Shown piece after piece: positions 1-64,000 of a stretch of DNA of 64,000 nucleotides. The DNA is from Limosilactobacillus reuteri. Its GTDB lineage: Bacteria; Bacillota; Bacilli; Lactobacillales; Lactobacillaceae. Location: the NCBI RefSeq assembly GCF_034259105.1, contig NZ_CP139478.1:844001-908000 (forward strand), in the 5' to 3' direction. The position numbers and the translations under genes were made by a program. How positions within the stretch are numbered: position 1 is the stretch's first letter; every line of letters starts with the position of its first letter. The notes under the pieces were generated by a model. The model worked only from the letters and a program-made list of their open reading frames with translations. It did no database searches and had not been told where the DNA came from.

Positions 1-160
1 TATTTACGAAGGTGAATTAGGTAGTCTTAAGCGCTTCAAAGATGATGTCAAAGAAGTTAAGCAGGGTTACGAATGTGGTTTGACAATCGAAAACTACAAT
101 GACATTAAGGAAATGGATGTTATTGAAGCCTACAAGATGAAAGAAGTTCCAGTTAAGTAA
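1..160 (+). CDS. infB: Translation initiation factor IF-2, C-terminal end (partial)
   Basis: Only the last 53 codons are present, reading in from the left edge and ending in TAA. The residues include [16 protein letters not shown] and the [13 protein letters not shown] stretch, which are typical of domain IV of bacterial IF-2, the part that binds the fMet-tRNA acceptor end. IF-2 is a GTPase that places initiator tRNA on the 30S subunit. The rbfA gene follows after 19 bases with its own ribosome site, the usual infB-rbfA order of the nusA operon in Bacillota. The family call rests on this short tail plus the neighbour. Confidence 0.9.
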
Positions 161-179
161 AAGCTGAGGAGAGATAAAG

Positions 180-539
180 ATGCCAAGTAAACAATATCGA
201 GTAGATCGTTTAGCTCAAGAAATTCAAAAAGATGTTGATGAAATCTTGTTAAAACGTGTTCGTGATCCACGTGTACAAAACGTTACAATTACAGGTGTGG
301 ATGTTACTGGTGATCTCCAGCAAGCAACTATCTATTATAGTATCTTGTCAGATCTTGCTTCTGATGCCGAAAAGGCACAGGCTGGATTAGATAAGGCGAC
401 TGGGTTAATTCGTAGTGAATTAGGCGCACGTCTTAATATTTTTAAGACTCCAGAAATAAAATTTGTAAGAGACCCATCAGTTGCTTACGGTAGTCGAATT
501 GATCAACTCATTAACGACTTACACAAAAAAGAAAAATAA
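180..539 (+). CDS. rbfA: Ribosome-binding factor A
   Basis: This 119-residue protein has the normal RbfA length and sequence, including RVDRLAQEIQKDVDEIL at the N terminus and VRDPRV near residue 30. RbfA is a small KH-fold protein that binds the 30S subunit and helps mature the 5' end of 16S rRNA, and it is needed for growth in the cold. The ATG is preceded by GAGGAGA at good spacing. It follows infB directly and is probably cotranscribed with it; a structured intergenic element separates it from truB. Confidence 0.96.
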   Translation: MPSKQYRVDRLAQEIQKDVDEILLKRVRDPRVQNVTITGVDVTGDLQQATIYYSILSDLASDAEKAQAGLDKATGLIRSELGARLNIFKTPEIKFVRDPSVAYGSRIDQLINDLHKKEK

Positions 540-549
540 TTAGCAAAAA

Positions 550-722
550 GGGAGTGAGACAGAAGCTACTTGTGAGTTCGTTTTTCGACGCAAAGCTAGC
601 CTCTGTGAGCCCCCGCAAGCAACAATAGGCCTCCAACGTTCGGTTTTCCGAGCGATGGAGGCCATTGTTGTAGTGCGTTATTTGTCTTTTGTGAAAGTAA
701 CTTGACTTATATCACAGCCCCT
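550..722. repeat. Foldable intergenic element between rbfA and truB
   Basis: This non-coding spacer can fold on itself. The inner arms CAACAATAGGCCTCCA (620-635) and TGGAGGCCATTGTTG (656-670) pair with a single bulged A. Inside them CGTTCGG and CCGAGCG close a TTTT loop. The outermost sequences, GGGAGTGAGACAGAAG and the complement of CTTGACTTATATCACAGCCC, also pair imperfectly, so the whole spacer behaves as one long imperfect palindrome. It contains no plausible gene and has no U-tract of a normal terminator. It may be a dispersed intergenic repeat or an RNA processing site; only one copy lies in this window. Confidence 0.55.
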
Positions 723-735
723 TGGAGGAATAACG

Positions 736-1641
736 ATGGATGGAATAATACCCTTATATAAAGAACGTGGGATGACTAGTTTTGCCTGTGTTAGTCGACT
801 ACGACAAATTTTAAAAACTAAAAAGATTGGTCATTCAGGGACGCTTGACCCAGGTGTAGCAGGCGTTTTACCAATTTGTGTTGGAAATGCTACCAAAGTT
901 GTTGACTATTTGATGCAATCAGGAAAACAATATCAAGGTGAGCTTTTAATTGGGTTTGCGACTACTACCCAAGACCTTGATGGAGACAAAATTGAAGAAA
1001 AAGTAGTTACAGATGAAATTCCCACTAGTGAAATATTAGCAGCTATGAATTCATTAACGGGGACAATAATACAAATCCCACCGATGTATTCGGCTGTAAA
1101 AGTAAATGGAAAAAAGCTTTATGAATATGCAAGAGCTGGTGAAACTGTTGAACGGCCCAAACGACAAGTAACTATTAGTAAATTTGAATTACTGAGCTCA
1201 AAGTATGATGAGAAAAATAAACAACAACGAATCCGCTTTAATGTTGAATGTAGTAAGGGTACTTACATTCGGACACTTGTTGTTGACCTTGCCCATAAAT
1301 TAGGGTATCCAGGAGTAATGAGTTTGTTAACGCGGTTGAAGAGCGGAGGCTTTACTCTTGATCAGACTTTAAGTTTAGACGACGTTCGCGATGCTGTTGC
1401 AACCCAAACTCTCCAGCAATACTTGTATCCTTTAGATTATGCTTTAAAAGACTATCCACAATTAACGATTCAAGTAGCTCAATGGAAAAAGGTTCAAAAT
1501 GGGGGATGGTTTTCTCCAAGTGAACTTAATACTAGCGAGAAGGAAATTGTGTTATCATTTGATGGACAAGTAAAAGCACTGTATCATTTTGATCCGAAAA
1601 ATAAAATGTATAAGCCAACTAAAATGTTTGCAGTTAATTGA
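736..1641 (+). CDS. truB: tRNA pseudouridine(55) synthase
   Basis: TruB converts U55 in the T-loop of nearly all tRNAs to pseudouridine. The protein is 301 residues, the usual length. The catalytic aspartate is in GHSGTLDPGVAG (about D38), and the RNA-binding segment GTYIRTLVVDLAHKLG is near residue 176. The ATG follows GGAGG at ideal spacing. The gene is followed after 12 bases by ribF, the common truB-ribF pair in Bacillota. The spacer upstream suggests a processing site or separate transcription from rbfA. Confidence 0.97.
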   Translation: MDGIIPLYKERGMTSFACVSRLRQILKTKKIGHSGTLDPGVAGVLPICVGNATKVVDYLMQSGKQYQGELLIGFATTTQDLDGDKIEEKVVTDEIPTSEILAAMNSLTGTIIQIPPMYSAVKVNGKKLYEYARAGETVERPKRQVTISKFELLSSKYDEKNKQQRIRFNVECSKGTYIRTLVVDLAHKLGYPGVMSLLTRLKSGGFTLDQTLSLDDVRDAVATQTLQQYLYPLDYALKDYPQLTIQVAQWKKVQNGGWFSPSELNTSEKEIVLSFDGQVKALYHFDPKNKMYKPTKMFAVN

Positions 1642-1653
1642 GGAGTGTAGGAG

Positions 1654-2601
1654 TTGCAAGTTATAAAAATTCACCATCCTTTGGAAAAAAGACTAATTCC
1701 TGCGGGACCAATTGTACTTGCAATGGGTTTCTTTGATGGTGTTCATCGGGGACATCAGGCAGTAATCAAACGTGCCCGTGAAATTGCCCGTGAAAAAGGA
1801 TTGCCATTAGTAGTTTTGACGTATGATCATGCTCCAGGAATTGTTTATCGTCAATATAAGGGCGGCTTTAAATATCTATCAACGGTCGATAGGAAGCTTG
1901 AGTTATTAAATGACCTTGATGTCGATCGGGTTTATTTAATAAGCTTTACCTCGTCTTTTTCAAGTCTTTCTCCTCAGCAATTTGTTGATGAGTATTTGGT
2001 AGGTTTTCATGCTCAAACGGTCGTAGCAGGTTTTGATCATACTTATGGAAAAGAAGATATTGCATCAATGAAGTTGCTTCCTAAGTATGCAGCGGGACGG
2101 TTTGAAGTTGTAACTGTGCCCAAATTTACTGAGGATGGAAGTCAAGAAAAGGTCGGTTCGCGAGAAATTCGGAAATTAATTGATGCTGGTAATGTAGAAG
2201 CAGCCAACCAAGCACTAGGGTATCCTTATCAAACAACTGGCTTAGTAGTTCATGGCTTAGCTCGTGGACGAACACTTGGTTTTCCTACAATCAATGTTGA
2301 GCATCCAGAAGAGGAGCGAATTCCTGGGATTGGGGTCTATGCTGTCAAAGTTAAGCTCGGTAAGAAGTGGTATGACGGCATGGCAAGTGTTGGCCATAAC
2401 ATAACATTTGGCGATGCTAATCAATTAACGGTTGAGATTAATCTATTTGATTTTCAACAAATGGTGTATGGTGAAGAAGTAGTTGTGCGCTGGTATCAGT
2501 ACCTTCGTGGCGAAGAAAAGTTCACGGGAGCGGATGCATTAGTAGCACAGATGAAGCAAGATGAACAAAACGCCCGTTGTATTTTAGAAAAATATAAATA
2601 A
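1654..2601 (+). CDS. ribF: Bifunctional riboflavin kinase / FAD synthetase
   Basis: RibF phosphorylates riboflavin to FMN and adenylates FMN to FAD. The 315-residue protein shows the nucleotidyltransferase signature GFFDGVHRGH (residues 25-34) in the N-terminal half and the flavokinase motif RGRTLGFPTINV in the C-terminal half. Translation starts at TTG behind GGAGTGTAGGAG, since no ATG lies in the right place. It sits 12 bases after truB and is probably translated from the same message. A strong hairpin terminator follows the stop codon. Confidence 0.96.
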   Translation: MQVIKIHHPLEKRLIPAGPIVLAMGFFDGVHRGHQAVIKRAREIAREKGLPLVVLTYDHAPGIVYRQYKGGFKYLSTVDRKLELLNDLDVDRVYLISFTSSFSSLSPQQFVDEYLVGFHAQTVVAGFDHTYGKEDIASMKLLPKYAAGRFEVVTVPKFTEDGSQEKVGSREIRKLIDAGNVEAANQALGYPYQTTGLVVHGLARGRTLGFPTINVEHPEEERIPGIGVYAVKVKLGKKWYDGMASVGHNITFGDANQLTVEINLFDFQQMVYGEEVVVRWYQYLRGEEKFTGADALVAQMKQDEQNARCILEKYK

Positions 2602-2664
2602 AAGAGGTTTAGATTGATCTTTCGTGGCAATTTCGCCACCAAGATTCATCAAACCTCTTTTTTA
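2601..2664. terminator. Bidirectional rho-independent terminator
   Basis: The arms AAAGAGGTTT and AAACCTCTTT enclose an inner stem, GGTGGCGA-type, with T-runs on one side and A-runs on the other. It lies between ribF and the convergent small gene, whose stop codon overlaps its right end. Confidence 0.85.
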
Positions 2665-3033
2665 ATGCCGACTTCCCCGATGACTGGTAGTCTGGTTAAT
2701 TTTATGAATATTTCGTTCAAATTTGAATCCGCCATCAGTCACTAATTTGAAATGCCGCATTTTCCCGTTAAAAGGCTGGCCGTTTAAGCGTACTGTTGTC
2801 CAGTTACGCATAATTTCGGTCATGGAAGCAAGTGCCTTAAGTTGATTAGGATTGTTCTCCTTAATTGCTTCGTCTTTAATATCTGACTGCAAGCGATAGA
2901 TTAGGTTGTTATGGTATTCTAATAGTTCATTCGTTAGGGGCGCATTGCGGTATTTATTAAATAACTTCTGAATTAATAACATTGCTTCTTGAGTATTCTG
3001 AGGTTGAATATAGCGATGTTCTTTATGTTTCAT
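2662..3033 (-). CDS. Conserved hypothetical protein, 123 aa, divergent from hrcA
   Basis: I do not recognise this family. The product is basic and hydrophilic, with no membrane segment. Its middle is likely helical (AMLLIQKLFNKYRNA to KALASMTEIMRNW) and the C-terminal half is polar (RHFKLVTDGGFKFER). The start was set at the ATG preceded by AAAAGGAGC; a longer reading frame extends upstream over the hrcA promoter but has no ribosome site. The gene is transcribed away from hrcA and shares its 120-base promoter region, including the CIRCE operator, so it may respond to heat shock. That last point is inference. Confidence 0.6.
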   Translation of the reverse strand: MKHKEHRYIQPQNTQEAMLLIQKLFNKYRNAPLTNELLEYHNNLIYRLQSDIKDEAIKENNPNQLKALASMTEIMRNWTTVRLNGQPFNGKMRHFKLVTDGGFKFERNIHKINQTTSHRGSRH

Positions 3034-3067
3034 GGATAAAGCTCCTTTTAAAAATATTTGACGTTTC

Positions 3068-3096
3068 TTGACTTTTAGGGGAGTAATTGGTATATT
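3068..3096 (+). promoter_or_regulatory. SigA-type promoter of the hrcA operon
   Basis: TTGACT and TATATT are separated by 17 bases and lie just upstream of the CIRCE operator, so bound HrcA would cover the start of transcription. On the opposite strand the same A/T-rich block gives a perfect TATAAT (3094-3099) that could serve the divergent small gene, although its -35 is poor. Confidence 0.75.
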
Positions 3097-3107
3097 ATAC
3101 AGTGTGT

Positions 3108-3134
3108 TTAGCACTTGACCCTAATGAGTGCTAA
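3108..3134. promoter_or_regulatory. CIRCE operator (HrcA binding site)
   Basis: TTAGCACTT, nine bases, then GAGTGCTAA matches the CIRCE consensus (TTAGCACTC-N9-GAGTGCTAA) at 17 of 18 arm positions. It lies between the promoter and the ATG of hrcA. CIRCE is the operator for the HrcA repressor, whose activity depends on GroE chaperonin. Confidence 0.95.
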
Positions 3135-3152
3135 AAGGGGAAGTGATATACG

Positions 3153-4205
3153 ATGCTAACACAACGACAGAAAAAGATTCTGCAAGCGATTGTACGTCAA
3201 TACACATCAACTGGTCAACCGGTTGGATCAAAACATTTAGTAGAAAAGTTGCCTTTTAAGGTCAGTTCAGCAACTGTCCGTAATGAGATGGCGGTTTTAG
3301 AGGACAATGATTTGATCTTAAAAGAGCACTCTTCATCAGGCCGGATTCCATCGAAACGAGGTTACCGTTATTATGTTGATAATTTGCTTGATCCACAAGC
3401 AGTTACTGATAATGACCTGGTAGTAATTCAAAACTCACTTGGAACCGGTTTTCAAAAGATTGACGAGATTATTTCACATTCAGCAGATATCTTATCAAAC
3501 TTAACTTCATATACTGCTTTTACATTAAAGCCTGAGCAAGAAAGTGTTCGTTTGAGTGGCTTTCGCGTTGTACCACTGGGGAATCATAAGGTTATTGCGA
3601 TCTTGGTTACCGATAGCGGTGAGGTTGAAAATCAGTCATTCACTTTGCCGCCGGACATTGACACAGATGCAATGCAGGCAGTAATTAGAATGATTAATGA
3701 TCAATTAGTTGGTTTACCGCTATCAGAAGTGGTAAAACGACTAAAAGATGATATCCCACTCCAGATTCTGCATTATATGCATAGTCCCGATGGTTTCCTT
3801 GACATTTTTGATAATGTCTTATCTCAAGCAGCACGGGAGCGGTTTTTCGTTGGTGGTCGATTGAACTTACTGGATTTTGCAAGTACTCATGATCCTCACG
3901 CAATCCAATCACTGTATGGCTTGTTAGATAAGAACGACAACTTATCGAATATCTTGGATTCGACACTTACCTCAGATAATGGAGTTAATGTTAAAATCGG
4001 TCAAGAAATCTCTAAGAATAAGCTTCTTGATGACTATAGCTTGATTACTGCAAGTTATAATGTTGAACAATATGGACGAGGAATTATTGCAGTTTTTGGT
4101 CCAACAAGGATGCCTTATTCACGGACGATTGGAATTGTAAATGCCTTTCGCCAAGAATTAGCAAAACGGCTATTAGATTTCTACCGTCACTATTATGATT
4201 CATAG
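3153..4205 (+). CDS. hrcA: Heat-inducible transcription repressor HrcA
   Basis: HrcA represses class I heat-shock genes by binding CIRCE; misfolded protein titrates GroEL and frees the operon. The 350-residue product has the N-terminal winged helix (LTQRQKKILQAIVRQY and the GSKHLVEK / SSATVRNEMAVLE segment) and the C-terminal GAF-like dimer domain ending with the IAVFGPTRMPYSRTI motif. The ATG follows AGGGGAAGTG. It is first in a hrcA-grpE-dnaK cluster and is autoregulated through the CIRCE element immediately upstream. Confidence 0.97.
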   Translation: MLTQRQKKILQAIVRQYTSTGQPVGSKHLVEKLPFKVSSATVRNEMAVLEDNDLILKEHSSSGRIPSKRGYRYYVDNLLDPQAVTDNDLVVIQNSLGTGFQKIDEIISHSADILSNLTSYTAFTLKPEQESVRLSGFRVVPLGNHKVIAILVTDSGEVENQSFTLPPDIDTDAMQAVIRMINDQLVGLPLSEVVKRLKDDIPLQILHYMHSPDGFLDIFDNVLSQAARERFFVGGRLNLLDFASTHDPHAIQSLYGLLDKNDNLSNILDSTLTSDNGVNVKIGQEISKNKLLDDYSLITASYNVEQYGRGIIAVFGPTRMPYSRTIGIVNAFRQELAKRLLDFYRHYYDS

Positions 4206-4217
4206 GAGGCGAGTTAA

Positions 4218-4790
4218 TTGGCCAAGGAAAAACAAGAAGAACAACAAAAACAAACTGCGCCTGAAAATGAAAAGGCACCTAAAAAAGATATAAAAAAAGA
4301 GGCTTCAGATAAGAAAGATGATCAAACTTCTAAATTAAAAGAAGAGATCGCTGACTTAAAGAAGCAGCTCGCTGATAAAGATGACAAATATTTACGAGCA
4401 GAAGCAGAAATTCAAAATATGACTAATCGTTTTAATAAAGAACGGGCTCAAATCCTTAAATATGATGGTCAGGATTTAGCAAAGTCAATTTTACCAGTGC
4501 TTGATAACCTTAAACGGGCATTAGCAATTGAAGTTGTAGACGATAATGGCAAGCAACTTAAAAAGGGCATTCAAATGGTCCATGATCACCTTGTAAAGGC
4601 ATTAAATGATCATGGCATCACTGAAATCAAATCTGATGGTGAAACATTTGATCCTACTCTTCACCAAGCAGTTCAAACTGTTCCGGTCGAAGAAGGTCAG
4701 AAGCCTGAAACTGTTGTTAATGTTCTTCAAGCAGGATATCAACTCAAAGACCGGGTATTACGCCCAGCAATGGTTGTTGTAGCTCAATAA
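4218..4790 (+). CDS. grpE: Nucleotide exchange factor GrpE
   Basis: GrpE is the dimeric co-chaperone that releases ADP from DnaK. The 190-residue product has a charged, low-complexity N terminus rich in K, E, Q and D, a long coiled coil (about residues 35-90), and the C-terminal beta domain with FDPTLHQAV and RVLRPAMVVV. Translation starts at TTG behind AGGAGG. It lies 12 bases after hrcA and 24 before dnaK, so the three are one transcription unit. Confidence 0.96.
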   Translation: MAKEKQEEQQKQTAPENEKAPKKDIKKEASDKKDDQTSKLKEEIADLKKQLADKDDKYLRAEAEIQNMTNRFNKERAQILKYDGQDLAKSILPVLDNLKRALAIEVVDDNGKQLKKGIQMVHDHLVKALNDHGITEIKSDGETFDPTLHQAVQTVPVEEGQKPETVVNVLQAGYQLKDRVLRPAMVVVAQ

Positions 4791-4814
4791 ATTTGTGAGA
4801 GAAGGAAATAAATT

Positions 4815-6680
4815 ATGGCAAGTAATAAGATTATTGGTATTGATTTAGGTACTACTAACTCTGCGGTTGCTGTTATGGAAGGTAATGAACCTAAGATTAT
4901 CACCAACCCAGAAGGAAGTCGGACAACACCATCTGTTGTTTCATTTAAGAATGGTGAAACTCAAGTTGGAGAAGTAGCAAAGCGTCAGGCAATTACTAAT
5001 CCTAACACTATTTCATCAATCAAGAGTCACATGGGTGAGGCAGGATACACTGTTGAAGTTGATGGTAAGAAATATACTCCACAAGAAATTTCAGCAATGA
5101 TTTTGCAATACCTTAAGAAATATGCTGAAGATTACATTGGTGATACTGTTACTCAAGCAGTTATCACTGTTCCTGCATACTTCAACGATGCTCAACGTCA
5201 AGCTACTAAGGATGCCGGTAAAATTGCGGGCCTTGATGTTAAGCGGATTATTAACGAACCTACTGCTTCATCATTAGCATACGGTCTTGATAAGAAGGAC
5301 AAAGATGAAAAGATCCTTGTTTATGACCTTGGTGGTGGTACATTCGATGTTTCCATCCTTGAATTAGGTGACGGTGTCTTCCAAGTTCTCTCTACTAATG
5401 GTGATACTCATTTAGGTGGGGATGACTTTGACCAAAAGATTATGGATTGGTTAATCGATGGCTTTAAGGAAGAACACGGTGTTGATCTTTCTCAAGACAA
5501 GATGGCTCTTCAACGTTTGAAGGATGCTGCTGAAAAGGCTAAGAAAGACTTGTCAGGTGTTCAAGAAGCGCAAATCAGCTTACCATTTATTTCAGCTGGT
5601 GAAAACGGCCCATTGCACTTGGAAAAGACATTAAGTCGGGCACAATTTAACCAATTAACTAATGACTTAGTTGAACGGACAAAGCAACCGGTATTGAATG
5701 CTTTGAAAGATGCTGATCTTACTTTCGATGACATTGATGAGGTTATCTTAAATGGTGGATCTACTCGTATTCCTGCCGTTCAAGAAATGGTTAAGGAATT
5801 AACTGGTAAGGAACCTAACCACTCAATTAATCCTGACGAAGCCGTTGCTCTTGGTGCAGCTATTCAAGGTGGGGTTCTTACTGGTGATGTTAAGGATGTC
5901 GTATTGCTTGATGTTACTCCACTTTCACTTGGTATTGAAACTATGGGTGGTGTCTTCACTAAGTTGATTGACCGTAACACAACTATTCCTACTTCAAAGA
6001 GCCAAATCTTCTCAACTGCTGCTGATAACCAACCAGCTGTTGACATTCACGTTCTTCAAGGTGAACGTCCAATGGCAGCAGATAATAAGACTTTGGGTAA
6101 CTTCCAACTAACTGATATTCCTGCTGCTCCTCGTGGTGTTCCTCAAATCAAAGTTACATTTGATATCGATAAGAACGGTATTGTTAATGTTTCTGCTGAA
6201 GATCAAGGAACTCACAAGAAGCAAAACATCACTATCAAGTCTAACTCAGGCTTAAGTGATGAAGAAATTGAACGGATGAAGAAGGATGCTGAAGAGCATG
6301 CTGAAGCCGACAAGAAGAAGAAGGAAGAAGTTGACTTAAAGAATGAAGTTGACCAAGAACTCTTCCAAGTTGATAAGACTTTGAAGGAAGTTAAGGGTAA
6401 AGTTCCTGAAGATGATATCAAGAAGGCTGAAAGTGCTCGTGACGAATTAAAGAAGGCTAAAGAAAGCGGCAACCTTGATGAAATGAAAGCTAAGAAGGAT
6501 GCTTTGAACAAAGTTATTCAAGACCTTAGCGTAAAGCTTTACCAACAAGCTCAAGGTGCACAAGGTGGCGCTGCTAATGGTCAACCTGGTGATAACCAAC
6601 AAAATGGTAATGACAACGGTAATGATGACAATACTGTTGATGGTGATTTTAAGGACGTTACACCAGACGACAAGAAATAG
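4815..6680 (+). CDS. dnaK: Chaperone protein DnaK (Hsp70)
   Basis: DnaK binds hydrophobic peptides in an ATP-controlled cycle with DnaJ and GrpE. The 621-residue chain shows the ATPase motifs [11 protein letters not shown] at the N terminus, [29 protein letters not shown] and [12 protein letters not shown], then the substrate domain ([12 protein letters not shown]) and a flexible Q/G/N/D-rich tail. This is the usual Gram-positive length. The codon usage is strongly biased, as expected for a highly expressed gene. The ATG follows GAGAAGGA. A hairpin follows, so dnaJ is probably transcribed partly on its own. Confidence 0.98.
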
Positions 6681-6709
6681 CCTGCGGTAAACAGTCTTAA
6701 AATGTTAGT

Positions 6710-6752
6710 GTAAAAGCCAAAGGCCAGAAAAAAGGACTTTGGCTTTTACTTT
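6710..6752 (+). terminator. Terminator or attenuating hairpin after dnaK
   Basis: The arms GTAAAAGCCAAAG and CTTTGGCTTTTAC pair perfectly over 13 bases, followed by a short TTTC run. The weak U-tract suggests partial read-through into dnaJ. Confidence 0.7.
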
Positions 6753-6774
6753 CGTTTGCTGGCTGTGGTATAAC
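6745..6774 (+). promoter_or_regulatory. Possible dnaJ promoter
   Basis: TTTACT, 18 bases, TATAAC lies just after the dnaK hairpin and 35 bases before the dnaJ ATG. The boxes are imperfect and no CIRCE lies here. It is offered as a candidate only. Confidence 0.35.
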
Positions 6775-6808
6775 TAAACAAGCAATAAAGTAATGAGGTA
6801 TTTATTAT

Positions 6809-7969
6809 ATGGCAGAACAAGATTATTATGACATTTTAGGTGTCTCTAAGGATGCATCCGAAAAAGACATCAAGCGTGCATATCGTCGGCTTGCGGCAAA
6901 ATACCACCCAGATGTTAACCACGAGCCTGGTGCAGAAGAAAAGTTTAAGAAGATTAATGAAGCATATGAGACATTAAGTGATAGTCAAAAACGTGCTCAA
7001 TATGATCAATTTGGTTCAGCTGGCCCACAAGATGCTGGCGGTCAAGGCTTTGGCCGCTTTGGCGGCTTTGGTGGTGGTCAAGCTTATTCTAACTTTGGCG
7101 GCGGCTTTGACGACATCTTTAGTCAATTCTTTGGTGGCGGCGGTCGTACTCGTCGGGACCCAACAGCCCCGCGTCAAGGACGTGATTTACAATATGCAAT
7201 GACTCTTGATTTTATGGATGCGGTTTTTGGTAAAACAACTACTATCAAGTATGACCGTGATGCAGAATGTAAGACTTGTCATGGAACCGGAGCAAAGCCT
7301 GGTAAATCGCCAATAACTTGTCCACGGTGTCATGGTGCCGGCGTGATTACGAGTGTTCGTCAAACACCACTAGGCAATATGCAAACTCAAACCACTTGTC
7401 CAGAATGTAATGGAACTGGAAAGATTATTAAGCCAGAAGATCGTTGTGATACTTGCCATGGTGCAGGACATGTTCACGAACGTCATGAGCTAGAAGTGAA
7501 GGTGCCTGCCGGTGTTGATGATGGTCAACAAATGCGGCTCCAACACCAAGGAGACGCTGGTGAGAACGGTGGCCCAGCCGGAGATTTGTATATTGTCTTC
7601 CGGGTAACACCAAGTCGAGAATTCCGTCGTGACGGTTCAACAATTTACGTTGATCGTGATATTTCGTTTGCTCAAGCAGCCTTGGGAGACGAAGTAAAAG
7701 TTAAAACGGTTCATGGTGATGTCAACCTTAAAATTCCTGCCGGAACCCAATCAGAAACTAATTTCCGCTTGCGTGGCAAAGGTGTTCCACATCTTAACGG
7801 TAATGGTAACGGGGATGAACACGTTACTGTCCATGTTAAGACACCTAAGAGCCTTAACAAGCGTCAGCGTGAAGCAATGTTAGCTTTTGCGGCTGCTAGT
7901 GGTGAAGATGTTAAGGGTGTGAAGAAGACAGTTCTTGATAAGTTACGTGATGCCTTTGAGGATAAGTAA
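6809..7969 (+). CDS. dnaJ: Chaperone protein DnaJ (Hsp40)
   Basis: DnaJ delivers substrates to DnaK and stimulates its ATPase. The 386-residue protein has the J domain with HPD at residues 33-35, a Gly/Phe-rich linker (about 70-115), the zinc domain with four CxxCxGxG repeats ([32 protein letters not shown]) and the C-terminal client-binding domain. All zinc ligands are intact. It follows dnaK after a 128-base spacer holding a hairpin and possibly its own promoter. Confidence 0.97.
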
Positions 7970-7981
7970 ATAATTTTTATG

Positions 7982-8015
7982 AAGCAGGAAAAGCTTAATA
8001 TTTTTCCTGCTTTTT
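7982..8015 (+). terminator. Rho-independent terminator after dnaJ
   Basis: The arms AAGCAGGAAAA and TTTTCCTGCTT pair around a nine-base loop and run into TTTTT. It closes the heat-shock cluster. Confidence 0.85.
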
Positions 8016-8099
8016 GTATATCTAGTAGAAGATTTCCCATTCTAAACGAGGATTTGGTATACTAGATAAAGAATATTCGTTGAAAGTGAGTCTTTTTAA

Positions 8100-9935
8100 A
8101 TGAACCTAGAAGAAATGAAAGAGCGACAAAAACACATTCGGAATTTCTCGATTGTTGCCCACATTGACCATGGAAAATCAACGCTTGCTGATCGTATTTT
8201 AGAAATGACTGATTCAATCAGCAAACGTGAAATGAAAAACCAGATTCTTGATGATATGCCTCTAGAACGTGAACGGGGCATTACAATCAAATTAAATGCC
8301 GTCGCCTTGACATATCATGCTAAAGACGGTGAAGATTACATTTTCCATTTAATCGATACACCAGGCCACGTCGATTTTTCTTATGAAGTATCACGGTCTC
8401 TTGCTGCCTGTGAAGGTGCCGTCTTAGTGGTCGATGCAACGCAAGGGGTAGAAGCACAGACCCTTGCTAACGTCTTTTTAGCGCTTGACAATGACCTTGA
8501 GATCTTACCTGTTATCAATAAGATCGATTTACCTTCTGCTGATCCTGAGGGTACTAAGAAACAGATTGAAGACGAGATTGGTTTAGATACTGATGAGGCA
8601 GTTGATATTAGTGCTAAGACTGGAATGGGCGTTGATGAAGTCCTTGAAAAAATCGTTAAGGATGTCCCAGCACCAACAGGAGATTTAACTGCGCCGTTAA
8701 AAGCCCTTATCTTTGATTCAAAGTATGATGATTATCGGGGCGTGGTTCTTAGTGTCCGGGTTGTTGAAGGAACGGTTAAAAAAGGTGACCGAATTAAGTT
8801 AATGAACGGTGGTACCGAATATGAAGTTGCTGAAGTAGGAATTAACTCTCCTAAACCATTGGCACGTGATGTATTGATGGCTGGGGATGTAGGTTATATT
8901 ACCGCGGCAATTAAAGACATTAAAGATACTCGGGTCGGTGATACGGTTACAAGTGCAGATAATCCTACAGATAAGCCGTTAGAAGGATATCGGCAAATGA
9001 CGCCAATGGTATATGCTGGACTTTATCCAACTGATAATGCTAAATTTAATGATTTACGTGATGCGTTGGAAAAGCTTCAACTTAATGATGCAGCATTAAC
9101 CTTTGAACCGGAATCATCGCAAGCATTGGGATTTGGATTCCGTTGTGGTTTCTTAGGATTACTTCACATGGACGTTATTCAAGAACGACTTGAACGTGAA
9201 TTTAATCTTGATTTAATCACAACTGCACCATCTGTTACTTACCATGTTGAATTAGCGGATGGGACAACAAAAGAAGTGGAAAATCCAGCTGAAATGCCAG
9301 ACGCTTCTTCCATTAAAGCGATTAAGGAACCATATGTCCGCGCTTCAATCATGGTACCCAATGATTATGTTGGCCCAGTAATGGAGCTTTGCCAACGGAA
9401 ACGGGGAGACTTTGATACGATGGAATATCTAAGTGATACCCGGGTAAACGTTATTTATCATATTCCGCTGTCAGAAATTATTTTTGACTTCTTTGACAAG
9501 TTAAAGAGTTCTACACGGGGATACGCTTCCTTAGATTATGAAATTGATGGTTACCGGCCAAGTAATTTGGTTAAGATTGACATCTTGCTCAATGGCGATA
9601 AGGTGGATGCATTGAGCTTTATTGCTCACCGTGACTTTGCGGCAGAACGTGGTCGGGAAATTACTGCTAAGTTAAAGAAGATTATTCCACGGCAAAACTT
9701 TGAAATCCCAATTCAAGCAGCAATAGGCTCAAAAATTATTGCCCGGACCAATATTAAAGCCTACCGAAAAGACGTTACTGCCCGTATTCATACAGGGGAT
9801 CCAGACCGGCGTGCTAAATTATTAGATAAGCAGAAACGTGGGAAGAAACGGATGAAGGCTGTCGGAAAAGTTGATATTCCTCAGGCCGCCTTTATGGCCG
9901 TTTTGAAGACCGATGAGCAATTGGATGAGAAGTAA
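8100..9935 (+). CDS. lepA: Elongation factor 4 (LepA), ribosome-associated GTPase
   Basis: LepA (EF-4) is a ribosome-bound GTPase related to EF-G that affects translation initiation and 30S assembly. The 611-residue chain has the GTPase motifs AHIDHGKST (20-28), DTPGHVDF and NKIDLP, followed by EF-G-like domains and the characteristic C-terminal domain ending in [24 protein letters not shown] at 8058-8063 is a likely -10 box. The ATG is preceded by GAAAGTGAG. No partner gene follows, because an ISL3 element occupies the downstream region. Confidence 0.97.
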
Positions 9936-9973
9936 ATGTTGATGTAACAGGATTTAACATATTTAAAAATCAC

Positions 9974-10028
9974 AAAGTAGACCAATATTTTATCAGTTTT
10001 CCCTTAATTTTCCCTTATGCGGGATTAG
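9974..10028. repeat. Left arm of the palindrome downstream of lepA, split by ISL3
   Basis: AAAGTAGACCAATATT followed by TTTCCCTTAATTTTCCC pairs with sequence on the far side of the ISL3 element (13431-13468), which reads GGGATTTTAAGGGAAA and then AATATTAGTCTACTTT. Rejoined, the two arms form a terminator-like hairpin for lepA with a short loop. The insertion element lies in that loop. Confidence 0.75.
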
Positions 10029-10074
10029 GGCTCTTCGTCAAGAAGTACTGATGAGAAAATAAAATAATTTTACT

Positions 10075-10110
10075 AAGCAGCTTGTGCCTGGACTTTGGCA
10101 TGAGCTGTTT
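10075..10110 (+). repeat. Hairpin marking the group II intron insertion site in ISL3 copy 1
   Basis: AAGCAGCTTGTGCC and GGCATGAGCTGTTT form a 14-bp stem, including G-U pairs, with the loop TGGACTTT. Five bases (GTTTA) separate it from the first base of the intron. The same hairpin, without an intron, is present in ISL3 copy 2 at about 25740-25775. Confidence 0.8.
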
Positions 10111-10115
10111 GTTTA

Positions 10116-12025
10116 GTGCGCCCGGCATGGGTATTAGCTAGGTGGTGAAAGTCCGCTATGGGCCGTAGTAGTCGGAACCATGAGCTGAGGACAAGGGTGT
10201 CCACCGTGAGGTGGAATCTGAAGGAAGTCTAAGGCAAAGTACTGCATCGATGAACAAGAAGTAGCTATAAGGCTGGAATTAACTGGATAAGGCTGCTAGA
10301 CAAGTTGAAGTCCAATACTACTCGAAGTTGGTCTCAGTAAAGCTAACGATGACATGGTACGAAAGCTAATATTCTTACCCGGGGTGATCTGGCCTACACG
10401 TTTCCGACAAGAGGAATAAGTTTAATTTCCACAGAAACAAGCGGTGCAGTGATGCAGTGTTGAGTAAGCCAGAAGTCAGCCGAGGTCATAGTAGTTTGAA
10501 TAATCAGATGAAGGACTGAACGACAATAACTTGTAACTTATATCGGAGGTGTAATCAGGTGCGACAATCGCAGAAAACAGAACAACAAGCTGACCGCTTG
10601 TCGAGGATAGGTTTGGAAAACCGAAAGTACACAAGGGCGCGTAGTACCGGTTATGGTGAAGGTAAAGGTATGAGTGTCACTATCCAAGACCTGGTCTTGG
10701 ATCGCAATAACCTTAATCAGGCTTATTTGCGAGTTAAGAGAAATAAAGGAGCAGCAGGCGTTGACGATATGACAGTCAATGACCTTCTGCCATATCTCAG
10801 AGAAAATAAGACGGAACTGATCGCTAGTTTGCGTGAGGGCAAGTATAAACCAGCTCCAGTCAAACGGGTAGAAATTCCGAAGCCTAATGGTGGAGTAAGA
10901 AGACTTGGAATACCAACGGTGGTGGACCGAATGGTTCAACAAGCTGTAGCCCAAATTCTTACGCCTATCTTTGAGCGTATTTTCTCTGATAATAGCTTTG
11001 GCTTCCGTCCCCACCGTGGGGCCCATGACGCTATTTCAAAAGTAGTAGATCTTTATAATCAAGGTTATCGAAGAGTTGTCGACTTAGACCTAAAAGCCTA
11101 TTTTGATAACGTTAATCATGACTTGATGATTAAGTATCTCCAACAATATATTGATGACCCATGGACACTAAGACTCATTCGTAAGTTTCTAACTAGCGGA
11201 GTCTTAGACCATGGGCTTTTCGCTAAGAGTGAAAAAGGAACCCCACAAGGAGGGCCATTGTCACCACTACTGGCGAACATCTATCTAAATGAGTTGGACG
11301 AAGAGTTGACTAGACGTGGTCACCACTTTGTGCGCTATGCGGATGATTGTAACATCTATGTTAAAAGTCAACGAGCCGGAGAACGAGTAATGCGAAGCAT
11401 TACCCAGTTTCTAGAAAAGCGCTTGAAAGTTAAAGTGAACCCAGATAAAACCAAAGTCGGTAGCCCGCTACGGTTGAAGTTTCTTGGCTTTTCGTTGGGT
11501 GTAGACCACAATGGGGCCTACGCCCGTCCAGCTAAGCAATCGCAACAACGAGTAAAGAAAGCACTGAAGTTATTAACTAAACGTAATCGTGGAATATCTC
11601 TGACAAGAATGTTTGAAGAAATTCATCGAAAAATGCGTGGGTGGCTTCAGTACTACTCAATTGGGAAACTAACTAACTTTATTCAACGCCTTGACAAGTG
11701 GTTGAGGGTCCGAATAAGGCAGTATATTTGGAAGCAATGGAAAAAGTTTAAAACTAAGGTAACTAACTTACAGAAGTTGGGGCTGTCCCAGCGTGATGCA
11801 TATGTCTTCGCTAGTACCCGAAAGGGCTACTGGCGAACTGCACATAGTAAGACCTTGAGCTATTCTCTAACTAATAGAAAACTGGAACAACTCGGACTTA
11901 TGAATATGTCCAAGACGCTCCAGTCAATTCAATGTGATTAAGTTGTCGAACCGCCGTATACGGAACCGTACGTACGGTGGTGTGAGAGGTCGATAATTGA
12001 ACTAATCAATTATCTCCTACTCGAT
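10116..12025 (+). mobile_element. Group II intron, copy 1 (1910 bp, full length)
   Basis: The boundaries were set by comparison with the uninterrupted ISL3 copy: TGTTTGTTTA joins TTTCTCC once the element is removed. The intron begins GTGCG and ends CGAT, fitting the 5' GUGYG and 3' AY rules. It has a long structured 5' region, a reverse transcriptase/maturase gene, a domain V-like hairpin with arms CCGCCGTAT and GTACGGTGG (11951-11980), and a domain VI-like stem GATAATTGA / TCAATTATC. Insertion directly downstream of a hairpin, and a maturase without an endonuclease domain, resemble bacterial class C introns; the class is inferred. Confidence 0.93.
10559..11941 (+). CDS. ltrA: Group II intron-encoded reverse transcriptase/maturase, copy 1
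   Basis: This 460-residue protein splices its host intron and copies it into DNA at new sites. The RT core shows IPKPNGGVRRLGIPT, SFGFRPHRGAHDAI, the GTPQGGPLSPLLANI block (228-242) and the catalytic YADD at 260-263. The maturase (GIIM) domain follows, with WLQYYSIG and the terminal WRTAHSKTLSYSLTNRKL. No HNH endonuclease domain follows the maturase domain. Translation starts at GTG behind CGGAGG. It differs from copy 2 at only a few residues (for example R57 against Q57, and SQRD against PQHD near residue 407). All key residues are intact. Confidence 0.95.
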   Translation: MRQSQKTEQQADRLSRIGLENRKYTRARSTGYGEGKGMSVTIQDLVLDRNNLNQAYLRVKRNKGAAGVDDMTVNDLLPYLRENKTELIASLREGKYKPAPVKRVEIPKPNGGVRRLGIPTVVDRMVQQAVAQILTPIFERIFSDNSFGFRPHRGAHDAISKVVDLYNQGYRRVVDLDLKAYFDNVNHDLMIKYLQQYIDDPWTLRLIRKFLTSGVLDHGLFAKSEKGTPQGGPLSPLLANIYLNELDEELTRRGHHFVRYADDCNIYVKSQRAGERVMRSITQFLEKRLKVKVNPDKTKVGSPLRLKFLGFSLGVDHNGAYARPAKQSQQRVKKALKLLTKRNRGISLTRMFEEIHRKMRGWLQYYSIGKLTNFIQRLDKWLRVRIRQYIWKQWKKFKTKVTNLQKLGLSQRDAYVFASTRKGYWRTAHSKTLSYSLTNRKLEQLGLMNMSKTLQSIQCD

Positions 12026-13430
12026 TTTCTCCGGTTTATTGCAATGTAGGTATTTGGTAATGCAAGGAGGATTCTAATTCGGAAATTAAAGAAATTACGA
12101 AAGCCATAAGCAGTTCGTTTAATAACTTTAATTTTATTGTTAGTTCCTTCAACGGGACCATTTGTATAGGTATCATATTTAAAACTATTGTAAATTTCTT
12201 GTTTATGTCTGCGAAGAGTACGCTGAACTTTTTGCAGTGCTTGGGGAAGCTGCGTCCATTTAATCGCGAGTAAGTTTTTTAATTCTTTCTTGCTACGATG
12301 AGCAATCACCAGAATTAAGTTTTGATAGTATTCATAAGCCCTTTTTAGTTCATTATCAAAGCTTAGAAGACGATGAATGACTTCCACATCGGTTAATTGA
12401 GCGTAACTAAAGTTACGCCTTGACCAATAATTATCATATTTAAGCTCATTAGCAGGCGTTAGGAGTAATTTCCAAAAGTGCTTAAGTGCACGCCATTTAT
12501 GAATGCCAGCACCGGCACGATTCATTACTTGGATCCTAATTTTGTTAAATGCACGATATGCTTGAGCAACAATATGAAAATGATCAGCGATAATTAAAGC
12601 CTGGGGGAAAAGCTCATGAATCAAATGGCGGTAAGGAGTGTACAAGTCAACCGTTACTGTTTGAACTGCTAAGCGTGCTGAACGGTCATATCGAAGAAAG
12701 TATTTTCGCAGATAGCTATTTTTACGTGACAAGATAATATCAAGCGTCCGCTTATTTTCAATATTCATTAGAATCATACTCATTCCGCTGGGGGCAAAGC
12801 GACCAGACTTAAAATCATCAAAGGCAATATGGCGAGGTAACCAATGATAGTTAGGCTTGAAAACTGATCAAGATTTGTAATGACTCGTCTAATTGTCCAG
12901 TCAGAGACATTTAATTCTTTGGCTAAATCACTTTGTGATTCGTTTTTTGTTAGAAGCATCATTGCCCGTTGTTTTATCGCTAAAGAGATATGATTACGAT
13001 AATGAATATCTTCAACGGCTGCTAATTTAGTAACCACTTCAGGACAAGAAGAAGAAGCTTTACAGATATATTTTTGCTTTTTAATCGACCAGATTGTTGG
13101 CTTAAAGTGAAGCTCTGGTCCCAAGCAATTAACTGTTTTATAGCCATTTTTACACATTAAGTGTCCATATTTTGGGCAATGCATGGGGTAAGTTTGAATA
13201 AGATGGACAATGATTTGATTAGGTTGATCTTCAATTGGGTTATCAAAATTCTTTTCATCTAGTTTGAGGTAAGGATCTTTAATTCCTAAGATAGTTTTGA
13301 TAGAATTGTTCATGAAAGATGGTCCTTTCTTAGCGAAGACGGGGTCCAACCATCTTTCGCTTTTTTATTTTAAATTTTAAACAAATAAAGCCCTGATGTT
13401 AAATCCATCAGTACTTAAAATTGTAAAGCC

Positions 13431-13468
13431 GGGATTTTAAGGGAAAGGTAGAATATTAGTCTACTTTT
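13431..13468. repeat. Right arm of the lepA-downstream palindrome
   Basis: GGGATTTTAAGGGAAA and AATATTAGTCTACTTT are complementary to the sequence on the left side of the ISL3 element. It ends in TTTTCTTTT, so the joined hairpin could have acted as the lepA terminator before the insertion. Confidence 0.7.
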
Positions 13469-13785
13469 CTTTTAAATATTAAAATTCATTAAGTTATCAA
13501 ATAGATTTGCGGTTTCGCGTTTCCTATACCAATATCAGATTTTTTGTTTTCAAACTAAAAAGAGGCTCGCCCTCTAATACAATAAAATCGCCAAATCACA
13601 TAGAAAAGAAGGTACCCCCATAAATAATAATACAAGGACTCTCCTCGATTTAACAGATTCTCATTCAAATTTTTTCATCATTCGATTAAACATGGTGGGT
13701 TTTTATACTCGCTCAATACTGCAGGCTTCACCAAATTAGCGTATCATAGATAATGTAATCGCTATTATTTGAGGAGAAAATAAAT
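13469..13785. other. Non-coding stretch before pepD
   Basis: This A/T-rich spacer holds no convincing gene. On the minus strand AGAGG-GCGAG-CCTCT followed by TTTTT (13556-13575) is a small terminator-like hairpin. A 26-codon hydrophobic reading frame on the minus strand starts at TTG behind GAGGAG and runs into it (13555-13635); see the findings. On the plus strand the last bases hold the pepD ribosome site TGAGGAG; no clear -35/-10 pair was found. Confidence 0.5.
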
Positions 13786-15201
13786 ATGCAAAATAAAGAT
13801 GCTTGTACATCAATCATGGTCGGTAAAAAGGCTTCTCTCGACGGTGCTAATTATATTGCTCGTAATGAAGATCGCGTAAAAGCAATTGAACCCAAGCGAT
13901 TTTTAGTAAAACCGGCAGTAAAAGGACGCCACAAAACCTACGTATCACCTTACAATAAAGTAACTGTAGCCTTGCCGGAAGAGGGAATGCGTTATACTTC
14001 TACGCCTACCCTTGATCAAACAGCAGGACCTAATGAAGAAGATGGAATTAATGAAGCAAATATGGCAGCTTCCTTTACTGAGAGTGTTTATGCAAACGAT
14101 CGGGTGTTAGCATATGATCCATACGTAAAAAATGGCCTGGCAGAAGACTCACTTTGTACTTTAGTATTACCGTATATTCATTCTGCCCGTGAAGGAGTTG
14201 AATATACTGGAAAATTAATTGCTGAATTGGGTTCTGCTGAGGGAAACGGAATGCAATTTGCAGATGCAGATGAGATTTGGTATATGGAAGTAGTAACTGG
14301 TCACCAATGGGTTGCAGTTCGGATTCCTGATGATTGTTATGCTGTTACTCCTAACCAGGTAGCGATTGAAGATATTGATTTTGACGATCCTGATAATTAT
14401 ATGTGGGCCGATGGAATTCAAGAGTTTGTTGAAGAATACCAATTAAACCCTGACCATGACCGGTGGGATTTCCGCCATATTTTTGGTACTAGTACACAAA
14501 AAGACCGTCACTACAATACACCGCGGACCTGGTTTGCTCAACGTTACCTTAGTCCTAATGCTTCATTAGGCCAACGTCCCGAAGATTCTGAAATGCCATT
14601 TATTCGTAAGGCTGAATTTAAGATTGCTAATGAAGACATCCAATATGTTTTAAAATCGCATTTTAATGAGACACCTTACGATCCAATGGGGGATGCTCCT
14701 GAACGTAAGACTTACCGGGCTATCTCTTTATCACGGACGGCCCAATCACATATTTTACAAGTGCGCAATCTGAATAAATATAAAACAAGTATTCATTGGA
14801 TTGAATTAGGGGTCCCAGCCTTTAACCCTTATGTTCCGTTTTTTGCTAATGCTGACGATACTGATGAATCATATCGAAACGTACCGGAAAAAATGAACTT
14901 AGAGTCTGCATTCTGGTTAAATGAAGCCTTAGCAGAGGTTGTTGAAAGTCATTATCAAGAATTTATGGAAAAAGATGAAGACTACCAAAAGGAGCTAAAT
15001 GAATGGGCACGCCGTAAAATTGCGCAGGTTGATAAAGAAGCAGCTAGTCTTGAAAGGCAGGCATTAACTGATTATCTAACTGGGCAAAATCATGAAATAG
15101 CTACCCATTATAATGAACGAACAAAGGCACTCTTCTTTGAATTATTAACTGAAGGCTGTGAGCTTTCAAAGATGTCATTTAAGATGGATCCCAACCTTTA
15201 A
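13786..15201 (+). CDS. pepD: C69-family dipeptidase (PepDA type)
   Basis: This is a cytoplasmic dipeptidase of peptidase family C69, an N-terminal nucleophile hydrolase that splits a broad range of dipeptides. The 471-residue protein has the N-terminal MQNKDACTSIMVGKKAS segment, in which Cys7 is the likely nucleophile exposed by processing, then NYIARNEDR, the EDGINEANMAAS motif and the GNGMQFADADEIWYMEVVTGHQW segment. The ATG follows TGAGGAGAA. Such enzymes complete peptide use in proteolytic lactobacilli. It stands alone between an ISL3 element and an oxidoreductase gene. Confidence 0.93.
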   Translation: MQNKDACTSIMVGKKASLDGANYIARNEDRVKAIEPKRFLVKPAVKGRHKTYVSPYNKVTVALPEEGMRYTSTPTLDQTAGPNEEDGINEANMAASFTESVYANDRVLAYDPYVKNGLAEDSLCTLVLPYIHSAREGVEYTGKLIAELGSAEGNGMQFADADEIWYMEVVTGHQWVAVRIPDDCYAVTPNQVAIEDIDFDDPDNYMWADGIQEFVEEYQLNPDHDRWDFRHIFGTSTQKDRHYNTPRTWFAQRYLSPNASLGQRPEDSEMPFIRKAEFKIANEDIQYVLKSHFNETPYDPMGDAPERKTYRAISLSRTAQSHILQVRNLNKYKTSIHWIELGVPAFNPYVPFFANADDTDESYRNVPEKMNLESAFWLNEALAEVVESHYQEFMEKDEDYQKELNEWARRKIAQVDKEAASLERQALTDYLTGQNHEIATHYNERTKALFFELLTEGCELSKMSFKMDPNL

Positions 15202-15273
15202 GCGACTTTGAATATTGACATTTTTCTCTTTGCTATTAAAATATAATTAATATAAAATGAGAGAAGGATGAAA

Positions 15274-16350
15274 ATGAGACTTCAAGCAACCTATGAACGA
15301 CATTATCTAGTAGAAGTTTTTACAAAATTGGGATTTAACCAGGATGACAGTCAATTATTAGCAGACACTTTAGTTGATGCGGATTTACGTGGGATCTCAT
15401 CTCATGGAATTCAACGATTAGCATGGTATCGCCGGATGATTAAAGAGGGAACGATTATTCCCCAAAATAAGGCTAAAATCATTCGTGAGTTACCAGGCTC
15501 TGTCCTCGTTGACGCTAACCAAAATATGGGACAGCTCGCGACGGTTTTAGCGACTCAAAAAATAATTGAAAAGGCTAAGAAAACAGGGGTAGCAATTGCG
15601 GTTATTCGCAATTCTAATCACTTCGGCACCGCTGGTTACTATACAAGATTAGCGTTAGAAGCTGGATTGGTAGGAGTCGCCCTTACTAACACTCGTCCCT
15701 TGGTAGTCCCAACTAATGCTACTCAGGCTTTTCTTGGGTCTAATGCCTTTGCGTTTGGCTTTCCTGCTTCTCCACATCCATTTATGTTTGATGGTGCTAC
15801 TTGTGTTGTTTCCGGTGGAAAAATTCAAGTTCATGCTAAAAAAGGCGAACCGTTGCCAGGTGAATGGGCAGTTGATAAAGATCGGCAGGTAGTAACTGAT
15901 GCGCAAGAGGCAGAAGATATTCTTGCCACCGCGGCCTTTACTGAAGGGGAACAAAAAGGTGGAGGAGTTCTCACTCTTGGCGGAAATGATGAGGAAAATT
16001 CTAATTATAAGGGGATGGGAAACTCGATTGTAATTGAATTATTGACGGGTATTTTAGCCCAAGGATCTATCTCTGCCGATACTGTTAGTGGCAAACATGA
16101 TTTTAGCCAATTTGTAATGGTTCTTAATCCAGCATTCTTTGGTGATCCAGAGGTATTGAAGAAAGATGCCACATCAATGTTAAATCGAATTCGTCAGCTT
16201 GAACATATTCCTGGTAAAGAAATTTGGGTACCCGGTGATCGTGAGTACCGTTTATTAGCAGAAAATAAAGAAAAAGGTGTCACGATTGATGAAAAGACCT
16301 ATCAAGAAATGAAAGAAATAGGAACTGAACTTGGTATTGATGTTCCTTAA
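15274..16350 (+). CDS. Ldh2-family malate/L-lactate-type NAD(P) dehydrogenase
   Basis: This is a member of the type-2 malate/L-lactate/ureidoglycolate dehydrogenase family, which does not have a classical Rossmann fold. The family hallmarks DADLRGISSHGIQRL near the N terminus and IRNSNHFGTAGYYT in the middle are present, and the length (358 residues from the chosen start) is normal. The exact 2-hydroxy acid substrate cannot be read from the sequence. The start was chosen at the second ATG, six bases after GAGAAGG; the first ATG, two codons earlier, touches the ribosome site. TTGACA at 15215 and TATAAT at 15242 are present but 21 bases apart. Confidence 0.88.
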   Translation: MRLQATYERHYLVEVFTKLGFNQDDSQLLADTLVDADLRGISSHGIQRLAWYRRMIKEGTIIPQNKAKIIRELPGSVLVDANQNMGQLATVLATQKIIEKAKKTGVAIAVIRNSNHFGTAGYYTRLALEAGLVGVALTNTRPLVVPTNATQAFLGSNAFAFGFPASPHPFMFDGATCVVSGGKIQVHAKKGEPLPGEWAVDKDRQVVTDAQEAEDILATAAFTEGEQKGGGVLTLGGNDEENSNYKGMGNSIVIELLTGILAQGSISADTVSGKHDFSQFVMVLNPAFFGDPEVLKKDATSMLNRIRQLEHIPGKEIWVPGDREYRLLAENKEKGVTIDEKTYQEMKEIGTELGIDVP

Positions 16351-16424
16351 TAATTGATAAACTCTTCAAATTCTGATAAGCGAAAGTGGTACACTGAACA
16401 TATGAGGAAAAAGGAGCATCTTAA

Positions 16425-16601
16425 ATGGAAGATCGAGAATTAGTAATGTTTTGGCTCGCAGGTGATCATAAGTTAGCAATTCGAAAGGGGCTTACTTCGG
16501 CAATTTTAGCGAGTGAACTTAGAAAAAAGGGTTATAAAGATAAATTAATAGAAGACTTTCTTGATGATTTTGCACGTGACTTGAAAAATGATCAAAAATA
16601 G
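16425..16601 (+). CDS. Small conserved-looking protein, 58 aa, function unknown
   Basis: This short gene has a good AAGGAGC ribosome site nine bases before ATG and an extended -10 (TGGTACACT) about 30 bases further up. The product begins MEDRELVMFWLAGD and is charged and helical (SAILASELRKKGYKDKLIEDFLDDFARDL), with no cysteine, signal peptide or membrane segment. I do not recognise the family. A terminator follows immediately, which supports it as an independent small gene. Confidence 0.6.
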   Translation: MEDRELVMFWLAGDHKLAIRKGLTSAILASELRKKGYKDKLIEDFLDDFARDLKNDQK

Positions 16602-16603
16602 AT

Positions 16604-16646
16604 ATAAAAAAAGCTCCCAACGTTATTAACGCTGAGAGTTTTTTAG
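16604..16646. terminator. Bidirectional terminator between the 58-aa gene and ldh
   Basis: AAAAAGCTCCCAACGTT pairs with AACGCTGAGAGTTTTTT with few mismatches, and both ends are A/T runs. It serves converging transcripts from both sides. Confidence 0.8.
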
Positions 16647-16683
16647 TAGCACAATAGTCTATCGTTTATTTATAAGATATGGC

Positions 16684-17676
<993 letters not shown>

Positions 17677-17703
17677 TTATTTGAGATTTCTCTCACAGTA
17701 ATG

Positions 17704-17709
17704 ATTATA
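17704..17709 (-). promoter_or_regulatory. -10 box of the ldh promoter
   Basis: A perfect TATAAT on the minus strand lies about 65 bases before the ldh ATG. The -35 element is weak (around TAGTAA, 16 bases away), so the exact promoter is not certain. Confidence 0.5.
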
Positions 17710-17749
17710 ACATTCCGCAGAAAAATTACTATAAGATTTTATAGATAAA

Positions 17750-17929
17750 TTAGTTAGTAAATAAGCCTGCTCCTAAGATAATGACTGCTAAAAGGATCGC
17801 TGGCCAAAGTAAAACATGAATTAATGTCCCGATTAATAAAATAAGAAGGATCAGGCCAATGAACTTAACCGTTAAAATCCCAATCTTCCATAGTAACCAG
17901 CAGATAAGAATAGCAATTAAGAGACTCAC
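17750..17929 (-). CDS. Small membrane protein, 59 aa
   Basis: The protein is almost entirely hydrophobic: SLLIAILICWLLW, then FIGLILLILLIGTLIHVLL, then AILLAVIILGAGLF, giving two or three membrane segments with few charges. I do not recognise a named family. The chosen start is a GTG seven bases after AAAGGTGAT; a GTG four codons upstream overlaps that site. It lies upstream of ldh on the same strand but is separated from it by the ldh promoter. Confidence 0.6.
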   Translation of the reverse strand: MSLLIAILICWLLWKIGILTVKFIGLILLILLIGTLIHVLLWPAILLAVIILGAGLFTN

Positions 17930-18012
17930 TATTGTAATCACCTTTCTTTAAAGTATTTTGAACATAAGTATAGCATTTTTTTGAAAATTAAAGTTTAAAC
18001 ATAGATTAAACT

Positions 18013-18040
18013 TTGGAACGTTGGTGACCTGTGCTAAAAT
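18013..18040 (+). promoter_or_regulatory. Promoter of the 18.1-kb hypothetical gene
   Basis: TTGGAA, 16 bases, then the extended -10 TGCTAAAAT. It lies about 60 bases before the ribosome site of the next gene. Confidence 0.5.
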
Positions 18041-18093
18041 ATACCTATCTAGGGAGATTAATTTAAAATTGATCAGGAATAATAATAGAGGAG

Positions 18094-18432
18094 GTGGTTA
18101 CCATTCTGAATCGAACTAAGCAGTTTATGCGCGACAATGATTTAATGTATAAAAAAGAGTACATTCGGCCAATGATGACACCCCAACACGTATATGTGTT
18201 CCGCTTTGGTAAACACAGACTAAATAATCGGGTAATTGTTCGTTATTCCCATACTTGGACCGGACGATTAAAAATTAACGAGATTGATGTTCGGTTGCAT
18301 CACCAACATCATCCCCGTATTTTCTTGACTGAGTCCGACTTAATCGATTACTTAAGTCATCATTTAGAAAAAGAAAAGAAACGCGAACAAGAACGACCAC
18401 ATATTAGTAAAGTTGATAATGAAAATGATTAG
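18094..18432 (+). CDS. Hypothetical basic protein, about 110 aa
   Basis: This is an unrecognised cytoplasmic protein with many His, Arg and Lys residues (HHQHHPRIFL, EKEKKREQERPH) and a compact middle (HVYVFRFGKHRLNNRVIVRYSH). The start is ambiguous. The GTG at the coordinate given lies on the strong GAGGAGG site itself, whereas the codon at correct spacing (18103) is ATT, followed by CTG. A rare ATT start is therefore possible; no ATG lies before residue 12. A promoter precedes it and a terminator follows, so it is a single-gene unit. Confidence 0.6.
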   Translation: MVTILNRTKQFMRDNDLMYKKEYIRPMMTPQHVYVFRFGKHRLNNRVIVRYSHTWTGRLKINEIDVRLHHQHHPRIFLTESDLIDYLSHHLEKEKKREQERPHISKVDNEND

Positions 18433-18452
18433 GCTTTATTAAGTTGGTATTT

Positions 18453-18488
18453 ATCGTGACCATTTACTTTTATTGTGGTCACGATTTT
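18453..18488 (+). terminator. Rho-independent terminator
   Basis: ATCGTGACCA and TGGTCACGAT form a perfect 10-bp stem followed by TTTTATTATTT. It separates the hypothetical gene from prmA. Confidence 0.85.
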
Positions 18489-18509
18489 ATTATTTAAGGA
18501 GGTCATTAA

Positions 18510-19469
18510 ATGGATTGGACAGCAATAAAGGTAATAACTTCTAGTGAGGCTGTTGAAGCAGTTAGCTATATTTTGACGGATATGGGAGCACAAGGCGTTC
18601 AAATTGAAGATGCCGCTGATTTTGCAAACTTACATGAGGGAAAGTATGGGGACCACGGTGAATTTATTGATCCATCATCAATTCCGCATCGAAAAAATGG
18701 CGCAGCAGTATCTGGATATTTTCCTCAAAACGTATTTGTTCCTGAACTATTGCCAACTATCCATCAACGAGTAGCAAAATTAAGGGATTACGGCCTGAAT
18801 CCAGGAGAAAATGATGTCTCAGCAGCGACCGTCGATAATCAACAATGGGCAACGGTTTGGCAAAAATATTATCACCCATTAAGAGTAACGGATCAGTTAA
18901 CGATTGTTCCGCAATGGGAAGAATATGAGCCAGCAGATCCTAAAGAAAAATTAATCTTTCTTGATCCAGGAATGGCTTTTGGTACCGGGACTCATCCAAC
19001 TACTCGTTTAATGCTGGAGGCCCTTGAAAAAACAATTGTTGGTAATGAATATGTAATCGATGTCGGGACAGGTTCTGGTGTTTTAAGTATTGCTGCCAAG
19101 CACTTAGGGGCAGGAAAAGTTGATGCTTATGATATTGATGAAGTAGCAGTCAACTCAGCAAAAAAGAATCTTGCACTAAACCCGATCGCTAAAGATGTTA
19201 AAGTTGGCGTAAATAGCTTGTTAGATGGGATCCATACCCAGGCAGACTTGATTGTTGCTAATATTCTTGCGGAAATCATCGTGCCTCTTATTCCTCAAGC
19301 ATATGAAAATCTTAAGCCAGGTGGCAAATTCCTTGTTTCTGGAATTATCGATGATAAGGCTTCGTTGATTCGTCAAAAGTTGCAAGAGCAAGGATTTATA
19401 ATTGACGATGAACAGCAGATGAAGGACTGGCACGGAATGATTACCCACAAGCCAATCGAGGTGAAATAA
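18510..19469 (+). CDS. prmA: Ribosomal protein L11 methyltransferase
   Basis: PrmA trimethylates lysines and the N terminus of ribosomal protein L11 using S-adenosylmethionine. The 319-residue protein has an N-terminal substrate domain, the [15 protein letters not shown] motif in the middle, the SAM-binding [13 protein letters not shown], and [12 protein letters not shown], all typical of PrmA. The ATG follows AAGGAGG. The stop codon is followed with no gap by rsmE, so the two are translationally coupled. Confidence 0.96.
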
Positions 19470-20210
19470 ATGCAACGCTATTTTGTTAATGTAACTCCAG
19501 CTGATGAAGTAACATTGCCATCTGAAGCAGCCCACCACTTGTTAAAGGTAATGCGCGCAGAGGTTGGAACAAGTGTTGAGCTTGTATTAGCCGACCACTG
19601 TGTTTACCTTGCGACTCTTAGTACTACAGAACCAACGGCGACATTAAAAATCAATCAGAAGTTAGATGCTGATAGTGAATTGCCAGTTTCGGTAACGCTT
19701 GCCTGCGGAATTCCAAAGACTAAAGAGAAACCAGAATTAATTGTTCAAAAGGCAACTGAATTGGGGGCAGACAAAATTGTTTTCTTCGATGCTGCTCGCT
19801 CCATTAGTCATTGGCAGGGAAATAAGCAGAAACGAAAGATCGAACGTCTGCAAAAAATAGCTGAATCAGCAGCAGAACAATCCCATCGAAATAAAATTCC
19901 GCAGGTTGAATACAGTGCAAATCTTGATCAATTGTTAGCCGATTATCCCGCTACCAAACGGATAGTTGCTTGGGAAGAATCAGCTAAACAGGGTGAAATA
20001 AGTGCTTTAGCGCAACAATTTAATGCCCTTAACCCAGGAGACTCGCTCCTTGCCATTTTTGGTCCAGAAGGTGGATTAACGGAAAATGAAATTGCTAAAA
20101 TGAATGAAGTTGGCGTGGTAGCAGCAGGTTTAGGACCACGAATTTTGCGGACCGAAACGGCGCCTTTATATTTCATGGCGGCTATTTCATATGCAATGGA
20201 ATTGTCATAA
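19470..20210 (+). CDS. rsmE: 16S rRNA (uracil(1498)-N3)-methyltransferase
   Basis: RsmE is a SPOUT-class enzyme that methylates U1498 in helix 44 of 16S rRNA. The 246-residue product has the N-terminal PUA-like domain (HHLLKVMRAEVG) and the knotted C-terminal domain with IFGPEGGLTENE and LGPRILRTETAPLYFM, which hold the SAM site. Its ribosome site lies in the last codons of prmA (GAGGTGAAATAA). The prmA-rsmE pair is widespread in Bacillota. Confidence 0.96.
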   Translation: MQRYFVNVTPADEVTLPSEAAHHLLKVMRAEVGTSVELVLADHCVYLATLSTTEPTATLKINQKLDADSELPVSVTLACGIPKTKEKPELIVQKATELGADKIVFFDAARSISHWQGNKQKRKIERLQKIAESAAEQSHRNKIPQVEYSANLDQLLADYPATKRIVAWEESAKQGEISALAQQFNALNPGDSLLAIFGPEGGLTENEIAKMNEVGVVAAGLGPRILRTETAPLYFMAAISYAMELS

Positions 20211-20288
20211 TGTAGCTGGCCTACTTATGGTAAAATAAAGAACAGCTTTAATCGGTAATTTAAAACTGAATATAGGTGTTGAGAGAGA

Positions 20289-20624
20289 ATGAATTTTATG
20301 AAAAAAGCATGGGAACATTTAGATAAACCATTATGGCTAGCCAGTATTTTAATTGGTATGGTATTGACGCTTGTTGTCGATAAACTTCCATTTGTTACGC
20401 GGGTAGTAATGGTAGAGATTGTCTTAATCCTTATTAATGGTATTTTTAGTATTTGGTCCGGTTATTGGATTTATAAGCACCAGCGAAAATGGGGCGAGTT
20501 GTTCATTTTTCCAATCCTTTACTTGATAACTGCATATTTCTTTATGCCACAATATACTTATTATTTTGCCCTTGCTTACTTAGTGCTTGCATACTTATCA
20601 TGGGCAATGCGTCAACAAAAGTAA
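20289..20624 (+). CDS. Small integral membrane protein, 111 aa
   Basis: The sequence predicts four membrane helices: LWLASILIGMVLTLVV, VVMVEIVLILINGIFSI, LFIFPILYLITAYFF and YYFALAYLVLAYLSWAM. A short cytosolic basic loop (YKHQRKWGE) lies in the middle. I do not recognise the family. An in-frame ATG three codons later fits the GAGAGAG ribosome site about as well. It is followed after 18 bases by the (p)ppGpp synthetase gene and may be cotranscribed with it. Confidence 0.65.
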   Translation: MNFMKKAWEHLDKPLWLASILIGMVLTLVVDKLPFVTRVVMVEIVLILINGIFSIWSGYWIYKHQRKWGELFIFPILYLITAYFFMPQYTYYFALAYLVLAYLSWAMRQQK

Positions 20625-20642
20625 TTGAAAGGAGGTCGCCCG

Positions 20643-22880
20643 ATGTCAAAAGAAAGAGAATTGACACATGAAGATGTTCAAAAGATAGTTAGTTCTTATA
20701 TGAATGAAGAACACGTTGCTTTAGTTGAAAAAGCATATCATTTTGCTGAAGTGGCTCACCATGACCAACGACGTAAATCTGGGGAACCATATATCATTCA
20801 TCCTATTCAAGTGGCAGGAATCCTTGCTAATCTTCATATGGATCCAGAAACAGTTTGTGCAGGATATTTACATGATATTGTGGAAGATACTGGAGCAACT
20901 TTGGATGATATTAAAGAACTCTTTGGACCAACTATCGCAATGATTGTTGATGGTGATACAAAGCTCGGTAAGATTCGTTACAAATCAAATAAAGAACAAA
21001 TGGCTGCCACTCATCGTAAACTATTACTTGCAATGTCAAAGGATATTCGGGTAATGATTGTCAAACTTGCGGACCGCCTTCATAATATGCGCACTCTTAA
21101 GCATTTGCAACCTGATAAACAGCGCCGGATCTCAAATGAAACCCTGGAAATTTATGCGCCAATTGCAGATCGGTTGGGTATCAGTACTATTAAATGGGAA
21201 CTAGAAGATCTGTCATTACGGTATTTAAATCCACAACAATATTATCGAATTGTTCATTTGATGAATTCACGGCGCGATCAGCGGGTTGACTATATTGATG
21301 AGTCAATTAAGTTAATAAAAAAGGCAATTGCGGATTTAGATTTAGGACCAAACGTTGAAATTTATGGTCGCCCTAAGCATATTTATTCTGTCTACCGTAA
21401 AATGGTTACTCAGCATAAGCAATTTAGCCAAATATATGATCTCCTCGCGGTTCGAATTGTCGTTGACTCAATTCGTGACTGTTATGCTGCCCTTGGAGCT
21501 ATCCATACTAATTGGAAGCCAATGCCTGGACGGTTTAAGGATTATATTGCAATGCCTAAGACTAACGGGTACCAATCCTTGCATACAACAATTATTGGAC
21601 CAGAAGGACGACCATTAGAAGTGCAGATACGGACTCACAAGATGCATGAAATTGCTGAATATGGGGTTGCTGCTCACTGGGCATACAAAGAAGGTAAGAC
21701 TAATGGAATCCAACAAACTCAGGATAGTCAAAAGCTAAATATCGTCAAAGAAATCCTTGAATTACGAAGTGAAAGTCAAGGCACAGATGAATTTATGCAG
21801 GGGATTCAGAGTGATATATTTACTGATAAGGTCTATGCATTTACCCCTAAAGGTGACGTAATTGAAATGCCTAAGGGATCTGGACCACTTGATATGGCTT
21901 ACCAAATTCATACTGAAGTTGGTAATCATACAACTGGAGCTAAAGTAAATGGACGGATCGTACCCCTTGACTATGAGATCAAAAATGGTGACATTGTTGA
22001 TATTTTGACTTCATCATCATCAGCTGGGCCAAGTCGTGATTGGTTTGATTTGGTTTCAACACGGCGGGCTCGTAATAAGATTCGCCAATTCTTCCGTGCA
22101 CATGATCGAGAAAAGAACATTGAAGAAGGAAAACAACTTCTTGAAAACGAACTCCGTGAAGCAGGATATTCGCCAGCAGAGTTAATGACTGATGAAAAAT
22201 GTGAGGAAGTTGCTCAAGAGACTCATTACAATAGTAGTGATGATATGTTTGCGGCCTTAGGATTTGGTGACTTGGCTCCCGTTGGTATTAGAAATCGTTT
22301 TACTGCTGATATCCGTCAGCAAGTTGAAAGCGACCGCCAACAAGCAGCAGAAAAAGCTGTACTAGAAGACCACCAGACTCTTGAGAAGCCAAATGAACGT
22401 GAAAAACAAAAGCAGGCTAAAGCATCTAGTGAGGGCGTAGTTGTTGAAGGAGTTGACAATCTCCTTGTCCGCTTAAGCCATTGTTGTAGTCCAATCCCAG
22501 GAGATGCTATTACTGGCTACATTACAAAGGGACGGGGAGTATCGGTTCACCGGGATGATTGTCCGAATATTAAAGCTGCCCGTAAGAATGGCGAACGAAT
22601 TGTTAGTGTATATTGGGCAAATCCTAATGGCGACAAAACAAACTACAATGCTGACTTGGAAGTTCAGGGATACAATCGAAATGGCTTATTAAATGATGTT
22701 TTACGTTCAGTAAATAACAGTACTCGCTTCTTAAATTCAGTTAACGGAAAAGTTGACCATAACAAGATGGTAACAATTAGTTTGATTATTGGAGTGCGTA
22801 ATTTACGACAGTTGCAATTAATCATGGACGGTTTAAAAAACATTCCAGATGTTTACGTTGTCAAAAGAATTATTCGATAG
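20643..22880 (+). CDS. rel: Bifunctional (p)ppGpp synthetase/hydrolase (RSH)
   Basis: This long RelA/SpoT homologue makes and degrades the stringent-response alarmone. The 745-residue chain has the HD hydrolase domain (RRKSGEPYIIHP, HDIVEDT, KLADRLHNMRTL), the synthetase domain (GRPKHIYSVYRKM, RFKDYIAMPKTNGYQSLHT, VQIRTHKMHEIAEYG), a TGS domain (VYAFTPKGDVIEMP), a zinc/helical region with RLSHCCSPIPGD, and a C-terminal ACT domain. The ATG follows AAAGGAGG; a TTG six codons earlier has no ribosome site. Residue 105 is Asp in VDGDTKL, where family members usually have a hydrophobic residue. Confidence 0.95.
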   Translation: MSKERELTHEDVQKIVSSYMNEEHVALVEKAYHFAEVAHHDQRRKSGEPYIIHPIQVAGILANLHMDPETVCAGYLHDIVEDTGATLDDIKELFGPTIAMIVDGDTKLGKIRYKSNKEQMAATHRKLLLAMSKDIRVMIVKLADRLHNMRTLKHLQPDKQRRISNETLEIYAPIADRLGISTIKWELEDLSLRYLNPQQYYRIVHLMNSRRDQRVDYIDESIKLIKKAIADLDLGPNVEIYGRPKHIYSVYRKMVTQHKQFSQIYDLLAVRIVVDSIRDCYAALGAIHTNWKPMPGRFKDYIAMPKTNGYQSLHTTIIGPEGRPLEVQIRTHKMHEIAEYGVAAHWAYKEGKTNGIQQTQDSQKLNIVKEILELRSESQGTDEFMQGIQSDIFTDKVYAFTPKGDVIEMPKGSGPLDMAYQIHTEVGNHTTGAKVNGRIVPLDYEIKNGDIVDILTSSSSAGPSRDWFDLVSTRRARNKIRQFFRAHDREKNIEEGKQLLENELREAGYSPAELMTDEKCEEVAQETHYNSSDDMFAALGFGDLAPVGIRNRFTADIRQQVESDRQQAAEKAVLEDHQTLEKPNEREKQKQAKASSEGVVVEGVDNLLVRLSHCCSPIPGDAITGYITKGRGVSVHRDDCPNIKAARKNGERIVSVYWANPNGDKTNYNADLEVQGYNRNGLLNDVLRSVNNSTRFLNSVNGKVDHNKMVTISLIIGVRNLRQLQLIMDGLKNIPDVYVVKRIIR

Positions 22881-22890
22881 GAGGATGCTT

Positions 22891-23328
22891 GTGCGAGTTG
22901 TTTTACAAAAAGTAAATCATGCAGCAGTTTCAATTGATGATGAAGTTGTTGGTAAAATTGGCCTTGGCTATTTTCTCTTAGTCGGTTTTGCTCCAGATGA
23001 TACCGAAGAAAAATTAGACTACTTAGTACATAAAATTACTAATCTTCGTGTTTTTGAGGATGAAAACGGTAAGATGAATAAGGGACTACGGGATGTTAAT
23101 GGTGCAATTTTATCAGTCTCCCAATTTACCCTTTATGCTGACACTAAGCATGGAAATCGTCCTGGATTTTCACAGGCGGCTAGTCCTGAGATTGCTGAAC
23201 CGTTATATGATCTTTTTAATCAAAAATTAGCTGCTACTGGTATTTCTGTTGAGACCGGACACTTTGGAGCGATGATGAAAATTGATCTGGAAAATGATGG
23301 TCCAACAACGATTATTTATGAACGCTAA
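22891..23328 (+). CDS. dtd: D-aminoacyl-tRNA deacylase
   Basis: Dtd removes D-amino acids wrongly attached to tRNA. The 145-residue protein has the family length and the motifs LRVFEDENGKMN, SQFTLYADTKHGNRP and the C-terminal NDGPTTII (normally NxGPVT). The start is a GTG seven bases after AGGAGG; an ATG two codons earlier touches the ribosome site. The ribosome site overlaps the end of the rel gene, so rel and dtd form an operon. In many Bacillota hisS-aspS comes next; here mobile DNA intervenes. Confidence 0.94.
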   Translation: MRVVLQKVNHAAVSIDDEVVGKIGLGYFLLVGFAPDDTEEKLDYLVHKITNLRVFEDENGKMNKGLRDVNGAILSVSQFTLYADTKHGNRPGFSQAASPEIAEPLYDLFNQKLAATGISVETGHFGAMMKIDLENDGPTTIIYER

Positions 23329-23389
23329 AAAGTAAAGAGACATTGAGAGTGGGAAATAACCTCCTCGACAAGGCGGTTGGCTAAGCTAA

Positions 23390-23424
23390 GACGATGATTA
23401 GCACGGCACGGGCTGATTATCGTT
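23390..23424 (+). repeat. Hairpin upstream of the nested group II introns
   Basis: GACGATGATTAGC and GCTGATTATCGTT form a 13-bp stem, with G-U pairs, around a nine-base loop. The old intron began six bases after it and the newer copy seven bases after it, much like the hairpin next to intron copy 1. Confidence 0.75.
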
Positions 23425-23431
23425 CGTACTG

Positions 23432-25341
23432 GTGCGCCCGGCATGGGTATTAGCTAGGTGGTGAAAGTCAACTATGGGTCGTAGTAGTCGGAACCATGAG
23501 CTGAGGACAAGGGTGTCCACCGTGAGGTGGAATCTGAAGGAAGTCTAAGGCAAAGTACTGCATCGATGAACAAGAAGTAGCTATAAGGCTGAAATTAACT
23601 GGATAAGGCTGCTAGACAAGTTGAAGTCCAATACTACTCGAAGTTGGTCTCAGTAAAGCTAACGATGACATGGTACGAAAGCTAATATTCTTACCCGGGG
23701 AGATCTGGCCTACACGTTTCCGACAAGAGGAATAAGTTTAATTTCCACAGAAACAAGCGGTGCAGTGATGCAGTGTTGAGTAAGCCAGAAGTCAGCCGAG
23801 GTCATAGTAGTTTGAATAATCAGATGAAGGACTGAACGACAATAACTTGTAACTTATATCGGAGGTGTAATCAGGTGCGACAATCGCAGAAAACAGAACA
23901 ACAAGCTGACCGCTTGTCGAGGATAGGTTTGGAAAACCGAAAGTACACAAGGGCGCGTAGTACCGGTTATGGTGAAGGTAAAGGTATGAGTGTCACTATC
24001 CAAGACCTGGTCTTGGATCGCAATAACCTTAATCAGGCTTATTTGCAAGTTAAGAGAAATAAAGGAGCAGCAGGCGTTGACGATATGACAGTCAATGACC
24101 TTCTGCCATATCTCAGAGAAAATAAGACGGAACTGATCGCTAGTTTGCGTGAGGGCAAGTATAAACCAGCTCCAGTCAAACGGGTAGAAATTCCGAAGCC
24201 TAATGGTGGAGTAAGAAGACTTGGAATACCAACGGTGGTGGACCGAATGGTTCAACAAGCTGTAGCCCAAATTCTTACGCCTATCTTTGAGCGTATTTTC
24301 TCTGATAATAGCTTTGGCTTCCGTCCCCACCGTGGGGCCCATGACGCTATTTCAAAAGTAGTAGATCTTTATAATCAAGGTTATCGAAGAGTTGTCGACT
24401 TAGACCTAAAAGCCTATTTTGATAACGTTAATCATGACTTGATGATTAAGTATCTCCAACAATATATTGATGACCCATGGACACTAAGACTCATTCGTAA
24501 GTTTCTAACTAGCGGAGTCTTAGACCATGGGCTTTTCGCTAAGAGTGAAAAAGGAACCCCACAAGGAGGGCCATTGTCACCACTACTGGCGAACATCTAT
24601 CTAAATGAGTTGGACGAAGAGTTGACTAGACGTGGTCACCACTTTGTGCGCTATGCGGATGATTGTAACATCTATGTTAAAAGTCAACGAGCCGGAGAAC
24701 GAGTAATGCGAAGCATTACCCAGTTTCTAGAAAAGCGCTTGAAAGTTAAAGTGAACCCAGATAAAACCAAAGTCGGTAGCCCGCTACGGTTGAAGTTTCT
24801 TGGCTTTTCGTTGGGTGTAGACCACAATGGGGCCTACGCCCGTCCAGCTAAGCAATCGCAACAACGAGTAAAGAAAGCACTGAAGTTATTAACTAAACGT
24901 AATCGTGGAATATCTCTGACAAGAATGTTTGAAGAAATTCATCGAAAAATGCGTGGGTGGCTTCAGTACTACTCAATTGGGAAACTAACTAACTTTATTC
25001 AACGCCTTGACAAGTGGTTGAGGGTCCGAATAAGGCAGTATATTTGGAAGCAATGGAAAAAGTTTAAAACTAAGGTAACTAACTTACAGAAGTTGGGGCT
25101 GCCCCAGCATGATGCGTATGTCTTCGCTAGTACCCGAAAGGGCTACTGGCGAACTGCACATAGTAAGACCTTGAGCTATTCTCTAACTAATAGAAAACTG
25201 GAACAACTCGGACTTATGAATATGTCCAAGACGCTCCAGTCAATTCAATGTGATTAAGTTGTCGAACCGCCGTATACGGAACCGTACGTACGGTGGTGTG
25301 AGAGGTCGATAATTGAACTAATCAATTATCTCCTACTCGAT
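23432..25341 (+). mobile_element. Group II intron, copy 2 (1910 bp, full length)
   Basis: This copy is nearly identical to copy 1 and has exactly the same length, from GTGCG to CGAT. The base before it is a G and the bases after it read TGCGCCCGGCATGG, which is the start of a third intron copy lacking its first G. Copy 2 therefore appears to have inserted between nucleotides 1 and 2 of an older intron. Its catalytic domain V-like hairpin and maturase gene are intact. Confidence 0.93.
23875..25257 (+). CDS. ltrA: Group II intron-encoded reverse transcriptase/maturase, copy 2
   Basis: This 460-residue maturase is the near-twin of the copy at 10559. It has the same RT blocks, with YADD at 260-263, and the same C-terminal maturase domain, again with no endonuclease domain. 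It differs at residue 57 (Q instead of R) and around residue 407 (PQHD instead of SQRD). Its GTG start lies behind CGGAGG. With two intact copies, either could support mobility of all related introns in the genome. Confidence 0.95.
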   Translation: MRQSQKTEQQADRLSRIGLENRKYTRARSTGYGEGKGMSVTIQDLVLDRNNLNQAYLQVKRNKGAAGVDDMTVNDLLPYLRENKTELIASLREGKYKPAPVKRVEIPKPNGGVRRLGIPTVVDRMVQQAVAQILTPIFERIFSDNSFGFRPHRGAHDAISKVVDLYNQGYRRVVDLDLKAYFDNVNHDLMIKYLQQYIDDPWTLRLIRKFLTSGVLDHGLFAKSEKGTPQGGPLSPLLANIYLNELDEELTRRGHHFVRYADDCNIYVKSQRAGERVMRSITQFLEKRLKVKVNPDKTKVGSPLRLKFLGFSLGVDHNGAYARPAKQSQQRVKKALKLLTKRNRGISLTRMFEEIHRKMRGWLQYYSIGKLTNFIQRLDKWLRVRIRQYIWKQWKKFKTKVTNLQKLGLPQHDAYVFASTRKGYWRTAHSKTLSYSLTNRKLEQLGLMNMSKTLQSIQCD

Positions 25342-25667
25342 TGCGCCCGGCATGGGTATTAACTAGGTGGTGAAAGACAACTATGGGTCGTAGTAGTCGG
25401 GACCATGAGCCAAGGACAAGGGTGTCCACTGCGGGGTGGAATCTGAAGGAAGTCTAAAGCAAAGTACTGCACCGATGAACAAGAAGTAGCTATAAGGCTG
25501 AAATTATCTGGATGAAACTGCAATTCAAGTTGAAGTCAAATACTACTCGAAGCTAATTTCAGTAAAGCTAACGGTGACATGGTACGAAAGTTAATATTCT
25601 TACCCGGGGAGGCCTGACCTACACGTTTCCGACAAGAGGAAATAAGATAGCTTTCCACAAAGCAGTT
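25342..25667 (+). mobile_element. Truncated older group II intron (5' domain only)
   Basis: The sequence from TGCGCCCGGCATGG onward aligns with the first part of domain I of the two complete introns but has many substitutions, such as GACAACTATGGGTC and ACTGCACCGATG. The similarity ends near TTTCCACAAA. The reverse transcriptase gene and domains V-VI are missing. Its first base is probably the G at 23431, left on the other side of copy 2. It cannot splice. Confidence 0.85.
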
Positions 25668-25683
25668 GAGGCTGGGAGAAAAC
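25667..25683. repeat. Left arm of the hairpin that hosts ISL3 copy 2
   Basis: TGAGGCTGGGAGAAAAC is perfectly complementary to GTTTTCTCCCAGCCTCA at 28480-28496 on the far side of the ISL3/IS30 complex. The rejoined 17-bp stem would act as a two-way terminator between dtd and the convergent kinase gene. Confidence 0.85.
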
Positions 25684-25737
25684 AAAAGTTTCTGGCTCTT
25701 CGTCAAGAAGTACTGATGAGAAAATAAAATAATTTTA

Positions 25738-27105
25738 CTAAGCAGCTTGTGCCTGGACTTTGGCATGAGCTGTTTGTTTATTTCTCCAGTTTATTGCAAT
25801 GTAGGTATTTGGTAATGCAAGGAGGATTCTAATTCGGAAATTAAAGAAATTACGAAAGCCATAAGCAGTTCGTTTAATAACTTTAATTTTATTGTTAGTT
25901 CCTTCAACGGGACCATTTGTATAGGTATCATATTTAAAACTATTGTAAATTTCTTGTTTATGTCTGCGAAGAGTACGCTGAACTTTTTGCAGTGCTTGGG
26001 GAAGCTGCGTCCATTTAATCGCGAGTAAGTTTTTTAATTCTTTCTTACTACGATGAGCAATCACCAGAATTAAGTTTTGATAGTATTCATAAGCTCTTTT
26101 TAGTTCATTATCAAAGCTTAGAAGACGATGAATGACTTCAACATCAGTTAATTGAGCGTAACTAAAGTTACGCCTTGACCAATAATTATCATATTTAAGC
26201 TCATTAGCAGGCGTTAGGAGTAATTTCCAAAAGTGCTTAAGTGCACGCCATTTATGAGTGCCAGCACCGGCACGATTCATTACTTGGATCCTAATTTTGT
26301 TAAATGCACGATATGCTTGAGCAACAATATGAAAATGATCAGCGATAATTAAAGCGTGGGGGAAAAGCTCATGAATCAAATGGCGGTAAGGAGTGTACAA
26401 GTCAACCGTTACTGTTTGAACTGCTAAGCGTGCTGAACGGTCATATCGAAGAAAGTATTTTCGCAGATAGCTATTTTTACGTGACAAGATAATATCAAGC
26501 GTCCGCTTATTTTCAATATTCATTAGAATCATACTCATTCCGCTGGGGGCAAAGCGACCAGACTTAAAATCATCAAAGGCAATATGGCGAGGTAACCAAT
26601 GATAGTTAGGCTTAAAAAACTGATCAAGATTTGTAATGACTCGTCTAATTGTCCAGTCAGAGACATTTAATTCTTTGGCTAAATCACTTTGTGATTCGTT
26701 TTTTGTTAGAAGCATCATTGCCCGTTGTTTTATCGCTAAAGAGATATGATTACGATAATGAATATCTTCAACGGCTGCTAATTTAGTAACCACTTCAGGA
26801 CAAGAAGAAGAAGCTTTACAGATATATTTTTGCTTTTTAATCGACCAGATTGTTGGCTTAAAGTGAAGCTCTGGTCCCAAGCAATTAACTGTTTTATAGC
26901 CATTTTTACACATTAAGTGTCCACATTTTGGGCAATGCATGGGGTAAGTTTGAATAAGATGGACAATGATTTGATTAGGTTGATCTTCAATTGGGTTATC
27001 AAAATTCTTTTCATCTAGTTTGAGGTAAGGATCTTTAATTCCTAAGATAGTTTTGATAGAATTGTTCATGAAAGATGGTCCTTTCTTAGCGAAGACGGGG
27101 TCCAA
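25738..27105 (-). CDS. ISL3-family transposase (intact)
   Basis: The 455-residue transposase has an N-terminal zinc ribbon (CPKCGHLMCKNG with a later Cys pair), a helix-turn-helix (SQSDLAKELNVSDWTIRRVI) and a DDE-type catalytic core, with FDDFKSGRFAPSGMSMI, VTVDLYTPYRHLI, IADHFHIV and the final acidic NGPVEGTNNKIKVIKR block. A ribosome site (AAAGGACC) precedes the ATG. This is the functional reference for the broken copy at 10073-13349. The element's right end has been separated by the IS30 insertion, so mobility of this copy would require mobilising both. Confidence 0.93.
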   Translation of the reverse strand: MDPVFAKKGPSFMNNSIKTILGIKDPYLKLDEKNFDNPIEDQPNQIIVHLIQTYPMHCPKCGHLMCKNGYKTVNCLGPELHFKPTIWSIKKQKYICKASSSCPEVVTKLAAVEDIHYRNHISLAIKQRAMMLLTKNESQSDLAKELNVSDWTIRRVITNLDQFFKPNYHWLPRHIAFDDFKSGRFAPSGMSMILMNIENKRTLDIILSRKNSYLRKYFLRYDRSARLAVQTVTVDLYTPYRHLIHELFPHALIIADHFHIVAQAYRAFNKIRIQVMNRAGAGTHKWRALKHFWKLLLTPANELKYDNYWSRRNFSYAQLTDVEVIHRLLSFDNELKRAYEYYQNLILVIAHRSKKELKNLLAIKWTQLPQALQKVQRTLRRHKQEIYNSFKYDTYTNGPVEGTNNKIKVIKRTAYGFRNFFNFRIRILLALPNTYIAINWRNKQTAHAKVQAQAA

Positions 27106-27149
27106 CCATCTTTCGCTTTTTTATTTTAAATTTTAAACAAATAAAGCCC

Positions 27150-28427
27150 CTAAATTTCAAGAATAAGTTAGCCACTGGACTCAAATAAATAATACTGACC
27201 AATTGATTATTGGTTGATGGAGCTGTGATATCTCTTGGTAGAAGGCCTTACGATAGATATCCATTGACGAATGTCCATTAAACATAGCTCGTGGATAGTG
27301 ATTCATCCAATCATTAGTCGCTATGATCTGAGCACTACTATAGTTATTTATAGCTTCACCTTTGGTAATCTCCTTGCGGAGAAACCGGTTATTGATCTCA
27401 TTGGATCCACGTTCCCAAGGGGAATACGGATCAGCATAGAAAACATGATCGTGAACTTGTGTTAACTCACTAAATTCTGAACCGTTGTCAGAGGTTATTG
27501 TCTTAAAGATGCGATAGTAAGCATCTGTGCCCATTTTCTGGCGTAAATTTATAAAGAACTGATTTACTGCATGCGCAGTTTTACCAGCAATTTTACTCGT
27601 GATATTAACTCGTGAAAGGCGATCAGTCATTACTAGTACAACACTGTCATTACCGTTTTTCTGTCCCTGAACTGTATCTAGTTCCCAATGGCCAATTTCG
27701 GACCGTTGGTCCGCAGTTTGAGGTCGTTGAGCAATATTAGGCCCTAAGCACCTTTTAGCTTGCGGATGAGTTCGATGATGCTTACGTTTAGGTTTTTCAA
27801 AGAGGTCTAAATTGGACGTACGAAGCACACCCTCATTAATCCATTGATATAAAGTTACAACCGACTTTGGGATCAGGGTGCCATCATTCATTAAATCTCG
27901 AGCCTTATAAATAACCGCTTGTGGGGAGTAATGGTGGTCGTCAAACTCACCAAGCATTAGCTGATCAGCTAATCGTAAAAATTGCTTTGAAGAATAATAT
28001 AAGCGACGACGACCAGAATGGCGGTGATGTTCAAGATATGTGGCCTGACCAGCTTCATAACTATAGATGTAGTAAGAATATTCGTAAATCTTACCATTAG
28101 ATTTTTGACGACGAAGTTGGCGGACCGTACCACGGTTGAGCTCGTTATTAATTGTTTGATGATTAACTCCTAATTGGCGACCAATTGCGCGATTGGAAAG
28201 TCCTTGCGACTTTAAAGTCGCAATCATCACACGTTCTTCTTTAGTAAGATGAGCATTCTTTTTATGAGTAGTCAATAAACTAGTAGACATGGTATCATTT
28301 AAGTGCGTCATTTGACGGACATCCTTTCATATAGGTTTGGTTCACTTAATATGATACCTGATGTCACGCCGAATGGCGTTTTTTATTTACCACCAACTGG
28401 GTGGCTAACTTCATTCTATAATCCACC
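27150..28427 (-). mobile_element. IS30-family insertion sequence A, inside ISL3 copy 2
   Basis: The element interrupts ISL3 so that AACAAATAAAGCCC appears on both sides (27136-27149 and 28428-28441) but only once in ISL3 copy 1. This defines the boundaries and a 14-base target duplication. The inner parts of the ends share AAGTTAGCCAC as an inverted repeat; the outermost bases match less well. It encodes one transposase. Its length is 1278 bp. Confidence 0.88.
27181..28311 (-). CDS. IS30-family transposase A
   Basis: This 376-residue IS30-type transposase has an N-terminal helix-turn-helix (LTKEERVMIATLKSQGLSNR, then AIGRQLGVNHQTINNEL) and a DDE integrase core. The catalytic residues lie in HWELDTVQG, ITSDNGSEF and the ERGSNEINNRFLRKEI helix. 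The ATG lies behind AAAGGATG. It shares only family-level similarity with the transposase at 34930, so two different IS30-type elements are present. Confidence 0.93.
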   Translation of the reverse strand: MTHLNDTMSTSLLTTHKKNAHLTKEERVMIATLKSQGLSNRAIGRQLGVNHQTINNELNRGTVRQLRRQKSNGKIYEYSYYIYSYEAGQATYLEHHRHSGRRRLYYSSKQFLRLADQLMLGEFDDHHYSPQAVIYKARDLMNDGTLIPKSVVTLYQWINEGVLRTSNLDLFEKPKRKHHRTHPQAKRCLGPNIAQRPQTADQRSEIGHWELDTVQGQKNGNDSVVLVMTDRLSRVNITSKIAGKTAHAVNQFFINLRQKMGTDAYYRIFKTITSDNGSEFSELTQVHDHVFYADPYSPWERGSNEINNRFLRKEITKGEAINNYSSAQIIATNDWMNHYPRAMFNGHSSMDIYRKAFYQEISQLHQPIINWSVLFI

Positions 28428-28479
28428 AACAAATAAAGCCCTGATGTTAAATCCATCAGTACTTAAAATTGTAAAGCCA

Positions 28480-28496
28480 GTTTTCTCCCAGCCTCA
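28480..28496. terminator. Right arm of the ISL3-hosting hairpin / terminator remnant
   Basis: GTTTTCTCCCAGCCTCA completes the inverted repeat begun at 25667. It ends two bases before the stop codon of the convergent kinase gene, so that gene has lost a compact terminator at its 3' end. Confidence 0.75.
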
Positions 28497-28497
28497 T

Positions 28498-29346
28498 TTA
28501 GTATTGACTTAAAATTTGATCGACTGCCCCACCATAGCTTTCGCCAAATAAGATTAAATGCATGCATAGGTAATAGAAACGATACCATGAAAGACGTTCA
28601 TCTAGCTGATCATCAAATGGAAAGATGCTGCTATATGCCTGGTAAAAACTATTATCGAAACCGCCAAAAACAGTTGTCATGGCTAAATCAAATTCACGAT
28701 CCCCAAATAATGCATCTGGATCGATTAAGTATGGTTTATGATCGCCAGCAAATAAGAAGTTGCCGGCCCATAAATCACCATGAAGAAGACTAGGGATAAC
28801 TTCATGGTGTTGGTAGTAATCAGTAAATTTATTAACCATTTGTTGGTAATGTTCTTGCCGCCATTTATTCCATCGTCCACGTTGGCTTGCCACTTTTACT
28901 TCTGGCTCTAGTCGCTGATTAATATAAAAATCAAGCCAGCTTGAGTTCCAAGAATTGTCTTTTACGAGGGCCTTGGTTTGATGATTGTCCATAAAGCCGA
29001 ATTCATCATTATGCTGTTGGTGCATTTTGGCAACGGCTAATCCCAGGTCAGCTTGATTACCCCAAGTCTCATCAAGCCAGTTTAAAATTAAATAGGCATT
29101 CCCGTCGATTTCACCATGGTAAAGCGGGGTTGGGGTATTAATGACCTTACCGATAGCTTTGAGACCATTAATTTCATGATTAAAATAATCTTGTGAATGG
29201 TTAGGTTGAACCTTTATAAAGTACCTATTTCCATCAGTAGTTGTGGCTTGATATGCTAAATTAATATCACCACCACTGACTGGTTTAACAGAAGTGAGAT
29301 TTTTTAATGGAAGGCGCTTAAACCATGCTGTATTTGGACTTTCCAA
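28498..29346 (-). CDS. Fructosamine kinase family protein
   Basis: This 282-residue member of the fructosamine-3-kinase family, related to aminoglycoside phosphotransferases, has VSGGDINLAYQA near the N terminus, RYFIKVQ with the ATP-binding lysine, the catalytic loop LLHGDLWAGNFLF, and the metal-binding DPDALFGDREFDLAM. Bacterial members phosphorylate sugar-protein adducts such as ribulosamines so that they fall apart, which is a protein-repair role. The true substrate here is unknown. Translation starts at TTG eight bases after AAAGGAGG. Confidence 0.88.
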   Translation of the reverse strand: MESPNTAWFKRLPLKNLTSVKPVSGGDINLAYQATTTDGNRYFIKVQPNHSQDYFNHEINGLKAIGKVINTPTPLYHGEIDGNAYLILNWLDETWGNQADLGLAVAKMHQQHNDEFGFMDNHQTKALVKDNSWNSSWLDFYINQRLEPEVKVASQRGRWNKWRQEHYQQMVNKFTDYYQHHEVIPSLLHGDLWAGNFLFAGDHKPYLIDPDALFGDREFDLAMTTVFGGFDNSFYQAYSSIFPFDDQLDERLSWYRFYYLCMHLILFGESYGGAVDQILSQY

Positions 29347-29443
29347 TTGATGTTCCTCCTTTATTAAATTACTTTATTTATACCATTTTTAGACAAGTGT
29401 TGTTAAATAAAGTTGATTTATAAGGCACCAATTAACCTTAGTA

Positions 29444-29472
29444 TTGACATTTATGAGGGTATCGAGTAAGGT
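29444..29472 (+). promoter_or_regulatory. Probable promoter of the aspS T-box transcript
   Basis: A consensus TTGACA is followed after 17 bases by TAAGGT, a poor -10 box. It is the only good -35 upstream of the T-box leader. Confidence 0.45.
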
Positions 29473-29489
29473 AAAAATGTAAATTAAAG

Positions 29490-29690
29490 ATATTAATAGC
29501 TGTTGATAAAGAATGCTCGGGTACTTGAAATTATCAGCGATTGGAGAAAGGTGAGAGCTCCAAATATTTCAGTCTCGATTGACCCTTTTGAAGCTGGGCG
29601 ATATGCTCCGTCGTTTAGGCGTTATTTTTGAGTGATACCAAGGTGGTACCGTGCATTTGCACCCTTGTAATTTCAAGGGTGCTTTTTATT
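29490..29690 (+). promoter_or_regulatory. T-box riboswitch, aspartate type, controlling aspS
   Basis: The leader contains the distal Stem I motif GGTGAGAGCTCC, a candidate specifier codon GAC (29581-29583), the T-box core ACCAAGGTGGTACCGTGC, and a terminator with arms GCACCCTTG and CAAGGGTGC followed by TTTTT. Uncharged tRNA-Asp would pair with the specifier and the T-box and block the terminator. GAC lies exactly 19 bases after the distal motif, the same spacing as GGC in the glyQS leader, which supports the assignment. Confidence 0.92.
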
Positions 29691-29727
29691 TAAACTGTTA
29701 TTAAAAATTGAAAGAGGTAAGCGGAGA

Positions 29728-31530
29728 ATGAAGAGAACGAATTATGCTGGGGATACAAATGAACAGCAAGTTGGACAAGAAGTTGTCTTAAAGGGTTGGG
29801 TAGCTAAGCGTCGTAACCTAGGTGGACTTATCTTTATTGATTTATGGGATCGGGAAGGAATTGTTCAACTAGTATTCAACGAAAAGGAAAATCCAGAAGC
29901 ATTTGAAATTGCAAATGCGGTTCGTAACCAATATGTTCTTGAGGTTCAAGGAAAAGTTCAATTACGGGCAGAAAAAGAAATTAATCCAGATATGAAGACT
30001 GGAAAAGTCGAAGTAGCTGTTGATAAGGTTAAGGTATTAGCAAAATCAGAAACAACACCATTTGACATTACTGATGGTGTTGATGCTTCTGAAGACTTAC
30101 GAATGAAGTACCGTTACCTTGATTTACGGCGGCCAGAAATGATGCGTAATTTGAAGTTGCGGAGTAAGGTTGCTTCAATTGTGCACAATTACTATGATAA
30201 TGAAGGGTTTATGGATGTTGAAACCCCTGATTTAACACGGTCAACACCAGAAGGAGCACGTGACTATATTGTTCCATCACGTGTTTACCCTGGTCATTTC
30301 TATGCTTTACCACAATCACCACAATTATTTAAGCAATTGTTAATGGCAGCCGGAGTTGATAAGTATTATCAATTGGCACGTTGTTTCCGGGATGAAGACC
30401 TTCGTGGTGACCGTCAACCAGAATTTACGCAAATTGATACTGAAATGAGTTTTGCAACTCCTGAAGATATCCAAACAGTTACAGAAGGTTTAATTAAGCG
30501 GGTAATGAAGGGAATCGTGGGGGTAGATGTTAAGACCCCATTTCCACGGATGGAATGGCAAGAAGCCATGGACAAGTACGGTTCCGATAAGCCTGATACC
30601 CGTTTTGGGATGTTGATTCATGACCTTTCTGATATTGTAAAGGATAGTTCATTTAAGGTCTTTGCCAATACTGTTGCTGATGGTAATTATGTTCGTGCAA
30701 TTCGCGTTCCTGGTGGAGCAGACAAGTATTCCCGAAAAGATATTTCTAAGTATGAAGAATACATTAAGCGTTTTGGTGCAAAGGGCCTTGCATGGGTTAA
30801 GGTAACTGCTGATGGTTACAATGGTCCAGTTGCTAAGTTCTTAAATGATCAAGTTGCCCAAATCAATAAAGAAATGGATGCCAAAGAAGGGGACTTAATC
30901 CTCTTTGTTGCTGGTAGTTTCCACGTTGTATCAGATTCACTTGGCTACCTTCGTCGGGCAATCGCTGAAGAGCTAGATATGATTAAGCCTGACCAATGGA
31001 ACTACTTATGGGTTGTTAATTGGCCAATGTTTGAATATGATGAAGGCTTTGGAAAGTGGATTGCCGCTCACCACCCATTTACGATGCTAAATGAAGAAGA
31101 CTTACATTATCTTGAAGATGGGGAAGATCCTCATAAAGCTCATGCTCAAAGTTACGATATTATCTTGAATGGTAACGAGATCGGTGGGGGATCAATTCGT
31201 ATCCACGATCCAAAGATTCAAGAAAAAGTTCTCAAAGCTCTTGGATATACAAAGGAACGTGCAGAAGCTCGCTTTGGATTCTTACTTAAGGCCTTAACAA
31301 TGGGAATGCCACCTGAGGGAGGACTTGCCTTTGGTTTGGACCGATGGGTTATGTTACTAGCTCAAGCTGATAGTATTCGGGATGTTATTCCATTCCCTAA
31401 GAACTCGAAGGCAGTTGAACCATTAACGGCAGCTCCAGGCAAAGTTAGTGAACAACAACTTGATGATCTTAAAATTGAATTTGATGAAAAAATTGATTAC
31501 AAGCTCGATCAAGATCCAGATGAACAATAA
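29728..31530 (+). CDS. aspS: Aspartyl-tRNA synthetase
   Basis: AspS is a class IIb synthetase that charges tRNA-Asp. The 600-residue protein has the N-terminal OB-fold anticodon domain ([22 protein letters not shown]), motif 2 ([20 protein letters not shown]), the bacterial GAD insertion domain and motif 3 ([13 protein letters not shown]). The ATG follows GAGGTAAGCGG. It is the only gene downstream of an aspartate-type T-box. hisS, its frequent upstream partner in Bacillota, is not here. Confidence 0.97.
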
Positions 31531-31539
31531 ATAAAACAA

Positions 31540-31592
31540 AAATAATCCTCGTGAAAAGGTACTTGAAGTGTACTGTTCACGAGGATTATTTT
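31540..31592. terminator. Bidirectional terminator between aspS and glnQ
   Basis: AATAATCCTCGTGAA pairs with TTCACGAGGATTATT over 15 bases around an imperfect loop, with A and T runs outside. It serves the converging aspS and ABC-transporter transcripts. Confidence 0.88.
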
Positions 31593-32331
31593 ATTTCAAA
31601 ATCTTCTTCAAAAAGTCTTGTGCCCGGGGGCTAGTAGGGTGGGCAAAAAATTCCTCTGGATCTCCAGTTTCCTGAATATACCCATCTGCCATGAACCAGA
31701 TTTGGTCTGCTACTTCACGAGCAAACCCCATCTCATGAGTAACAACCACCATTGTCATTCCCGATTCAGCTAAATCGCGCATTACTTTTAGTACCTCATC
31801 AACCATTTCAGGATCAAGGGCACTCGTTGGTTCGTCAAAGAGCATTACTGCTGGACTCATCGCAAGGGCCCGGGCAATTGCAACCCGTTGTTTTTGCCCT
31901 CCTGACAGTTGATTCGGATATTGTTGAGCCTTATCGCTTAAACCAACTTTTTCTAGTAGTTCCATCGCAGTTTTAGTTGCTTCTTTTTCATTGATATTTT
32001 TAACTTTAACTGGTGCAATTGTGATATTTTTAAGGACTGTCATATTAGGAAAAAGATTGAAGCTTTGAAAAACCATTCCCATCTTTTCTCGCAATTGGTC
32101 GAGTTTTTTATCACTTAAGCCAATCATATTCTGTCCTTCAAAAAGAACTTGTCCGCTTGTTGGTTGTTCGAGTGCATTTAAGCAACGGAGAAAAGTACTT
32201 TTACCTGCTCCTGAAGGGCCAATCACACAAACTACTTGGCCCTTATCAACATGTTCGGAAATATCTTTTAAGACAATATTATTTTTGAATTTTTTCTGTA
32301 AGTTTTTAATTTCAATCATTTTAGTGGGCAT
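31591..32331 (-). CDS. glnQ: Polar amino acid ABC transporter, ATP-binding protein (GlnQ-like)
   Basis: The 246-residue ATPase drives amino-acid uptake with the fused permease encoded just upstream. It shows Walker [10 protein letters not shown], a Q-loop ([13 protein letters not shown]), the ABC signature LSGGQKQR, Walker B VMLFDEP, and a switch histidine in [10 protein letters not shown]. The ATG overlaps the last 11 bases of the permease gene and lies behind AAGGGA. Glutamine is the most likely substrate by family, but glutamate or other polar amino acids are possible. Confidence 0.92.
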
Positions 32332-33832
32332 GTTTCATTCTCCCTTCAAAGTAAAGCAAAATCCTGGATAGTGTAAATGTGAGGATAAAGTAGATGATCA
32401 TTGTGATGAATAGAGGTAAAACTCCTTTATAAGTTGCTGATTGCACTAATTGTGTTTGATACATCAATTCGGAAACACCAATCACAGAAACTAATGAACT
32501 ATCTTTTAATAAAGTAATAAGCTCATTTCCTAATGCTGGCCAAATATTTTTAAGTGCTTGGGGCATAATCACATATCTGAATGTTTTGCTTTTACTCATC
32601 CCCAAGCTTCGAGCAGCTTCTGTTTGTCCAAGTGGAATGGATTGGATCCCAGAACGAATAATTTCAGCAACGTAGGCACCGGAATTTAGTGAAACGGCAA
32701 TAATCCCAGCGAGGAGGGCCGGAAGTGATTGAATAATTGCGCCAATCCCAAAGTAAACAAACATGATTTGAACCATCATTGGCGTACCCCGAAGAAATTC
32801 AATGTAGCAAACAGCAATTGAATGTAAGAATTTGTTCTTTGAAAGCCGCATTAGTGCAAAGAGAGTTCCTAATAGGAAACCAAAAATAACAGAGACAACT
32901 GTAATGATTAATGTATATTTAATCCCTTTAGCAAAGTAACGCCAATAGCTAAGAACAGTATTTTGTTTTTTATAGCTCTTCATGTATTGTGAGGCTTCAG
33001 GAATCCATTTTTTATTAATTAGTTGTTCTTTATTAACTTTTTTAATTGTCTGGTTGGCGGCATTGACTAACGAGGTATCACCTTTAGGAAAGGCCATGGC
33101 AATTCCGCCAGCAGTATTTGGCAATTTCGAATTAAAGGCATAAAGATTTGAATTGTTGGCAGCATAGGCTTTAGCAGTAGCAGCATCCATTAAAATCCCA
33201 TCATATTTATGAGATTGAAGTCCAATGACTAAGGAAGAAAGTTTAGCAAGCCCTTTGCCGTTTGCTTTAGGCATTTCCTTTGAAATCAGGGTTGATTGGA
33301 GTGTACCGTTTTGTGCTCCCACATTTTTCCCATTAAAACTTTTGACATTAACTAGCTTATCTTTATCTCCTTTATTAATTAAGAAGTAACTATCGCCGGA
33401 ATAATATGTATTTGAGAAGTCAACGCTCTTTTTTCGTTCAGCTGTAACGTTCATTCCCGAAATAATAGCATCAATTTTACCTGTTTCCAGCGCAACTAGA
33501 AGTGAGTCAAAGTCCATGTTTTTAATAACTAGTTTTACTCCCAAGTCTTTAGCAAATTGTTTAGCAAGGGAAACCTCAAAACCGACATATTTAGTTTTTC
33601 CATTTTCTTTGGTTGTGAATTCGTAGGGTGGATAATCAGCACTCATTCCCACAACCAATGTTCCTTTTTGTTTAATCTTTTGCACTGAATCATTACTAGC
33701 GACTTGCGATGGATTATTGGCTGATGAAGAGCTAGTTGAACTGCTCTCGTTAGCAGCTAATGCAGTAATAGGTGTACATAATATCGGAAACGCAATTACC
33801 GTTAGCAGTAATAAATGTTTAAAACCTTTCAT
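32321..33832 (-). CDS. Amino acid ABC transporter, fused substrate-binding and permease protein
   Basis: This 503-residue fusion begins with a signal peptide (about residues 1-27, ending TALAA) and a Ser/Asn-rich linker. A periplasmic-type binding domain follows ([16 protein letters not shown] to about residue 290), then a permease with several membrane helices and the EAA loop [21 protein letters not shown]. Fused GlnH-GlnP proteins are common in lactic acid bacteria; the binding domain is displayed outside the cell. It is cotranscribed with the overlapping ATPase gene. Substrate is inferred to be glutamine-like. Confidence 0.92.
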
Positions 33833-33875
33833 AGTTAATAACTCCTTTGAGAATAGTAAAATTAAATTGTTACTA

Positions 33876-33904
33876 AATATACACTTAAATGTTTATTTAT
33901 GCAA
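33876..33904 (-). promoter_or_regulatory. Promoter of the amino acid ABC transporter operon
   Basis: On the minus strand TTGCAT and TATATT are separated by 17 bases, about 45 bases before the ATG. The rest of the 300-base spacer is very A/T-rich and holds the divergent rpsU promoter. Confidence 0.6.
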
Positions 33905-34028
33905 TATAAAATCTATAAATAGAATAAATATTCATATATTTGTATAATGATTAAAAGCGTTTACTTAGCTTATGGAGTAGTCAAAGAATAGGTGGATAAG
34001 AAATTTAAATTTTTATTTAAAAGTAATG

Positions 34029-34057
34029 TTGACAGGGTAGGCCATGTTGGGTAAAAT
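34029..34057 (+). promoter_or_regulatory. Promoter of rpsU
   Basis: A consensus TTGACA and TAAAAT are separated by exactly 17 bases. The leader of about 70 bases that follows contains a GGAGGGAGG ribosome site. Confidence 0.8.
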
Positions 34058-34132
34058 AATTTTTGTAGTGAAAAGGAAGCAGTATGCCTGCTACCTCGAT
34101 ACGTAACTTTAAGCTCGGAGGGAGGGATCAAC

Positions 34133-34324
34133 ATGTCAAAAACAGTCGTTCGTAAGAATGAATCTTTAGACGACGCTCTTCGACGCTTTAAACGTTCAGT
34201 TTCACGTAACGGAACATTGCAAGAATATCGTAAACGTGAATTTTACGAAAAGCCAAGTGTAAAACGCAAGTTGAAATCTGAAGCGGCACGGAAGCGTAAG
34301 AATAAGCGCGGTCGTCGTTACTAA
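34133..34324 (+). CDS. rpsU: 30S ribosomal protein S21
   Basis: S21 is a small, very basic protein of the 30S platform needed for start-site recognition. The 63-residue chain has [20 protein letters not shown] and the Lys/Arg-rich tail [10 protein letters not shown] typical of S21. The ATG follows an unusually strong GGAGGGAGG. It has its own strong promoter and terminator, with yqeY next, the standard rpsU-yqeY pair. Confidence 0.97.
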
Positions 34325-34331
34325 AAATGTG

Positions 34332-34366
34332 TGCTCTCACCTGTTGCCTGGTGAGAGCTTTTTTAT
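34332..34366 (+). terminator. Terminator after rpsU
   Basis: GCTCTCACC and GGTGAGAGC form a perfect 9-bp stem followed by TTTTTT. It lies between rpsU and yqeY and likely gives higher expression of rpsU than of yqeY. Confidence 0.88.
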
Positions 34367-34385
34367 ATGAAAGGAAAGATAAATA

Positions 34386-34832
34386 ATGAGCTTACTACAA
34401 CAATTAACGTCAGATATGGTATCAGCAATGAAGAATCGTGATAAGGAAACATTAAACGTTGTCCGGATGCTTAAAGCAGCAGTTCAAAATGAACAAATTG
34501 AACTTGGCCACGATTTGAGCGCTAATGAAGAAATTGCGGTAATGGCACGTGAATATAAACAGCGTAAAGAATCGCTTGAAGAATTTGAAAAAGCTGGACG
34601 AGAAGATCTAATCAACCAAGCTAAAAATGAATTAGCAATTGTTGAAAAATATATGCCAAAGCAGTTATCAAAAGATGAAGTTACTAAGATTGTTAAGGAA
34701 GTAATTGATGAGCTTAATGCTTCTAGTATGAAGAACTTCGGACAAGTAATGGGGGCAGTTATGCCCAAAGTTCAAGGTCAAGCAGATGGAAAATTAGTTA
34801 ACCAGGTTGTAAAAGAACAATTGAGTAAGTAA
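34386..34832 (+). CDS. yqeY: GatB/YqeY domain-containing protein
   Basis: This 148-residue protein resembles the C-terminal tail domain of GatB, the tRNA-dependent amidotransferase subunit. The motifs include MKNRDKETLNVVRMLKAA, a charged helical middle (REYKQRKESLEEFEKAGRED), YMPKQLS, and the C-terminal GQVMGAVMPKVQGQADGKLV. The free-standing protein is widespread, and an RNA- or tRNA-related role is assumed from homology only. It follows rpsU after a terminator, the common arrangement in Bacillota. Confidence 0.93.
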   Translation: MSLLQQLTSDMVSAMKNRDKETLNVVRMLKAAVQNEQIELGHDLSANEEIAVMAREYKQRKESLEEFEKAGREDLINQAKNELAIVEKYMPKQLSKDEVTKIVKEVIDELNASSMKNFGQVMGAVMPKVQGQADGKLVNQVVKEQLSK

Positions 34833-34842
34833 TATCAGCTGT

Positions 34843-34889
34843 AAAAAAGAAAGTATGGGGATAAAGTTTCTTCATACTTTCTTTTTTTA
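34843..34889 (+). terminator. Terminator after yqeY
   Basis: AAAAAAGAAAGTATG pairs with CATACTTTCTTTTTTT around a loop of about 17 bases. Confidence 0.85.
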
Positions 34890-34917
34890 CTGTACATTTT
34901 TACTTTTTATCCTGAAA

Positions 34918-35979
34918 TGTCAATTTAAATTAGAAAAAAGGTGAAAGTTGTTCTTCTGTGACATGACTCAAGAATACTTCTAATGGTGTACGATAATTAA
35001 GAGATTTTCGTGGGATATTGTTGCGACGATGCATTAGCTGAGTGACTAGTTCGTCTGGTAAATCGCGAAAATCTAGCTTTTTACTAAGACCATCACGACG
35101 CAAGAGGCCGTTATTATTTTCGTTTAACCCTCGTTGATTGGGAGCACCGACTTCCGCAAAATAGGTGTGAAGATCATACTTATTGGCTATTTCTCGCCAT
35201 CCAGCAAATTCTTTCCCGTTATCAAAAGTAATTGATTTAACAAAGTGACGTGGCAGTTTAGCGAGCCATTGATCAAGCTGGCAATTCACTGCTTCGTCTG
35301 TTTTATGATGAATATTAAGGACAATCATTACTTTGGATTGTCGCTCTACTAGCGTCATTACCGCTCCGCGGTGAGCTTTACCTTGAACTGTATCAGCTTC
35401 AAAGTGCCCAAATTCATGTTGGTAATGCGGAAAATCACGATATCGTTGATAGATACTGCGTCCTAATTGGCCAGCTTTACCACGATGTTCCACATAGCCA
35501 TTGGGATGGCGTTTTCCTTTCATCGGTAGCTGTTTAACGGAAAAGCCATACTGATTGCGGGCAAACATGCGATAAAGGGTGCGCATACTGCAGCTAATTG
35601 GGTGTTCATGACGACCAATAATAGTATCAGGAGTCCAACCTGCCTTGATTTGCGCATGGATATAGTTAACTTCGATAGTTGGCAGTTGGGTCTGCTTCCG
35701 ACCACAACGACGCTTATGTCGCTGATAAGTCTGAAGATATTGGTCGATGGTTTTACCGTCGTTGAGGAAACGATAAACACGATAGATGGTTTCTTGACTA
35801 CGCTGAAGTAATTTAGCAGCCCGATAAGCTTTAGTACCTTGATACCAAAAATCAGCTATGAGAGTTAATTCACGTGTGGTAAGATGTTTATAGGTCATTT
35901 GTGATTGCCTTTCTTTTGATTAGGGATATTCAAAAGTCTATCACAAATGGCTTTTTACTTTTTCTAACTTAATTTTACA
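34918..35979 (-). mobile_element. IS30-family insertion sequence B, upstream of bsh
   Basis: The left end TGTCAATTTAAATTAGAAAA and the complement of the right end (TGTAAAATTAAGTTAGAAAA) form inverted repeats with three mismatches. AA on both sides would be a 2-bp duplication, usual for the family. The 1062-bp element carries one intact transposase gene. It lies between the yqeY terminator and bsh, with only 38 bases between its end and the bsh ATG. Confidence 0.88.
34930..35898 (-). CDS. IS30-family transposase B
   Basis: This 322-residue transposase has an N-terminal helix-turn-helix region (LTTRELTLIADFWYQ, AAKLLQRSQETIYRVYRF) and the DDE core, with FGHFEADTVQG, ITFDNGKEF and the NQRGLNENNNGLLRRD segment with the catalytic glutamate. 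It is similar to IS30 transposases of other lactobacilli and clearly different from the 376-residue transposase at 27181. The ATG follows AAAGGCAATC. The catalytic motifs are intact. Confidence 0.93.
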   Translation of the reverse strand: MTYKHLTTRELTLIADFWYQGTKAYRAAKLLQRSQETIYRVYRFLNDGKTIDQYLQTYQRHKRRCGRKQTQLPTIEVNYIHAQIKAGWTPDTIIGRHEHPISCSMRTLYRMFARNQYGFSVKQLPMKGKRHPNGYVEHRGKAGQLGRSIYQRYRDFPHYQHEFGHFEADTVQGKAHRGAVMTLVERQSKVMIVLNIHHKTDEAVNCQLDQWLAKLPRHFVKSITFDNGKEFAGWREIANKYDLHTYFAEVGAPNQRGLNENNNGLLRRDGLSKKLDFRDLPDELVTQLMHRRNNIPRKSLNYRTPLEVFLSHVTEEQLSPFF

Positions 35980-35999
35980 AACGACGACTAGAATTAAGG

Positions 36000-36005
36000 T
36001 ATATT
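36000..36005 (+). promoter_or_regulatory. Putative -10 box of bsh close to an IS end
   Basis: TATATT lies 12 bases before the bsh ATG. The nearest -35-like hexamer, TTTACA, is at the very end of the IS30 element but 20 bases away, which is too far for an optimal promoter. A transcript starting seven bases after the -10 would have only about six untranslated bases. Confidence 0.35.
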
Positions 36006-36017
36006 CAAAAGAAAAAT

Positions 36018-36995
36018 ATGTGCACATCAGTAATTTATACAGCAGGTGATTATTACTTTGGCCGTAACCTTGATTTGGAAGTCAACCTTGGTCAAGAAGT
36101 AGTGATCACCCCACGTAATAAGACTTTAGAATTTCGGGAAATACCAAACCTTGAACACCATTATGCAATTATTGGAATGTCGATTGTTCGCGATGATTAT
36201 CCATTATATTTTGATGGGGTAAATGAAAAGGGTGTTGGAATGGCAGGCCTTAATTTTGATGGTCCAGCTCATTATTTCCCAGTCCAAGAAGGAAAAGATA
36301 ATATTGCATCATTTGAATTAGTTCCTTATATTCTTGCGGCTGCTTCCTCAGTTGCTGAAGCGAAGAAGTTACTTTCAAATGCAAACATTGCTAATATTAA
36401 TTTTTCTGATAAACTCCAAGCTGCACCGCTACACTGGATTATTGCTGATAAAACGGGTGCTTCTGTGACTGTTGAATCCACCGCAAAAGGATTGAATGTT
36501 TATGATAACCCAGTTGGTGTTTTGACAAATAATCCGGAGTTTCCTCGTCAATTATTAAATCTTAGTAACTATCGTAGTGTTGCACCTGCTAATCCGGCTA
36601 ACGTATTTGCACCTAATGTCGACCTACCAGTTTATAGCCGGGGCTTAGGGACCCATTTTCTCCCGGGAGGAATGGATTCTGAAAGTCGTTTTGTTAAGGC
36701 TACTTTCACTAAGATGCATGCCCCAGTTGGTAATTCTGAAGTTGAGAATATTACCAACTATTTCCACATTCTTCAATCTGTCGAACAACAAAAGGGTTTG
36801 GATGAAGTAGCACCGGATACTTTTGAATATACGATCTACTCTGATGGTTCAAACCTAAAGAAGGGCATTTTTTACTACAAGACTTACGAAAACAGTCAAA
36901 TTAATGCAGTTGATATGCATAAGGAAGACCTTGAAGCATCAGAATTAATTACCTATTCAGTTCAAAATAAACAAATTATTAACCAACAAAATTAA
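36018..36995 (+). CDS. bsh: Bile salt hydrolase (choloylglycine hydrolase)
   Basis: BSH hydrolyses glycine- and taurine-conjugated bile acids and is an N-terminal nucleophile hydrolase. The 325-residue protein starts MCTSVIYTAGDYYFGRNLDLE, so Cys2 becomes the catalytic N terminus; Arg16 and Asp19 are the expected partners, and VLTNNPEF holds a conserved Asn. The length is normal. The ribosome site is poor (AAAGAAAAAT). An IS30 element ends 38 bases upstream, so transcription may depend on the element or use a very short leader. The gene points to life in the vertebrate gut. Confidence 0.95.
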   Translation: MCTSVIYTAGDYYFGRNLDLEVNLGQEVVITPRNKTLEFREIPNLEHHYAIIGMSIVRDDYPLYFDGVNEKGVGMAGLNFDGPAHYFPVQEGKDNIASFELVPYILAAASSVAEAKKLLSNANIANINFSDKLQAAPLHWIIADKTGASVTVESTAKGLNVYDNPVGVLTNNPEFPRQLLNLSNYRSVAPANPANVFAPNVDLPVYSRGLGTHFLPGGMDSESRFVKATFTKMHAPVGNSEVENITNYFHILQSVEQQKGLDEVAPDTFEYTIYSDGSNLKKGIFYYKTYENSQINAVDMHKEDLEASELITYSVQNKQIINQQN

Positions 36996-37009
36996 ATAAT
37001 TATTCTATC

Positions 37010-37066
37010 TCTAAACTCTTTTTATGCATGAATAACTTATATTTTATGCATAAAAAGAGTTTTTTT
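37010..37066 (+). terminator. Terminator after bsh
   Basis: AAACTCTTTTTATGCAT pairs perfectly with ATGCATAAAAAGAGTTT, followed by TTTTT. Confidence 0.88.
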
Positions 37067-37086
37067 GAAAAAATATGCTAAAACTA

Positions 37087-37115
37087 TTGATTTTTATTCA
37101 TAATAATCGTATATT
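37087..37115 (+). promoter_or_regulatory. Promoter of argGH
   Basis: TTGATT and TATATT are separated by 17 bases, 40 bases before the argG ATG. The spacer reads TATTCATAATAAT, which loosely resembles half-sites of ArgR boxes. An arginine-responsive operator is possible but not shown. Confidence 0.6.
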
Positions 37116-37154
37116 TATAAACAACGAATTTCAAATGAGATGGAGGACGAGATT

Positions 37155-38387
37155 ATGTCAAAAGAAAAAATTGTTTTAGCTTACTCTGGTGGTTTAGATA
37201 CTTCAGTTGCAATTGCGTGGCTCAAAAATAAGGGGTATGACGTAATTGCATGTTGTATTGATGTGGGTGAAGGAAAAGACCTTGAAGCGATTAAGGAAAA
37301 GGGTCTCCAAGTTGGTGCGTGGAAGTCAGTAGTGATTGATGCCAAGCGTGACTTTGCTGAACAATTTGTATTACCAGCTCTTCAAGCCCATGCAATGTAT
37401 GAGCAAAAGTACCCATTAGTTTCAGCACTTTCTCGTCCCTTAATCGTTCAAAAACTAGTTGCAGTTGCTAATCAATACGGTGCGACTGCTATTGCCCATG
37501 GTTGTACTGGAAAGGGAAATGATCAGGTTCGGTTTGAAGCAGGTATTCATGCTTTAGCACCAGATATGAAGATTGAAGATCCAATTCGGGATTGGCACTG
37601 GTCACGGGAAGAAGAAATTCAATACGCTAAGGATAATGGCATTCCTGTTCCAATCACAAAGGCTAGTCCTTATTCCATTGATGAGAACTTATGGGGCCGG
37701 GCAAATGAATGTGGAATTCTTGAAGATCCATGGGCTGCGGCACCTGCTGATGCATATGATCGGACAGTTTCAATTGAAGAAGCCCCTGATACCCCAACCA
37801 CAATTGAAATTACCTTTAATGAAGGGGTTCCTACAGCAATTGATGGTGAAGAAATGCCGCTTGACCAGTTAATTATGAAACTGGACAAATTAGCTGGTAG
37901 TCATGGGATTGGTCGGATTGATCACGTTGAAAACCGGCTTGTTGGTATTAAGTCACGGGAAATTTATGAATGCCCAGCTGCAACTGTTTTATTGGCAGCC
38001 CATAAAGACTTGGAAGACCTGACCCAAGAACGGGAAGTAGCGCACTTTAAACCATTAATTGAACAAAAGATGAGTGAAATTATTTATAATGGGCTTTGGT
38101 ATTCACCATTAATGAAATCTTTAGTTGCTTTTATTGATGAATCACAAGCGGTTGTTAATGGAGTGGTAAGGGTTAAATTGTTTAAGGGAAATGTAATTTG
38201 TGAAGGTCGGAAATCACCAAATTCACTTTATGATAAGAACTTGGCAACTTACACTTCTGCTGATGAATTTGACCAAGAAGCTGCTACTGGCTTTATTAAA
38301 CTTTGGGAATTACCAGATAAGGTCTATGCTCAAGTACAAAACAAAAATAAAAAGAAAGTAAAGGAGAATACAAGCGATGCCTATTAA
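37155..38387 (+). CDS. argG: Argininosuccinate synthase
   Basis: ArgG joins citrulline and aspartate, using ATP, to give argininosuccinate. The 410-residue protein begins with the PP-loop motif [14 protein letters not shown] and has [14 protein letters not shown] and the [12 protein letters not shown] segment of the family. The start is the ATG eight bases after GATGGAGG; an upstream ATG overlaps that site. It overlaps argH by 11 bases, so the pair is an operon. With ArgH it makes arginine from citrulline; no other arg gene is in the window. Confidence 0.96.
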
Positions 38388-39762
38388 GAGAATGTGGGGT
38401 GGCCGGTTTGAAGAAGCCGGTGACCAACTAGTTAACCAATTTAATGCGTCAATCAGTTTTGATCAAGAAATGGCTCAAGAAGACATTGAAGGTTCATTAG
38501 CCCATGTAAAAATGCTGAAAGAAACACAAATTTTATCAGCAGATGATGCTGATAAGATTATTGCTGGACTTAAGAAGTTACGTGAGCGATTAACTAGTGA
38601 AGGACTCCCATTTTCGATTGACAATGAAGACATTCATATGAATATTGAGGCATTGCTGACAGAAGAAATTGGCCCCGTTGCTGGTAAGCTTCATACTGGG
38701 CGGAGCAGAAATGATCAAGTTGCAACTGACCTTCATTTATATGTAAAGAAGCGGTTGCCCATTATCATTAATGAATTGAAAAACTTACAGGCAGAATTAG
38801 TAGATAAAGCAGCAGAAAATGTTGAAACGATTATGCCAGGGTACACTCATATGCAACATGCTCAGCCAATTTCGTATGGGCACTATCTCATGGCTTATTT
38901 CCAAATGTTTCAGCGAGATGTTGAACGTTTTGAATTTAACCAGCAGCACACGGATTTATCACCCCTAGGAGCGGCTGCTTTAGCTGGGACCACTTTCCCA
39001 ATTGATCGCCAATTAAGTGCAAAGTATTTAGGTTTTGCTGAACCATACCATAATTCACTGGACGCCGTTTCTGATCGGGATTTTGCCCTTGAATTTTTAA
39101 GTAACGCAAGTATTTTGATGATGCACTTGTCACGGTTATGTGAAGAACTGATTTATTGGTGTAGTTATGAATTTGGCTATTTAGAATTGGCAGATTCATA
39201 TTCGACTGGTAGTTCGATTATGCCCCAAAAGAAGAACCCTGATATGGCAGAATTGATTCGTGGTAAAGTTGGGCGAGTTTATGGTGATCTTTTTGGCTTA
39301 TTAACGACAATGAAGGGACTTCCGCTTGCTTATAACAAGGATATGCAAGAAGATAAGGAAGGCTTATTCGACGCGGTGAAGACGATTCTTCCAAGTATCA
39401 AGATCATGACCGGGATGATTGCCACCCTTCAAGTAAAGAAAGAAGCCATGGAGCATGCAACTCATCATGACTTTTCTAATGCCACTGAATTAGCAGATTA
39501 TCTCGCTACTAAAGGAATTCCATTTAGAGAAGCGCATGAGATTGTCGGTGAACTAGTATTGAAGGGACTTAAGACAGGGACAAATCTTGTTGATATTCCA
39601 TTAGACGAATATAAAAAGATTTCGCCCAAAATTGAAGAAGATGTTTATACCTGCTTACAACCTAAAGTCGCGGTTGAACGGCGGAATTCTTATGGTGGAA
39701 CTGGTTTTGATCAAGTTCGTCAACAAATTAGAGATGCTAAGAAAATTTTAGAAGGTAAATAA
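38377..39762 (+). CDS. argH: Argininosuccinate lyase
   Basis: ArgH cleaves argininosuccinate to arginine and fumarate. The 461-residue protein belongs to the fumarase/aspartase superfamily, with [17 protein letters not shown], the TPGYTHMQ-like [11 protein letters not shown], and the signature loop [12 protein letters not shown] that holds the catalytic serine. The ribosome site AAGGAGAA lies inside the end of argG. A terminator follows. Confidence 0.97.
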
Positions 39763-39787
39763 TTTCCACGATATCGTAACAATATTC

Positions 39788-39829
39788 GTAAAAAGAGGCT
39801 ATCGAAAGTGATTAGCCTCAATTTTTTTG
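39788..39829 (+). terminator. Terminator after argH
   Basis: AAGAGGCTA and TTAGCCTCAA pair around a short loop and run into TTTTTTT. Confidence 0.85.
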
Positions 39830-39832
39830 CTC

Positions 39833-39877
39833 AATAGTAACCCTTATATTGAATCGGGGTTTACTATTGAATATAAT
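39833..39877 (+). promoter_or_regulatory. BirA operator and promoter of bioY-birA
   Basis: AATAGTAACC, 15 bases, GGTTTACTATT is an inverted repeat with the half-site form and N15 spacing of Gram-positive biotin operators. The promoter TTGAAT (39849-39854), 17 bases, TATAAT (39872-39877) is interwoven with it, with the -35 box lying between the half-sites. Bound biotin-loaded BirA should block RNA polymerase. Both downstream genes fit this control. Confidence 0.85.
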
Positions 39878-39904
39878 TAATGCAAAAATAAAGGATTTAC
39901 GATA

Positions 39905-40468
39905 ATGATTAGGGAAAAGATAAGTTTATCAATTTATGAAATGACTGTCGTTGCCATGATGATTGCAATTATTGTTATTTTAGGAGCAGTCCCGGGAATT
40001 CCGGTGGGGGTTATTCCGGTGCCGATTGTTCTACAAAACATGGGAATAATAATTGCTGGAGAATTACTTGGACCAAGATTAGGAACATTTGCTGTATGGC
40101 TCTTCTTGTTTTTAGTTGTGCTTGGATTGCCAGTGCTTTCTGGTGGACGCGGTGGAATGGTGACAATATTAGGCCCAACTGGCGGATATATTTTTGCTTG
40201 GTTATTTGTCCCATTGTTGATTGGTTTTAGTCTAAAATTAAGTTGGCATTATGGGATGACACAGGGGATAACTGAATTCCTAATTGTTTGGCTATGGGGT
40301 GTAATCTTTGTGGAAGGAGTCGGCGTAATCTGGTTAGCTAATCAATTACATACCACGCTTATTTCTGCCTTGGCTTCCAATGTTTTATTTGTTTTTGGCG
40401 ATACAATCAAAGCACTTATTGCTGTCTCAATTACTCGCCGTTTACGACACATTAAGGTTTTTTGTTAA
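39905..40468 (+). CDS. bioY: Biotin transporter BioY
   Basis: BioY is the substrate-binding S component of the energy-coupling factor transporter for biotin. The 187-residue protein has about six membrane helices and the family segments TVVAMMIAIIVILGAVPGIP, PVPIVLQNMGIIIAGELLG and GRGGMVTILGPTGGYIFAW. The ATP-binding and T components are shared and not encoded here. It is first behind the biotin operator and is followed after 13 bases by birA, which encodes the regulator. Confidence 0.95.
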   Translation: MIREKISLSIYEMTVVAMMIAIIVILGAVPGIPVGVIPVPIVLQNMGIIIAGELLGPRLGTFAVWLFLFLVVLGLPVLSGGRGGMVTILGPTGGYIFAWLFVPLLIGFSLKLSWHYGMTQGITEFLIVWLWGVIFVEGVGVIWLANQLHTTLISALASNVLFVFGDTIKALIAVSITRRLRHIKVFC

Positions 40469-40481
40469 GGAGATGGTTAGA

Positions 40482-41453
40482 ATGGTTCATTCGACGGCAC
40501 AGAAAATTTTATGGCAATTACTTTCAGCACCAGATTCATGGATTTCTGGAAATGATTTAGCAAAGCGATTTAATATTAGTCGTGAATCTGTTTGGAAGGC
40601 CATCAACGGTTTACGAAAAAACGGAAATAATATTGAAAGTCGTAGAAACCTTGGATACCGTTTTAACGGAAATTCAAGGTTGAGTGCTGATATTATTGAT
40701 TTTTATACTCATAATCACTTTAAGAATCGTCTTTACGTTGAAAATCAGGTTAGCTCAACTCAAAGCATCGCGAAAGCTTTTTTGAGTCACCACCTAGTTA
40801 GTGCGCCAACGGTATTTATCGCTGATCATCAAACTGCTGGCTATGGAAGACAGGGACGGTCCTTTTACTCTCCGGCAGCAACTGGCTTGTACTTTAGTAT
40901 GATTCTGCCTAGCCCAACAGACAGACCACTACAAGCTGGGTTAATGACAACGACCTTTGCAGTTTTAATTGGGGAAGTTCTTAAACAATTTTTCCCTGCT
41001 CAAGACTTTCGGTACAAATGGGTCAACGATATTTATTTAAACCATAAAAAAGTCGGTGGAATTTTGACTGAGGCAGTAGTAGACCTTGAATCAAGAACAA
41101 CGGCATCCTTAGTGGTAGGAATTGGTTTGAATATAACTACAAAAGAATTTCCGCTGGGCCTTAAAAATAAAGCGACAGGAATAGCACCAGCAGATCGTAA
41201 TCTTTTAGTCAGCCGTCTTATTGAGACGATTGCTAATAATTATTCAGACTATGATAATCCTCAGTATCTTGAGCAATATCGCCAAGACTCAATGATTTTA
41301 GGACAGAAGGTGAACTTGTTAGTAAATGGTGAGGTTATTGCTGGAACTGCTAAAAAAATAGAAAATGATGGTGCGTTAACAATTCGCCTGGTAGACGGAA
41401 AAACGAAAACTTTTAATAGTGGGGAAGTAGTTAAAGTTAATTTTGAAAAATAA
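40482..41453 (+). CDS. birA: Bifunctional biotin-protein ligase / biotin operon repressor
   Basis: BirA attaches biotin to carboxylase carrier proteins and, when no acceptor is free, represses biotin genes. The 323-residue product has an N-terminal winged helix (ISGNDLAKRFNISRESVWKAINGL), the ligase domain with the biotinyl-AMP loop GYGRQGRSFYSP and KWVNDIYLNHKKVGGIL, and a C-terminal SH3-like domain. The start is the ATG nine bases after AAGGAG. The intact DNA-binding domain and the operator upstream of bioY together suggest autoregulation of the bioY-birA unit. Confidence 0.95.
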   Translation: MVHSTAQKILWQLLSAPDSWISGNDLAKRFNISRESVWKAINGLRKNGNNIESRRNLGYRFNGNSRLSADIIDFYTHNHFKNRLYVENQVSSTQSIAKAFLSHHLVSAPTVFIADHQTAGYGRQGRSFYSPAATGLYFSMILPSPTDRPLQAGLMTTTFAVLIGEVLKQFFPAQDFRYKWVNDIYLNHKKVGGILTEAVVDLESRTTASLVVGIGLNITTKEFPLGLKNKATGIAPADRNLLVSRLIETIANNYSDYDNPQYLEQYRQDSMILGQKVNLLVNGEVIAGTAKKIENDGALTIRLVDGKTKTFNSGEVVKVNFEK

Positions 41454-41552
41454 CTTAGATCCCTTAGAAAAGCTTGCAGTGGTGAGGTTAAAAGTGATCT
41501 ATGATACAATTATCATTAAATAAAGTCTGCTAAATTAAAGGAGATTGTATAG

Positions 41553-42560
41553 GTGGGAGAACAAAAAACGATTGAACAAACTTTTCAAATTGAAAGTCCA
41601 GAAATAGAAGTTGGCTTACTAGGAACACAGGATAAGTTTGTAAGCCTGATTGAACAAGGAATGGATGTTGAAATCCGACCATTCGGTGAAAATCTTAAAG
41701 TAAGGGGACAAGAAGAAGACGTTAAACTTACGATCGATGTATTTCGTGCCCTTATTTCGTTGCTAAATCAAGGGATCCGCATCCATAGTACAGATATTGT
41801 TAGTGCGATGAAGATGGCACATCGTGGAACACTGGAATATTTTGCTGACCTCTACAGTGAAACGATTATTAAGGACCGCCGGGGAAGAGCCATTCGGGTA
41901 AAAAATTTTGGTCAGCGGCAGTATGTTAACGCGATGAAGCATAATGATATTACGTTTGGGATTGGCCCTGCCGGAACAGGGAAAACTTACCTAGCAGTCG
42001 CAATGGCCGTGGCATCCTTAAAGCGTGGCGAAGTGGAACGAATTATCTTGACGCGACCAGCAGTTGAAGCTGGTGAAAGTCTAGGATTCTTACCTGGTGA
42101 CCTTCGTGAAAAAGTAGATCCTTATTTACGACCAATTTATGATGCCTTGAATGATATTTTTGGAGCTGATCATACGCAACGGTTAATCGATCGGGGGATT
42201 ATCGAAATTGCCCCTCTTGCTTATATGCGTGGACGAACTCTTGATGGAGCATTTGTAATTTTAGATGAAGCCCAAAATACGACTAATGCCCAAATGAAGA
42301 TGTTCCTTACCCGTTTAGGCTTTGGTTCAAAAATGGTTATTAATGGGGATGTTTCACAAATTGACCTTCCACATGGGACGCGTAGTGGTCTTGTAAACGC
42401 GCAACGAATTTTGAATAATATTAAGTCAATTAAGTTTGTTAAATTTAGTGCAGAAGATGTTGTTCGTCACCCAGTTGTAGCACGGATTATTACTGCTTAC
42501 GAGGACCAGACATCAAAGCGATTAGCAGAAAAAGATAAAGAGACAAAAGAGGAAAAATGA
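41553..42560 (+). CDS. phoH: PhoH-like ATPase
   Basis: This 335-residue P-loop ATPase of the PhoH family shows Walker A GPAGTGKTY, the RPAVEAGESLGFLPGD segment and Walker B with FVILDEAQNTT. It is linked in many genomes to ybeY and RNA processing. Translation starts at GTG behind AAAGGAGA. An extended -10 (TGATACAAT) lies at about 41502-41510. Its TGA stop overlaps the ybeY start codons. It heads the phoH-ybeY-dgkA-era-recO operon. Confidence 0.94.
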   Translation: MGEQKTIEQTFQIESPEIEVGLLGTQDKFVSLIEQGMDVEIRPFGENLKVRGQEEDVKLTIDVFRALISLLNQGIRIHSTDIVSAMKMAHRGTLEYFADLYSETIIKDRRGRAIRVKNFGQRQYVNAMKHNDITFGIGPAGTGKTYLAVAMAVASLKRGEVERIILTRPAVEAGESLGFLPGDLREKVDPYLRPIYDALNDIFGADHTQRLIDRGIIEIAPLAYMRGRTLDGAFVILDEAQNTTNAQMKMFLTRLGFGSKMVINGDVSQIDLPHGTRSGLVNAQRILNNIKSIKFVKFSAEDVVRHPVVARIITAYEDQTSKRLAEKDKETKEEK

Positions 42561-43039
42561 TGGACTTGGAAATTTTCGATCAAACAACAGCACAGCTTCC
42601 AAATGAACAATTGGCGATGGTTAGGGACTTATTACAGTATGCTGCTAAAGAACTTTCCTTATCAGAAAATACAGAAATGTCTTTAACGTTTGTAAATAAT
42701 CCAGAGATAAAAAAATTAAATGCCCAGTATCGTAATGTTGACCGGGCAACTGATGTTTTAAGTTTTGCCGCAGAAGAAGAGGGAGATGAAACACCAATTA
42801 TTATGGATCCTGAAATGGCCGCTGAAATCCCTGTTAATCTTGGTGACTTATTTATTTCCATCGATAAGGTAGCAGAACAAGCAAAGTTTTTGGGCCATTC
42901 AGTTGATCGAGAGTTAGGATTTTTAGCTGTTCATGGTTTTCTTCACTTAAATGGATATGATCATGAACAGCCGGCAGATGAAGAAAAAATGTTTAAATTA
43001 CAACGGGAGATACTAGACGGTTATGGACTCACGCGATAA
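42557..43039 (+). CDS. ybeY: Endoribonuclease YbeY
   Basis: YbeY is a zinc-dependent endoribonuclease used in 16S rRNA 3'-end maturation and ribosome quality control. The 160-residue protein carries the metal motif AVHGFLHLNGYDHE (HxxxHxxxxxH) and the preceding NVDRATDVLSFAAEE region. Two ATGs in a row overlap the end of phoH, so translation is coupled. It overlaps dgkA by 17 bases. Confidence 0.95.
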   Translation: MMDLEIFDQTTAQLPNEQLAMVRDLLQYAAKELSLSENTEMSLTFVNNPEIKKLNAQYRNVDRATDVLSFAAEEEGDETPIIMDPEMAAEIPVNLGDLFISIDKVAEQAKFLGHSVDRELGFLAVHGFLHLNGYDHEQPADEEKMFKLQREILDGYGLTR

Positions 43040-43418
43040 ACATCAAACTGAGAAAAATCATCACTTAATTCAAGCAATGCGTCACGCAATCGATGGAATT
43101 ATCCAAGTATTACGTGAAGAGCGTAATATGCGGTATCATCTTTTAGCTGCCTGCTTGGCTATTATTATGTCGGCCTTATTGCAGATTTCAGCAATGGAAT
43201 GGTTATGGATTTTATTAGCAATCTTTGTTGTTTTTACATCTGAATTTCTTAATACGGTTACCGAAGCTGTTACAGATTTGATTGTTGATCACCATTATGA
43301 ATTAAATGTAAAAAAAGCTAAAGATGTTGCCGCTGGTGGCGTACTGATTTCAGCGATATTTTCGGTCTTGGTGGGTCTAATTATTTTTATTCCCCGTATA
43401 TTAGCAATTATTAGATAG
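43023..43418 (+). CDS. dgkA: Diacylglycerol/undecaprenol kinase
   Basis: This 131-residue integral membrane kinase of the DgkA family in Gram-positive bacteria phosphorylates undecaprenol to recycle the cell-wall lipid carrier. It has an N-terminal amphipathic segment ([20 protein letters not shown]), three membrane helices, and the active-site stretch [19 protein letters not shown] with [13 protein letters not shown]. The family-defining acidic residues are present. It is translated from inside the end of ybeY. Confidence 0.93.
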
Positions 43419-43429
43419 GAAGTTTTAAT

Positions 43430-44335
43430 ATGGATAATCCAAATTATAAGTCTGGCTTTGTGGCAATTATTGGGCGCCCAAATGTTGGAAAATCAACTTT
43501 ATTGAATTATGTTGTCGGTCAAAAGGTAGCAATTATGAGTAATGTTGCACAGACAACGCGTAATAAGATTCAAGGAATTTATACAAGCCCAGAAGCACAG
43601 ATTATTTTTATTGATACGCCAGGAATTCATAAACCATCTACTAAATTAGGTGATTTCATGGAAAAATCAGCAATGTCAGCATTAGATGAAGTGGATGCTG
43701 TCTTATTTGTTGTTAGTGCGACTGAGAAGCGCGGCCCTGGTGATGACTTTATTATTGAACGCTTAAAGAAAGTTAATCAGCCAATCTTTTTAGTTGTTAA
43801 TAAGATCGATCAAATCAATCCCAATGATCTGCCTGAAATTGTTGATCAGTATAAAGATACCCTTCCATTTAAGGGAATTGTACCAATTTCGGCTTTGCAG
43901 GGAAATAATGTGAATAACTTAATCAATGATATTATTAAGGTTCTTCCCAATGGTCCGCAATACTACCCAGCCGATCAAGTAAGTGACCACCCTGAACGTT
44001 TTGTAATTGCAGAAATGATCCGTGAAAAGGTCTTTTTGCTGACGAGACAAGAAGTGCCGCATTCAGTAGCTGTTGATGTAACATCGATAAAGCGTGAGGA
44101 TGAAAACCATATTCATATCTCAGCCAATATTATTGTTGAACGCCCGGGCCAAAAGGGAATTATTATTGGTAAGGGTGGAAAAATGCTGAAAAAGATTGGG
44201 ACAATGGCCCGGCAAGATATTGAAAGATTACTTGGTGACAAAGTATTTCTTCAACTATGGGTAAAAGTTGTTCCTGACTGGCGTGATAAGTCTGCAATGC
44301 TAAAAGACTATGGTTATCGGAATAAAGACTATTAA
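43430..44335 (+). CDS. era: GTPase Era
   Basis: Era is an essential GTPase that binds the 3' end of 16S rRNA during 30S assembly. The 301-residue protein has GTPase motifs [22 protein letters not shown] and VNKIDQ, and a C-terminal KH domain with [19 protein letters not shown]. The ATG follows AGGAAG. It is within the ybeY-dgkA-era-recO cluster, a strongly conserved order. Confidence 0.97.
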
Positions 44336-44350
44336 AAGGATGATGGTTAC

Positions 44351-45136
44351 ATGGCACGCGTAACCACACAATTTACTGGGATCATTATGTACCGACAGGA
44401 TTATCGTGAACGCGACCTATTAGTAAAAATGCTCACTGATAAGATTGGGCCGGCAATGTTTTTTGTAAAAAATGCTAAAAAACGTGGCTTTCGGATGACT
44501 GCTGATATCCTGCCATTCACCCATGGTACATACATTGGCTCGCTTGATGAAAATGGCTTAAGCTTTATTAATACAGCAAGTGATACTAGCCAATACAAGA
44601 ATATTGCAAGTGACATTAGCAAAAATGCATATGTTACGTATATTTTGGCATTAGTTGACAATGCTTTTAATGACGGTCGAAGCATTGGTGGTTGGTTTAA
44701 TCAAGTTGCTGCAGCCTTAGACTTAATCGAAAAAGGATTAGATGAGCAAATAATTACAAATATTATTGAAACACAGCTGTTAGTTGCTTTTGGTGTAGCA
44801 CCAATTTGGGATCGGTGTGTTGTTTGTGGTCGCAATGATCTGGCTTTAGACTTCTCTGAACAATATGGAGGGATGCTTTGTCAGAATCACTGGTCACTTG
44901 ATGAACATCGTCTTCACCTTGACCGTAAAACTGTTTATTATCTCCAACAGTTTGCCACAATTAACTTGCAGAAATTGAATTCTATTCGGATTAATCCAGC
45001 TACTAAACGACGCCTCCGACAAGTCTTGGATACTCTTTATGATAACGAGGTTGGACTAAACTTGAAGGCAAAACGGTTCATTAGACAAATGAATAAGTGG
45101 GAACAAAATATCGGAAAGTTATCAATGAACGATTGA
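44351..45136 (+). CDS. recO: DNA repair protein RecO
   Basis: RecO helps RecF and RecR load RecA onto single-stranded DNA. The 261-residue protein has an N-terminal OB fold (FTGIIMYRQDYRERDLLVKML) and a C-terminal helical domain with a zinc site (CVVCGRND and GGMLCQNH). It follows era after 15 bases. The -35 box of the next transcription unit overlaps its stop codon. Confidence 0.95.
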   Translation: MARVTTQFTGIIMYRQDYRERDLLVKMLTDKIGPAMFFVKNAKKRGFRMTADILPFTHGTYIGSLDENGLSFINTASDTSQYKNIASDISKNAYVTYILALVDNAFNDGRSIGGWFNQVAAALDLIEKGLDEQIITNIIETQLLVAFGVAPIWDRCVVCGRNDLALDFSEQYGGMLCQNHWSLDEHRLHLDRKTVYYLQQFATINLQKLNSIRINPATKRRLRQVLDTLYDNEVGLNLKAKRFIRQMNKWEQNIGKLSMND

Positions 45137-45161
45137 CATTTGTAAAATATTTTTCTATTAT
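45133..45161 (+). promoter_or_regulatory. Promoter of the glyQS T-box transcript
   Basis: TTGACA, 17 bases, TATTAT. The -35 element overlaps the TGA stop codon of recO. Confidence 0.85.
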
Positions 45162-45164
45162 AAG

Positions 45165-45376
45165 AGCGTGTTTAATTGAATATTGGCAATGACAGAGATT
45201 ATGGATAAACCAAATCAGCGATCAGGGGATAGTGCAAGCCTTGTAGTTTATTTATCCTTGGCACTCTAACAGCCGCTTAAACTAAGCTGTTTTACAGAGA
45301 TGTAAAAAAGTAGGGTGGAACCGCGATTAACTTCGTCCCTACAGTATCAATTATTTGATACTGTAGGGACCTTTTC
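45165..45376 (+). promoter_or_regulatory. T-box riboswitch, glycine type, controlling glyQS
   Basis: The leader has the distal Stem I motif ending GTGCAAGCC, a candidate specifier GGC (45260-45262) 19 bases later, and the T-box core AGGGTGGAACCGCG (45312-45325). A long terminator follows, with arms GTCCCTACAGTATCAA and TTGATACTGTAGGGAC and then a T-run. Uncharged tRNA-Gly would favour the antiterminator and allow glyQS transcription. Confidence 0.95.
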
Positions 45377-45396
45377 ATTGAAAGGAGAAGTAAAGT

Positions 45397-46383
45397 ATGA
45401 CGAAAAAATTAACCGTGCAAGATATTATCTTTACATTGGAACAATATTGGGCAGATCAAGGCTGTATGTTAATGCAGGCTTATGATAACGAAAAGGGTGC
45501 GGGGACAATGAGTCCTTACACTTTCTTGCGGGCAATTGGTCCTGAACCATGGAATGTGGCTTATGTTGAACCTTCACGGCGGCCTGCTGATGGTCGTTAT
45601 GGTGAAAACCCAAACCGGCTTTACCAACACCACCAATTCCAGGTATTAATGAAGCCTTCTCCTGATAATATTCAAGAATTATACTTAGGAAGTTTGAAAA
45701 AGTTAGGAATTGATCCTTTAGAGCATGATATCCGGTTTGTTGAAGATAACTGGGAAAACCCTTCAATGGGCTGTGCCGGTGTTGGTTGGGAAGTTTGGCT
45801 TGATGGAATGGAAGTTACTCAATTTACTTACTTCCAAGTCGTTGGAGAATTGCCAATGAGCCCAGTGGCCGCCGAAGTTACTTATGGACTTGAACGGTTG
45901 GCTGAATATATTCAAAACGTTGACTCAGTTTATGACTTAGAGTGGGCGGATGGTGTTCTGTATGGTGATATCTTCCAAGAACCTGAATATGAACATTCTA
46001 AGTATGCGTTTGAAGAAAGTAACCAAGATATGCTTCTGCTAGCCTTTAATGATTACGAAAAAGAAGCTAAACGTTTAATTAAGCTTGGATTAGTTCACCC
46101 AGCTTATGATTATGTTTTAAAGTGTAGTCATACCTTTAACTTGCTAGATGCGCGTGGTGCTGTTTCGGTTACCGAACGTGCTGGTTATCTTCACCGTATT
46201 CGAATTATGGCAAAATCAATTGCAAAAGCCTTTGTTGAAGAGCGGCGTAAACGTGGCTTCCCACTGATTCATGACGAAGCAGTTCGCCAAAAGACAGTTG
46301 AAGAATATACAAAAAAAGCGGAAAAAGCAAAGGAACGGGCCGCAAAGCAAGCAGCTAAGAAAGCACAAAAGGGGGAAAAGTAA
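45397..46383 (+). CDS. glyQ: Glycyl-tRNA synthetase alpha subunit
   Basis: GlyQ is the catalytic subunit of the alpha2-beta2 type glycyl-tRNA synthetase. The 328-residue protein has the family segments [38 protein letters not shown] and [20 protein letters not shown]. Its tail is a run of Lys, Ala and Glu ([19 protein letters not shown]), an extension typical of lactobacilli. The ATG follows AAAGGAG. It is controlled by the glycine T-box and is immediately followed by glyS. Confidence 0.97.
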
Positions 46384-46384
46384 G

Positions 46385-48460
46385 ATGGCAAATACATACT
46401 TATTAGAAGTCGGTGTTGAAGAAATGCCTGCTCACGTTGTAACACCAAGTATTAAACAGTTACACGAACGAGTAGAAAAGTACCTTAAAGAACAACGGAT
46501 TACTTTTGATGATATTCAAGAATTCGCTACTCCACGACGGATGGCATTACTAATCCATGGCTTAAGTGATAAGCAACCTGATATTGATGAATCAGTTAAG
46601 GGTCCTGCAAAAAAGATTGCGCAAGATGCTGATGGTAATTGGACCAAAGCTGCAATTGGTTTTACCCGGGGACAAGGTGCCTCTGTTGAAGATATTGAAT
46701 TCAAAGAAGTAAAAGGCGTTGAATATGTTTTTGTTGAAAAGCATATTGCTGGAAAAACTGTTGCTGAAGTTCTTCAAGGATTACCAGCAGTTATTACTTC
46801 GATGACATTCCCAACCTTGATGAAGTGGGGCTACAATAACTTACAATTTATTCGTCCGATTCGGTGGCTAGTTTCATTATTAAATGATGAAGTCGTTCCA
46901 TTTAATATTTTAGACGTTGAAGCTGGTCGAGAAACACAAGGTCACCGGTTCTTAGGTCATCCAGTTGAAATTGCTAAGGCTGATGATTATGAGGAAACCT
47001 TAAATAATGATTTCGTTATTGCTGATCAAACAAAGCGAAAGAATTTAATTAAGGATCAAATTACTAAGATTATTAATGAGAACAACTGGCAAGTTGATTG
47101 GGATGAGGACTTACTAGAAGAAGTCAATAACCTAGTTGAATGGCCAACTGCCTTTGCTGGATCTTTTGATGAGAAGTACTTAGCATTACCTGACCCGGTC
47201 CTAATTACTTCCATGAAGGATAATCAACGATTCTTCTGTGTACGGGATAAAGATGGTAACCTCTTATCGCACTTTATTTCTGTTCGCAACGGTAACACAG
47301 ACTACCTTGATAATGTTATTAAAGGAAATGAACGGGTTCTTGTTCCTCGTCTTGAAGATGCTCAATTCTTCTATCAAGAAGACCAGAAGTTGACAATTGA
47401 TGAATATGTGGAACGGCTTAAGAAAGTTAGCTTCCATGATAAGATTAGTTCAATGTATGACAAAATGCAGCGGGTCGCAGTGATTGCGAATGTTCTCGGT
47501 AAGCAACTAAATCTTTCAGATGAAGAACTAGCAGACCTTGATCGAGCAGCACATATTTATAAATTTGACCTTACTACGCAAATGGTGGGTGAATTCGCTG
47601 AGTTGCAAGGAATTATGGGTGAAATTTATGCTAAGCTATTCGGTGAAAAAGATGATGCTGCCACAGCTATTCGTGAACACTACATGCCAATCTCTGCAGA
47701 AGGAGAATTGCCACAAACTAAGATTGGAGCGGTCTTAGCAATTGCCGATAAACTTGACAGTATCATGAGCTTCTTTGCAGTTGATATGATTCCAAGCGGT
47801 TCAAATGACCCTTATGCTTTACGTCGGCAGGCATTTGGAATTGTCCGGATCATCGCCGATCGTGGTTGGAACCTTCCATTATTAAGTATTCAATCAGAAA
47901 TTGCCCCTGCCTTTGAAAACGCTGAAATCAATGTTTCCTTTGATTTGAATAAAAATAGTGATGAAGTCCGTTCATTCTTCTTGGACCGGATTAAGCAATT
48001 ATTTCATGGTCAAAAGGTTCGTCATGATATCATTGATGCAGCTACCGATACTCGTCAAAATGATATTGCTAATATCCTTGAAGCTATTCAAACTATCGAC
48101 GATCATAAGGATGATGATAACTTTAAAGAAGATATTGAAGCTCTTACCCGGGTATTACGGATTGCAAAGAAGGATAAACGTCCAGTTAGTGAGCTTGTAG
48201 TAGATCCTAATTTATTTGAGAACCCATCTGAGGCTAAGATGCATACTGCTGTTTTAAAATTGATTAAGGAAAATCAACAGACAGTAAGTGAAAACTTTGC
48301 AGCCTTACGGACTTTAACACCAATAATTAGTGAATATTTTGATGAAAATATGATTATGGATAAGAATGAAGATATTCGTAATAATCGTTTGGCCCAATTA
48401 AGTATTTTGGCTAATCAAGCATCATTAATTGGTAACTTGGATAACTTGATTGTAAAATAA
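46385..48460 (+). CDS. glyS: Glycyl-tRNA synthetase beta subunit
   Basis: GlyS is the tRNA-recognising beta subunit. The 691-residue protein opens with TYLLEVGVEEMPAHVV, the family hallmark, and has KWGYNNLQFIRPIRWLV, an HD-like domain in the middle (LDRAAHIYKFDLTTQMVGEF) and an anticodon-binding C terminus. The start was taken at the ATG one base after the glyQ stop; a longer frame reading back into glyQ is not credible. The ribosome site is the AAAGGGGG in the last glyQ codons. Confidence 0.97.
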   Translation: MANTYLLEVGVEEMPAHVVTPSIKQLHERVEKYLKEQRITFDDIQEFATPRRMALLIHGLSDKQPDIDESVKGPAKKIAQDADGNWTKAAIGFTRGQGASVEDIEFKEVKGVEYVFVEKHIAGKTVAEVLQGLPAVITSMTFPTLMKWGYNNLQFIRPIRWLVSLLNDEVVPFNILDVEAGRETQGHRFLGHPVEIAKADDYEETLNNDFVIADQTKRKNLIKDQITKIINENNWQVDWDEDLLEEVNNLVEWPTAFAGSFDEKYLALPDPVLITSMKDNQRFFCVRDKDGNLLSHFISVRNGNTDYLDNVIKGNERVLVPRLEDAQFFYQEDQKLTIDEYVERLKKVSFHDKISSMYDKMQRVAVIANVLGKQLNLSDEELADLDRAAHIYKFDLTTQMVGEFAELQGIMGEIYAKLFGEKDDAATAIREHYMPISAEGELPQTKIGAVLAIADKLDSIMSFFAVDMIPSGSNDPYALRRQAFGIVRIIADRGWNLPLLSIQSEIAPAFENAEINVSFDLNKNSDEVRSFFLDRIKQLFHGQKVRHDIIDAATDTRQNDIANILEAIQTIDDHKDDDNFKEDIEALTRVLRIAKKDKRPVSELVVDPNLFENPSEAKMHTAVLKLIKENQQTVSENFAALRTLTPIISEYFDENMIMDKNEDIRNNRLAQLSILANQASLIGNLDNLIVK

Positions 48461-48470
48461 GACGTTTTAA

Positions 48471-48498
48471 TTGTATTGCTGCTAACTTGTGGTATTAT
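48471..48498 (+). promoter_or_regulatory. Promoter of dnaG-rpoD
   Basis: TTGTAT, 16 bases, TATTAT. It lies shortly after glyS, 97 bases before the dnaG ATG. Confidence 0.55.
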
Positions 48499-48527
48499 AG
48501 ATACTAGTTAAATGTAAAAATAGGTGG

Positions 48528-48558
48528 AGGTCGCATTCCGTTAGGTTGCGACCTTTCA
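48528..48558 (+). promoter_or_regulatory. Hairpin in the dnaG leader
   Basis: AGGTCGCA and TGCGACCT form a perfect 8-bp stem with an 11-base loop, followed by TTTC. The short U-run makes full termination unlikely; it could be an attenuator or a leader-stabilising stem. Confidence 0.55.
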
Positions 48559-48594
48559 TTTCGTTGCTGTTCGCTTACTAAATGAGGTGGATCA

Positions 48595-50460
48595 ATGGCA
48601 AAGATACCGCGTAATGTAATTGATGAAATACGAAATTCAGTTGATATTGGTGATGTAATTGGGCGCTATGTCCAACTGCATCAGGCTGGAAAAAATCTAA
48701 TTGGGTTATGTCCCTTTCATGATGAAAAGACCCCCTCTTTTTCGGTGAATGAGGAAAAACAATTTTTCTATTGTTTTGGATGTCACCGGAGCGGAAATGT
48801 ATTTCAATTTTTGATGGAGTTAAAGCATATCGATTTTGTCGATGCAGTTAAGGAGATCGCTAACGATAGTAATATCAAGATTCCTGAACAATATGTTAGC
48901 GTTCCGGCTAAACCATTAAATAACGAGAATCGAGAGCTGTTTGATCTTCATGATAAAGCGGCTAAACTTTATCACCATATATTGGTAAATACACCGGCTG
49001 GGCAAGTTGCACTTAATTATTTAAAAAAACGGGGAATGAGTGAGGAGCTGATTGAACAATTTGGTTTAGGCTATGCTCCTGATCAGCGAATCTTGAAGCC
49101 TTTCTTCCAACAGCAAAAGGTTGATTACCAACTACTAAGAAAAAGTGGACTTTTTAGTGAAGATCAACAAGGAGAGTTACGAGACCGGTTTATTGAACGG
49201 ATAATGTATCCAATAAAAAATGGTCAAGGACAGGTAATTGCTTTTTCTGGGCGATTAATTGATACCAGTAAAACGAATTTACCCAAATATTTAAATAGTC
49301 CTGAGACACCGATTTTCAATAAACGGCGAACATTATTTAATTTTGATGTTGCACGAAAAGCAGCCCGCAAAGATGGTCGATTATACTTATTTGAGGGATT
49401 TATGGATGTAATCTCGGCCTTTGCTGCAGGGATCGAAAATGGAATTGCTTCAATGGGAACTAGTTTTACCGAAGAGCAAGTAGCGATTATTGGTCGAGCA
49501 ACTAGACAATTAGACATTTGCTACGATGGAGATCAACCGGGACAAAATGCAATTGACCGTGCAATTAGCCTCGTTAATGATCATCGACCTAATCAGTTGC
49601 AGGTAAAGGTTGTCCAATTGCCGGCTGGGATTGATCCAGATGAATATGTTCAAAAGTATGGTCCACAGCAATTCAATGCCTATCTTACGAATAAGGAAGA
49701 AACAACAACAGAATTTTACCTGCGCTTTTTAAGAAATGGGAAAAATTTAGATAATCAGAATGAACTAATGCAATATCTTAACCAAGCGCTGAAGGTAATT
49801 GCTCAGGTTCAAGCTCCCTTAGAAGAAGATATGTACTTGCAACGGTTGGCAAGTGAGTTCAATTTAGATCGGCAAACCTTAAAGACGCAGTTAGATCAAT
49901 TGCGACAGCAACTAGGAATTCATAATCAGCCATGGATTAAGCAACAGCCTTCACTAGTGCGTCATCAACAGTTTCAACAAACTAGTGAAGAAGAACATCG
50001 AAAAGTTAAACTTAGTAGGACGGAATTAGCGGAACAGATCTTACTAAGGTATATGCTATATGATCGTGAAGTGTGGATACATGTAACATCAGATCACAAT
50101 TTTCATTTTGCGCATGAAAAATATCAAACCTTGTATTTATTAGCGGCAAGTTATTTTTCTGAAAACGGCTCGTATTCAACTGCTGACTTTCTTGATTATT
50201 TAGATGAAAGTAGTCTACAAGGTACTCTTGGGCAAATTGAAAATTTAAATGTTGACCAAGAAGTGGATATGCGGGCAATTGATGATTGTATCCATATGAT
50301 CGCAGAACAAACACCGTTAGCTGCGCAAATTGCAGATAAGCAAGCCCAGTTAAAAGAAGCTAATTCATTGCATAATACAGAATTAGCTACGCAATTAACG
50401 ATTGAACTGGTAAAATTATTAAAGCAGCAGCAACGCTTAAAAACGGAGGAGACTAATTAA
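48595..50460 (+). CDS. dnaG: DNA primase
   Basis: DnaG makes RNA primers for DNA replication. The 621-residue protein has the N-terminal CHC2-type zinc domain ([14 protein letters not shown] and [14 protein letters not shown]), the RNA polymerase core with the TOPRIM acidic motif [12 protein letters not shown] and [10 protein letters not shown], and a C-terminal helicase-interacting region that is poorly conserved. The ATG follows GAGGTGGA. It is followed by rpoD after one base, giving the conserved dnaG-rpoD macromolecular-synthesis operon. Confidence 0.97.
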
Positions 50461-50461
50461 T

Positions 50462-51604
50462 ATGGCAAAAAGCAAGAAAAAAGACATTGTTATTTCTAAC
50501 AGCGCCGATTTCGACCAACAAGAATGTGACACCGCAGTTGGTAAGTTAATTCGTAATTACAAGAAGCAAAAGCAGATTGAATACGACGAATTAACTACTA
50601 AAATTGCTAAACCATTTGAATTGAACGCTGATGGGATTGATAATTTACTTCAAAATATTGAAGATGCCGGAATTAGTGTTGTCGATGAAAATGGGGATCC
50701 AGATCCTCGTGCTTTAAAAGCTACTGAAAAATTATCACAATCTGCAATGAAGGATACATCAGCACCAACTGGGGTTAAAATTAATGATCCTGTACGGATG
50801 TATTTGAAAGAAATTGGTCGTGTAAACCTTTTGACGGCTGATGAAGAAGTCCAGCTTGCTTTACGGATTGAAAAAGGTGATGAAGTAGCTAAACAAGAGC
50901 TAGCTGAGGCGAACTTACGGTTAGTTGTTTCAATTGCAAAGCGTTATGTTGGTCGTGGGATGCAGTTTCTTGATTTAATCCAGGAAGGTAACATGGGACT
51001 TATGAAAGCCGTTGAAAAATTCGATTACCGGCGAGGATTTAAGTTCTCTACTTATGCTACCTGGTGGATTCGTCAGGCTATTACGCGGGCGATTGCTGAT
51101 CAAGCCCGGACAATTCGGATTCCGGTTCATATGGTTGAAACTATTAACAAATTAATCCGGATTCAACGGCAATTACTTCAAGATTTAGGTCGTGAACCGT
51201 TACCAGAAGAAATTGGTGCAGAAATGGATATGCCAACTGAGAAAGTGCGGAATATTCTTAAAATTGCTCAAGAACCAGTTTCACTTGAAACGCCTATTGG
51301 TGAAGAGGATGATTCTCATTTAGGGGACTTTATTGAAGACCAGGATGCAACGAGTCCAGCTGACCATGCTGCTTATGAAATGATGAAAAAGCAGCTTGAA
51401 AATGTTCTGGATACATTAACCGATCGTGAAGAGAACGTCCTTCGGCTTCGGTTTGGCTTAGATGATGGTCGAACACGGACCCTTGAAGAAGTCGGAAAAG
51501 TCTTTGGGGTAACGCGGGAACGGATTCGTCAGATTGAAGCTAAGGCGCTCCGAAAATTACGCCACCCATCACGTTCTAAGCAATTAAAAGATTTCTTAGA
51601 ATAA
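50462..51604 (+). CDS. rpoD: RNA polymerase primary sigma factor (SigA)
   Basis: This is the housekeeping sigma factor. The 380-residue protein has region 1.2, then [17 protein letters not shown], region 2 with [20 protein letters not shown] and [10 protein letters not shown], which reads -10 elements, region 3, and region 4.2 with [19 protein letters not shown], which reads -35 elements. The length is normal for Gram-positive bacteria. The ribosome site GGAGGAG lies in the end of dnaG, so the two are coupled. A terminator follows. Confidence 0.98.
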
Positions 51605-51636
51605 AATATATATATACGTAAAAAGATGAATTTACA

Positions 51637-51684
51637 CAAAAAGCAACTTGAGTTAATTAATTATCTTAAGCTGCTTTTTAATTT
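51637..51684 (+). terminator. Terminator after rpoD
   Basis: AAAAAGCAACTTGAG and CTTAAGCTGCTTTTT pair around an A/T-rich loop and end in a T-rich tail. About 120 A/T-rich bases then separate it from the aminotransferase gene; I see no clear gene there. Confidence 0.8.
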
Positions 51685-51804
51685 TATTTAAAATAAATGA
51701 GAGAAATCTTATTTTTATATTGAAAACATTCAATTGTTCGGGTAAAATTTTTATAAAGCGTTTTTTAAATCTATTATAAATAAAAATTGAGGAGAGATCG
51801 AACA

Positions 51805-52989
51805 ATGCCAGAACTATCTGCTGATTTATATGGAACTGTTAGTCATAAGTTAGATGCGTTACAGCCATCAGGTATCCGTGAATTCAACAAAGAAGTTTCA
51901 AAGATTCCGGGGATTATTAAATTAACATTAGGAGAACCAGACATGGCAACTCCTGAACACGTTAAGCAAGCAGCCATTAGAAGTATTGAGGAAGATGATT
52001 CTCATTATGCTCCACAAATGGGAAAGCCAGAATTACTTGAAGCAATCAGTGATTATATTCAGAATACTCGTGATGTGCACTATGACCCACAAACAGAAAT
52101 AATTGCGACTGTAGGAGCAACCGAAGCCCTCGATGCAACCTTATTTGCAATTCTTAATACTGGAGATAAAGTTGTGGTTCCTACCCCGATTTTCTCCCTA
52201 TATTTCCCATTGATTGAAATGACAGGAGCAACGGTTGTTCAGGTTGATACTTCAGCAGATAATTTTGTTTTGACTCCAGAAAAACTTGAAGAAGTCCTTG
52301 AAGAAGAGGGGAAGGGCGTCAAAGCCGTTATTCTTAACTACCCAAGCAACCCAACTGGTCGTGAATATCCTCAGGAAGTTCTAGCAGGATTAGCTGAAGT
52401 AATTAAGAAGCATCATTTATATGCGATTGCTGATGAAATCTATAGCGAATTAGTCTATGGGGTAGAGCACTATTCAATTGCTACCATGATTCCGGAGCGG
52501 ACGATTTTCATCTCTGGACTTTCAAAATCTCACGCAATGACTGGTTACCGTTTAGGATATGTTGCTGCTCCAGCTAAAATCATGGCTAATATTTCAAAGA
52601 TGCATGCTTTCTTAGTCACAACAGTAACTAATAACGTTCAAGTTGCAGCGGCTGAAGCACTGACAAATGGTTTGGATGATACATTGGAATTTCGAAAGAT
52701 TTACCAGCATCGCCGTGATTTACTCGTTGCCGGTCTTAAGAAATTAGGCTTTGAAATGTTAACTCCTGAAGGGGCCTTTTACCTTTTTGCTAAGATTCCA
52801 ACCCAATTCGGAACTGACGACGTTGCCTTTGCAAAACAGCTTGCTAAAGAAGCAAAAGTTGGAGTAACACCAGGTAGTGCATTTGGTAAGGGTGGCGATG
52901 GTTATGTTCGTCTGTCATATGCCTCCTCTGATGAAAACCTAACAGAAGCCATTAAACGGATTGGTGAATTTTTAGACCATCTTGCGTAA
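51805..52989 (+). CDS. Pyridoxal-phosphate aminotransferase, class I/II
   Basis: This 394-residue fold-type I aminotransferase has KLTLGEPDMATPEHV near the N terminus, NYPSNPTGREYP for cofactor binding, and ADEIYSELVYG. The Schiff-base lysine is in SGLSKSHAMTGYRLGY, and an arginine in YVRLSYASS binds the substrate carboxylate. It is closest in pattern to the AraT/PatA group that transaminates aromatic amino acids or N-acetyl-diaminopimelate; the substrate cannot be fixed from sequence. The start is the ATG after GAGGAGAGATC. It has a terminator and no operon partner. Confidence 0.9.
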   Translation: MPELSADLYGTVSHKLDALQPSGIREFNKEVSKIPGIIKLTLGEPDMATPEHVKQAAIRSIEEDDSHYAPQMGKPELLEAISDYIQNTRDVHYDPQTEIIATVGATEALDATLFAILNTGDKVVVPTPIFSLYFPLIEMTGATVVQVDTSADNFVLTPEKLEEVLEEEGKGVKAVILNYPSNPTGREYPQEVLAGLAEVIKKHHLYAIADEIYSELVYGVEHYSIATMIPERTIFISGLSKSHAMTGYRLGYVAAPAKIMANISKMHAFLVTTVTNNVQVAAAEALTNGLDDTLEFRKIYQHRRDLLVAGLKKLGFEMLTPEGAFYLFAKIPTQFGTDDVAFAKQLAKEAKVGVTPGSAFGKGGDGYVRLSYASSDENLTEAIKRIGEFLDHLA

Positions 52990-52994
52990 ATTAT

Positions 52995-53047
52995 AAGGAA
53001 GTAAGAATAGGACTCCTAAGTGGGTGCTATCTTGCTTCCTCTTTTTG
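52995..53047 (+). terminator. Terminator after the aminotransferase gene
   Basis: AAGGAAGTAAGAATAG and CTATCTTGCTTCCT pair with one mismatch and one bulge, followed by CTTTTTG. Confidence 0.82.
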
Positions 53048-53086
53048 TTATAATTAATTTATTAAATAGATAAAGGAATGATTTTT

Positions 53087-53794
53087 GTGGATGAAAAGCA
53101 CTTATCAGCACGTTTAGCATGTGTTGCTTCCCTTGTTCCAGCAGGTGCGCGGGTGGCTGATATTGGTTCTGACCATGCGTATTTACCAGCAGCATTAGTG
53201 TTAGATGGTAAAATTGATTTTGCAATTGCTGGCGAAGTAGTAAAGGGTCCTTATGAAAATGCTGTTCATGAAATAAAAGACCACCAATTAGAAGGCGAGG
53301 TTATCCCACGGTTGGCAGACGGCTTAGCAGCGATTGAACCGGCAGATAAAGTCGATACAATTACGATTGCCGGAATGGGTGGGAGTTTGATTGCTTCTAT
53401 TTTAGAGAAAGGCAAGGATAAGTTAACGGAAATTAAGCGACTTGTCCTGCAGCCGAATGTAGGGGAAAGTCAATTGCGTGAATGGTTAATGAATAATCAT
53501 TACCAAATAATGACCGAAAAAATAATTGAAGAAGACAATCATATTTATGAAATTATCGTTGCGGAGCCATCAGTTGTCCCGTTTAGATACAGTAAGTATG
53601 AACTTGATTTTGGTCCATTTTTATTGGAAAACAAAGGCCCTATTTTTAAGAAAAAATGGCAAGAATATCTTCAACGTGAAGCCCATGTTATTGATCAGAT
53701 GCAAAAGGCTCAACAGCCACCAGTAAAAAAGATTAATGAGATAAACCAGTTTTTATCACAAGTAAAGGAAGCGATCGCCGATGACAACCGGTAA
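53087..53794 (+). CDS. trmK: tRNA (adenine(22)-N1)-methyltransferase TrmK
   Basis: TrmK methylates N1 of A22 in tRNAs of Gram-positive bacteria. The 235-residue protein shows ARLACVASLVPAGARVADIGSDHAYLP, a Rossmann SAM site, IAGMGGSLIASIL, and a helical C terminus. The start was set at GTG nine bases after AAAGGA; the ATG three codons earlier directly abuts that site. It overlaps the next gene by 14 bases, the usual trmK-nif3 pairing. Confidence 0.93.
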   Translation: MDEKHLSARLACVASLVPAGARVADIGSDHAYLPAALVLDGKIDFAIAGEVVKGPYENAVHEIKDHQLEGEVIPRLADGLAAIEPADKVDTITIAGMGGSLIASILEKGKDKLTEIKRLVLQPNVGESQLREWLMNNHYQIMTEKIIEEDNHIYEIIVAEPSVVPFRYSKYELDFGPFLLENKGPIFKKKWQEYLQREAHVIDQMQKAQQPPVKKINEINQFLSQVKEAIADDNR

Positions 53795-54605
53795 CCAATT
53801 AATTGCTCGTTTTGAAAAATTTGCTAATCCGCAACTAGCAGAAAAATGGGATCATGTCGGCCTGCAAATTGGCAATCCAGATCTACCAATTACTCGACTA
53901 ATGACAACTCTTGATGTTCGCCCGGAAGTGGTTGATGAAGCAATTGAGCAAAATGCTGACTTTATTTTTGCTCATCATCCCATTATGTTTCACCCAGCAA
54001 AAGATCTAGATACGCGAGATCCGCAAAACGCAATGTACGCTAAACTTTTGGCGAATAATATTACTGTTTATGCAGCTCATACTAATTTGGATACTGCTAA
54101 TGGCGGAATGAATGACTGGTTAGCAGATCAACTTCACCTAACTAATACTGTGCCTTTAGTGCCTGCAGGAAATGATCCAATAAGCGGTGAACCAGTTGGC
54201 ATGGGGCGTGTTGGTAAGCTGGCTGAACCATTAACACCGCAAAAATTTGCAAAATATTGTATGGATGTTTTTGGCATCCGAGGATTACGGTTAATTGTCA
54301 ACCCGCTTGACCGAGAAAAAGAGATTAAACGTGTTACAGTACTTGGTGGTGCTGGTCAAGACTTTTATCAACAAGCTCTTGAAGCTGGAGCTGATGCTTA
54401 TGTCACTGGGGATGTAAGTTACCACTTTGCGCACGATATGATTGCTAATCACCTTGTTGTTATTGATCCTGGACATCATATTGAAGTGGTAGCTGCCCAC
54501 CAGCTTGCTAACTTAATCACCCAGTGGAAGAATGAAAATAATTGGCAGTTTGAGGTGCTAGAGAGTAGAGTTAATACAGAGCCGTTTACTTTTATTACTA
54601 AATAG
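53781..54605 (+). CDS. Nif3-like dinuclear metal center protein
   Basis: This 274-residue member of the Nif3/YqfO family has metal-binding histidines in FIFAHHPIMFHPAKDL and in VIDPGHHIEVVAAHQL. Related proteins have been described as GTP cyclohydrolase 1 type 2 homologues, but the cellular role is not settled. It lacks the roughly 100-residue insertion domain that some homologues have. The start lies inside the end of trmK, so they are cotranscribed. Confidence 0.93.
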   Translation: MTTGNQLIARFEKFANPQLAEKWDHVGLQIGNPDLPITRLMTTLDVRPEVVDEAIEQNADFIFAHHPIMFHPAKDLDTRDPQNAMYAKLLANNITVYAAHTNLDTANGGMNDWLADQLHLTNTVPLVPAGNDPISGEPVGMGRVGKLAEPLTPQKFAKYCMDVFGIRGLRLIVNPLDREKEIKRVTVLGGAGQDFYQQALEAGADAYVTGDVSYHFAHDMIANHLVVIDPGHHIEVVAAHQLANLITQWKNENNWQFEVLESRVNTEPFTFITK

Positions 54606-54629
54606 GATTTAGATAAGGAGATGCTAATC

Positions 54630-55880
54630 ATGAGTGAGGAAAAGTATGAGGGGTTATTACCACGTTTTTTGAAGTATGTTAAAACTGAAACAAGGTCAAA
54701 TCCAGATTCAAAAACAAATCCTTCTGATCCTAAGGAAACTGCATTTTTAAATGAATTAAAAGATGAACTGATATCTTTAGGGTTGAGTGATGTTCATATT
54801 AATCCACAAAGTTCATATTTGGTCGCCACAATTCCAAGTAATATTGACAAAGATGTGCCAACGGTTGGCTTCATTGCCCATATCGACACTGCAGATTTTA
54901 ATGCTCATAATGTTAATCCACAGATTGTCGAAGATTACGATGGCAAGTCAGATATTAAGCTTGATAAAGATGGCCAATATGTCTTAACTACTACTGAATT
55001 TCCATCATTGAAAAAATATCAGGGCAATACTTTAATTACTACTGACGGGTCTACTTTACTTGGGGCTGATGATAAGTCAGGAGTAGCGGAGATTGTTACA
55101 ATGGCTGCTTACCTGATGGCTCACCCTGAAATCAAGCACGGAACAATTAAGATTGGCTTAGGACCTGATGAGGAAATCGGTACCGGGGCTGATCATTTTG
55201 ATGTTAAGGATTTTGGGGCCAATTTTGCCTATACGGTTGATGGTGGCCCACTTGGCGAATTGGAATATGAAACATTTAATGCAGCTCAGGCGGAAATTGA
55301 GATTCAAGGAAAAGATGTTCACACTGGGGTTGCAAAAGGAACGATGATCAATGCTATTCAGGTTGCAATTGACTTGCAAAATAGTTTGCCAGCCCATGAT
55401 CGAGCAGAACGGACAGATGAACGGCAAGGATTCTATCACTTATACAAGTTTGATGGAACTGTTGATCATGCTTCAATGACTTATTTAATTCGCGATCATG
55501 ATAAGCAAATATTTATTGAACGGAAGCATTTACTTGAACGGATTGTTGCTGGCTTAAATGATGAACTTGGTGCAGATCTAGTAACGATGAATCTTTATGA
55601 CCAATACCACAACTTAAAAGATGCGCTTAAAGATCACATGGAAGTTGTTGAAATTGCAAAGAAAGCTATGGAAAATCTAGACATTAAACCTGATATCTAT
55701 CCAGTTCGTGGCGGGACGGATGGTTCAACAATTTCTTATAAGGGCTTACCAACTCCTAATCTTTTTGCTGGTGGAGAAAATATGCACTCACGCTTTGAAT
55801 ATGTATCACTGCAAACGATGGAGCGCGCATTGGACACCCTGCTTGAGATTGTGCGGTTGACTGCCGAAGAAGATAAATAA
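54630..55880 (+). CDS. pepT: Peptidase T (tripeptidase)
   Basis: PepT is a cytosolic zinc tripeptide aminopeptidase of family M20B. The 416-residue protein has the metal and catalytic residues in GFIAHIDTAD, LGADDKSGVAEIV, GPDEEIGTGADHF and PVRGGTDGSTIS, and a dimerisation domain. The start is the second ATG, nine bases after AAGGAG; an ATG three codons earlier sits directly on that site. It works with PepD in peptide use and follows nif3 by 24 bases. Confidence 0.96.
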   Translation: MSEEKYEGLLPRFLKYVKTETRSNPDSKTNPSDPKETAFLNELKDELISLGLSDVHINPQSSYLVATIPSNIDKDVPTVGFIAHIDTADFNAHNVNPQIVEDYDGKSDIKLDKDGQYVLTTTEFPSLKKYQGNTLITTDGSTLLGADDKSGVAEIVTMAAYLMAHPEIKHGTIKIGLGPDEEIGTGADHFDVKDFGANFAYTVDGGPLGELEYETFNAAQAEIEIQGKDVHTGVAKGTMINAIQVAIDLQNSLPAHDRAERTDERQGFYHLYKFDGTVDHASMTYLIRDHDKQIFIERKHLLERIVAGLNDELGADLVTMNLYDQYHNLKDALKDHMEVVEIAKKAMENLDIKPDIYPVRGGTDGSTISYKGLPTPNLFAGGENMHSRFEYVSLQTMERALDTLLEIVRLTAEEDK

Positions 55881-55881
55881 A

Positions 55882-55921
55882 TTAAAAAGGATCGAGCCAT
55901 TTTGGACTCAATCCTTTTTAA
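55882..55921. terminator. Bidirectional terminator between pepT and the small membrane gene
   Basis: ATTAAAAAGGATCGAG and its partner ACTCAATCCTTTTTAAT pair with few mismatches, with A and T runs at both ends. Confidence 0.82.
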
Positions 55922-56125
55922 TTAATCTTCATTTTTGCTAGGATTTGCATCTGCGGTAATTTTATCCACACAATTGATAACGACTAATCCCATAATTACA
56001 GAACACCAGCCGACAAGGGTGTAGTCTGGTGTCATCGATTCTAGTTGACTTGTGATGTAAGCTAGGACCTCACCCAGAATAAGTGCCCAAATACCAGCCA
56101 CGATATTCTTTGATAAAAAGTTCAT
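55922..56125 (-). CDS. Small membrane protein, DUF2929-like
   Basis: The 67-residue product has two membrane helices, IVAGIWALILGEVLAYI and LVGWCSVIMGLVVINCV, and a polar tail (KITADANPSKNED). Length and the pattern around WALILGEVLAYI recall the DUF2929/YjzD family often found near dnaE in lactobacilli; this is from memory and not certain. The start was chosen at ATG behind AAAGGGGATG, rather than longer in-frame starts. Confidence 0.6.
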   Translation of the reverse strand: MNFLSKNIVAGIWALILGEVLAYITSQLESMTPDYTLVGWCSVIMGLVVINCVDKITADANPSKNED

Positions 56126-56246
56126 GTTGGTCATCCCCTTTGAAGTCATACCATATTCTAGCATATTTATTAATGCTTTTGAAAGGGTAGGGTTAATTTC
56201 TCTATTTAGTCTGATTTGATATAATTTTATTGAGAGGTGAAATGAA

Positions 56247-59200
56247 GTGGATTTTACGCCCTTAGATGTTAAGAGTAGTTATAGTTTGCTAAAAAGTCCA
56301 ACCCGGATTTCTGACCTAGTTACAACGGCTAAGGAACGAGGGTATAAGGCATTAGCGTTAACAGACGAAAATGTTTTATATGGGGCTGTCGAATTTTATA
56401 ATGCAGCAAAAAAAGCAGGAATTAAACCCATTCTCGGCTTGCGGCTGGTGGTTGCATTAAATGAGACAGATGGTACCAAGCTAGATTTAGTATTTCTAGC
56501 TAAGAATCAACGAGGGTATCAGCATCTGATGGATCTATCGACGCTTCAGCAAACACAAAAAGATAAAAAAGTACCTTTAACGGTTGCGCAAATTAGTCCT
56601 TTATTGGATGATTTGTTTATAATTATTCCCCCACAAAGTACGGTTTTTAGTGTGCTTGCTCAGCCAACATCAATTTTAACTGAGCTTGCTAATCTGGGGG
56701 ATGATGATAGCGTCCTGTTAGGAGTCAATTCGCGGTTAGATGATGTTCAAATAGATACCTTGCAGCAATTATCAAAACAATTATCTTTACCATTAGTAGG
56801 GACGTCTCCAGTTGATTATTTAAATGCTAATGATCTTTTTGCTAGTCGGGTTTTACAAGCAATTGATGCCGGCGTTGAGTTAAAGGATCCGACGATAGAA
56901 GCGGGGCGAAGAGGACAACATTATCTCCATTCGAAAGAACAGGTTGTCCAAGATTACGAGGCAAGGGGGATTAGTGCAGCCGCGCAAAAGACAGTTGAAG
57001 TGGCAACACTGTGCAACGTTGAACTTCAATTTAGGGCCCCAGTCCTTCCTCATTTTAAAAATCAAGCAGGGATATCATCGCAACAATATTTACGTTCTCT
57101 ATGTATTCAAGGATTGAAAAAAAGACGAGTTGCACCAGGAAAAACTATTCAACAGTACCAAGAACGTTTAGCAATGGAATTAAAAGTAATTCATGAAATG
57201 GGCTTTGATGATTATTTCTTAATTGTATGGGATGTAATGAATTTTGCTCACCAGCAAAAGATTACGACCGACCCTGGACGGGGATCAGCTGCGGGATCAT
57301 TAGTTGCCTATGCCTTAGCAATTACAGAGGTTGATCCTTTGCAATATGACTTATTATTTGAACGCTTTCTGAATCCAGAACGAGCCCAAATGCCTGATAT
57401 TGATTTAGATATTCCTGATAATCGGCGTGATGAAGTCTTGCAATATGTACATCAAAAATATGGTCACCAACGCGTAGCCCAAATTATTACTTTTGGGACA
57501 TTGGCTGCTAAACAGGTCGTTCGTGATGTGAGTCGGGTCTTTAACTTACCCCGTTACGATATGCAAAGGTTAATCGATACATTACCGCATGGCCTTCACG
57601 TGACACTTAAAGATGCGTTAAATGAGTCGCAACAATTAAAAAATCTTCTTGACGATAATCCTAAATTTCGTTTGCTAATTCAAGTTGCACAGCAATTAGA
57701 GGGATTGCCGCGGCATTATTCAATTCACGCGGCAGGAATTGTCCTTTCTGAGCAGCCGCTACATGAAGTTGTACCGTTGCAGGATGGTAGTGATGGCTTA
57801 TTAATGACGCAGTTTGCCAAAGACACAGTAGAAGCGCTGGGACTATTAAAAATGGATTTCTTGGGATTGAAGAACCTTTCAATCATGGATAATACCCTTC
57901 AAATGATTCGGCAAGAAGATCCCAATTTTGATTTACAAAAAATTAACTTTAATGATCCGTTGACTCTCCAACTATTCCAGCAAGGAAAAACTGAAGGGAT
58001 TTTTCAATTTGAATCTAGTGGGATCAGAAATGTATTGGTCAATCTTCATCCAACGAATTTTGAAGATATTGTGGCAGTGAATGCACTTTATCGTCCAGGT
58101 CCAATGGAAAACATTCCTCATTTTACCGCCCGCAAAGCTGGAAAAGAGAAAATTACTTATCCTGCTCCTTCACTTGAAAAAATTCTGGGACCAACTTACG
58201 GTATTTTGGTCTATCAAGAGCAGGTAATGCAGCTGGCCTCGGTAATGGCTGGTTTTACCTTAGGAGAAGCGGATCTTTTACGCCGGGCAATGAGTAAGAA
58301 GAAAAAGGCCACAATGGAGGATATGCGGACAAAATTTATTGCCGGCGCAACAGAACACGGCTATTCAGCACAAGTTGCTCACCAGGTATTTGAATATATT
58401 GATCGCTTTGCTAATTATGGGTTCAATCGTTCGCATGCAGTTGCTTATTCTATGATGGCGTTTGAGATGGCGTATTTGAAAGTTCATTACCCTGCAGCTT
58501 TTTTTACTACCCTAATGAATGCAGAAACTAATATTGAGAAATTGAAGCGTCACGTGGGGGATGCAAAGCAATTTGGCGTCAAGATTAGTGGCCCGCGAAT
58601 CAATATAAGTGAGAGTAGTTTTCTATTACATGATGGGACAGTTTACTTTGGCTTTTCTGCTATTAAAAGAGTACGTCGTGATTTTGTCGCCGCAATTCTT
58701 GAAGAACGACAGGAAAATGGCAAGTTTACAGATCTTCGCAATTTTATTACCCGCATTCCAGAACGTTGGCAAAAGCAAGAATTAATCGAACCATTAATCT
58801 ATAGTGGGGCCTTTGATAATATGGGTTACAACCGGGCTGAGATGATTGATGCCCTTCCTAAATTAATTTCCGGGATTGAGTTGTTTGCCGGTTTTGCTAG
58901 TTTTGACGATCCAGCTCTCCAAACGGCAATCGACCAACGAAACGAATTCCCTCTGTTGACCCGTTTAACGAAGGAGAATGAATACTTAGGAGTATATCTT
59001 TCCGGCCACCCGGTTACTCAATATTACCAATTAGGACAGCAGCTCCATGCAACTAAAATTGATGATTTATACCCGAATTCAGAAGCGACGATAATTGTCC
59101 TTACAAATCACGTTAAGACTATTTATACTAAACGTGAGCATCGAGAAATGGCCTTTGTTAATGGAACAGATGAGACTGGAGCAGTTGATATTACTGTCTT

Positions 59201-59594
59201 TCCTAAACAATATCAGCAGTTCAAAGAGCAACTAGAAACAAATAAGATCTTAATTGTCAGAGGCCGAGTAGAATATCGGGAGGGACGAGGCCTACAATTA
59301 GTTGCTAACCAATTGCAGGATGTTAAAAAAGTTCAACAGGAGCGCCCTAGTCAACGATGGGTTTTACGAATCTTACCGTCATTAGACACTGAGATGGTGC
59401 ATCGAGAGTTAAATAATATTTTTAATGAGTATCATGGTTCAATTCCTGTCTTGTTGTTTTATCCAGCAAACGATAAGAAGATCCTACTTGATCAAAAACG
59501 ATGGTTAAAAAATTCTCAGAAAGCAAAAAAGGCGCTTGTTGCCATTCTTGGCCAAGAAAACGTTGTCTTACAACAGCTTAATAGTAATCACTGA
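56247..59594 (+). CDS. dnaE: DNA polymerase III subunit alpha
   Basis: DnaE is the error-prone replicative polymerase that extends RNA primers on the lagging strand in Gram-positive bacteria. The 1115-residue protein has an N-terminal PHP domain (SSYSLLKSPTRISDLV, ALTDENVLYGAV), the polymerase core with DPGRGSAAGSLVAYAL and the catalytic PDIDLDIPDNRRDEV, and C-terminal helix-hairpin and OB-fold regions. Several PHP histidines are replaced (SSYSLL for the usual HxH type), so proofreading activity is unlikely. Translation starts at GTG after GAGGTGAAAT. Confidence 0.96.
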   Translation: MDFTPLDVKSSYSLLKSPTRISDLVTTAKERGYKALALTDENVLYGAVEFYNAAKKAGIKPILGLRLVVALNETDGTKLDLVFLAKNQRGYQHLMDLSTLQQTQKDKKVPLTVAQISPLLDDLFIIIPPQSTVFSVLAQPTSILTELANLGDDDSVLLGVNSRLDDVQIDTLQQLSKQLSLPLVGTSPVDYLNANDLFASRVLQAIDAGVELKDPTIEAGRRGQHYLHSKEQVVQDYEARGISAAAQKTVEVATLCNVELQFRAPVLPHFKNQAGISSQQYLRSLCIQGLKKRRVAPGKTIQQYQERLAMELKVIHEMGFDDYFLIVWDVMNFAHQQKITTDPGRGSAAGSLVAYALAITEVDPLQYDLLFERFLNPERAQMPDIDLDIPDNRRDEVLQYVHQKYGHQRVAQIITFGTLAAKQVVRDVSRVFNLPRYDMQRLIDTLPHGLHVTLKDALNESQQLKNLLDDNPKFRLLIQVAQQLEGLPRHYSIHAAGIVLSEQPLHEVVPLQDGSDGLLMTQFAKDTVEALGLLKMDFLGLKNLSIMDNTLQMIRQEDPNFDLQKINFNDPLTLQLFQQGKTEGIFQFESSGIRNVLVNLHPTNFEDIVAVNALYRPGPMENIPHFTARKAGKEKITYPAPSLEKILGPTYGILVYQEQVMQLASVMAGFTLGEADLLRRAMSKKKKATMEDMRTKFIAGATEHGYSAQVAHQVFEYIDRFANYGFNRSHAVAYSMMAFEMAYLKVHYPAAFFTTLMNAETNIEKLKRHVGDAKQFGVKISGPRINISESSFLLHDGTVYFGFSAIKRVRRDFVAAILEERQENGKFTDLRNFITRIPERWQKQELIEPLIYSGAFDNMGYNRAEMIDALPKLISGIELFAGFASFDDPALQTAIDQRNEFPLLTRLTKENEYLGVYLSGHPVTQYYQLGQQLHATKIDDLYPNSEATIIVLTNHVKTIYTKREHREMAFVNGTDETGAVDITVFPKQYQQFKEQLETNKILIVRGRVEYREGRGLQLVANQLQDVKKVQQERPSQRWVLRILPSLDTEMVHRELNNIFNEYHGSIPVLLFYPANDKKILLDQKRWLKNSQKAKKALVAILGQENVVLQQLNSNH

Positions 59595-59641
59595 AAGCTC
59601 TAAAATTAAATAACAGTTAGAAAAAATAACTAATTTTAGAA

Positions 59642-59655
59642 TGATAGCGCTTTTT
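59642..59655. promoter_or_regulatory. Candidate catabolite-responsive (cre-like) site before pyk
   Basis: TGATAGCGCTTTTT resembles a CcpA-binding cre site (TGWNANCGNTNNCA) but lacks the final CA. It lies in the dnaE-pyk spacer. Perfect arms CTAAAATTA (59600-59608) and TAATTTTAG (59631-59639) next to it could be a weak terminator for dnaE. Confidence 0.3.
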
Positions 59656-59779
59656 TAAAACCTTTTGCATAAAAAATAAAGACACGTTATTTGAAAAGTG
59701 CTATCATAACAGTGTGCAAATGAGGCATACAATTACAGATCGTGATTGATGCTATAGATGCAAAAGGAGAGATTCATTT

Positions 59780-61201
59780 ATGAAGAAAACCAAGATTGTA
59801 AGTACACTTGGTCCTGCAAGTACTGATGTTGATACGATCGTTAAGTTGATCAATGCGGGAGCTAACATTTTCCGTTTCAACTTCTCACACGGTGACCACC
59901 CAGAACACTTGGGTCGGATCGAAAACGTACACAAGGCTGAAGAAATTACTGGCAAGCACGTTGGTCTTATGCTTGATACTAAGGGTGCCGAAATTCGGAC
60001 TACTGTTCAAAAAGAAGGTAAGATCAACTTTGAAATTGGCGACAAGGTTCGCATTTCAATGGATCCTTCAATTGAAGGTACTCATGACAAGATTGCTGTT
60101 ACCTACCCAGGCTTATACGATGATACTCATGTTGGTGGCCATGTTCTTTTTGATGATGGTTTAATTGACATGGTTATTGATGAAAAAGACGATGCAAACA
60201 AGGAACTTGTATGTCACGTCTTAAACCATGGTGTTCTTGGTTCTCGAAAGGGTGTTAACGCCCCTGGTGTATCAATCAACTTACCAGGTATTACTGAAAA
60301 GGACAGTAGCGATATTCGTTTTGGTTTGGAAAACAAGATCAACTACATTGCTGCATCCTTCGTTCGTAAGGCTCAAGATGTTCTTGACATTCGTGAATTA
60401 CTTAAGGAAAAGAACATGGAAGATGTTCAAATTTTCCCTAAGATTGAATCTCAAGAAGGTATCGACAACTTTGAAGAAATCATCGCTGTTTCTGACGGTT
60501 TAATGGTACCTCGTGGTGATATGGGTGTTGAAATTCCTGCCCAAAATGTGCCAATTGTTCAAAAGCACATGATCAAGCGTTGTAACGAATTAGGTAAGCC
60601 AGTTATTACTGCTACCCAAATGCTTGACTCAATGCAAGAAAACCCACGTCCAACCCGTGCCGAAGTATCAGACGTTGCTAACGCCGTATTTGATGGTACT
60701 GATGCTACTATGCTTTCTGGTGAAAGTGCTAACGGTGACTACCCAGTTGAATCTGTTGCAATGATGAACGACATTGATATCAAAGCTGAAAACCACCTTT
60801 GGGAATTCGGTACTGAAAAGTTCGATTGGGACAAGTCTGACGTAACTGAAACTATCGGTTCTGCTGTTGCTAACGCAGCTAAAGACTTAGACATTCACAC
60901 AATTGTTGCTTACACTGCTTCAGGCTACACTGCTAAGATGATTTCTAAGTACCGTCCTAACGCTGATATTGTTGCATTAACTCCAAACGAACGTGTAGAA
61001 CGTGGACTTATGATCAACTGGGGTGTTCAACCATACGTTGTTGATGAAATGAAGAACACTGATACAATGTTCGACTTAGCTGCTAAGAAGGCTGTTGAAC
61101 TTGGCTTTGCTAAGAAGGGCGACAAGATCATTATCGTTGCCGGTGTTCCTTTGGGTGTACCAGGTGCAACTAACATGATGCGTGTTAAGACTATCGACTA
61201 A
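59780..61201 (+). CDS. pyk: Pyruvate kinase
   Basis: Pyk transfers phosphate from phosphoenolpyruvate to ADP, the last ATP-yielding step of glycolysis. The 473-residue enzyme has KIVSTLGPAS at the N terminus, FNFSHG, LDTKGAEIRTT, FPKIESQEGIDNF, VPRGDMGVEIP and the ATQMLDSMQENPRPTRAEVSDVANAV signature region. It lacks the extra C-terminal PEP-utiliser-like domain that makes many lactobacillus enzymes about 585 residues long. Codon usage is strongly biased, indicating high expression. It follows dnaE directly, with no pfkA between. Confidence 0.97.
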   Translation: MKKTKIVSTLGPASTDVDTIVKLINAGANIFRFNFSHGDHPEHLGRIENVHKAEEITGKHVGLMLDTKGAEIRTTVQKEGKINFEIGDKVRISMDPSIEGTHDKIAVTYPGLYDDTHVGGHVLFDDGLIDMVIDEKDDANKELVCHVLNHGVLGSRKGVNAPGVSINLPGITEKDSSDIRFGLENKINYIAASFVRKAQDVLDIRELLKEKNMEDVQIFPKIESQEGIDNFEEIIAVSDGLMVPRGDMGVEIPAQNVPIVQKHMIKRCNELGKPVITATQMLDSMQENPRPTRAEVSDVANAVFDGTDATMLSGESANGDYPVESVAMMNDIDIKAENHLWEFGTEKFDWDKSDVTETIGSAVANAAKDLDIHTIVAYTASGYTAKMISKYRPNADIVALTPNERVERGLMINWGVQPYVVDEMKNTDTMFDLAAKKAVELGFAKKGDKIIIVAGVPLGVPGATNMMRVKTID

Positions 61202-61221
61202 TATTTTATAATATTGTCTGC

Positions 61222-61257
61222 GAAAAGATCGGTCATTGGTAACCGGTCTTTTTTTAT
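61222..61257 (+). terminator. Terminator after pyk
   Basis: AAGATCGGT and AACCGGTCTT pair, including a G-U, around a short loop and end in TTTTTTT. Confidence 0.85.
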
Positions 61258-61342
61258 ACCAATGATAATCATTGATCTTACTAGCAAAATAAGCTTTTAC
61301 CGTGTAAAATCGATATAGAATAAAAAAGGATAAGTGATAAAA

Positions 61343-62224
61343 ATGAATTCAGCATTAGGAAAAGTTGTTACGGCGGTAATGATTGATGAAAATGATACCG
61401 ATTACTTTGTTCAACCAGATCGTAATGGGCAAACGTATCGATTACCGAAAAGCGAAAGTCCTCAAGAATTACATATTGGTGGACAGGTGCGCGGCTTTGT
61501 TTATGAAAATGAGGACCATCAACTACAGATGACCTGTAAGCACATTCCAACGATCCAGGTTGACCATTATGATTATGGTACAGTGGTTAATGTTCGTCGT
61601 GATCTAGGAGTTTTTGTTGATATCGGTCTTCCCAATAAGGATATTGTTGTCTCTTTAGATGACTTGCCAAGTTTGAAACACTTATGGCCACAACCAGGTG
61701 ATCGTTTATTGATGGCCCTTCAGGTTGATGATAAGGACCGTCTATGGGGTAAATTAGCAGATGATCAAATCTATCAAACTATTTCAGCAGCTCCAGATAA
61801 ACGATTACTCAACCATGATACTTATGCCACGGTTTACCGCCTCAAGATGAGTGGAACCTTTGTGATTACTGATGACTATCGTTTGGGATTTATCCATCCA
61901 AGTGAACGAGATCAAGAACCACGATTAGGTCAACGGGTTAAAGCGCGGGTTATTGGAATTTCATCACATGGTAGTCTTAATCTCTCCCTTAAGCCTCGTG
62001 CCTACCAAGCTATTGGTGAAGATGCACAAATGATTTTAACAATGTTAGAACATGATATAAATCACCGCTTGCCATACACTGATAAAACGGACCCATCAAT
62101 CATTCGCGATGTCTTTGGCATAAGCAAGGGGCAGTTTAAACGTGCTATTGGGCATTTGCTTAAAGAAAAATTAGTAAAACAAGAAAATGGCCAATTAATC
62201 CTAGTAAAAGAGAATCAAGATTAA
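61343..62224 (+). CDS. cvfB: CvfB-family S1-like RNA-binding protein
   Basis: This 293-residue protein has S1-type RNA-binding folds (YGTVVNVRRDLGVFVDIGLPNKDIVV, and LGQRVKARVIGISSHGSLNLSL) and a C-terminal winged helix (FGISKGQFKRAIGHLLKE). CvfB in staphylococci is an RNA-binding virulence regulator; in other Bacillota its role is unclear. The start is uncertain: GTG three codons upstream is close to AAAAAGGA, while the chosen ATG is 12 bases from it but next to AAGTGAT. It overlaps the next gene by one base. Confidence 0.88.
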   Translation: MNSALGKVVTAVMIDENDTDYFVQPDRNGQTYRLPKSESPQELHIGGQVRGFVYENEDHQLQMTCKHIPTIQVDHYDYGTVVNVRRDLGVFVDIGLPNKDIVVSLDDLPSLKHLWPQPGDRLLMALQVDDKDRLWGKLADDQIYQTISAAPDKRLLNHDTYATVYRLKMSGTFVITDDYRLGFIHPSERDQEPRLGQRVKARVIGISSHGSLNLSLKPRAYQAIGEDAQMILTMLEHDINHRLPYTDKTDPSIIRDVFGISKGQFKRAIGHLLKEKLVKQENGQLILVKENQD

Positions 62225-63117
62225 TGAATAATGAAGTGGCTGCGTTTTTAGCTTTTTTAAAAGATGAACGACAATTAAGCGATAATACCTTGATGAGTTA
62301 TCAACGGGACTTAGAACAAACCGTAACTTATTTAGAAGATCGAGGGATTACTGATTGGCAACAGGTGGACCACTATTTGCTAATTGACCTCCTTAATGGT
62401 CTTCGTCAGCAGGGGAAAGCTAATTCAACAATTAACCGTGTGATTTCAAGTTTACGGCAATTTTATAAATACATGATCCGTCACCATAACCTAACCATTA
62501 ATCCAATGGAAATGATTGATCACCAGTATACCTTTAACCAACCACCTGCACCGGTAATTTTAACTGAAAAAGAAATTGAACAACTGCTGGCAGTCCCTGA
62601 TATTTCAACCCCAATTGGCCTTCGTGATCGAGCATTATTAGAGATTATGGATGCAACGGGAATGAGAGTTAGTGAAGTAATTGCCTTGGATCTGTCAGCA
62701 CTTCATTTCGACGTTAAGCTTCTACAACTAACAGGAAAGAATGAACGTGAACGAATGATTCCCTTAAGTCAACCAGCAGTTAAGTGGCTTACCGACTACC
62801 TAGACCGCGGTCGGCCACGTTTACTCAGAGATGAGCACGAAACACGGGTGTTCTTAAATGCTCATGGTTATCCTTTGACACGGCAAGGAATTTGGAAAAA
62901 GATGAAGGAATGGGTTAGTGAGGCTAAAATCAACAAAGAAGTTACTCCTCAAACCATGCGCTATTCTTTTGCGGTTCATTTAATAGAGAATGGCGCCGAT
63001 GTTCAATTAATCCAAGAGATCCTTGGCTATAACGCGATGAAGGCTCTCCAACCATATTTACAGGTCTCGCCGCAACAGTTATCTGCTAACTACATGAAAT
63101 ATCATCCGCGCGCATAG
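62224..63117 (+). CDS. xerD: XerD-like tyrosine recombinase lacking the catalytic histidines
   Basis: The 297-residue protein has the SAM-like N-terminal core-binding domain (FLAFLKDERQLSDNTLMSYQ) and a C-terminal integrase domain. The first catalytic arginine (ATGMRVSEV), the lysine (TGKNERER), the second arginine (TPQTMRYSF) and the tyrosine (QPYLQVS) are present. The two histidines are replaced: HxxR reads QTMR and LGH reads LGYN. It lies directly upstream of ribT and scpA, like the XerD-like proteins of streptococci that are thought not to recombine normally. Chromosome-dimer resolution by this protein is therefore doubtful. The start codon overlaps the stop of cvfB. Confidence 0.9.
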   Translation: MNNEVAAFLAFLKDERQLSDNTLMSYQRDLEQTVTYLEDRGITDWQQVDHYLLIDLLNGLRQQGKANSTINRVISSLRQFYKYMIRHHNLTINPMEMIDHQYTFNQPPAPVILTEKEIEQLLAVPDISTPIGLRDRALLEIMDATGMRVSEVIALDLSALHFDVKLLQLTGKNERERMIPLSQPAVKWLTDYLDRGRPRLLRDEHETRVFLNAHGYPLTRQGIWKKMKEWVSEAKINKEVTPQTMRYSFAVHLIENGADVQLIQEILGYNAMKALQPYLQVSPQQLSANYMKYHPRA

Positions 63118-63130
63118 AAAGGAAAATACG

Positions 63131-63487
63131 ATGTTAGTTCGTTATCGAAAAGATTACCAAAAAATCGCCCTAGGTTTATTGTCCTTAGTAAAAGACCTTC
63201 GAAAAGATAATCGCTTTATGGAGGAGATGGACTGGGCGCTTGCTAATGATTGGCCAATCTTTTTGTGGAAAGACATGGATGATAGCCACTTTATTGGAAT
63301 TGTGATTCTAGAAATAGGAGATTGTTACGTACTGGTTCGCCGCTTATCATTTACTCCAAGCGAACGAACGGGGCATAATATTTTTTCCTTATTAGATGGC
63401 GTTCACGATCAATATCCTCATAAACGCCTCATGGGAACCTTAGCAACCCAACCAATAATTAGCATGTGGGAGAGAAATAATGAATAA
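63131..63487 (+). CDS. ribT: RibT-like GNAT-fold protein
   Basis: This 118-residue protein resembles RibT, a small protein with an acetyltransferase-like fold first named from the Bacillus riboflavin region. The conserved start LVRYRKDYQKIALGLLS and the YVLVRRLSFTPSERTGHNIFSLLD segment support this. Its biochemical activity is unknown, and a role in riboflavin synthesis has not been established here. The ATG follows GAAAGGAA. It overlaps scpA by eight bases, a common xerD-ribT-scpA order in lactobacilli. Confidence 0.85.
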   Translation: MLVRYRKDYQKIALGLLSLVKDLRKDNRFMEEMDWALANDWPIFLWKDMDDSHFIGIVILEIGDCYVLVRRLSFTPSERTGHNIFSLLDGVHDQYPHKRLMGTLATQPIISMWERNNE

Positions 63488-64000
63488 GCAAGTGCAACCA
63501 CAAAATCCATTTCAACCAGTTATAAAGGTTCATGACTTTGAAGGGCCACTAGATTTATTACTTCATTTAATAAAGCAATCTGAAATGGATATTTATGATA
63601 TTCAGATTTCACAAATTACAAGCCAATACCTTGATTACCTTCACCAGATGCAAAGCCACCAATTGGAAGTCGCGGGTGAATATTTTGTAATGGCTGCGAC
63701 TCTGATGGACATTAAAAGTCAGATGTTGTTACCTTCGCCGCCAGTGTTGGATGATGAGCTAGAAGTAGAGGAGATTGATCCCCGGCAAGAATTAGTGGAA
63801 CAGCTTTTAGAATATCAGCGTTATAAAAAAGCAGCAGATCGATTAAAAGATAAAGAAAATCTGCGTCAACAGGAGTATACTAGGCCAGCAATGCAGGTTC
63901 CTCGTGAAATGGTAAAATCTCATGTGGAGCCGGGCATCAAATTGACGGATTTGCAACAAGCTTTTGCAGCAGTTCTTCGCCGCCAACAATTAGCTACTCC
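63480..64000 (+). CDS. scpA: Segregation and condensation protein A (partial)
   Basis: ScpA is the kleisin that bridges the SMC dimer in chromosome condensation. The first 173 codons are present before the window ends. They include KVHDFEGPLDLLLHLIKQSEMDIYDIQIS, the family hallmark, split here as DFEGPLDLLLHLIK and EMDIYDIQIS, and EYFVMAATLMDIKSQMLLP. A ribosome site (GGGAGAG) lies in the end of ribT and its ATG overlaps that gene, indicating coupling. The rest of the gene, and probably scpB, lies beyond the right edge. Confidence 0.96.
   Translation, partial: MNKQVQPQNPFQPVIKVHDFEGPLDLLLHLIKQSEMDIYDIQISQITSQYLDYLHQMQSHQLEVAGEYFVMAATLMDIKSQMLLPSPPVLDDELEVEEIDPRQELVEQLLEYQRYKKAADRLKDKENLRQQEYTRPAMQVPREMVKSHVEPGIKLTDLQQAFAAVLRRQQLAT

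Follow-up and report, generated by a model that had tools for sequence, protein, structure and literature searches.

A group IIC intron nested one base inside the remnant of an older intron in Limosilactobacillus reuteri

Downstream of dtd in the window, the 64,000-nucleotide stretch of Limosilactobacillus reuteri DNA that was analysed, a complete group IIC intron (copy 2) separates the first base of an older intron from the second; of this older intron little more than the first 300 bases are left. We hold it to be quite probable that the newer intron was recruited by a hairpin and reverse-spliced between these two bases, in a register given mainly by base pairing, and that a short tract was later copied into it from the older intron. 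The parts of the locus are as follows, in window positions.

23345 to 23430, plus strand: left part of a dispersed intergenic repeat, uninterrupted in the related genome G037 (locus L030) and elsewhere.
23391 to 23402 and 23412 to 23423, plus strand: internal hairpin of the repeat, followed by TCGTACT, the insertion target (read from the sequence and folded).
23431, plus strand: G1 of the older intron, separated from the remainder by copy 2.
23432 to 25341, plus strand: copy 2, a complete group IIC intron, the inner and younger one.
25342 to 25659, plus strand: remnant, from base 2 to about base 318 of the older intron, the rest missing (90% identity to intron positions 2-318).
25660 to 25693, plus strand: right part of the repeat after a deletion, with the left arm of its split terminal hairpin.
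25694 to 28478, minus strand: ISL3-family element in the terminal hairpin of the repeat (NCBIfam matches; ends by eye).
27181 to 28311: transposase of an IS30-family element that interrupts the ISL3 element (NCBIfam matches).
28479 to 28497, plus strand: right arm of the split terminal hairpin of the repeat (by eye).

Copy 2 is 1910 nt long (GTGCG...CTCGAT) and stands between G 23431 and TGCGCCCGG. The genome that holds it, G000 (2.27 Mb, 3 contigs), gave 29 matches to copy 2 as query. Of these, 27 are full copies, one is a partial copy next to masked sequence and one is the remnant at 25342-25659. All 27 full copies have identical ends, and the ends of copy 2 are therefore fixed by the 26 others. 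One of these, which lies within another ISL3 element, also served to fix the ends, because an intron-free copy of its host element starts at 25694 and gives an unambiguous empty site.

10116 to 12025, plus strand: copy 1, an intron of the same family.

The intron was seen at the same position in two ISL3 copies (10029-12325 and L011), and this transposon may be an additional carrier that spreads it.

The best-matching relative, G037, is 98% identical to G000 over the 102 bases preceding the site, and at the same place downstream of dtd (L030) it has an uninterrupted empty site, CGTACT/TAGACTCGAG...CATAGAAGCAGTTGAGGC, where the slash marks the insertion point. There is no G at this point, and in 22 of 22 repeat copies examined (20 from a longer listing, together with L030 and L035) the base after ACT is T, never G. 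This rules out that the extra G at 23431 is a part of the repeat, and identifies it as a base of the older intron. A single nested insertion thus accounts both for this surplus G before copy 2 and for the G lacking after it, and the junctions at G 23431 and T 25342 agree with the first-pass annotation, in which the newer intron enters behind the first base of the older one. The exact nested junction was found only in G000, that is in 1 of 50 genomes of the genus and 1 of 397 of the family. Of the seven places in the genus scan the other six, in five genomes, matched a looser pattern with different spacers and were rejected, not being intron ends. The older intron alone was not found in the 50 genus genomes (one genome per species), where the junction between repeat and intron occurs once, in G000 itself.

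The repeat (23345-23430, 25660-25693 and 28479-28497) is very roughly 170-200 bp long, with one internal and one terminal hairpin. Eleven other copies were sampled in G000, and many occur in related species. Among 30 dtd loci it is present in this orientation only in G000 and G037, and inverted in L035. When four sources of the repeat were compared with Rfam, the sole match was a T-box below the gathering score in L100, outside the repeat. The ISL3 element in the terminal hairpin has, by eye, an imperfect 8-bp target duplication, the left side of which is one T shorter.

Copy 2 has the group II ribozyme core including domains V-VI (Rfam RF02001, RF01998 and RF00029), and its encoded protein matches only RVT_1 and GIIM in Pfam; an endonuclease domain was not found by Pfam in its 460 aa.

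23613 to 23616, plus strand: EBS1 of copy 2 (TAGA), located by covariation with the 5' exons.
23875 to 25257, plus strand: reverse transcriptase/maturase encoded by copy 2, 460 aa (TIGR04416, 424.9 bits).
25265 to 25341, plus strand: domains V-VI of copy 2 (RF00029, 49.5 bits).

The top sequence match of the protein, putatively of class C, in PDB is the GsI-IIC RT (6ar1, 2.4e-118), its nearest relative among solved structures. Group IIC introns insert at intrinsic terminators, according to passages of a review (PMC4424553), and copy 2 resembles the introns described there in its target hairpin and its short exon pairing, as well as in the RT match and the negative Pfam result for an endonuclease domain. 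Unlike them, it has as its target the internal hairpin of a repeat, by eye without a T tract, and its 3' exon is another intron.

The targets of the family show what normally precedes and follows the intron. A terminator-type hairpin is predicted 0-8 nt upstream of 27 of 27 full copies, with folding energies of -14.6 to -31.5 kcal/mol for the native sequences alone, and at most of these sites a T-rich tail follows the hairpin (by eye). EBS1, located by its covariation with the exons, consists of the four bases following UGC in a loop of domain I; GUAAA from intron position 220 was rejected as EBS1, being conserved across lineages where the loop after UGC covaries with the exons instead. In 15 combinations of EBS1 and IBS1, 46 of 60 pairs are Watson-Crick as compared to a shuffled mean of 27.4, and none of 20000 shuffles reaches 46. 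The set comprises 14 combinations with other EBS1 types and TAGA with its commonest exon TTTA, which was our choice, and kinship between the introns is ignored; L074, L075 and L246, whose EBS1 was unreadable, and introns whose 5' end was missed by the pattern, e.g. L086, are left out. Four combinations pair poorly, with 2 of 4 pairs each (AAAC with TTTA, CAAT with TGTG, GACC with TGTA, and TGAA with ATAA). At the G000 sites 4 of 4 EBS1 pairs are formed at 20 of the 27, 3 of 4 at five, copy 2 included, and 2 of 4 at two. Directly downstream of the intron (+1), 26 of 27 ordinary sites have T and the remaining one has C; G was seen at none. The exons are thus recognised by a short EBS1-IBS1 pairing together with the +1 (IBS3) base, the partner of which, EBS3, is placed at a candidate position.

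This pattern offers an explanation of the one-base shift. The target stretch 3' of the hairpin, TACTGTGCG, holds both the observed register, ACTG/T before insertion, and the exact site of the older intron, TACT/G. In the former, EBS1 UAGA makes three contiguous pairs (C-G, U-A and a G.U wobble) with T at +1; in the latter there is one EBS1 pair, and G at +1. The combination of three contiguous pairs with the T is unique to the observed register between -8 and +8; the register at -5 has three non-contiguous pairs and a T at +1. With 3 of 4 pairs, one of them a wobble, copy 2 is more weakly paired than 20 of the 27 sites. The shift is therefore accounted for by better EBS1 pairing and the T at +1 one base inside the older intron, contrary to the earlier proposal that the hairpin, and not the exon sequence, fixes the insertion point.

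It is still conceivable, at rather long odds, that the hairpin alone fixes the position, and that the one-base offset reflects looseness in measuring from it. The spacing between hairpin and copy 2 is 7 nt, within the range of 0-8 nt in the 27 full copies, and the exon sequences do vary. Such a view leaves the nearly constant T at +1 and the covariation of EBS1 with IBS1 unaccounted for, and the registers in which the introns landed in G000 and in a second genome, G664, are the ones favoured by pairing (one other register ties in G664). The role of the hairpin is probably to recruit the intron to the vicinity, and the comparison suggests that base pairing, not the distance from the hairpin, sets the register in which it lands.

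Another explanation is that the newer intron entered exactly at the 5' edge of the older one, and that nesting is only mimicked by two later one-base changes, a G added before copy 2 and a G deleted after it. Exact head-to-tail stacks do exist in Peribacillus, in the genome G464 and in a Bacillota MAG (L227). Here, however, GTGCG would have to be restored by chance through two indels independent of each other, and the insertion would have taken place with 1 of 4 EBS1 pairs and a G at +1, which is seen at 0 of 27 ordinary sites. We regard it as very improbable.

The preferred course, nesting by reverse splicing, would be the following. An older group IIC intron entered beside the internal hairpin of the repeat downstream of dtd. 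Copy 2, from a multiplied IIC family, would later have been recruited to the same hairpin and have entered the older intron by reverse splicing behind its first base, taking its register mainly from the pairing of EBS1 UAGA with ACUG and from the T (IBS3) of the 3' exon. A deletion, either before or after the nesting, would have removed all of the older intron beyond about base 318, and after the nesting a short tract of the remnant would have been copied into copy 2.

The older intron is recognisable by its domain I, which matches Rfam RF02001 at 25425-25599 with 129.3 bits; RF01998 and RF00029, both matched in copy 2, were not matched in the remnant, and no further pieces of a diverged copy were found in G000 with copy 2 as query. 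The description of a third intron, diverged by about 10% and truncated at its 3' end, is borne out. Its end had been set eight bases too far, at 25667; the real end is 25659, since 25660-25693 belong to the surrounding repeat, and the deletion that cut the intron there also took 60 bases of the repeat, as counted on L030. At the EBS1 position the remnant has AATT (25522-25525), which makes just 2 of 4 pairs with its exon TACT. In a tree of the first 300 intron bases (29 rows, with the bootstrap not settled) it sits on a branch of 0.089 and is 91.0% identical to copy 2. By its sequence it is a separate lineage, placed in an open fork of the genus copies.

Copy 2 was also said to have destroyed the 5' splice site of the older intron. 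G1 is indeed cut off from the rest, but the point is moot, since nothing beyond about base 318 is left, and with domains V-VI gone the older intron cannot splice in any case. One group II intron is nested in another here (G 23431, copy 2, TGCG from 25342, with the empty site for comparison), and the outer one has lost the parts that splicing needs, so the nest is a relic of a stacked insertion and no functional twintron. That nested bacterial introns are already known, as the first reading had stated, is confirmed by passages on the group II twintrons of Thermosynechococcus elongatus (PMC2882425, PMC4424553) and Trichodesmium (PMC4649490). Twintrons are likewise reported, in the parts of the literature covered, for the archaeon Methanosarcina acetivorans (PMC2882425, PMC4424553), together with repeated homing of introns into introns (PMC2882425, PMC4424553, PMC4649490). 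Copy 2 resembles all these in being a group II intron inside another. The inner introns of T. elongatus are described in the same passages as occupying a fixed site within the outer ORF (PMC2882425), whereas the host of copy 2 is a 3'-truncated group IIC intron, entered between its first two bases. According to a passage of PMC8919778, the outer intron of nested pairs is missed by the intron-finding program used there.

A comparison of copy 2 with the 25 other full copies that were aligned, and with L027, showed five private bases, 39A, 40A, 48T, 616A and 1685G. At the first three of these positions copy 2 has the bases of the remnant. Taken singly, 40A and 48T each occur elsewhere, and 39A only in copy 2 and the remnant; the signature CAACTATGGGTCG was found only in these two and in none of 49 other genomes of the genus. 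An L060-like copy (in G037) was considered as donor of A40 and rejected, being 99.06% identical to copy 2 over positions 1-1817, below the full chromosomal copies of G000. The three-base signature suggests a later gene conversion from the remnant, after the nesting.

23470 to 23479, plus strand: shortest likely gene-conversion tract, intron positions 39-48 with A39, A40 and T48 (base comparison).

The tract is at most 38-60, because the remnant's bases at 37 and 61 are missing from copy 2. Wrong polishing of the assembly may alternatively be the source of the three bases. If the stem is read correctly by eye, A39 faces G29 in a short stem of domain I, and copy 2 may be weakened by it.

The same three bases indicate that recombination or wrong polishing has touched the 5' end of copy 2, and with 27 full copies and one partial in the genome one can ask whether the whole arrangement arose without reverse splicing, from homologous recombination between near-identical copies or from their misassembly. 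Against this, the flanks (dtd and a fructosamine kinase) continue as in L030 of G037, the chromosome is one contig of 2.07 Mb, and recombination leaves the split G unexplained. There is thus only a slight chance that it is correct, and we retain insertion by reverse splicing.

Stacked group IIC introns occur elsewhere too. In a class scan of 398 genomes the junction pattern was found at 9 places in 7 genomes, and five are real stacks, namely the one in G000, one in G664 and three in G464; two of the five stacks now known in G464 came from a further search. The four other places were discarded, L275 and L279 as chance matches and L276 and L278 as true intron 3' ends followed by other sequence. 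None of seven viral contigs with the pattern was a stack (by eye). In a contig scan, among the matches listed, 116 of 117 stretches do not have CCTACTCGAT before the junction and are therefore not stacks. The exception, L227 in the Bacillota MAG JASKKP010000029.1, is an exact stack in which the lower intron is a short remnant and the upper one is cut by the contig end. On plasmid NZ_CP085396.1 of Peribacillus frigoritolerans two introns, 99.4% identical, lie end to end with offset 0. All of these are like the nest in G000 in that a second IIC intron sits at the place of the first, which is short in the MAG; in several of the other stacks both introns are complete. Their offsets are 0, -1 or a GT spacer, as compared to one base inside in G000. 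Outside G000 we assume that the upper intron is the newer one. Among the titles, abstract openings and text passages that were met, none reports stacked group IIC introns.

The bases at these junctions differ between lineages. In G664, where 23 intron 3' ends were found, T is at +1 in 22 of 22 examined, the stack included; the two stacked introns are identical over 1885 bases, and the offset is -1 (TTTT/T, 4 of 4 pairs), one register further upstream pairing equally well. The 15 intron 3' ends of G464 are five stack junctions, all with G at +1, and ten ordinary ones with G at 5, T at 4 and A at 1. In four of its five stacks the offset is readable, 0 three times and a GT spacer once, and at the latter, equally paired registers with T were available and G was used nonetheless. 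In the fifth, L323, the newer intron may have gone in behind base 2. At the candidate EBS3 position, which follows GTA, copy 2 has A, the stacked introns of G664 have G and G464 has U, which would fit T, T and G at +1, respectively, in what are three lineages only; the U of G464 leaves the T at 4 of 10 ordinary sites unexplained. The Peribacillus stack has 4 of 4 pairs, with EBS1 read by analogy, and contradicts the rule, having G at +1 though its GTA(A) motif predicts T.

It is a tentative idea, which we rate at somewhat below even chances, that stacking at one hairpin is a recurrent habit of group IIC introns and that the preferred +1 base of a lineage (EBS3) decides the register of stacking. 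If so, lineages that require T would land one base upstream of, or one base inside, a resident intron, which starts with GU, and those that accept G would join it without any offset. The resident intron is split in the inside register alone, and the guide pairing would then decide whether the predecessor is decapitated. The nest in G000 is a natural experiment, at the resolution of one base, on how the landing site of hairpin-seeking introns is determined. It suggests that such introns can accumulate at one place, where they may overwrite earlier arrivals and exchange sequence with what remains of them.

Some further arrangements were observed in the same genomes. At L320 of G464 (C1:1241600-1250400) three group IIC introns are stacked head to tail, the first two joined via GT. 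In the second of two stacked IIC introns at L287 (G464:C1:3082000-3089500), intron position 1096 is followed by an insert of about 1.9 kb, which encodes the RT of a different group II intron (427 aa, TIGR04416 438 bits), a nest atop a stack. G664 (L326 and others) has, alongside full copies, group IIC introns of about 640 nt without the ORF region, and of the seven such short introns that have EBS1 TAAA and a readable 5' end, six are preceded by an exon ending in TTTA.
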